Shown here piece by piece: positions 1 to 26,144 of a stretch of 26,144 bases of DNA (positions within the stretch are counted from its first letter, which is position 1; the number at the start of each line of letters is the position of its first letter). Under the pieces are notes generated by a model. That model was not told the origin of the DNA. It saw only the letters and a list, made by a program, of their open reading frames with translations, and ran no database searches. This stretch comes from a virus. Both the position numbers and the translations under genes were made by a program. The stretch spans positions 1 through 26,144 of the IMG/VR virus record IMGVR_UViG_3300043399_000889, one strand, 5' to 3'.

Positions 1-6
1 TTTATA

Positions 7-258
7 TTAAAAAGTGGGTTCCAGTAAATCAGAATCCAAAATCAGCGCATCAAATGGAATTTCAATTTCACCCAAAACCAGATTAACTGGCCAATTATAG
101 TGCGCGAAAAAATTTTCGTCCAAATCCTTTTCCGAATAACCCAACATGGTTTTGTAATAATCGGCCGCGCGATTAATTACATCAGTGGTAATTTGCCAAA
201 CAGTCCAGCCATTATAATCCGGCTGGTGAATACCCAATTCGCGAAACGTCAAAATCAT
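7..258 (-). CDS. hypothetical protein, 83 aa
   Basis: I do not recognise this protein. It is 83 residues, acidic in its second half, and rich in Trp, Tyr and Phe, with no clear membrane segment or metal motif. An AAGGAT ribosome site lies 5 bases before the ATG, which supports this start. It follows the helix-turn-helix gene at 309-635 on the same strand. A GC-rich hairpin (284-306) lies between the two, so it is either read through from the 686-714 promoter or has its own weak promoter. The stop is just inside the window edge, so the gene is complete. Coding status is well supported by the start site and the compact packing with its neighbours; the function is unknown. Confidence 0.75.
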   Translation of the reverse strand: MILTFRELGIHQPDYNGWTVWQITTDVINRAADYYKTMLGYSEKDLDENFFAHYNWPVNLVLGEIEIPFDALILDSDLLEPTF

Positions 259-283
259 TTTAAATCCTTTTTAGATTATGGGG

Positions 284-306
284 AAAATGGGGCAAAATGC
301 CCCATT
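284..306 (-). terminator. hairpin between two leftward genes
   Basis: AATGGGGCA (286-294) and TGCCCCATT (298-306) form a 9-bp stem with a 3-base loop. Read leftward, the stem ends in TTTT before CCCC. It sits 3 bases after the stop of the helix-turn-helix gene, so it may partly terminate that transcript before the 83-aa gene. Confidence 0.6.
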
Positions 307-308
307 AT

Positions 309-635
309 TTAAAGCGGCTTGCTATTAGCAAGTGCCTCGAAAATCGCTTTGAGTGCGGATTTATTCGCTTTCGTGAGCGATTCAATATCATTTTCCGGCA
401 GTCGCAGAATCGCGCCGATAGCATCGGCGTGAGCGTCTTTTTTCACGACCGGCTCACCGGTTTTGGTTTTGTAAACCTTTTTCTCATACACGCCTTCGCG
501 CGACAGTTTAGCGACAATCGAACGCACCGACTTGCCAAGGGTTTCAGCAATTTGCTCAACAGTCACGCCCGACTGATAGTCGGCGACCATTTTAAGGGTT
601 TGTTCCGGGGTGTAGTTGACAGTTTTGCTAGCCAT
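309..635 (-). CDS. small helix-turn-helix DNA-binding protein, copy 1
   Basis: This 108-residue protein has a predicted helix-turn-helix at about residues 10-48 (TPEQTLKMVADYQSG, then VEQIAETLGKSVRSIVAKLS). The Lys-rich stretch after it (EKKVYKTKTGEPVVKK) suits DNA contact. The C-terminal third is a separate acidic helix pair. It resembles small helix-turn-helix proteins found in many aquatic phages whose targets are unknown. A GGAGA site lies 7 bases before the ATG, and a leftward promoter (686-714) precedes it. A paralog at 4777-5100 shares the first 60 residues almost unchanged but uses more GC-rich codons. Either copy could be the factor that reads the palindromes beside the rightward promoters; that is a guess from the pairing of a DNA-binding protein with repeated operators. 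Confidence 0.85.
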   Translation of the reverse strand: MASKTVNYTPEQTLKMVADYQSGVTVEQIAETLGKSVRSIVAKLSREGVYEKKVYKTKTGEPVVKKDAHADAIGAILRLPENDIESLTKANKSALKAIFEALANSKPL

Positions 636-685
636 AGGTTTTTCTCCAGTTTCACCGCCTGCCCTATTGCCTGCGGTATGCCTCT

Positions 686-714
686 ATTATAGCGGGTTTT
701 TGCCGAAAAAACAA
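686..714 (-). promoter_or_regulatory. leftward sigma-70 promoter for the HTH gene
   Basis: On the minus strand TTGTTT (709-714) and TATAAT (686-691) are 17 bases apart. It points at the 309-635 gene and stands back to back with the rightward promoter at 761-790, with the palindrome 744-761 between them. Confidence 0.7.
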
Positions 715-743
715 GCCTGACCCTAAATTTGTGAAAATACAAC

Positions 744-790
744 ATAGGTGGAAACACCTATTGACACGGGCGAAAATTATATGATATAAT
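744..790 (+). promoter_or_regulatory. module 1: palindromic operator plus rightward promoter
   Basis: ATAGGTGGAAACACCTAT (744-761) is a perfect 7-bp inverted repeat around GAAA. Its last base is the first base of TTGACA (761-766), followed after 18 bases by TATAAT (785-790) and TTTGGCGC. No rightward gene follows; the next gene runs leftward and ends at 838. The same arrangement occurs at five other places in the window. Confidence 0.8.
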
Positions 791-796
791 TTTGGC

Positions 797-830
797 GCAA
801 AAATGAGAAACAAAAGTTCTCATTTTTGCC
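797..830 (+). ncRNA. module 1: candidate short hairpin RNA and two-way terminator
   Basis: GCAAAAATGAGAA (797-809) and TTCTCATTTTTGC (817-829) form a perfect 13-bp stem with a 7-base loop, starting about where the rightward promoter would initiate. A-rich and T-rich flanks lie on both sides, so it can terminate both the rightward transcript and the leftward operon that ends at 838. The RNA product is inferred, not shown. Confidence 0.4.
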
Positions 831-837
831 TTAAGGC

Positions 838-1029
838 TTAATCCAGAAAATCTGGCCAGAATTCCGGTCTGAGATTAATCCAGAATTCCGAATCCATTTG
901 TTGCTGAATTGAATATTGCCTCAAATATTCAATTTGAATTGATTCACTTTCATCCCCGCGAGCTGGAAATATAATTATTTCCATATTAAATTGCGGTTCC
1001 ATGCCTATAATAAAATCCCGAGAATTCAT
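838..1029 (-). CDS. hypothetical acidic protein, 63 aa
   Basis: I do not recognise it. It is 63 residues, acidic, with aromatic and glutamine-rich stretches (SIQQQMDSEFWINLRPEFWP) and no membrane segment. A GGGGG ribosome site lies 3-4 bases before the ATG. It is the last gene of a three-gene leftward operon: SprT-like, small membrane protein, then this one. Spacing to the gene before it is 14 bases. The operon ends at the module 1 hairpin. Packing and start site support coding. Confidence 0.7.
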   Translation of the reverse strand: MNSRDFIIGMEPQFNMEIIIFPARGDESESIQIEYLRQYSIQQQMDSEFWINLRPEFWPDFLD

Positions 1030-1043
1030 TATCAGCCCCCAGT

Positions 1044-1256
1044 TTAGAAAAAGTTAACCAAACCGATGCAATTTGCCACAAAAAATGTAGCATTTAGCAC
1101 GCCCAACGCGCGGTCACGGCGAACCCACGCCACCACCAGCCACGACAGAGAACCAAAAGTAAACAGCACATAGCCAATTTGAAACCATTTGGTTGCAACA
1201 GCAAACGAACCCAAAATCGAGGTCAGCGTGCCAAACCAAGAAACAAAAGTAATCAT
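1044..1256 (-). CDS. small membrane protein, 70 aa
   Basis: This 70-residue protein has two to three hydrophobic segments, at about residues 1-20, 25-45 and 50-70. The positive patch WVRRDR at about 44-49 lies between the last two, so a hairpin or three-pass inner membrane protein is likely. Its ATG overlaps the TGA of the SprT-like gene (ATGA), and GGAGA lies about 11 bases upstream inside that gene, so translation is probably coupled. I cannot assign a function. Small phage membrane proteins are often linked to superinfection exclusion or host envelope effects, but nothing here shows that. Confidence 0.75.
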   Translation of the reverse strand: MITFVSWFGTLTSILGSFAVATKWFQIGYVLFTFGSLSWLVVAWVRRDRALGVLNATFFVANCIGLVNFF

Positions 1257-1633
1257 TTTCTGGAAATCTCCATGGGGTGAAACTTGTCAGCGGGAAGCCC
1301 ATATTGTAGCATCATTTTGCACCATTGTGCGCCATGGCCGCATCTTTTTTCGCTTTCACCGTGTAGGTTAAAATCGGCTTGATGGATAATCTCATGCGGA
1401 AGGATTACCTGCATCATATAATCGAAGTTTTTAGTATTCGATTTAAAAAATTTGTAACCCAATTCTACCAAATTCAAATCCTGAAAACACATGCCAGCCG
1501 TGCGCCAAGTGTAAGGATTTAGTTTAAATTTGGGCGGGTCGTATGCTACCAAGGTAGGATACGTTTCGCAAAGTGAATCCCAAATGATTACGCTTTCGCG
1601 TTCAATTAGGGTTAAGAGTTTGGCTTTGTCCAT
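1253..1633 (-). CDS. SprT-like zinc metalloprotease-fold protein, copy 1
   Basis: The 126-residue protein carries HEIIH at residues 80-84 (two zinc ligands and the catalytic Glu) and a downstream CGHGAQW at 99-104, where H100 is the likely third ligand. The HExxH...HG..W layout is that of SprT/Spartan-like proteases. The C-terminal half fits this fold; the first 50 residues are not assigned. I start at the internal ATG at 1633, not the longer frame to 1729. The longer frame would cross module 2, whereas a TGTTATAAT promoter ends exactly 6 bases before this ATG, which implies a leaderless message. Known family members cleave DNA-bound proteins, but phage versions are uncharacterised. A second SprT-like gene lies at 3881-4213. 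Confidence 0.8.
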   Translation of the reverse strand: MDKAKLLTLIERESVIIWDSLCETYPTLVAYDPPKFKLNPYTWRTAGMCFQDLNLVELGYKFFKSNTKNFDYMMQVILPHEIIHQADFNLHGESEKRCGHGAQWCKMMLQYGLPADKFHPMEISRK

Positions 1634-1639
1634 GCCTAT

Positions 1640-1648
1640 ATTATAACA
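1640..1648 (-). promoter_or_regulatory. extended -10 promoter for leaderless SprT-like gene
   Basis: On the minus strand TGTTATAAT (an extended -10, TG-N-TATAAT) is followed by six bases and then the ATG at 1633. I see no good -35. Transcription would begin at or next to the start codon, as in lambda cI from PRM. Confidence 0.65.
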
Positions 1649-1667
1649 CCAGAGTGCCCAGCCTATA

Positions 1668-1712
1668 CTAGGGAAAATACCTATTGACAAATTGCCGGGC
1701 CGGAGGTAAAAT
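1668..1712 (+). promoter_or_regulatory. module 2: operator plus rightward promoter
   Basis: CTAGGGAAAATACCTAT (1668-1684) is a weaker copy of the palindrome (TAGG/CCTA). It runs into TTGACA (1684-1689), with TAAAAT (1707-1712) after 17 bases and GGCGCGCC following. No rightward gene lies downstream. Confidence 0.7.
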
Positions 1713-1717
1713 GGCGC

Positions 1718-1819
1718 GCCCGCAAACAAAGGTATTCATTTTTGCGGGCAGTCGCTTGAAGCGACCGCGCGATTTTGAATACCTTTGTTTGCAAGGACAT
1801 CTGCAAACAAAGGTATTAA
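1718..1819 (+). ncRNA. module 2: structured repeat, candidate sRNA and terminator
   Basis: Arm A, GCAAACAAAGGTATTCA (1722-1738), pairs perfectly over 17 bp with 1776-1792 and encloses the palindrome GTCGCTTGAAGCGAC (1751-1765). A second copy of arm A (1803-1819) follows and could pair with the same 1776-1792 segment. A competing stem joins GCCCGCAAA (1718-1726) to TTTGCGGGC (1741-1749). Read leftward, the last two arms form a 15-bp hairpin straight after the SemiSWEET stop codon, a likely terminator. The two exclusive folds suggest a switch; the RNA itself is inferred. Confidence 0.45.
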
Positions 1820-2071
1820 TTAGCGTTTACCTGGCCGGATTTTGTAATAAGTGATTATGGAAATAAATATAATGTTGGCGGTATAATTAAATATAAGCGG
1901 CCAATGCCATTTGGGGATAATATAAACAATCGTGAATAATTCACCCAAACCCCACATTAGCAAAAATCCCCAAGTTAATCCCGCGGATGATTTTGTTTTG
2001 TAAGATTCCCAAGCCTGCGGTAATCCGCAAAATGCGAGTAAAATGCCGCCAATCCAGCCGATGATTTCCAT
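1820..2071 (-). CDS. SemiSWEET / PQ-loop membrane transporter-like protein
   Basis: This 83-residue protein has three hydrophobic helices, at about residues 3-20, 32-51 and 55-76. The PQ motif lies at the end of helix 1 in FCGLPQAWESYKTKSSAGL. The pattern GxxGG...LPQ..k.yktKSs.glt and the three-helix single-repeat size match bacterial SemiSWEETs, which dimerise and carry sugars by facilitated diffusion; other PQ-loop proteins carry amino acids or act otherwise. AAGGAT lies 7-8 bases before the ATG. It is last in a leftward operon after a DEDDh exonuclease and ends at module 2. In a phage it may be an auxiliary metabolic gene that alters host sugar traffic; the substrate cannot be read from sequence. 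Confidence 0.8.
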   Translation of the reverse strand: MEIIGWIGGILLAFCGLPQAWESYKTKSSAGLTWGFLLMWGLGELFTIVYIIPKWHWPLIFNYTANIIFISIITYYKIRPGKR

Positions 2072-2072
2072 T

Positions 2073-2186
2073 TTAGATAATCCTTGAAACAGTTTGAATA
2101 ATAAACGGGGTTTTCTTGATTTCAGAATCCAGCCGTTTATCTTCGATTAAGTGAAACACCAGTGCGATAATCCAAAGTATTTTCAT
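2073..2186 (-). CDS. possible small protein, 37 aa
   Basis: A short frame starts at an ATG at 2186 with MKILWIIALVFHLIEDKRLD. It ends with a TAA one base before the SemiSWEET ATG, and it contains that gene's ribosome site. The hydrophobic start (residues 3-12) followed by charged residues could be a small membrane or exported peptide. There is no clear Shine-Dalgarno; instead a stable GAAA-loop hairpin (about 2198-2215) stands just before it. It fills the only gap in this operon, which is the main argument for it. I am unsure it is translated. Confidence 0.35.
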   Translation of the reverse strand: MKILWIIALVFHLIEDKRLDSEIKKTPFIIQTVSRII

Positions 2187-2197
2187 GCTATTAACGG

Positions 2198-2215
2198 GGG
2201 CTTTCGCCCCCGATT
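2198..2215 (-). terminator. GC-rich hairpin after exonuclease gene
   Basis: CGGGGGC and GCCCCCG form a 7-bp stem around a four-base loop (GAAA on the minus strand). It lies 5 bases after the exonuclease stop. The tract after it is TTAATA, not a T-run, so it may stabilise the RNA end or pause transcription more than terminate it. Confidence 0.5.
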
Positions 2216-2219
2216 ATAT

Positions 2220-2918
2220 TTACTTGGCGGTAAAATTATCTTTTACCTGAAAATCGCGCCAATTATAGGCTTGGATTTTCTCGCGCCAATCGCGCTTTTT
2301 GAGAATATTAACCAAAATCGGCAATTCAAAATCGCGTGCATCTTCCAGTGCAGTATGCGGCTCGTCAATAATTTGATTATTGAGAAAACCCGCGACAACT
2401 TCCGCATTAGTTTGATAAGTCATATTGCGGTTTTGAGTGGCCGCATTAAATGCGTGATTATCGAGCGCGAATTGACGATATTTGCGCGAATGGCAGATAT
2501 TGCCAACAGCGGCTTGCCAAAGGCAAAAACGATTATTAAAACCGGACAAATCAATACCGGTATTCTCGCATTTGGCAGAATCAAAAGCCAGATTATATGC
2601 GGTCAATTGGGGATTATATTTGCCAATGGCTTGATTAATCCAGCGATTAATCGCGGCAGTGCTGGCAAGCAAACGCTGGCCATTATTGAGCATATCATTA
2701 TATTTGGCTTTTTTGGATTGTGCATATTCAAAAGACCAAATGCCCTTGGCATTTTTGTCATAAAACAAATCCATAGAATCAAAATGATTTTTGACCAAAA
2801 CCGCGCAGGAATTGAAAATCTGGCCCTCACGGTCGCAGATAATCGCGGCAAAATCGGCAACGGTGTCGCCAATAGTGGTTTCAGTGTCAACGATGCAGAA
2901 AAATTGCTTTTTAGCCAT
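2220..2918 (-). CDS. DEDDh 3'-5' exonuclease (DnaQ/RNase T-like)
   Basis: The 232-residue protein shows the DEDDh active site: DTET at residues 11-14 (D11, E13), AFD at 111-113 (D113) and HTALEDA at 188-194 (H188, D193). These bind two metal ions and cut nucleotides from 3' ends. The spacing and length fit the DnaQ epsilon, RNase T and phage exonuclease group; there is no polymerase domain. It could proofread in trans, trim RNA or degrade host DNA, and sequence does not decide. I start at the ATG at 2918 (MAKKQFF), where the DnaQ fold begins, not at 3005, because the longer frame crosses the promoter 2982-3010. A weak TGGAAA ribosome site precedes it. First gene of the operon with the SemiSWEET gene. 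Confidence 0.85.
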   Translation of the reverse strand: MAKKQFFCIVDTETTIGDTVADFAAIICDREGQIFNSCAVLVKNHFDSMDLFYDKNAKGIWSFEYAQSKKAKYNDMLNNGQRLLASTAAINRWINQAIGKYNPQLTAYNLAFDSAKCENTGIDLSGFNNRFCLWQAAVGNICHSRKYRQFALDNHAFNAATQNRNMTYQTNAEVVAGFLNNQIIDEPHTALEDARDFELPILVNILKKRDWREKIQAYNWRDFQVKDNFTAK

Positions 2919-2981
2919 TTGGTTTCCAATTACCGGAACCGCCGGAATTCGCGGGTAACGCATCATCGCGTTACAGGGTAG

Positions 2982-3010
2982 ATTATACCACCAGACACGC
3001 GCCACGGCAA
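2982..3010 (-). promoter_or_regulatory. leftward promoter for the exonuclease operon
   Basis: On the minus strand TTGCCG (3005-3010) and TATAAT (2982-2987) are 17 bases apart. It lies back to back with module 3 and leaves a leader of about 60 bases before the ATG at 2918. The leader contains a small GTAACGCGATGATGCGTTAC hairpin (about 2955-2974). Confidence 0.65.
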
Positions 3011-3018
3011 ATTATTTT

Positions 3019-3065
3019 CTAGGTGAAAACCCCTATTGACAAGTGTATGAGAGTTGTGGTATAAT
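3019..3065 (+). promoter_or_regulatory. module 3: operator plus rightward promoter
   Basis: CTAGGTGAAAACCCCTAT (3019-3036) is a near-palindrome joined to TTGACA (3036-3041), with TATAAT (3060-3065) after 18 bases and then TTTGGCGC. The upstream flank AATTATTTT is shared with modules 6 and 7. No rightward gene follows. Confidence 0.8.
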
Positions 3066-3071
3066 TTTGGC

Positions 3072-3194
3072 GCCACCAAGTGTATACCTTTGTTTTCAAT
3101 TCTTTTTGAAAACAAAAGTATACAGTCGCTAAAAGCGACCACATAAAAAATGAATACCTTGGTTTCCAAGGTATTCTGCAAACAAAGGTATTAA
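3072..3194 (+). ncRNA. module 3: candidate structured sRNA of about 120 nt
   Basis: Three stems follow the promoter. Stem 1 pairs 3082-3099 with 3106-3123 (17 of 18). Stem 2 is GTCGCTAAAAGCGAC (3125-3139). Stem 3 is GAATACCTTGG-TTT-CCAAGGTATTC (3152-3176). A GCAAACAAAGGTATTAA tail (3178-3194) can compete for the left arm of stem 3 and reaches the stop of the HAD gene. The hairpins also serve as a leftward terminator. Expression is inferred. Confidence 0.45.
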
Positions 3195-3667
3195 TGCCCT
3201 TGTTTAGAGGGAACATAAACCCCGCGAATATTGAAACGGTCGCAAACCGCTTTCAGATAATCAACATTATCCTCATAAAAAGTAAATTCGGCATCTTGAA
3301 AGGGTTTCAAGTTAAAGAATTTAGCCAAACCCGCGATTTTTAGTTTACCGCCTGAAACGGTATCGCCGTCAACACGCGAGATAATATAATCGGGTTCGCC
3401 TAGAATATCGCGAATAAATGTATTATCAGCGTCCCGCAAAACGCGGGCAGTAGCAATAATAACAAAACAATTTTCATCTTTCAAATCCGCTTTATATTGT
3501 TCAGCCAGTGGCAAAAGAGAATCATCCATCGCGCGATATTCATTCTCGCGCCAATATCCCAAGTCGATTTTCTCGCCATTATCGCCCATAACAGTGCGAT
3601 AGCGATGCAAACTGCAAACAATAGTTCCATCCATATCGTAAATGGAAACCCGTTTAATCTTTGCCAT
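3191..3667 (-). CDS. HAD-superfamily phosphatase
   Basis: This 158-residue protein has all four HAD motifs: YDMDGT at residues 10-15 (D11 nucleophile, D13 acid/base), an IIATAR stretch near residue 70 (motif II Thr), GGKLKIAGL (motif III Lys) and FYEDNVDYL (motif IV acids). There is almost no cap, as in phage-type 5'-nucleotidases and the phosphatase half of polynucleotide kinase; a nucleotide or nucleic-acid-end substrate is therefore likely but not proven. I start at the ATG at 3667 (AAGGG 7 bases before it), because the longer frame to 3748 crosses the promoter and overlaps module 4. It is a single-gene leftward unit ending at module 3. Confidence 0.85.
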   Translation of the reverse strand: MAKIKRVSIYDMDGTIVCSLHRYRTVMGDNGEKIDLGYWRENEYRAMDDSLLPLAEQYKADLKDENCFVIIATARVLRDADNTFIRDILGEPDYIISRVDGDTVSGGKLKIAGLAKFFNLKPFQDAEFTFYEDNVDYLKAVCDRFNIRGVYVPSKQGH

Positions 3668-3698
3668 TTTGAAACCCTTAGTGTGTTGCGATGTATAG

Positions 3699-3704
3699 AT
3701 TATA
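3699..3704 (-). promoter_or_regulatory. leftward -10 box for the HAD gene
   Basis: TATAAT on the minus strand, 32 bases before the ATG at 3667. The -35 is weak (GTGTCA at 17 bases). The leader ATACATCGCAACA resembles those of the 5125-5217 and 5438-5800 genes. Confidence 0.5.
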
Positions 3705-3746
3705 ACCCCAAAACCCCCGATTGACACGCTTGTGCCAAAATACAAC

Positions 3747-3793
3747 ATAGGTGGAAACCCCTATTGACAAGTGTGCCAGAACCGTGCTATAAT
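3747..3793 (+). promoter_or_regulatory. module 4: operator plus rightward promoter
   Basis: ATAGGTGGAAACCCCTAT (3747-3764) joins TTGACA (3764-3769), with TATAAT (3788-3793) after 18 bases, then TTTGGCGC. The flank AAAATACAACATAGGTGG is identical to that of module 1. Confidence 0.8.
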
Positions 3794-3799
3794 TTTGGC

Positions 3800-3876
3800 G
3801 CCAACTGTAACCAAAAAGTATACAGTCGCTCAAAGCGACCTAATACCTTGGTTTGCAGTTTTTTCTGCAAACCTGG
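3800..3876 (+). ncRNA. module 4: candidate structured sRNA and terminator
   Basis: It contains GTCGCTCAAAGCGAC (3825-3839) and a 9-bp stem GGTTTGCAG / CTGCAAACC (3850-3858 with 3865-3873) around six T. Only half of the GTATAC stem seen in modules 3 and 6 remains (3818-3823). It ends just before the stop of the second SprT-like gene. Confidence 0.4.
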
Positions 3877-3880
3877 GTTT

Positions 3881-4213
3881 TCAATTTTCGTCCACGTCAG
3901 GCATATAAATGTTTTGCAAACCAAAGTGCTCGCCCATAGCTTGGGCCAGCCGCTGAAAGTGTTTGCCGTGAATCTCGGCTTTTTTGTGTTCTTCCTGCCA
4001 AGCATGGATTAGCTCATGCGCCAGCAGGGTATCAAAGTCACGGTGCGCGTCTACGGTGTAAACCACAATTTTATGGGATTTCAGCAAGCCGGTTTTATCG
4101 CTGTATACGCCAATGTAAAACGCATCGCAGTCAGCACGCCGGCGAGTGCGAACGCTAACCTCAACAGGCAAACGAATACCCAGGTATTCAATCATCTGGT
4201 GTAGTGCTTTCAT
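3881..4213 (-). CDS. SprT-like zinc metalloprotease-fold protein, copy 2
   Basis: The 110-residue protein has HELIH at residues 66-70 and HGKHF at 82-86, where H82 is the probable third zinc ligand. The spacing of 11 residues between H70 and H82 differs from copy 1 (15). The sequence outside the motifs is quite different from copy 1, so these are distant relatives, not a recent duplication. The family includes SprT and Spartan proteases. The start is the ATG at 4213, with GGGGAT 5 bases before it, one base after the stop of the 47-aa gene, so the two are translationally coupled. The operon ends at module 4. Confidence 0.8.
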   Translation of the reverse strand: MKALHQMIEYLGIRLPVEVSVRTRRRADCDAFYIGVYSDKTGLLKSHKIVVYTVDAHRDFDTLLAHELIHAWQEEHKKAEIHGKHFQRLAQAMGEHFGLQNIYMPDVDEN

Positions 4214-4214
4214 A

Positions 4215-4358
4215 TTAAATCCCCAAGTGAAAATAAATCCAGTCCTCAAGCTCGGCATCCGTCAAGCTGGCAATAAACCGGCAGTCGTTCAAGATCAGGT
4301 CATAGTATTGACCCGAAAGCTGAGCCAGTATCACGGCTTTTTGAAGTGGTGTGTTCAT
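4215..4358 (-). CDS. hypothetical protein, 47 aa
   Basis: This short, mostly helical, acidic protein begins MNTPLQKAVILAQLSGQYYD and ends in an acidic, Trp-containing helix. I do not recognise it. Its ATG lies exactly 6 bases after a TGTTATAAT extended -10, so the message should be leaderless; there is no Shine-Dalgarno. Its stop is one base from the ATG of the SprT-like gene, so it may mainly deliver ribosomes to that gene. The same promoter-to-ATG geometry is seen for the gene at 1253-1633. Confidence 0.7.
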   Translation of the reverse strand: MNTPLQKAVILAQLSGQYYDLILNDCRFIASLTDAELEDWIYFHLGI

Positions 4359-4364
4359 GAGTTT

Positions 4365-4373
4365 ATTATAACA
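4365..4373 (-). promoter_or_regulatory. extended -10 promoter for leaderless 47-aa gene
   Basis: Minus-strand TGTTATAAT followed by six bases and ATG. No -35 match at 16-18 bases. Identical -10 sequence and distance to those at 1640-1648. Confidence 0.65.
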
Positions 4374-4411
4374 CAATTTCAGGGACACGCGCACGTGTAA
4401 AAATAAACAAC

Positions 4412-4458
4412 ATAGGGGTTTATCCCTATTGACAAGTGTGTGAGATTTGTGGTAAAAT
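4412..4458 (+). promoter_or_regulatory. module 5: operator plus rightward promoter
   Basis: ATAGGGGTTTATCCCTAT (4412-4429) keeps the palindrome (ATAGGG/CCCTAT) although the bases differ from modules 1 and 4. This covariation argues that symmetry is what matters. TTGACA is at 4429-4434 and TAAAAT at 4453-4458, 18 bases apart. Confidence 0.8.
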
Positions 4459-4464
4459 TGGCGC

Positions 4465-4550
4465 CTGCATACCAAAGTATGCAGTCGCTCAAAGCGACCG
4501 CTTCAAAAATGAATACCTTGGTTTCCAAGGTATTCTGCAAACAAAAGTTA
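4465..4550 (+). ncRNA. module 5: candidate structured sRNA and terminator
   Basis: Three stems: CTGCATAC-CAAA-GTATGCAG (4465-4484), GTCGCTCAAAGCGAC (4484-4498), and GAATACCTTGG-TTT-CCAAGGTATTC (4511-4535). A GCAAACAAAA tail runs into the stop of the 54-aa gene. Stem 1 differs in sequence from stem 1 of modules 3 and 6 but remains paired. Confidence 0.45.
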
Positions 4551-4712
4551 TGAGTTTTCGTCCATCTCAGCGCGAATCTTAGCCCAGTCCTCAGCAGTCC
4601 AAACCAGCACGCCATCGCTGGCCAGGTAGGTTTGCATGGCCTGGGCCATGGTTTCGGCTTCAATCTCAGTCTCGCGGCCGGTCGTCATATCTTCAAAAAC
4701 GAATTTTTCCAT
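4548..4712 (-). CDS. hypothetical acidic protein, 54 aa
   Basis: This small acidic protein (MEKFVFEDMTTGRETEIEAE at the start) looks like a short beta-hairpin followed by helices and has no membrane segment. AGGAG lies 7 bases before the ATG and there is a leftward -10 at 4735-4740, so it is well supported as a gene. I do not recognise it. It lies between the second helix-turn-helix gene and module 5. Its codon use is GC-richer than that of the AT-rich genes at 1-4400. Confidence 0.75.
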   Translation of the reverse strand: MEKFVFEDMTTGRETEIEAETMAQAMQTYLASDGVLVWTAEDWAKIRAEMDENS

Positions 4713-4734
4713 GGTGTGCTCCTGTAAAATGTGG

Positions 4735-4763
4735 ATTATATCACGAAAAGGCAGGGGCACAAA
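4735..4763 (-). promoter_or_regulatory. leftward promoter for the 54-aa gene
   Basis: Minus-strand TTTGTG (4758-4763) and TATAAT (4735-4740), 17 bases apart. The -35 falls inside the hairpin 4751-4771, so terminator and promoter overlap. Confidence 0.55.
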
Positions 4764-4771
4764 GCCCCTGC
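4747..4771 (-). terminator. terminator after HTH copy 2
   Basis: GCAGGGGC (4751-4758) pairs with GCCCCTGC (4764-4771). Read leftward, the 8-bp stem is followed by CTTTT. It lies 5 bases after the stop of the helix-turn-helix gene. Confidence 0.75.
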
Positions 4772-4776
4772 TGGCA

Positions 4777-5100
4777 TCAGGCCTTTTCAGCCCGGATGAA
4801 ATCGGCAATCTTGGCAAGAGCCGTTTTGTTGGCTTTGGTCAGCGATTCCGTATCGGCTTCGCTCAAGCCCAGGGCTTCGCCGATGTAATCGGCCCAAGCA
4901 TCCTTCTTCACAACGGCTTCGCCGGTCTTGGTCTTGTAGACCTTCTTTTGATACACGCCCTCACGCGAGAGCTTGGCAACAATCGAGCGAACCGATTTGC
5001 CGAGAGCTTCGGCCATGCTTTCAACGGTCACGCCGGCTTGATAGTCGGCAACCATCTTAGCGGTTTGCTCGGGGGTATAGTTCACGGTTTTTGCAGTCAT
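4777..5100 (-). CDS. small helix-turn-helix DNA-binding protein, copy 2
   Basis: A 107-residue paralog of the 309-635 protein. The helix-turn-helix (AEALGKSVRSIVAKLSREGV, about residues 29-48) and Lys-rich linker are almost identical; the C-terminal 30 residues diverge (IADFIRAEKA versus IFEALANSKPL). Its codons are clearly richer in G and C than copy 1, which points to separate acquisition or different expression demand. The ATG at 5100 is preferred over 5103 because it matches the start of copy 1 and puts AGGAGA at 5-6 bases. It follows a 30-aa membrane protein gene in one operon from the promoter at 5245-5272 and has its own terminator. Confidence 0.85.
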   Translation of the reverse strand: MTAKTVNYTPEQTAKMVADYQAGVTVESMAEALGKSVRSIVAKLSREGVYQKKVYKTKTGEAVVKKDAWADYIGEALGLSEADTESLTKANKTALAKIADFIRAEKA

Positions 5101-5124
5101 CATTTTCTCCTGAAAAGTCAAGGG

Positions 5125-5217
5125 TTAGGGTTTCATCACAAAAACAAAGTATACCACAAACGGCAAGGCAATGCAAGCGGCAAAGGCCAGTGCATCGAAA
5201 AATTCTTTTTTGCTCAT
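5125..5217 (-). CDS. single-pass membrane peptide, 30 aa
   Basis: A tiny gene encoding a charged start (MSKKEFFD), one hydrophobic helix at about residues 9-27 and the C-terminus MKP. AAGGA lies 7 bases before the ATG and a good leftward promoter lies 28 bases further up, so I consider it real despite its length. It is 24 bases from the helix-turn-helix gene in the same operon. Function unknown; topology is probably N-in. Confidence 0.7.
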   Translation of the reverse strand: MSKKEFFDALAFAACIALPFVVYFVFVMKP

Positions 5218-5244
5218 GTTGATTTCCTTGTTGCGATGGAGTCT

Positions 5245-5272
5245 ATTATACAGGGTTTGCAGGCGTGGTCAA
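5245..5272 (-). promoter_or_regulatory. leftward promoter for the 30-aa / HTH operon
   Basis: Minus-strand TTGACC (5267-5272) and TATAAT (5245-5250), 16 bases apart. The leader ATCGCAACAAGGAAA is repeated almost unchanged before the 5438-5800 gene. Confidence 0.7.
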
Positions 5273-5282
5273 CAATTATTTT

Positions 5283-5329
5283 CTAGGTGAAAACACCTAT
5301 TGACAAGTGTGTGAGATTTGTGCTATAAT
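5283..5329 (+). promoter_or_regulatory. module 6: operator plus rightward promoter
   Basis: CTAGGTGAAAACACCTAT (5283-5300), an inverted repeat of TAGGTG/CACCTA, joins TTGACA (5300-5305), with TATAAT (5324-5329) after 18 bases, then ATTGGCGC. The upstream flank AATTATTTT matches module 3. Confidence 0.8.
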
Positions 5330-5335
5330 ATTGGC

Positions 5336-5430
5336 GCACCCAAGTGTATACTTTTGTTTGCGAAACAAATTGAAAACAAAAGTATACATACTACTCTGGC
5401 GCAAAACGCATACCTAAGTATGCGTTTTGC
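5336..5430 (+). ncRNA. module 6: candidate structured sRNA and terminator
   Basis: Two strong stems: GTATACTTTTGTTT (5346-5359) with 5374-5387, 14 bp, and GCAAAACGCATAC (5401-5413) with GTATGCGTTTTGC (5418-5430), 13 bp around CTAA. The GTCGCT stem of modules 2-5 is missing. The second stem ends 8 bases before the stop of the HNH-like gene and can terminate from both sides. Confidence 0.45.
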
Positions 5431-5437
5431 TTGCTAC

Positions 5438-5800
5438 TTAAACGCCGGCCACCTTCTTGCAGAAGGCCCGGAACTGCTCCAGGGGCATCTCGCCGCGCAG
5501 ATTGTTGGCAAACGCAGTGGCCAAGTGGATGTTGCCGATTTCATACCCGCGCGTGCAGTCGATGCGATCCATCGAGCACACCAGAGGATTCTTGCCGCCA
5601 TACCAATCGCCGCCGCGCTCGATGCTCATGAGGTCGCCGGTCAAACCACAACGACCTTGCTGGCCATGGAACAGGCCGACCAGATACTGCACAGTCACGC
5701 CATCGTCAAACGGCAGATTCTTGATTTTAGCACGATGCTTGGCATGCTTGAGACTAGTGGCGAAGAACTGTTCGAGAGGGGAGCGGGTGGAGCGGGCCAT
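5438..5800 (-). CDS. HNH-like (His-Me finger) endonuclease
   Basis: This 120-residue protein has GRCGLTG at residues 49-55, SMDRID at 76-81, then GYEIGNIHL at 85-93 and AFANNLRG after it. This C..TG...(S)xDRID...GY..GN..L....N pattern is typical of phage HNH-like nucleases, including free-standing homing-type enzymes, in which the Asp/Asn residues hold the metal. The N-terminal 30 residues are basic. AAGGAA lies 8 bases before the ATG, and a leftward promoter (5827-5854) precedes it. Codons are GC-rich compared with genes to the left, which fits a mobile origin. It is distinct from the zinc-ribbon HNH next to the terminase. Confidence 0.75.
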   Translation of the reverse strand: MARSTRSPLEQFFATSLKHAKHRAKIKNLPFDDGVTVQYLVGLFHGQQGRCGLTGDLMSIERGGDWYGGKNPLVCSMDRIDCTRGYEIGNIHLATAFANNLRGEMPLEQFRAFCKKVAGV

Positions 5801-5826
5801 GTTGGTTTCCTTGTTGCGATGAGTCT

Positions 5827-5854
5827 ATTATACAGGTAATTTGGTCGCTTGCAA
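5827..5854 (-). promoter_or_regulatory. leftward promoter for HNH-like gene
   Basis: Minus-strand TTGCAA (5849-5854) and TATAAT (5827-5832), 16 bases apart. The same spacing and nearly the same leader (AGACTCATCGCAACAAGGAA) as the promoter at 5245-5272. Confidence 0.65.
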
Positions 5855-5873
5855 GGACTTTGCAAATTATTTT

Positions 5874-5890
5874 ATAGGGATAAACCCTAG
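5874..5890. promoter_or_regulatory. module 7: orphan palindromic operator
   Basis: ATAGGGATAAACCCTAG (TAGGG/CCCTA), preceded by the AAATTATTTT flank of modules 3 and 6. TTGACA is absent, so the rightward promoter has been lost or was never there. A GTATAC box and ACAAAAGTATTAC nearby (5900-5932) look like decayed remains of a module stem. Confidence 0.55.
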
Positions 5891-5959
5891 CGGAAGAAAG
5901 TATACAATTTGCTCAGGAAACAAAAGTATTACAGACAGGGCGGTTTGTAGACTAAAATT

Positions 5960-6110
5960 TACACACATGCCTGGGGACCCCACCGCACGCGGCCTATATG
6001 AGAAATTTTCTGAAAACCAAAAGGTGCCAACACTGACCCTAAATCGCCACATATTCCCGATACGCCCCAAACTGCCCCAACCTACCCCAACCTACCCAAC
6101 CCACCAAAAA
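5960..6110. other. divergent intergenic region: candidate cos / terminase site
   Basis: The 374 bases between genes (5801-6174) hold no convincing gene. Inside are the palindrome TGGGGACCCCA (5972-5982) and four 10-bp iterons with C-tracts starting at 6065, 6075, 6085 and 6095 (two are exact CCCCAACCTA copies). A 10-bp phase puts the tracts on one face of the helix. The minus strand reads as four G-runs of 3-4 with 6-base loops, a possible G-quadruplex. Its place just before the small terminase gene and the HNH gene beside the large terminase fit a cos region with TerS-binding repeats. No cleavage site can be proved. Confidence 0.4.
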
Positions 6111-6117
6111 ATTCCAC

Positions 6118-6147
6118 TTGCCCCCAACCGCCCACTAATGTTATAAT
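6118..6147 (+). promoter_or_regulatory. rightward promoter for the structural genes
   Basis: TTGCCC (6118-6123), 18 bases, TATAAT (6142-6147) with an extended TG (6139-6140). It is the only promoter-like sequence before the terminase genes, 27 bases from the TerS ATG. The TGTTATAAT core matches the two leaderless leftward promoters. Confidence 0.65.
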
Positions 6148-6174
6148 GGGCCAAGACAACCAGGATTGTACCTC

Positions 6175-6648
6175 ATGCAACAAAATTTACCTGCAGAAAC
6201 ACTGCAAATCCAACCCGAATACTTAGAAGTGGCAAACCACTACCTGCAATGCGGCAACGTTCAAACTGTTGCTGACGACCTTGAACTCGCCCCCGAGCGC
6301 GTGTCGGAGATCCTGCGCCGACCTGAAGTACGTGGCTATGTGTCGCAGGTATACTTAGACACCGGCTACAACAACCGATTTTTAATGCGTCGTGCGGTGG
6401 ATGCACTAATCAAGCGCAAGTTTCAGGAGCTGGAAGAGGCAGATGTGGGTTCTAATAAAGACATCACCGAGCTGCTCACACTATCACATAAAATGACCAT
6501 GGACTACTTGGACCGTGAAATTCAGCTGGAGAAGCTGCGCCAGGGTAACACCGGCCCACAGCGCCAGGTTAACGTGCAGATTAATGAGCTAGACTCCAGC
6601 AAATACGCGCAGCTTGTGCAGAAATTAATTAGTGGAGACGGCGTTTAA
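6175..6648 (+). CDS. terS: terminase small subunit
   Basis: A 157-residue protein with an N-terminal helix-turn-helix (NVQTVADDLELAPERVSEIL, about residues 23-42) that would bind the packaging site. A helical, charged middle (RKFQELEEADVGSNKDITEL) fits oligomerisation, and the tail QVNVQINELDSS probably binds the large subunit. It is placed directly before the large terminase gene, and its TAA overlaps the ATG of that gene (TAATG). I choose the ATG at 6175, with AGGA 9 bases upstream, over a TTG at 6166. Identification rests on the helix-turn-helix, size and position. Confidence 0.8.
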   Translation: MQQNLPAETLQIQPEYLEVANHYLQCGNVQTVADDLELAPERVSEILRRPEVRGYVSQVYLDTGYNNRFLMRRAVDALIKRKFQELEEADVGSNKDITELLTLSHKMTMDYLDREIQLEKLRQGNTGPQRQVNVQINELDSSKYAQLVQKLISGDGV

Positions 6649-7949
6649 TGTTAGTAGTTTCCAGACCCGACGTTAATTGTGATGCTATTCAGGAGTTTGA
6701 CCCACAGCGCCGCTTTATTAAGCTGCCTATCACCAACTACCTAAAGTTGCTGGGGTTGTGGGACACTATCAACCGACCCCAAATCGCACTAATCAACGCG
6801 GTTAACGATCCCAAATACCGCTTTGTATGCGCGGCACTGGCTCGTCGCCTAGGCAAAACCTACATCGCCAACATTATTGGTCAGCTGGTCACACTAGTAC
6901 CCAACGCCAACGTGTTAATTATCTCGCCAAACTATAACCTTAGTAGTATCTCGTTTGAGTTGCAGCGCAAGCTTATTAAACACTTTGACCTAGAGGTAGC
7001 GCGTGATAACTTAAAAGACAAGATTATTGAGCTGTCAAACGGTAGCACAATTCGTATGGGTTCGTTATCGACTGTAGATTCAACAGTGGGTCGATCGTAT
7101 GACTTAATTATTTTTGATGAGGCTGCGCTGGGTGAGGGTGGTGAAGCAGCTTTTAACGTTGCACTACGTCCTACCCTAGACAAGCCCAACGCTAAAGCAA
7201 TTTTTATCTCTACTCCCCGCGGTAAAAACAACTGGTTTTCGCAGTTTTGGAATCGTGGATTTGACCCTAACTTTCCAGAATGGGTTTCACTACAAGCGGA
7301 CTATAGCGAAAATACACGCATGGCTGAGTCGGATGTGGCTGAAGCTCGCCGGTCCATGTCAAAAGCGGAGTTTGAGCAAGAGTACATGGCCAGCTTTACC
7401 ACCTTTGAAGGCCAGATTTATGCACTAGCGGAGTCTAATATTGTCGCGGAGCTGCCACCACAAGTACTAGAAGGCCGTGGTTGTGAGTTCTTTGCAGGCT
7501 GTGACCCTGGCTACCGCGACGAAACTGCGTTTGTGGTGGTGTGCTATGTAGCGTCGGAGGACCGATTCTACATAGTAGACGAGTACTTGGAGTCGGAGCG
7601 TACTACGCAACAACACTCTGAGGCTTTTCAGGCACTGTGTTCACGCTACGGCATTGAAACCATATTTATTGACAGTGCAGCTGCACAGTTTAGTGCTGAC
7701 CTTGCGTACCAGTACAATTTGGCAACCACTCGTGCTAAAAAGGACGTGCTGCCCGGCATTGCCTATATTCAAACGCTTGTGGGTCAAGACAGGCTGCGCG
7801 TTGCCCAACACTGCAAGCATGTCTTAGCCATGTTTGACCAGTACCGCTGGGACACTCGTGAAAACCTGCAACGTGAACGCCCACTACACGACAAATACTC
7901 GCACATGGCTGACGCTGTTAGGTACGCACTATACACCTTTACAGTGTAA
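6648..7949 (+). CDS. terL: terminase large subunit
   Basis: The 433-residue packaging motor has an ATPase half with a Walker A variant ALARRLGKT at residues 63-71, Walker B LIIFDEAA at 153-160 (catalytic E158) and the coupling motif ISTPRG at 187-192. The C-terminal RNase H-like nuclease half shows D286 in GCDPGYRDE, D342 in FIDSAAAQ and D415/D422 in the HDKYSHMADAVRYA segment. It binds the portal vertex, pumps DNA into the prohead and cuts concatemers. Length is normal for a lambda/HK97-type siphovirus enzyme. Its start overlaps the TerS stop by one base. The next gene is an HNH nuclease. Confidence 0.95.
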   Translation: MLVVSRPDVNCDAIQEFDPQRRFIKLPITNYLKLLGLWDTINRPQIALINAVNDPKYRFVCAALARRLGKTYIANIIGQLVTLVPNANVLIISPNYNLSSISFELQRKLIKHFDLEVARDNLKDKIIELSNGSTIRMGSLSTVDSTVGRSYDLIIFDEAALGEGGEAAFNVALRPTLDKPNAKAIFISTPRGKNNWFSQFWNRGFDPNFPEWVSLQADYSENTRMAESDVAEARRSMSKAEFEQEYMASFTTFEGQIYALAESNIVAELPPQVLEGRGCEFFAGCDPGYRDETAFVVVCYVASEDRFYIVDEYLESERTTQQHSEAFQALCSRYGIETIFIDSAAAQFSADLAYQYNLATTRAKKDVLPGIAYIQTLVGQDRLRVAQHCKHVLAMFDQYRWDTRENLQRERPLHDKYSHMADAVRYALYTFTV

Positions 7950-7996
7950 AAATACTCACATGCATGCTGTGTGATGCCAGCGCTGCAAAAATTTCA

Positions 7997-8041
7997 GCAT
8001 TGACATGTGGGTGCTTTTTGGTTATAATACTAATATTTGCA
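7997..8041 (+). promoter_or_regulatory. consensus sigma-70 promoter with conserved flanks
   Basis: TTGACA (8000-8005), 17 bases, TATAAT (8023-8028): exact consensus. GCA precedes the -35, and ATATTTGCA follows the -10 after 4 bases. The same flanks at the same distances occur at 16372-16416. It lies between terL and the HNH gene, so the head genes can be transcribed independently of the terminase genes. Confidence 0.85.
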
Positions 8042-8055
8042 CAGGCAAATAAAAA

Positions 8056-8487
8056 ATGGCAAAAAACACAAACAAGCGCATCCCAGTTAAATGGGTACGA
8101 GACCGCGCTAAAGCAGCTTACGAAAAGCAAGGCAACTGTTACATTTGTAACAGCACCCAAGACTTAGAGCTGCATCACCTACATTCAATTACAGTTTTGC
8201 TAGAAACGTGGGCAGACCGCAAAGGCTACGACATTTCCACTGACGAAGGCATCTTAGCTTGCCGCGATGAATTTATCCAAGCACATAAAGTGGAGCTATA
8301 CGAGCAGGTATATACCCTATGTAACCGGCATCATGTAGCACTTCACGGTGTGTATGGTAAAACTCCTCAGCCAGGTTCTGAGTCAAGACAAGCACGTTGG
8401 ATTGAAATACAGCGTAGCAAAGTTCAAAACGGTGGACGTGTACAAGACAGCCTAGCAGGTACCTCAAGTTTTGCAGGACTCTACTAG
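8056..8487 (+). CDS. HNH endonuclease (packaging-associated)
   Basis: This 143-residue protein has a zinc-bound HNH fold: CYIC at residues 28-31, the metal/catalytic ELHHLHS at 38-44 and LCNRHHVALHGVYG at 88-101 (C89, H92/H93). The order terL, HNH, portal fits phages in which an HNH protein works with the terminase to cut cos ends, as shown for HK97-type phages. The N-terminus is basic and could bind DNA. The Shine-Dalgarno is weak (AGGC, 10 bases before the ATG), while the promoter just upstream is perfect, so the start remains the least certain part. The last 25 residues are low in structure. Confidence 0.85.
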   Translation: MAKNTNKRIPVKWVRDRAKAAYEKQGNCYICNSTQDLELHHLHSITVLLETWADRKGYDISTDEGILACRDEFIQAHKVELYEQVYTLCNRHHVALHGVYGKTPQPGSESRQARWIEIQRSKVQNGGRVQDSLAGTSSFAGLY

Positions 8488-8497
8488 GGTACTTAAA

Positions 8498-9682
8498 ATG
8501 AACGTATTTCAAAAATCTGCGAACTGGGTTCGTGAAAAACTAAATCCAGCGCAAGAACGCATTGCCCAGTCTGAGGGCACAATGGTGGGAACCACAAGCA
8601 AGCTTACTTATCAGCAAGCTTTTAAACGCGTAGACGTGGTTAACCGCAGCGTTAATATGGTAGTTTCAGCATGTGCTTCGCTGGACTACGACATCAAAGA
8701 AAAGATTCACGACGGAGTTGTGGTAGGTGTGCGTCAAAAAACGCTAAACACACTGCTAAACTTTCGTCCTAACCCGTATCAAAGTGCACAAGACTTTAGA
8801 CGCGCAATATTTACCGACTACATACTAGAAGGCAACGCGTTCATTCACTTTGACGGTACATTTATGTATCACCTGCCAGCCGACAACGTAGAAATCTTAA
8901 CAGATGAACGCACGTTTATTCGTGGCTACAGGTACAACGGTTTGGTAGACTTTAAAGAGTCAGAAGTATTTTACTTTCGCGACATAAGTTCCGACAGCAT
9001 CTACCGCGGCAGTTCCCGACTAGAAAGTGCGGAACGCAGCGTTAACTTGCTGTACAGCATGCAGCAGTTTCAGGAACAGTTCTTTGACAACGGTGCAGTG
9101 TTTGGTTTAGTGCTAACTACCGAAAACACACTATCACAAGTTGCTAAAGAGCGTACAATTGCCTACTGGATGCAAAAGTACAATGCAAAGTCGGGAGGCA
9201 AGCGCCCACTGATCCTAGACAGCGGTTTAAAGCCAGAAAAGCTAACCGAGTCCAGTTTCAAGGAAATGGACTTTGACCAGTCGCTAAAGTCACACGGTGA
9301 AAAAATAATGACAACTATTGGCGTTCCACCTATCTTACTAAACGGTGGCAACAACGCTAATATTGCACCTAATTTAAGACTGCTATACCTAGAAACTGTA
9401 TTGCCAATCAATCGCAACTTTATTTCTAGCATAGAGCGTTATTTTGGATACGATGTTGAAGCTGTTACAAGTTCTGTGAGCGCATTACAGCCAGAACTAA
9501 AAGACATTGCTCAATATCACTCAACTCTGGTTAACGGCGGCGTTATCACTCCAAACGAGGCCCGTGTAGAGTTACGTTATGACAAGATCGAAGGTCATGA
9601 CGAGTTAAGAATCCCTGCAAACATAGCAGGATCGGCTGCTGATCCGTCGCAAGGTGGAAGACCTGGTGGTAATCAGCAATAA
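8498..9682 (+). CDS. portal protein (HK97 family)
   Basis: A 394-residue protein of the phage_portal family: a clamp/wing N-terminal region (NRSVNMVVSACASLDYDI), then LLNFRPNPYQSAQDFRRAIF and the YILEGNAFIHFD signature typical of HK97-like portals. Later come the stem/crown helices with DQSLKSHGEKIMTTIGVPPI. Twelve copies would form the ring through which DNA passes, and to which TerL and the connector bind. The C-terminal tail (QGGRPGGNQQ) is Gly-rich and likely disordered. I use the ATG at 8498, with AGGGT 7-8 bases upstream, instead of a TTG at 8471 that overlaps the HNH gene. The capsid gene follows after 8 bases. Confidence 0.93.
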   Translation: MNVFQKSANWVREKLNPAQERIAQSEGTMVGTTSKLTYQQAFKRVDVVNRSVNMVVSACASLDYDIKEKIHDGVVVGVRQKTLNTLLNFRPNPYQSAQDFRRAIFTDYILEGNAFIHFDGTFMYHLPADNVEILTDERTFIRGYRYNGLVDFKESEVFYFRDISSDSIYRGSSRLESAERSVNLLYSMQQFQEQFFDNGAVFGLVLTTENTLSQVAKERTIAYWMQKYNAKSGGKRPLILDSGLKPEKLTESSFKEMDFDQSLKSHGEKIMTTIGVPPILLNGGNNANIAPNLRLLYLETVLPINRNFISSIERYFGYDVEAVTSSVSALQPELKDIAQYHSTLVNGGVITPNEARVELRYDKIEGHDELRIPANIAGSAADPSQGGRPGGNQQ

Positions 9683-9690
9683 GGAGTATT

Positions 9691-11616
9691 ATGGTAGATA
9701 AAAATAAAATCATTTACTTTAACAGTAAGTTTACTGCTAAGGCACTACCTAAGACCGACGACGAAGATGAAAGCATTGAGATTGAGGGTTATGCGTCGAC
9801 AAACGACAAAGACCGTCACGGAGATGTTGTTCCAAGCAGCGTGTGGGAGAAGGGCATCAGCAATTACCTAAAGAATCCGGTAATTTTAGCCTATCATAAT
9901 CACACCTTGCCAGTCGGCAAAATGATTGACTATAAAATCGACGACAAAGGATTATGGATTAAAGCCCGTATTTCTGACGCAGCCGGCGATGTATACAAAC
10001 TAGTCAAGAAGGGTATCCTAAGTGCTTTCAGTATTGGATTCCGCATCGAAGATGCAGAGTACAATTCAGCAGCAGAGGTATTTTTAGTTAAAGAGCTGGA
10101 GCTACATGAAATTTCAGTAGTAAGTGTACCAGCAAATCAAAACACACTTTTTAGTCTTTCTAAGGCATTTGACAGCGCCGAAGAATTTGAATCTTTTAAA
10201 ATGCAATTTGCAGTCAGTAGCGACTCAGCTAAAGGGCTAGAAGCCTCTGACCAAGCAGATAGCGAAGTTAATAAGGAATGGAACATGGATCCAAAACAAT
10301 TAGAACAAATGTTGGCCGCTGCTGCTGAGAAGGCTGCTGCCCAGGCTGCTAAGGCAATCGTCGAAGCACAAGAAAAGGCTGCTGCTGAGAAGGCTGCCCA
10401 AGACAAGGCTGAGGCCGAACTACAAGCACGTATCAAGGCTGCTGTTGCTGCCGTTACTCCTGCTGAAACTGGTGCTGAGAAGCTACTGGCCGAAGTTGAG
10501 AAGCGTTTAGCTGATACACAGGCTGAAAGCAAGAAGGCTCTAGAAGGCCTAGAAACTGCTCTTAAGGAAAAGGCTGCTGAGCTAGAAGCCATTCAAAAGA
10601 GCCGTATGCAGTTCAGCGATGGCAAGGCTGGCGAAATGAGCTATGCCGACAAGGAAAAGGCAGTTCTGCTAGCTAAAATGGCTGGTAAGAGCTTAGAAAG
10701 CACCAAGTTTGGTCGCGAAATGGTTCAAAAGTATGGTGCACACGTACCTAGCGCTACTTGGGAACTAGAAGTTAGCCTAAACATGGAAAACGAAGTTCGT
10801 CGTCGTTTAGTTGTTGCTCCTACCCTACGCGGTATCCAGATGCAAACTAACGTTATGACTATCCCTGTGAACCCAGAAGCTGGCGTTGCAACATGGGTAC
10901 AGAACGCTCAGTTTGGTACTTCTAACAGTGCTGGTGGCAATGCTACTCACGCTCTAAAGGAAATCACCTTAAACGCATATAAGGTTGCTACAAACGAATA
11001 CGTTGCCTTCGAAGAAGAAGAAGACGCACTAGTAGCCATTATGCCTGTTATTCGTGATGCTATGGTTCGCCGTGTTGCTCGCGCTGTTGACCGCGCTATG
11101 CTACGTGGTGCCGGTGCCGGCGCAGACCCAGTCAAGGGCCTAGCTACTTACGACGCAAGCAGCGCCGTTACTATGGACATCAGCAACAACGACAAGTTAA
11201 CTGTTGCTCGTCTACGTGCTATGCGCCGTGATCTAGGTGCATGGGGTCTAGACCCAAGCGAACTAGTCTACATCGTTTCCACAGACGGTTACTACGACCT
11301 GTTAGACGACGACAACTTCCTAACAGTTGACAAGGTTGGCACACAAGCTACCCTATTAACTGGTCAAATTGGTAGCGTTGCTAACACTCCAGTTCTAGTT
11401 AGCGCCGAGTTCGCTGACAAGGCTGACGGTGCAGTTGGTGCAATCTGCTTTGCTCCAGGTAACTTCTTAGTTGGTAACCAGCGTGGTCTACGCGTTGACA
11501 CCGACGACTTAGTTGAGACACAGCGTCGCGTAATGGTTGCAAGCCTACGCACTGGTCTAACACAAGTTACAACTAACTTAGGTGACGGCGTAAGCGCCCT
11601 ACGTTACGTAGCTTAA
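9691..11616 (+). CDS. fused prohead protease - scaffold - major capsid protein
   Basis: This 641-residue polyprotein has three parts. Residues about 1-165 are an S78/HK97 prohead protease with H69 in AYHNHTLPVG and S114 in LSAFSIGF, plus the usual LHEISVVSVPAN end. About 199-305 is an Ala/Glu/Lys coiled coil like the HK97 delta scaffold. About 310-641 is an HK97-fold capsid subunit. AAGGAG lies 5 bases before the ATG at 9691. A second ribosome site AAGGA (10273-10277) lies 7 bases before an in-frame ATG at 10285 (residue 199), so scaffold-capsid can probably be made without the protease, keeping the protease scarce. The capsid part has a strong CTA/TTA leucine and GCT alanine preference, consistent with high expression. 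A terminator follows. Confidence 0.92.
   Translation: MVDKNKIIYFNSKFTAKALPKTDDEDESIEIEGYASTNDKDRHGDVVPSSVWEKGISNYLKNPVILAYHNHTLPVGKMIDYKIDDKGLWIKARISDAAGDVYKLVKKGILSAFSIGFRIEDAEYNSAAEVFLVKELELHEISVVSVPANQNTLFSLSKAFDSAEEFESFKMQFAVSSDSAKGLEASDQADSEVNKEWNMDPKQLEQMLAAAAEKAAAQAAKAIVEAQEKAAAEKAAQDKAEAELQARIKAAVAAVTPAETGAEKLLAEVEKRLADTQAESKKALEGLETALKEKAAELEAIQKSRMQFSDGKAGEMSYADKEKAVLLAKMAGKSLESTKFGREMVQKYGAHVPSATWELEVSLNMENEVRRRLVVAPTLRGIQMQTNVMTIPVNPEAGVATWVQNAQFGTSNSAGGNATHALKEITLNAYKVATNEYVAFEEEEDALVAIMPVIRDAMVRRVARAVDRAMLRGAGAGADPVKGLATYDASSAVTMDISNNDKLTVARLRAMRRDLGAWGLDPSELVYIVSTDGYYDLLDDDNFLTVDKVGTQATLLTGQIGSVANTPVLVSAEFADKADGAVGAICFAPGNFLVGNQRGLRVDTDDLVETQRRVMVASLRTGLTQVTTNLGDGVSALRYVA
10273..10287 (+). 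promoter_or_regulatory. internal ribosome site and start for scaffold-capsid
   Basis: AAGGA at 10273-10277, seven bases, then ATG at 10285-10287, in frame with the capsid gene (residue 199). It lies exactly between the protease linker and the coiled-coil scaffold. This is a better Shine-Dalgarno than many starts in the window. Confidence 0.65.
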
Positions 11617-11623
11617 TTCTACT

Positions 11624-11652
11624 GACAAGGATCCTAGTGATCCTTGTCTTTT
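11624..11652 (+). terminator. terminator after the capsid gene
   Basis: GACAAGGATC (11624-11633) pairs with GATCCTTGTC (11639-11648), a 10-bp stem with a 5-base loop, followed by TTTT. It probably limits transcription of the tail genes relative to the capsid. Confidence 0.85.
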
Positions 11653-11683
11653 AAATGCACTCAACAGCGTGCATTTAAAAGAC
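11646..11683 (+). repeat. second hairpin overlapping the capsid terminator
   Basis: GTCTTTTAAATGCAC (11646-11660) and its perfect complement (11669-11683) form a 15-bp stem with an 8-base loop. Its 5' arm uses the last three bases and the whole T-tract of the terminator, so the two cannot both be complete. It could act as an anti-terminator or protect the 5' end of the downstream message. Confidence 0.7.
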
Positions 11684-11700
11684 AACAAAGAGAGGCTTAA

Positions 11701-12270
11701 ATGGCAAATTTAGTTACTAAAGCAGAATACAAAGCCTACGCAGGAATTAGCTCTACAAATCATGATGCAGAAATTGATTTGTTAATCCCAAAAGTCTCGC
11801 AACTAGTTAAAACTTACTGCAACAGCGGTATCATTGACTACTACAGCGAGCAGAAAGTACAAGACTTTAACGGCGGCTATGAAGCCCTGTTGCTAAAAGA
11901 AGCCCCAGTTGTACAAGTTATTAGCGTTGAATATAGTGCCGACTACGGTCAAACTTACACAGAATTAGTTGAGTATACCGATTGGGTACTAGATCAAGAA
12001 ACTAATCAGATCGTAAGCACACAACCTACAGGATTTCCACAAAAGCTAAAAGGCTATCGCGTAAGTTACTTTGCAGGATACGAAACAACTCCTGAAGATT
12101 TAAAACTGGCCGTAATGGACTTGTTAAACTACTATCGCCGCAATGATGGTGCAGTTCACAGCAACAAAGCACCAAGTGCAAATGGTATCCAAATTGAGTA
12201 CGTTACTAACACTAACTTTCCAGCACACATTAAGCGCGTGCTAGATCAGTACAGAGTAGATTACGCATGA
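11701..12270 (+). CDS. head-tail connector (HK97 gp6-like adaptor)
   Basis: This 189-residue protein is mainly helical, opening with YKAYAGISSTNHDAEIDLLI, the pattern of gp6-like adaptors whose N-terminal helices pack under the portal. A beta-rich insert in the middle (EYTDWVLDQETNQIVS, YRVSYFAGYE) and C-terminal helices with MDLLNYYRRNDGAV follow. It would form the ring joining portal to tail. AGAGAGG precedes the ATG. Its stop overlaps the next gene's ATG (ATGA). Position directly after the capsid supports the call. Confidence 0.8.
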   Translation: MANLVTKAEYKAYAGISSTNHDAEIDLLIPKVSQLVKTYCNSGIIDYYSEQKVQDFNGGYEALLLKEAPVVQVISVEYSADYGQTYTELVEYTDWVLDQETNQIVSTQPTGFPQKLKGYRVSYFAGYETTPEDLKLAVMDLLNYYRRNDGAVHSNKAPSANGIQIEYVTNTNFPAHIKRVLDQYRVDYA

Positions 12271-13820
12271 GCAAAATAAAAGGCGAACAAGAGCTTAACA
12301 AATACGTTAATCAGGTACTTAAAAAGAGCCAAGTATTTAAACGTCTACAGAAAAATTACAGAGATACTTTAAATACAAAGTATCATATACTAGACCTTAG
12401 CTTCGACGCCTTACGCTCGGCAAACGTTAAAGACAATTCACAAGAAGAATTAGAAGTTTTTAGCGATTGCTATTATGAATTTATAGTTACCTTATCAGGC
12501 TACATTACTGCAAGAGGTTTAAATACTTACAAAAGCTTAAGTTCTATAACTATAGATAGGAAAAAGACAAAAAAGTTAAACACTTTTTTAATTGAAGAGC
12601 CTACAGTATTGGTGTCCCCTTCCTTTGGTACTGCACGCGACTATGTTTCAGCAGTATCTAAGCTAATACCAAATAATAAGTATTTTGGTATTAGTAATAG
12701 AGCACGTACGCTCGAAGAAGTTCTTCGAGAAGAGCGAAAAACAATAGAACAGTTAAAAGCAGAAGGCAGATTCTTCGACCCTAAATCTGGAATAGAATAC
12801 GAAGACGAAGCACTTACCATACAAAGAGTTCGTGCACTAAGTAACGTAGACCTTGGACATACGCCTGGTAATGAAATAGGACGAGATTCTCCACTAAAGT
12901 CTCAGATCGAAGGTGCCTTGGGTGCAAAACTAACCCCTGCCGCATTTAAGGTTATTAATAAGGCTACTGAAATACCTCAAACGCTTTTGTTTGAGGCAGA
13001 CGCAAAAATATCTGAAGCCATAACTAAAAGCTTACAAGACTTAGTTAATATACAGGCTAATTGCGTAGTAGAGTTTGAGAACCAATTACCAAAGCAGTTT
13101 TCTCAAAAATTTGGCAAAGCTGGATTTTTATCACTAACTCTACAACTGTTCACAGTAAACAACGACTTATCTAAAAGCGAGTCAGATGTAAGAAATGCGT
13201 TACTAGGTGAAATAAAAGAAGCCTTACGAAACGTAATCAAAAACATACCTGGCTCAAATACACTTGAGCAGGACTTGCAGCAGGGAACAGCAATACTCAT
13301 ACGTAATGCCATAATGGACGGTATTACAGGAAAAGGTTCCACGGCCAAATTAAAGCCACACGATAAGTTACAAGCAAAAACTCTTGAAAAGGGTGTACAA
13401 GCTAAAAAGCCTGCATCTGAAAAAGGTAGGTTTAAGTTACACGGATCAAAAACCCCAAAAGGTGGATCAGGTACCACACTTAAACAACTAGAGCCAAACT
13501 TATCTAGCTTACAACGCCTGCTAGATGCAAACTTAGTGCAACAAATAAAACAAAACATGGGCAACGGCACCAGCACTACCGTATTAAACTTGCGTAGTGG
13601 GCGCTTTGCTGAAAGTGTTAAAGTAGAGCGACTAAGCGAAAGTCGCCAAGGTATGATAACTGCTTTTTATACCTACATGAAAAATCCATATGCTACGTTT
13701 GCCGAAGGTGGACGTCAGCAAAGCCCTGCTAGCAGAAACCCTAAACTGCTGATTTCTAAGTCAATTCGCGAAATTGTCCAACAGCAGGTAGCCAACAGAT
13801 TGCGAGCAGTAAGCATATGA
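12267..13820 (+). CDS. large neck-region protein of unknown fold, 517 aa
   Basis: I do not recognise the first 400 residues, which are mostly helical and charged, with a Lys-rich patch around 380-410. The last 80 residues (RSGRFAESVKVERLSE, then a YMKNPYATFAEGGR stretch and Arg/Lys helices) recall small HK97 gp10-like neck or tail-completion proteins. In related phages this slot holds one or two proteins of 100-150 residues, so 517 is unusually long; an extra N-terminal domain may have been added. It overlaps both neighbours by ATGA, so translation is coupled from the adaptor to the tail terminator. Neck placement is inferred from position. Confidence 0.6.
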   Translation: MSKIKGEQELNKYVNQVLKKSQVFKRLQKNYRDTLNTKYHILDLSFDALRSANVKDNSQEELEVFSDCYYEFIVTLSGYITARGLNTYKSLSSITIDRKKTKKLNTFLIEEPTVLVSPSFGTARDYVSAVSKLIPNNKYFGISNRARTLEEVLREERKTIEQLKAEGRFFDPKSGIEYEDEALTIQRVRALSNVDLGHTPGNEIGRDSPLKSQIEGALGAKLTPAAFKVINKATEIPQTLLFEADAKISEAITKSLQDLVNIQANCVVEFENQLPKQFSQKFGKAGFLSLTLQLFTVNNDLSKSESDVRNALLGEIKEALRNVIKNIPGSNTLEQDLQQGTAILIRNAIMDGITGKGSTAKLKPHDKLQAKTLEKGVQAKKPASEKGRFKLHGSKTPKGGSGTTLKQLEPNLSSLQRLLDANLVQQIKQNMGNGTSTTVLNLRSGRFAESVKVERLSESRQGMITAFYTYMKNPYATFAEGGRQQSPASRNPKLLISKSIREIVQQQVANRLRAVSI

Positions 13821-14257
13821 CAAAACGAACGTCTATAACCAAAGCCCTAGCCGACAAGCTTAACACGACGCTTGACGGCACTGGTGGCTACAACACAAAC
13901 TTGCACAACAACGCGTATCCCAAGCTAAAGTTTTGGGACGAAGTGCAAGATTTTCCTAGTGTGTACTTATCACCAGGCACCGAATTGCGCGAATATCTTC
14001 CCAGCGACTTTACTTGGGGATTTTTAAACGTGTCAATCAAAGTTTACTGCAAAGGCGAAGACGCTCAGCAGGAGCTGGAAAATTTGTTGGAAGATATTGA
14101 ACGGGTTGTTGATGAAAATCGTGTACTAACCTACGACATCACCAACAATTACGAAACAACTGAAATATTAGTTCAGTCTATAACCACGGACGAAGGCCTG
14201 TTAGCCCCATATGCCGTAGGTGAAATAAACTTACAGGTGCGCTACGCACTAACTTAA
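13817..14257 (+). CDS. tail terminator protein
   Basis: A 146-residue alpha/beta protein with the order expected of tail terminators (lambda gpU type): an N-terminal helix, an FPSVYLSPGTE strand, a beta-strand FLNVSIKVYCKG, a long acidic helix (AQQELENLLEDIERVVDENR) and the C-terminal strands ITTDEGLLAPYAVGEINLQV. Such proteins cap the tail tube as a hexamer and bind the neck. The ATG overlaps the previous stop. Its place just before the tail tube gene supports the call. Confidence 0.75.
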   Translation: MTKRTSITKALADKLNTTLDGTGGYNTNLHNNAYPKLKFWDEVQDFPSVYLSPGTELREYLPSDFTWGFLNVSIKVYCKGEDAQQELENLLEDIERVVDENRVLTYDITNNYETTEILVQSITTDEGLLAPYAVGEINLQVRYALT

Positions 14258-14332
14258 TGCCGAACTCGTGGCTACAACAGATAAATGTCTAGTTAAGCCT
14301 CGTGCTTCGCGCATAAATAAAAAGGAAAGATT

Positions 14333-15493
14333 ATGGCATTAAATTTAGTCCGTAATAGTAGAGTATTCTTTACTACAAACGTTGATACTTTTGGTACAAT
14401 TGTAACTGGAGTTGGTGGTACAACAGACCATACAGCACTTTCAACTAGAGAAATTCAAGTTCTTGATGGTTTTACGTTCTCGCAAAATACTGAGCAAGAA
14501 ACAGTTACCATTAACGAAGCAGGTGCAACTCCAGTTCGTGGACAGCGTAGCTTTAACACAGCACTGGCACCAGTTGACTTCTCAATGAGCACGTATATGC
14601 GTCCTAAGAAGCTGGACAACCAAGCAGTAAAGTGCGAAGAAAGTGTGTTATGGGGTGCATTAACCAGCGTTAGTGGCAATGGCTGGACTGAGGGCAACGA
14701 CACAGTTGACAGTGGTTCTTCTAAAGCTGATTTCTTAAACAGCGACGCACACCAACTACAAAAGTTTGGTTTAATCGTTGTGCTAGACAACGTTACCTAT
14801 CTAATTCACAACTGTGTATTAACACAAGCAACTATCGACTTTGGTATTGACGCTATTGCAACTATTGCTTGGACAGGTCAAGCTGGTAGCATTGAAAAAA
14901 TTGATAACCCAACAATTGGCAGTGGAACGTTCACAGGTACACTAGTAGGCAACTTCCTACCAAAAGTAACAAATGCTCCTTATATTGCCAACAAGTTAAG
15001 CACAGCAACATTTACAAGTGCTATTAGTGGTAGTTCAGTTCCATACGTTGTACCTATTACTGGCGGTAGCTTAACTATTAACAACAATGTTACATATTTA
15101 ACTCCTGCTAACTTAGGTGTGGTTAATAAGCCTGCTACGTACTTTACAGGTACTCGTGCTATTACTGGTACGCTAAATGCTTACCTAAAAACGGGCAGCA
15201 GTACGAGTACAGATACTGGTAGCCTGCTATCAGATATGTTAGCAAACATTAACAGTAGTAACCCAACCGTAGAACCAAGCGCTGCCGTTCTTATTAACAT
15301 TGGTGGCCCAAATGCCCTAAAGGTAGTTTTAGATATGCCGACAGCTACATTCTCTGTACCAACAGTTGACGTTCAGCAGGTTGTTTCTACAACTATTAAC
15401 TTTACGGCACAAGGCGCTAGTGGCGGCAATTTTGATATTGAGCAGAAGAACGAACTAACCGTTAAGTACTACGCTCCAGAACAAGCAAGTTAA
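14333..15493 (+). CDS. major tail tube protein
   Basis: This 386-residue protein is beta-rich with many Thr, Ser, Gly and Asn, as in siphovirus tail tube subunits. It has AAGGA 6 bases before its ATG and is followed by a strong terminator, like the capsid gene. The N-terminal part (about 1-190) probably forms the tube beta-barrel. The later part (GSVPYVVPITGGSLTINNNV, then SVPTVDVQQVVSTTINFTAQ) looks like a second beta domain that would decorate the tube. It is longer than lambda gpV (246 residues). Position before the chaperone pair is diagnostic. Confidence 0.85.
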   Translation: MALNLVRNSRVFFTTNVDTFGTIVTGVGGTTDHTALSTREIQVLDGFTFSQNTEQETVTINEAGATPVRGQRSFNTALAPVDFSMSTYMRPKKLDNQAVKCEESVLWGALTSVSGNGWTEGNDTVDSGSSKADFLNSDAHQLQKFGLIVVLDNVTYLIHNCVLTQATIDFGIDAIATIAWTGQAGSIEKIDNPTIGSGTFTGTLVGNFLPKVTNAPYIANKLSTATFTSAISGSSVPYVVPITGGSLTINNNVTYLTPANLGVVNKPATYFTGTRAITGTLNAYLKTGSSTSTDTGSLLSDMLANINSSNPTVEPSAAVLINIGGPNALKVVLDMPTATFSVPTVDVQQVVSTTINFTAQGASGGNFDIEQKNELTVKYYAPEQAS

Positions 15494-15515
15494 TATTTAG
15501 TGTAATGTTTACACA

Positions 15516-15549
15516 AGAGGAGGGGTTGATCTCCCTCCTCTACTTTTTA
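15516..15549 (+). terminator. terminator after the tail tube gene
   Basis: AGAGGAGGG (15516-15524) pairs with CCCTCCTCT (15533-15541) over 9 bp with an 8-base loop, followed by ACTTTTTA. It should lower expression of the chaperones relative to the tube. Confidence 0.85.
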
Positions 15550-15567
15550 TAACCCAGGATTATAACA

Positions 15568-15975
15568 ATGACCCTAAATCTCAAAAGCTTACTAGTACCT
15601 TCCAAAGAAGTAGAAGTAGAATTTCCAGGAATGCCTGATTTTAAAATCCAGGTATGCTTCCTTTCACGTGAGACGCTGCTAAATATTCGTAAGAAGTCCA
15701 CTAAAGTAACCTTCAAGAATCGCAGCCCTCAAGAAGAGTTTAATGATGAACTGTTCTTGGAGCTATACGTACAAAATGCTATCAAGGGCTGGAGCGGCTT
15801 AAAACTCAGCTACTTAGAGCAGCTTGCGCCAGTAGACTTAACAGGCCAAGACATGAACGCCAACCTAGAGTACACGCCTGAAAATGCATTGTACTTGATG
15901 AAGAACAGCAGCGCTTTTGACAGCTTTATTAGTGAACAGGTAAACGACCTGGGAAACTTTTCGAAGAGCAGTTAA
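15568..15975 (+). CDS. tail assembly chaperone, G-type
   Basis: The 135-residue protein matches lambda gpG in position and size: between tail tube and tape measure, with a beta-rich start (VEVEFPGMPDFKIQVCFLSR) and a helical end. It would coat the tape measure during tail assembly and is not found in the mature tail. AGGAT lies 8 bases before the ATG. Near its end it carries the slippery heptamer GGGAAAC in the correct frame, giving a minor extended G-T product. After the normal frame, five codons follow before TAA. Confidence 0.85.
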   Translation: MTLNLKSLLVPSKEVEVEFPGMPDFKIQVCFLSRETLLNIRKKSTKVTFKNRSPQEEFNDELFLELYVQNAIKGWSGLKLSYLEQLAPVDLTGQDMNANLEYTPENALYLMKNSSAFDSFISEQVNDLGNFSKSS

Positions 15976-15984
15976 TCGAACTGC
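15951..15984 (+). promoter_or_regulatory. -1 ribosomal frameshift site
   Basis: GGGAAAC (15951-15957) is read as G GGA AAC in the G frame, the X XXY YYZ pattern. Ten bases later GCAGTT (15968-15973) pairs with AACTGC (15979-15984) around a 5-base loop, a likely stimulator. After a -1 slip, reading continues as LFEEQLIELRKMLVSYF into the downstream frame. Confidence 0.85.
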
Positions 15985-16337
15985 GTAAAATGTTGGTAAG
16001 CTACTTTCAAAATAGTGGTGCAGGTATGACCCGCGACCAGTACTTTGAAATGTGCGAAATGCTAGGCAGCGAACCCATTGACAGTGAAATACCTGTTGAA
16101 CTAGACGACTTTCCTTCAGAAGTACATCAAGCGTTTGGTATTTACAGAATGCTAAGCGATAACTGGGAAGGAATGAGTGGTCAATACATGGGTAAAATAT
16201 TTACTGGTATAAGAGACATACTAGAAGTTGCTCAAGTAGATCCGCAAGACCAATATTTTACTATATCATTGTGTAGGCTCATAGACGATGTGCGTATGCA
16301 AGAAATCAATAAAAAACAACAAAAGCCCGCTAGTTAA
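15957..16337 (+). CDS. tail assembly chaperone, T part, made as G-T fusion
   Basis: This frame is entered by -1 slippage at 15951-15957 and adds 126 residues to the first 130 of G, giving a 256-residue G-T protein (15568-16337). An ATG at 15990 exists inside it, but without a convincing ribosome site, so separate translation is less likely. The T part has MTRDQYFEMCEMLGSEP and a helical C-terminus, as lambda gpT-like parts do, and would recruit tail tube subunits to the chaperone-coated tape measure. The last codons form one arm of the terminator 16324-16355. Confidence 0.85.
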   Translation, partial: LFEEQLIELRKMLVSYFQNSGAGMTRDQYFEMCEMLGSEPIDSEIPVELDDFPSEVHQAFGIYRMLSDNWEGMSGQYMGKIFTGIRDILEVAQVDPQDQYFTISLCRLIDDVRMQEINKKQQKPAS

Positions 16338-16355
16338 CGCTACGCGGGCTTTTTT
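16324..16355 (+). terminator. terminator overlapping the end of the G-T gene
   Basis: AGCCCGC (16324-16330) pairs with GCGGGCT (16344-16350), 7 bp, followed by five more T. The 5' arm is inside the coding sequence and the stop codon lies in the loop. A promoter follows 20 bases later. Confidence 0.85.
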
Positions 16356-16371
16356 ACGCATAAAATTTTTT

Positions 16372-16416
16372 GCATTGACACCACTATGCCTGTATGATAT
16401 AATGGTGATATTTGCA
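16372..16416 (+). promoter_or_regulatory. consensus sigma-70 promoter before the tape measure gene
   Basis: TTGACA (16375-16380), 17 bases, TATAAT (16398-16403), with GCA before the -35 and ATATTTGCA (16408-16416) 4 bases after the -10. The layout is the same as at 7997-8041. It gives a leader of about 55 bases with a GCTCA/TGAGC stem before the AGGAGA ribosome site. Confidence 0.85.
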
Positions 16417-16466
16417 AGCTCACGCTAAATTTTTTGGGTTTGAGCAAAAGGTAGCCAGGAGAAACT

Positions 16467-19400
16467 ATGGCAAGTGGAGACATTAACTTAAACCTTAATG
16501 TTCTTGATAAGGGCGGCACTATTAAAAGCCGTACTCAAGACGCTAAGGAATTAAATAAAGAATTAGATAAGGCTGCCAACAGAACCACAGGTACTCGCAG
16601 TGGTAGTATGGCAGCTAGACGCGCCGGATTTCAGTCGCCGGATAGTATTAGCGACCAAGAGTATAATCGAGGCCGCGGTGCAGCAGGTGTAACTGGTGCA
16701 AGTGCCCGAGATTTTGCAAACCAAGCACAGGGTTTAGGTGGATTAGTTAGACTGTACGCAACTTATGCAGCTAACGTATTCGCTGTAAGTGCCGCGTTTG
16801 AAGCCCTACGTAACTCTATGGCAACGGATATAATGATTCGTAGCATGGATAGGCTAGGTGCTAGCAGCGGTATTGCTCTAGGTGGTTTGGCAAAGCAATT
16901 TGCAGCAGCGAGTGACGGAGCTATTAGTTTTCGTGAAGCAGCAGAAGCTGCTACAAAAGCAACATCCGCAGGTTTAAGTACCAAACAGTTTATGGAACTA
17001 GGAGTTGTGGCTAAAGGTGCTGCACAGGCCCTTGGTCTAAACATGAGTGACGCTATCAGCCGCTTAACGCGTGGTATTACAAAGCTAGAGCCAGAACTAT
17101 TAGACGAACTAGGCATCTTTACAAAGATTGGCCCTGCCACCGAAGCTTATGCTAAGAAGGTTGGTAAAACCGCTGATAGTTTAACAGACTTTGAGCGCCG
17201 CCAAGCTTTTGCTAATGCAGTTCTAGAAGAAGGACGCAGAAAGTTTGCAGAAGCTGCTGGTGAGGCCAACCCATACGATAAGTTATTAGCTAGCTTAAAA
17301 GACGTAGCACAAACCATTTTAAGCACAGTAAATACTGTAATAGCTCCTATAGCAAAAATACTTGCAGATAATTCTCAACTTATCGGGTTAGCTATTGCCG
17401 CTGCTGCTGTAAAAATTGTTAGCACAGCACTTCCAGCACTAGCACAATGGCGTGGCGGATTACTAAACGCCGCAAAAGCAGCCAAAGAATCTGCTAGAGA
17501 GATAAACAGAAGCTATGGAGAAGCATTTGTTGAGCGCTATGAAGCACGACTAAACTTACCAGGTATTAGATCGGACATAGAAAAAACAAAGAAAGAAATT
17601 GCCGCATTAGATAAGGATTTAGTAGGTACTACTGCTCTAACAGCAAGACAAAAATCTAGTGCAACTTTTAAAGCCGTAAGAGACGGCGAGTTATTGACAG
17701 CTAGACAGATAACTGCTGCCGAAAAGACTATTGAACAACAGTTAGCTAAAAATACAGACGCTTCTACGCGCTACGCTACAGCCTTACGTAGTAGAATAGA
17801 TGCACAAAAACGCTTAGTTGACTTACAAAAGCAAGAAATCAGTCTTGGTAACAGAGTGGTAGATATTGCTACTGAGCAACCAGGGTTTTTTAGTGGCACC
17901 GGTAGTCGTGAACGTATTGCTGCAAGAACAACAGCGCGTGCTGAATATTTAGGTTTAGTAAGCGGTGTAGGTGACCTAGTACAGGAAAAAGGTTTAGGTG
18001 CGCTAGGCGGATTTTACAAAGAAGTAGATAGCAATAAAAACCTAGGAAGATTTGATAAGTTTAAAGCAAAAGCAGTAGGTACTTTTGCTGGTATTGCTAC
18101 AGAAGCAGCTATTCTAGGAAGATCACTAGCAGGCGTATTTAATGGTATAGGTATAGCATTAACGGCTTTTGCCTTATTAGATCCACTACTATCCAAGAAC
18201 TCAAAAGAAGCCTCTGAGTTTTCTGGTAGTGTAGATAGTTTAAGCGAGGCTGTAAAAACAAGCATAGATGTAAACAATAAATGGCAGTATACACTTTCAA
18301 TTGAATCTATAAATGCTCGTGCAAACGCTTTCAATAATTTGGCTGATGGAATTACTAACCTAACAATTAACTTATTGCGTGCAGATCAGGCAGCAAGTGG
18401 TTGGGATAAGTTTATTGATGGTTTCAAAATACCTTTTGGTGCTGATTTAAAAACTAGTTTTGAAAAATCTTTGGCTGCCGGAGTTGATGGTGCTATAAAA
18501 GCCCTGCCTGCTGGTGAATATCAGGATGACTTAAAAGAAAAACTACAGACGATACTTAACGTGGACGATTTAAGTGTTGGAACAGTAGCAGAAGCTTTAA
18601 GACAGCTAAGTCCAGAGCAAATATTAAGAGTTGGTAGTGCAATAGGTACTGCAGTCGATTTATCTAACAAAAAGATAAAAGACTTGCAAGCCACTACACA
18701 AGATTTTAAAGATACCAGTAAGGGTGTTGATGATAGCTTGTTAGCCCTGCGCAATAGCTTACAGGAAAAAGGTCCACTAAATAGCTTTCTTGACGCCGGC
18801 CTAAAACAAGCGGTAGCTTTACAAAGAACATTAAAAGACACCGTAAGTGCACAAGCAGTGTTCAAGAGTATTGTAAGCGGCGAAACAAGGTTACAGTTAG
18901 TAGACCCTCAAGCTGCGCAAGGTATAGCTAATTTAGCTCGTGAATCTTCTGCATTAACCGACAAAGCTTCTCGTTACAACAAAGAGCTAACTACAACTAA
19001 TGGTAAGATTGCTGAAATAGATAAACAACTACAGCAGTATAACATACCAGTTGACCAAATTACAGAGTCTGTAGCTGCGTACGAATCCGCCGCTGTGTCA
19101 GCGCTAAAAACTCAGCGAAATCAGTTGCTGGCTGCTAAGAACGATACAGTAAGCGCATTATCTGGAATAAACGACCAAATTAAGCGTATTGCAGAATCTG
19201 CATCTAAGCTTGTACGAGATGCTATTTCTACACAAGTAGATTCCGCCTTAGCAATAGCTAGTACCAGACTTGCACAGATCGCTAATCAAGGTAAGTCTAA
19301 TATAGCACAAAAATTACCTGTTGAAACTAAGCAGACTATTGATCTACAGGCAAAACTAGCAAAAGAAGCCATTGATTTAGATGAACGCATGTTCACTCTG

Positions 19401-21245
19401 CAAACCAGCATGGTTAAGTCAATGGACAATCTGGCAATACAGCTAGAAAAGAATCGTATAACTGAAGTAAACAGACAGTTGGAGCAAGGCCTTGAAAAAA
19501 TGCCTGGCGATGCAATTCTTAGTAGAGAGCTAACTGCAAATAAAATAAAGCTAGCCGAACTTGACAAAGTTTCTAGAATTTACATGTCTGGAGCACCAAC
19601 AAACGCTAATATAAATGCGTTAAAAGCGTTTGCCAAAGAAAACCCACAATATCTGGGCTTGGTAAATACTATGAGTGCTGAGCAAGTTGGCAGAGCTGGT
19701 TTTGCTACAAGACGCCAACAATTAGACGTAGATACTGATATTAGACAGATTACTAATAAGTACTCTGGCCTAATAGAGCAGTCCGCAATAGTAATCAAGG
19801 AATTAGAGACTAGAAAAGGTCTGCTAGAGACTAATACTCCTCAGGACTTACAGGGCATAAGTAATTTAAGACAAGAAATAGCCCAAGAAAGAGCTAGACA
19901 AGAACAGCTGCAGATTAAGCGAGATCAAGACATTACTGCTCGTGTAGGAGCAGGTATTGGTAAAGGTGCCAACGTACAGTCAGCAGTACAGGAAGCGTTA
20001 GCTAGAACAGGTATTCGACTTGGTGCTTCTCAAGCAGCTGCTGGTGGTGAAGAACAAGTAGCGCAGGCTAAAGACACCAGAGCTATAGGACTGCAGGCCT
20101 TGTCAGAGCAAACCACTATTGCTAGAAATGCTAGAGCAACTGAACTAGAAAAGCTTGCTTTAACTGCTCAAAAGTCTAAAGACAATATAGATCTTGAAAA
20201 AGAGCAAATAGATCAACTAAAGCAGCGTGGAACTATTAGTGAAACCGCAGCCGCTAGAGAACTATTGCTATTAGACACAAAAGCGGCAGCAATAGAGCAA
20301 GTTTTAGCCCTAGAGCGTGCTAGAGATCAGTTCTTAAGATCACAAGAAGATTACAATAAAAAGTTACTTGAATCTGGCGGTGTGCAGACGGAAGAATTAA
20401 AGTCTGAAGAAGAAGCTTATAAGGCTACTTATAAAACAGCAGTAGATGGAGCTAATTCAGCATACGCTGCTAGAGTTCGATTAAACTCTGTAAAGATGAC
20501 TGGACTTGACGAAGACTCTAAGAAAATCGATGCTATAAAAGACAGATTTGAGCAAGCTTTTGTAGGTATTGGCGACAAGATTGAAGAGTTTGTACGCACA
20601 GGCAAAACAAGCTTCAAAGACCTATTCCAGTCCCTCCTATCAGACCTTATTAAGATGGAACTTCGTTGGCAAATGAGTTCCATGTGGAAACTTATGAAGG
20701 GCGACAAGGATATTGGTTCAAGTCCACTAAGTATGGGTTTTGACTGGCTAAAAGGTTTCCTAAATAAAGGTAGCGCAGCTGCAGCAAGTACTTCTAGCAT
20801 GGATCTTGCAGGAGGAAGTGCTGACCTATTGATGGCAAAAGGCGGTGCGTTTGATTACGCAATGCCAGTAAACAAGTTTGCTCAAGGCGGAACCTTTACT
20901 AACTCAATAGTAAGTAGTCCTACACTATTTAAGTTTGCACAAGGTACAGGTTTAATGGGTGAGGCAGGCCCTGAAGCGATTATGCCACTAACCCGTGATA
21001 GTAGCGGTACTCTCGGTGTACGTGCACAAAGTGCAAATCAACCTGCTCCAAAAGTAGATGTTGTAGTTATTAACAATAGCAAGGACAAGGCAGAAACCAA
21101 AGAAACAACTGACAGTCGCGGTAACCGTAGAATTGAGGTAATCGTTGGTGATATGGTCTCCGGCGAAATGTCTAGACCAGGCTCTGCTACACAATCTGCT
21201 ATGAGATCTAATTTCAACCTAACACCTGCCTTAGTAAGGAGATAA
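16467..21245 (+). CDS. tail tape measure protein
   Basis: At 1592 residues this is the longest complete gene here. It is mostly alpha-helical with Lys/Glu/Ala/Gln heptads. Hydrophobic segments lie at about 90-115 (LYATYAANVFAVSAAFEAL), 305-325 (LIGLAIAAAAVKIVSTALPA) and 545-570 (LAGVFNGIGIALTAFALL). Near the C-terminus GEAGPEAIMPLTRDSSG, after a Gly-rich stretch, is a signature of lambda-type tape measures. It sets tail length and is thought to enter the host envelope at injection. At about 1.5 angstrom per residue the tail would be roughly 240 nm, an inference. AGGAGA precedes the ATG by 4 bases. A promoter at 16372 drives this and the tip genes. Confidence 0.95.
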   Translation: MASGDINLNLNVLDKGGTIKSRTQDAKELNKELDKAANRTTGTRSGSMAARRAGFQSPDSISDQEYNRGRGAAGVTGASARDFANQAQGLGGLVRLYATYAANVFAVSAAFEALRNSMATDIMIRSMDRLGASSGIALGGLAKQFAAASDGAISFREAAEAATKATSAGLSTKQFMELGVVAKGAAQALGLNMSDAISRLTRGITKLEPELLDELGIFTKIGPATEAYAKKVGKTADSLTDFERRQAFANAVLEEGRRKFAEAAGEANPYDKLLASLKDVAQTILSTVNTVIAPIAKILADNSQLIGLAIAAAAVKIVSTALPALAQWRGGLLNAAKAAKESAREINRSYGEAFVERYEARLNLPGIRSDIEKTKKEIAALDKDLVGTTALTARQKSSATFKAVRDGELLTARQITAAEKTIEQQLAKNTDASTRYATALRSRIDAQKRLVDLQKQEISLGNRVVDIATEQPGFFSGTGSRERIAARTTARAEYLGLVSGVGDLVQEKGLGALGGFYKEVDSNKNLGRFDKFKAKAVGTFAGIATEAAILGRSLAGVFNGIGIALTAFALLDPLLSKNSKEASEFSGSVDSLSEAVKTSIDVNNKWQYTLSIESINARANAFNNLADGITNLTINLLRADQAASGWDKFIDGFKIPFGADLKTSFEKSLAAGVDGAIKALPAGEYQDDLKEKLQTILNVDDLSVGTVAEALRQLSPEQILRVGSAIGTAVDLSNKKIKDLQATTQDFKDTSKGVDDSLLALRNSLQEKGPLNSFLDAGLKQAVALQRTLKDTVSAQAVFKSIVSGETRLQLVDPQAAQGIANLARESSALTDKASRYNKELTTTNGKIAEIDKQLQQYNIPVDQITESVAAYESAAVSALKTQRNQLLAAKNDTVSALSGINDQIKRIAESASKLVRDAISTQVDSALAIASTRLAQIANQGKSNIAQKLPVETKQTIDLQAKLAKEAIDLDERMFTLQTSMVKSMDNLAIQLEKNRITEVNRQLEQGLEKMPGDAILSRELTANKIKLAELDKVSRIYMSGAPTNANINALKAFAKENPQYLGLVNTMSAEQVGRAGFATRRQQLDVDTDIRQITNKYSGLIEQSAIVIKELETRKGLLETNTPQDLQGISNLRQEIAQERARQEQLQIKRDQDITARVGAGIGKGANVQSAVQEALARTGIRLGASQAAAGGEEQVAQAKDTRAIGLQALSEQTTIARNARATELEKLALTAQKSKDNIDLEKEQIDQLKQRGTISETAAARELLLLDTKAAAIEQVLALERARDQFLRSQEDYNKKLLESGGVQTEELKSEEEAYKATYKTAVDGANSAYAARVRLNSVKMTGLDEDSKKIDAIKDRFEQAFVGIGDKIEEFVRTGKTSFKDLFQSLLSDLIKMELRWQMSSMWKLMKGDKDIGSSPLSMGFDWLKGFLNKGSAAAASTSSMDLAGGSADLLMAKGGAFDYAMPVNKFAQGGTFTNSIVSSPTLFKFAQGTGLMGEAGPEAIMPLTRDSSGTLGVRAQSANQPAPKVDVVVINNSKDKAETKETTDSRGNRRIEVIVGDMVSGEMSRPGSATQSAMRSNFNLTPALVRR

Positions 21246-21248
21246 AAT

Positions 21249-21614
21249 ATGGCTTACAGTTTTACTTGGCCTAGTTCGTTGCCACAAGCGCCACAAAAAG
21301 GGTTTCAAGAAACTATCGGTGCCTTAATACTTCGTACTAATATGGACGCAGGTCCAGCCAAGCAGCGTCGCAGAGGTGCACGTCCAGATACCATGGACGT
21401 GCAGTTTATTATGACAACAGAGCAAGTACAAACTCTTACAGATTTTGTACTTGACCAACTAGATGGCACCGCTAGATTTGGTTTTACACATCCACGTAAA
21501 AATATTATAGTAGAAGTCCGAATAGTTCCTCAACAAGACGGCCAGTTATTTACTACTGCATACCTAGCCCCAGGCTACTGGAACGTATCATTAAAGTTTG
21601 AAATATTACCATGA
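21249..21614 (+). CDS. minor tail protein (lambda gpM-like)
   Basis: A 121-residue protein with an internal QRRRGARPDTMDVQFIMT, a helix TTEQVQTLTDFVLDQLDG, then the strands FGFTHPRKNIIVEVRIV and WNVSLKFEIL. The pattern of an early R-rich loop, a helix and final beta strands, plus the slot directly after the tape measure, matches gpM-like proteins that join tube and tip. Its AGGAG ribosome site lies inside the last codons of the tape measure gene, and its stop overlaps the next ATG. Confidence 0.75.
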   Translation: MAYSFTWPSSLPQAPQKGFQETIGALILRTNMDAGPAKQRRRGARPDTMDVQFIMTTEQVQTLTDFVLDQLDGTARFGFTHPRKNIIVEVRIVPQQDGQLFTTAYLAPGYWNVSLKFEILP

Positions 21615-22141
21615 GTAGAATATCAGCAAGTGGAAAATTATCGCCGGCAGCTTTACGTGCTATGTTTAGTACGGAATCAGACGATACGCTAATTATGTTG
21701 CTTACTATATACGATCCCATCAATACAAATACAGTAGTGGCAAGATTAGCTGATGGATACACTAAACGTATATACGAAACACCACGAGAAGTAGCGTATG
21801 GTGTAACATCAAATGGTAATGACTACCTATTTTTACCAATAAATGTTAGCCTACCTTCCGAAGAAGATAGCAGTGCCCCAAGATGCAGCATTACAATTAC
21901 TGATGTAACCAGGCACATAATACCTATTATACGTAGTATTTCTGGACCCCCACGTGTAGATATTGATTTGGTGTTAGCCTCTACCCCAAACTACATTGAG
22001 GCAAGTTTTCCGGGATTTTACATAACTAACTTTACCTACAATGCAGACTCTGTTCAAGCGGATCTTGCTATGATAAATTACGCGGTAGAGCCTTTTCCGG
22101 CTTTTACTTTTACGCCCCAATATTTTCCAGGACTTTTTTAA
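21611..22141 (+). CDS. DUF1833-type minor tail protein (gpL-like)
   Basis: This 176-residue, beta-rich protein has PREVAYGVTSNGNDYLFLPI, PRCSITITDVTRHIIPIIRS and the end NYAVEPFPAFTFTPQYFPGL. This is the look of DUF1833 tail proteins, which take the place of lambda gpL between gpM and gpK. It lacks the C-terminal iron-sulfur Cys motif of lambda gpL; only one Cys is visible. It overlaps both neighbours (ATGA upstream, TAATG downstream), consistent with fixed ratios in the tail tip. Confidence 0.8.
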   Translation: MSRISASGKLSPAALRAMFSTESDDTLIMLLTIYDPINTNTVVARLADGYTKRIYETPREVAYGVTSNGNDYLFLPINVSLPSEEDSSAPRCSITITDVTRHIIPIIRSISGPPRVDIDLVLASTPNYIEASFPGFYITNFTYNADSVQADLAMINYAVEPFPAFTFTPQYFPGLF

Positions 22142-25100
22142 TGTGGTATAATAAATATATTGGAATACCTTATAAAGACAAGGGACGCGATGAAACCGGC
22201 ATTGATTGCTGGGGATTAGTCGCACTTGTTTATAAGCAGGAGTTCGGCGTAGAGTTACCTAGCTTTGCAGAACTTTACACAAGCGCAGATGATGCCGAAA
22301 GCGTAGCCATTGCTGTAACCACTAATATGGACAATTGGGTGTCTGTAGAAGAAGGTGTAGTTGGCTCAGTAGTGTTATTTAAAGTACTAGGACACCTATC
22401 TCACGTAGGTATTTATGTAGGCAACAATCAGTTTATACATGCTGGTCGCGGCGGCGTAGAAGTAGTTGTAGAACGACTAGATTCGCCTAAATGGAAAAAG
22501 CGATTTGTTGGTTTTTACGAGTATAGCGACGAACCTCAGCAGGTTACTGAGAGCGCAATGCTTACGGCCGTTCCACACCCGCTAAGAACTAGTTCTTTTA
22601 CAGAGCCAGTACCAGAAGGCAGCACTTTATTAGATATTCATAATAAGTTAAATAGTTTATTTCCTATTACCAGCGAAATAACTGTAAAATACATACTGTT
22701 TTTAAACGGCGAGGCTATACCACAAGATCGTTGGGCTACAACTATTGTAGCAGCTGGAGATAAGGTAGACTACAGAGTTTTAGCTGATAAAGAAATTGGC
22801 AGACTGCTATTATTTATTGCAGTAATTTATATTGCAGTTACTTTTGGTCCACAAATTGGAGCTGCATTAAGCAATGCTGCAGCTAGTGCTACTGGTGGTG
22901 TAGTAGGCACTGCCGGAGCTACTGCTGGCACAGTTGGCACTAGCTGGACAATGGTAGCTAGAATGGGAGTTCAACTAATTGGATCTCTACTAATAAACGC
23001 CATTGCTCCAATACGCCCACCTACAGATCCAGGCGTACCAAGACCAGTAAACTTATTTAATGGTGGCAGTAATCAAATATCTAAGTATACCGGCATCCCA
23101 GTAGTGCTTGGGCGTATGCGTATCACACCACCATTAGGTGCTCAACAAATTGTAGAGTATGTTGGCTCAGAAAAAACAAAATTAAATAGTTTAGTAGTAT
23201 GGGGCTTTGGACCTTTAGAGGTCAGCGATATACAAATCGGTGCACGCGATCTTTCAACCTATGGTAGTTGGAAAGCCGCTACTTTACAAGGCTTTCCGAA
23301 CGAGGACACTACACAGTTCGATTCTATATACCCAACAGATTCAGAACAGTTAGCTCCAAATACTAAATTAATAAATGCAACTGAGTATAACCCAGATGAG
23401 TTACCTGGTGACGCAATTAATCCGTGGTATGAGCAATACCTAAGTAATCAGTGTGATAGAATATCAGTAGCTATTCATTTTCCAGAGGGATTGCGATCAA
23501 TACAATTAAAAGGTGAAAATTCTGGTTTTGTATTTCCAGCGCAATTTACCGCTGACATTCAGATAGCTAAACTACCTTATCCTAATGCTCCTGCAACGTG
23601 GGAATCCGAAATTTCTGTTCCTCAAACAAACTTTACGTTACCTGGGTCTACTTACTATGTGTCGCCCGGATATGAGCAGTATTACCAAGGTGAGTATGGT
23701 CAAGTAAGTACAATAGGGACAAATAATCCTGCATATACGTGGCACACAATTTACATACTGCCTTCTGGTCAATTAGGTGTAGTAAAGGGGTATCCAGGAC
23801 TACAAAAAGACAAAAATACTTCTGTATTTCCAGGCGCAGATTTTGAAAGTTACTCTAGACAGTTAGGTATACCAAGAGACGCAAGTAGAATGGGACAACT
23901 ACCCCCTGGTGCAGTACCTATATACAATGTGTGTATGTTTTGGAGAGATATAGTAGAAACGGAAGATCTAAGATCAAGTGCTTTCTATTCTTATACTGGA
24001 TTAAATTTAAGTAGTGCTTTCGAATACTACGATGATTTTAGTAGTGGAGAACTTCAAAGTAGCATACTTGGAACAAAAATTACAGTATCTAGCGGCAGAG
24101 TTCGTTTCACGGCTTCAGGTATTGTAGTTTCTATAGGTGGCGACGGTGAGCCTTTCTATAAGCGCAAGGATGGTTTTACATACGTAAGAGAACTTGTTGT
24201 GCCAAAAGGCTACTATGCAGTAAGAATGAAGCGTACTAACCCAGACACTGTTGATCTACCTCCTGGCGCCGATGAGCCAGAATTAAGAAGATATCATCAA
24301 GCGTATTTTTATACATTAACTGGTTATAATAGTACTAATAAGCCAACAGTAAACCCAAAAGGATGCTACTTGGCTAAAACTGCGCTTACTATTGAGAGCA
24401 CAAATAATGTAAATGGTAGGTTAGACGGCATAAACGGTGTAGTTCATACGTTGTGCCCTAAGTGGAGTTCTACAACTAATAGTTGGTCAGACTTTGGCCC
24501 AAGCTCCAACCCTGCAGCCTTATTTTTATACGTGTTGACACATCCCGCCAACATGTTCAGAATAACTCCAGATGCAAACAGCGTTAATAAAATAGATTAC
24601 GCAGCTCTAGGGGATTGGTATGAATATTGCGAAGCAAACATTTTAACATTTAATATGGTAATGGATTCGCAACGCAGTGTTTTAGATGTGTTGCGTGATA
24701 TAGCTGCTGCTGGTAGAGCTAGCCCAACAATGCTCGATGGTAAGTGGACTGTAGTTATCGACAGACCACGAACATCAGTTGTTCAGATGTTTACACCGCA
24801 CAATAGTTGGGGATTTGAGTCAGTAAAAGCACTGCCAAGAATACCGGACGCATTTCGCGTAGTATTTAAGAACGAGCTACTATCTTATCAAGATGACCAA
24901 GTACTTGTATACAATCCTGGATATACTGAAGAAACCGCTGCGGTAATAGAGGAGTTGCCATTACCAGGTATAACTGCCCGAAGAGTTGCAATTTCTCACG
25001 CAGCGTGGCATTTACTGCAACTAAAACTGCGCCCGGAAATATATACAATAAATACTGATTTTGAGTATTTAGTATGTAACCGTGGAGATCTTGTGCGAGT

Positions 25101-26144
25101 AGCACATGATGTACCTTTATGGGGAGTTGGTAGCGGCAGAGTAAAAAATAAATTAAGCAGTACTACTATTCAGTTAGATGAACCTATTTATTTGCAAGCA
25201 GGACTATCGTATGTACTACGTATTCGTAATGCAGATAAAAATAATATACTAACTACTAAAAACATAGTTCCAATAACTACAACTGCTACTTATGGCCAGG
25301 TTACCGTAACAACTCCGTTTACAGAAACAGAGGCTTTAGCTAATAGTTTATTTATTATTGGCGAAAACCAACGAGATTCGCAAGAATTAATAGTATTATC
25401 TGTTGAACCTTCTACCAACACAACTGCAAAAATTACCTTAACTGACTACAGTCCAGAAATATATAATGTAGTATTAGAAGAGTATGTACAAATTCCTGCA
25501 TATAATCCTAATATGACCATAGTGCCAGAGAAGTTAATTGATACTGTTAAAGATACACCTGTATTAATATCAGCAAATATAGTAAGTGATGAAAGCGTAC
25601 TTACAACAACTTCTAGCGGTGCGCTAATTTCTAATATAAGTGTACCCTACAATAATCCAAAAGATCTACCTAAGTCTATATCTCACATAGAGATACAGTA
25701 CGACGAAGCTAGCGACAATGATGAAAATTGGCAGTATAGTGTTATAGTACCAATTAGAACAGGTTCAGTCTTACTAGAGGGGGTAGATGATAGTGTGCTT
25801 TATAAGATACGTGCAAGATATATAACTGAAACAGGTACACTTGGTCCGTGGTGTGCACCAGTACTACATACTGTAATAGGTAAAACTTCAAGACCAGGTC
25901 CTGTAACAGGGTTGTTGCAACCAACACTAGATCCTATATCGCTAACAATTACCCTAAACTGGGCTAGCTCCCCTGAGAGAGATATTGGCGGGTATGAGGT
26001 ATATGCAGAACCAGCAAGACGTACAGCAGGAATACTTGCTGATGAGCCGCTAGTTACTTCTACAGCAATTTTTAGAGGTGCAGCAACTACTTGTAAAACA
26101 AAACTACCTATAGCAAATGAAGAAACAGCTTACTATGTTCGTGC
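22141..26144 (+). CDS. fused tail tip protein: NlpC/P60 peptidase - gpI-like - gpJ-like (3' partial)
   Basis: I read this frame codon by codon: 1334 codons with no stop, running off the window. Residues about 18-130 are an NlpC/P60 peptidase (C23 in GIDCWGLVALVY, H88 in LSHVGIYVG, H100), the gpK role of cutting the cell wall. About 160-220 is a small beta-grasp-like part (FLNGEAIPQDRWATTIVAAG) like gpI. About 222-290 is hydrophobic and Ala/Gly-rich. From about 300 (NLFNGGSNQISKYTGIPVVL) the gpJ-like tip begins, with tip domains to about 1130 and a fibronectin III-like repeat from about 1245. In lambda K, I and J are separate genes. AGGA lies 9 bases before the ATG, and the start overlaps the previous stop. 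The receptor-binding end is missing. Confidence 0.88.
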   Translation, partial: MWYNKYIGIPYKDKGRDETGIDCWGLVALVYKQEFGVELPSFAELYTSADDAESVAIAVTTNMDNWVSVEEGVVGSVVLFKVLGHLSHVGIYVGNNQFIHAGRGGVEVVVERLDSPKWKKRFVGFYEYSDEPQQVTESAMLTAVPHPLRTSSFTEPVPEGSTLLDIHNKLNSLFPITSEITVKYILFLNGEAIPQDRWATTIVAAGDKVDYRVLADKEIGRLLLFIAVIYIAVTFGPQIGAALSNAAASATGGVVGTAGATAGTVGTSWTMVARMGVQLIGSLLINAIAPIRPPTDPGVPRPVNLFNGGSNQISKYTGIPVVLGRMRITPPLGAQQIVEYVGSEKTKLNSLVVWGFGPLEVSDIQIGARDLSTYGSWKAATLQGFPNEDTTQFDSIYPTDSEQLAPNTKLINATEYNPDELPGDAINPWYEQYLSNQCDRISVAIHFPEGLRSIQLKGENSGFVFPAQFTADIQIAKLPYPNAPATWESEISVPQTNFTLPGSTYYVSPGYEQYYQGEYGQVSTIGTNNPAYTWHTIYILPSGQLGVVKGYPGLQKDKNTSVFPGADFESYSRQLGIPRDASRMGQLPPGAVPIYNVCMFWRDIVETEDLRSSAFYSYTGLNLSSAFEYYDDFSSGELQSSILGTKITVSSGRVRFTASGIVVSIGGDGEPFYKRKDGFTYVRELVVPKGYYAVRMKRTNPDTVDLPPGADEPELRRYHQAYFYTLTGYNSTNKPTVNPKGCYLAKTALTIESTNNVNGRLDGINGVVHTLCPKWSSTTNSWSDFGPSSNPAALFLYVLTHPANMFRITPDANSVNKIDYAALGDWYEYCEANILTFNMVMDSQRSVLDVLRDIAAAGRASPTMLDGKWTVVIDRPRTSVVQMFTPHNSWGFESVKALPRIPDAFRVVFKNELLSYQDDQVLVYNPGYTEETAAVIEELPLPGITARRVAISHAAWHLLQLKLRPEIYTINTDFEYLVCNRGDLVRVAHDVPLWGVGSGRVKNKLSSTTIQLDEPIYLQAGLSYVLRIRNADKNNILTTKNIVPITTTATYGQVTVTTPFTETEALANSLFIIGENQRDSQELIVLSVEPSTNTTAKITLTDYSPEIYNVVLEEYVQIPAYNPNMTIVPEKLIDTVKDTPVLISANIVSDESVLTTTSSGALISNISVPYNNPKDLPKSISHIEIQYDEASDNDENWQYSVIVPIRTGSVLLEGVDDSVLYKIRARYITETGTLGPWCAPVLHTVIGKTSRPGPVTGLLQPTLDPISLTITLNWASSPERDIGGYEVYAEPARRTAGILADEPLVTSTAIFRGAATTCKTKLPIANEETAYYVR

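Follow-up and report, generated by a model that had tools for sequence, protein, structure and literature searches.

Repeated promoter-palindrome modules that oppose the surrounding genes in an uncultivated clade of T5-like phages

A repeated cassette, in which a strong promoter pointing against the surrounding genes is followed by palindromic DNA, occurs six times in the window (the whole stretch of 26,144 nucleotides analysed here, from IMG/VR record IMGVR_UViG_3300043399_000889) and recurs throughout an uncultivated T5-like clade, from which 568 distinct copies were collected. Judged by its sequence, it appears to be a form of regulatory punctuation that has not been described in phages before. 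The explanation that we favour, tentatively, is that the modules are operator-controlled opposing promoters, which serve as switch or insulator units in cis and make short untranslated transcripts.

Phage identity and genomic setting

Homologs of TerL, the portal protein, and the nickase lie in T5 order, which identifies the phage as a member of the Demerecviridae (T5-like phages). The module cluster lies among small genes just ahead of the packaging genes. terL, which starts the rightward late operon, was used for orienting the relatives. The encoded proteins of interest are:

309-635, - strand: D5-like HTH DNA-binding protein, copy 1 (PHROG 323, E 6e-7)
4777-5121, - strand: D5-like HTH DNA-binding protein, copy 2 (PHROG 323, E 8e-8, searched with a 107-aa version, 4777-5100)
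6648-7949, + strand: terminase large subunit (terL), 49% identical to Demerecviridae Vibrio phages
8056-8487, + strand: HNH protein, homolog of T5-type nicking endonucleases, 40% identical to the 'nicking endonuclease' of Vibrio phage 234P1

The two D5-like copies are 72% identical at the DNA level.

Architecture of the six modules

All six modules listed in a preliminary description of this DNA are present at the coordinates reported there, in six gaps between leftward genes, and its central claim of a repeated promoter-palindrome unit opposing the gene direction is borne out by six + strand promoters among leftward genes:

745-829, + strand: module 1, operator 745-760, promoter 761-790 (12/12), GGCGC 794-798, palindrome to about 829
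1669-1819, + strand: module 2, operator-like TAGGGAAAATACCTA 1669-1683, promoter 1684-1712, GGCGC 1713-1717, palindromes to 1819
3020-3190, + strand: module 3, operator 3020-3035, promoter 3036-3065 (12/12), GGCGC 3069-3073, palindromes 3081-3190
3748-3880, + strand: module 4, operator 3748-3763, promoter 3764-3793 (12/12), GGCGC 3797-3801, palindromes to 3880
4413-4547, + strand: module 5, operator 4413-4428, promoter 4429-4458 (TAAAAT), GGCGC 4460-4464, palindromes to 4547
5284-5430, + strand: module 6, operator 5284-5299, promoter 5300-5329 (12/12), GGCGC 5333-5337, palindromes 5343-5430

The promoters fit the sigma70 pattern of TTGACA and TATAAT hexamers 16-18 bp apart. Modules 1, 3, 4, and 6 read TTGACA-18-TATAAT on the + strand and match the consensus at 12/12 positions, while modules 2 and 5 match at 11/12 with TAAAAT (spacers of 17 and 18 bp, with 0 and 1 nt between the -10 and GGCGC, respectively); five of the six have a TG extended -10. 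A scan at a weak threshold returned 33 promoter-like sites versus 12.3 in shuffles, and arithmetic predicts about 0.0015 matches of 12/12 per 6.3 kb versus the four found, all on one strand. Directly 5' of each -35 stands a TAGG-N7/8-CCTA operator, and the form with exactly 8 spacer bases occurs five times in the window versus 0.4 times in shuffles. The modules form the repeated DNA between the genes, with up to 115 nt at 87%. Chance origin is ruled out by the promoter and operator statistics together with those of strand placement and folding given below.

Recurrence across the clade

Recurrence in related phages, on which the preliminary description had staked its proposal, holds clade-wide. 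Across 80 terminase loci all modules (147/147) precede terL and share its strand; each of the 23 loci whose sequence extends 5 kb or more upstream of terL carries 2-7 modules, and in 13 large records the module matches are confined to one region and, per record, to one strand. The promoter matches TTGACA/TATAAT at 12/12 positions in 421 of the 568 modules and has a TG extended -10 in 409, both counts being biased by a retrieval pattern that favours such copies. The retained GGCGC varies in its distance from the -10.

Beyond the clade, 50,697 named phage records gave no convincing module match and only partial ones (E about 0.2-0.8), which rules out a known phage module and agrees with the earlier statement that no described phage counterpart was known. 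Two strict module patterns had no exact match in 84,980 bacterial and archaeal species, represented by one genome each.

Downstream palindromes, small RNAs, and docking sites

The segments 3' of the module promoters fold strongly on both strands, with z-scores between -4.0 and -8.3 for RNA of the + strand and between -4.5 and -7.8 for RNA of the - strand; on either strand, 0 of 200 shuffles was as stable. As previously described, the structured stretch of each window module stops at the stop codon of the next leftward ORF, and stem sequences vary while pairing is kept. The palindromes of module 6 hold a second GGCGC-plus-palindrome unit (about 5397-5430), and that of module 1 has the look of a bidirectional terminator. 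Terminator-like hairpins in the window are mostly leftward (3176-3152, 4535-4511, 3145-3119, and 3840-3824), the sole rightward one being found in module 4 (3850-3873), which supports the suggestion that hairpins double as terminators of leftward genes. Among 369 representative modules, leftward intrinsic terminators occur in 110 and strict rightward ones within 220 nt in 77 (versus 5 in shuffles).

That the promoters make stable hairpin RNAs of 30-150 nt, which act in trans by binding RNAs or proteins of the host or the phage, is possible though unlikely. No sense gene lies downstream, and about 30 of the rightward terminators delimit units of 27-37 nt after GGCGC. Stable-RNA promoters have a GC-rich start, which the module start resembles. 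The folding signal, however, does not single out a rightward RNA, since the opposite strand folds equally well or slightly better; the preliminary description had assigned the structure to rightward RNAs, and this part of it is not supported. Structure on the transcribed strand with tolerance of wobble was not found: there is no rightward preference, and no excess of wobble pairs is seen (10 G.T versus 20 A.C). The palindromes are also almost free in sequence (188 different 5' arms among 205 modules), and the majority of modules are without a rightward terminator. A known RNA family is ruled out by the absence of any Rfam match at the modules of the window and of four relatives. RNA-primed origins, also suggested earlier, gained nothing in their favour.

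Alternatively, the palindromes could be docking or decoy sites for host DNA-binding proteins, beside strong promoters and with parS for ParB in a subset, which we consider quite unlikely. Canonical or near-canonical parS sites number 37 distinct ones in the loci, 35 of them 29-65 nt past a module GGCGC, and further palindromic words, each with a constant spacer, are found repeatedly and in different phages (for example, GTCGCTT-1-AAGCGAC and TGAATAC-4-GTATTCA); no ParB_N protein was found in 18 records. On the other hand, parS is present in only 20 of the 369 representative modules and absent from the window, and we know of no binding site that most of the palindromes would match. In a wider form, the cluster would be a platform of opposing promoters beside sites for host DNA-organising proteins (including the bacterial centromere site parS), by which the phage would dock on the host chromosome machinery, divert it, or titrate it during the leftward-to-rightward switch; we hold this to be distinctly unlikely. 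The parS sites raise the question of whether chromosome segregation in the host is used or sabotaged by lytic phages that lack ParB.

Recombination and nicking

The repeated intergenic nature of the modules would also suit recombination cassettes of the type of the T4-type PeSLs, repeated promoter-terminator blocks that enable gene shuffling between phages. Nearly identical modules are differently spaced in one locus (L008), and palindrome words are common to different phages. This reading is improbable, as strand (147/147) and genome position are fixed and the order of recognised genes in two loci (L014 and L089), compared by eye, is similar and not shuffled. In a PeSL the promoter is co-directional with the gene downstream of the stem-loop, whereas module promoters oppose their genes.

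Very improbably, GGCGC between two palindromes is a T5-type nicking endonuclease or DNA-structure site, a reading that would explain the single strand of the modules and fits the encoded nickase homolog and the annotated T5 nicks, which lie on the terL strand as the modules do; against it, the full consensus R/GCGCRGG (PMC3517423) is present in only 12/568 modules (0/6 in the window), T5 nicks are not at promoters, the T5 GTAAY-N30 upstream element is absent from the modules, and GGCGC has no consistent strand bias genome-wide.

Operator, leftward promoters, and the -10 dyad

Three modules of the window face a leftward promoter head-to-head, and the operator occurs once more without a module:

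2982-3010, - strand: leftward promoter TTGCCG-17-TATAAT (10/12), head-to-head with module 3 and belonging to the gene on its left
3699-3727, - strand: leftward promoter GTGTCA-17-TATAAT (10/12), head-to-head with module 4
5245-5272, - strand: leftward promoter TTGACC-16-TATAAT (11/12), head-to-head with module 6
5875-5889, + strand: operator TAGGGATAAACCCTA without module, upstream of the late operon (terS/terL)

A leftward promoter lies within 150 bp upstream of 206/471 modules versus 64 in shuffles, with the -35s of such pairs mostly 30-60 bp apart; for the other 265, none was detected in that range at the threshold used. Counterparts at the late start (operator-TTGAC-GGGCGGTTATTAGAC) were found in 19/52 relatives. 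In the window and two large contigs, an operator directly 5' of TTGAC occurs only at modules and at the late-operon start. The promoters had been described as pointing away from any sense gene. They do point rightward, against the flanking genes; however, many of them form a divergent pair with the promoter of the leftward gene next to them, and they share their direction with the late operon, whose start has the same operator.

The inner positions of the operator vary without compensation, which speaks against an RNA hairpin and makes a protein site likelier. As the operator is common to the six window modules, they are probably under one regulator, as had been proposed; such control is not universal, because a full operator directly adjoins the promoter in only 143/568 modules (some half-site lies within 60 nt in 334). 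The D5-like HTH protein is possibly the regulator that binds it.

In relatives the -10 lies within a palindrome whose arms covary, and the -10 of module 1 likewise sits within a dyad. Across 94 thinned sequences, changes on both sides were seen in 22 cells versus 5.4 in column shuffles (n = 500, maximum 13); a control slid by -3 gave 25 cells, yet with only 31% paired. A regulatory role of the dyad may be envisaged, and templated palindrome correction could be an alternative source of the both-side changes. The apparent G.T excess in the dyad is nearly all accounted for by a register shift and the TRTG position and is therefore uninformative as a strand test. A symmetric bidirectional promoter was rejected on spacing, as the starts predicted by arithmetic are 26-31 bp apart and bidirectional promoters with symmetric -10 elements have divergent starts 7-25 bp apart (PMC10268837, PMC12825309).

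A switch or insulator in cis

According to the opposing-promoter explanation, each module would be a strong host sigma70 promoter that fires rightward and stands back-to-back with a promoter driving a small leftward gene. Its transcription would approach the next leftward gene from that gene's 3' end and enter palindromic DNA, which in a good part of the copies is predicted to terminate transcription as well; the product would be at most a short, untranslated, structured RNA, and the action most likely in cis. Only 6/367 modules have a rightward ORF of 30 codons or more with a Shine-Dalgarno-like site close to GGCGC. A phage regulator at TAGG-N8-CCTA, possibly the D5-like HTH protein encoded in the cluster, may balance leftward small-gene transcription against rightward transcription, and the operator shared with the late-operon start could couple this balance to the onset of late transcription. 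The leftward genes would be insulated or switched off by the terminators and by the polymerase coming from the opposite side. Insulation alone leaves the near-consensus promoters, the retention of GGCGC, and the covarying -10 dyad unexplained.

The regularity of the module, its presence in every clade member checked, and its absence from the named phages searched suggest a layer of control, not described so far, where the leftward small-gene cluster meets the late operon. Control of lytic phages by opposing promoters could readily be studied on it.

Comparison with known systems

The PeSL promoter-terminator cassettes of T4-type phages (Arbiol 2010 and Comeau 2014, as cited in PMC4503421) are likewise repeated intergenic units with a strong host-type promoter and stem-loops in a region of small genes, whereas the modules oppose their genes, have an operator, are fixed in strand relative to terL, and belong to a T5-like clade. 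With the single-chain interruptions and the injection-stop region of T5 they have in common the R/GCGC core, its location on the strand of terL, and a homolog of the nickase encoded by the phage, but they fit only this 5-nt core, and the nick sites of T5 do not double as promoters. Relatives also have another, separate array (GGATTTGCAC...GCGCA), which is similar to T5 nick 1.

Some relatives' modules contain the exact 16-bp TGTTTCACGTGAAACA of bacterial chromosomal parS, which marks bacterial main chromosomes (PMC5450999); a phage ParB was not found, and the window lacks the site. The dyad symmetry of -10 elements recalls the bacterial bidirectional promoters of Warman, Grainger, and colleagues, except that the two -10s in the modules do not overlap. 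Finally, lambda pR'-tR' with its 6S RNA also combines a strong promoter, a close terminator, and a short leader RNA directed toward late genes; in contrast to pR', which relies on Q-dependent antitermination, the modules are several, and genes of the opposite orientation lie between them and the late operon.

Phage identity and gene content

The window record is an IMG/VR virus record of 26,144 bases, and the phage is, judged by homology, T5-like: its terminase shares 49% identity with that of Demerecviridae Vibrio phages, its portal also has its matches in that group, and the HNH protein encoded between the two is a homolog of the nicking endonuclease of T5 type. ORFs were called mechanically. 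Small leftward genes occupy positions 1-5800, and the rightward late operon begins at about 6166. Recognisable families among the leftward genes include two D5-like HTH proteins, two SprT-like proteins, one polynucleotide-kinase-like protein, and one HNH endonuclease. The following features are referred to here:

309-635 and 4777-5121: paralogous D5-like HTH proteins, flanking most of the module cluster
1253-1633 and 3881-4213: a pair of SprT-like proteins of the metalloprotease family, within a single cluster of small genes
8056-8487: homolog of the T5-type nicking endonuclease, located between the portal gene and terL (the terminase gene)
9691-11616: a single 641-aa ORF where T5 keeps the prohead protease and capsid genes separate; from its position and length it looks like a protease-capsid fusion

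The modules and their recurrence in relatives

All six modules of the preliminary description are present as described. Their promoters, all on the + strand, match the sigma70 consensus at 12/12 positions in four cases and 11/12 in two, with the operator TAGG-N7/8-CCTA directly 5' of the -35 in each of the six. The downstream DNA folds with z-scores of -4 to -8 relative to shuffles, alike on both strands, and most of the modules' terminator-like hairpins point leftward. Module 6 also holds, at 5397-5430, a second GGCGC that has no promoter and runs directly into a perfect palindrome of 13 bp.

IMG/VR was queried with terL proteins, exonuclease proteins, and the promoter pattern, which delivered 568 distinct modules and thereby bore out the expected recurrence in related phages. 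The relatives are mostly fragments, and deduplication followed sequence similarity rather than phylogeny, so copy counts do not equal counts of independent events. Sequence-variant counts are skewed toward the consensus because the promoter itself served as pattern in several searches. Free of this bias are the figures derived from the terL search: all 147 modules (80 terL loci) share the strand of terL and lie upstream of it, and where a locus extends 5 kb or more ahead of terL it carries 2-7 modules (23/23). In 13 large records, matches are confined to one region and one strand; two records gave no match to the strict pattern, and their loci (L125 of record G013 and L137 of G010) show module-like sites under looser patterns. 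A bacterial genome collection yielded no matches to strict patterns, and named phages no convincing module match.

Sequence variation in dyad, operator, and palindromes

The canonical module reads TTGACA-CGGG-CCAAAATTATA-TGG-TATAATTTTGGCGC, its -10 sitting within a dyad. Changes in the -10 or in the bases after it (TAAAAT, TACAAT, ATT, TTC, T, C) are accompanied by changes in the left arm, a covariation that a test on 94 thinned sequences supported, with limits. Window modules 3-6 are without the -10 dyad and have a G/T-rich spacer. The inner operator positions vary without compensation, as they would in a protein site.

Near-perfect palindromes begin a few bases from GGCGC in 205 of the 369 representative modules. 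They comprise 188 different arms, wobble not being preferred; pairing is thus conserved but the sequence is free, in line with the variable but paired stems described earlier. Among the representatives, 77 have a strict rightward terminator and 110 a leftward one. A small-RNA family had been proposed; module and promoter stand, but the palindromes do not behave like conserved RNA, their sequence being free, both strands alike, and wobble not favoured.

Proposed role

Modules tend to stand head-to-head with a leftward promoter (206/471 vs 64 in shuffles), the two -35s mostly 30-60 bp apart. In quality and consistent placement, the module promoters go beyond chance, yet the palindromes are unlike conserved RNA. 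The best fit is a cis-acting role: each module would be an opposing promoter under regulation, equipped with terminators and set among the small leftward genes, and it would be controlled by the operator that also precedes a conserved element where the late operon begins. One of the two D5-like proteins, whose genes share 72% DNA identity over 293 nt, may be the regulator.

At least some palindromes coincide, by sequence match, with sites that a DNA-binding protein of the host is known to occupy, so that a role in docking or as a decoy is also conceivable. The loci hold 37 distinct parS sites, 35 of them 29-65 nt past a module's GGCGC; the parS 16-mer is described as faithfully marking the main chromosomes of bacteria (PMC5450999). 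A search of 18 records for ParB_N proteins found none. Chromosomal parS in exact form (TGTTTCACGTGAAACA or ..CATG..) occurs at:

L058 (a relative's locus, as are all L-numbers): 3875, 5251, 5994, 6870
L039, L077, L110, L142, L198, L231, and others

Comparison with T5

The T5 nick consensus R/GCGCRGG (PMC3517423) and the strand of annotated T5 nicks led us to compare nick sites with the modules. Core and strand agree. The full consensus (found in 12/568 modules) does not, nor do the T5 element upstream and the distribution across the genome, and the modules are not classed here as T5 nick sites.

Beyond the module cluster, relatives carry an array:

L014: 3616-3760
L025: 1550-1700
L128: 10400-10517
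L089: 10980-11062, - strand

An ORF-poor stretch of about 1.3-1.8 kb with a tRNA-Glu gene lies between early genes and array (L089 11620-12880, L014 1700-3500). The array consists of a promoter whose spacer holds GGTTTNNCACT and of repeats with the DnaA-box-like end CACTGGCGC, and it resembles the T5 injection-stop/nick-1 sequence GGATTTGCACAAAA/GCGCAGGG.
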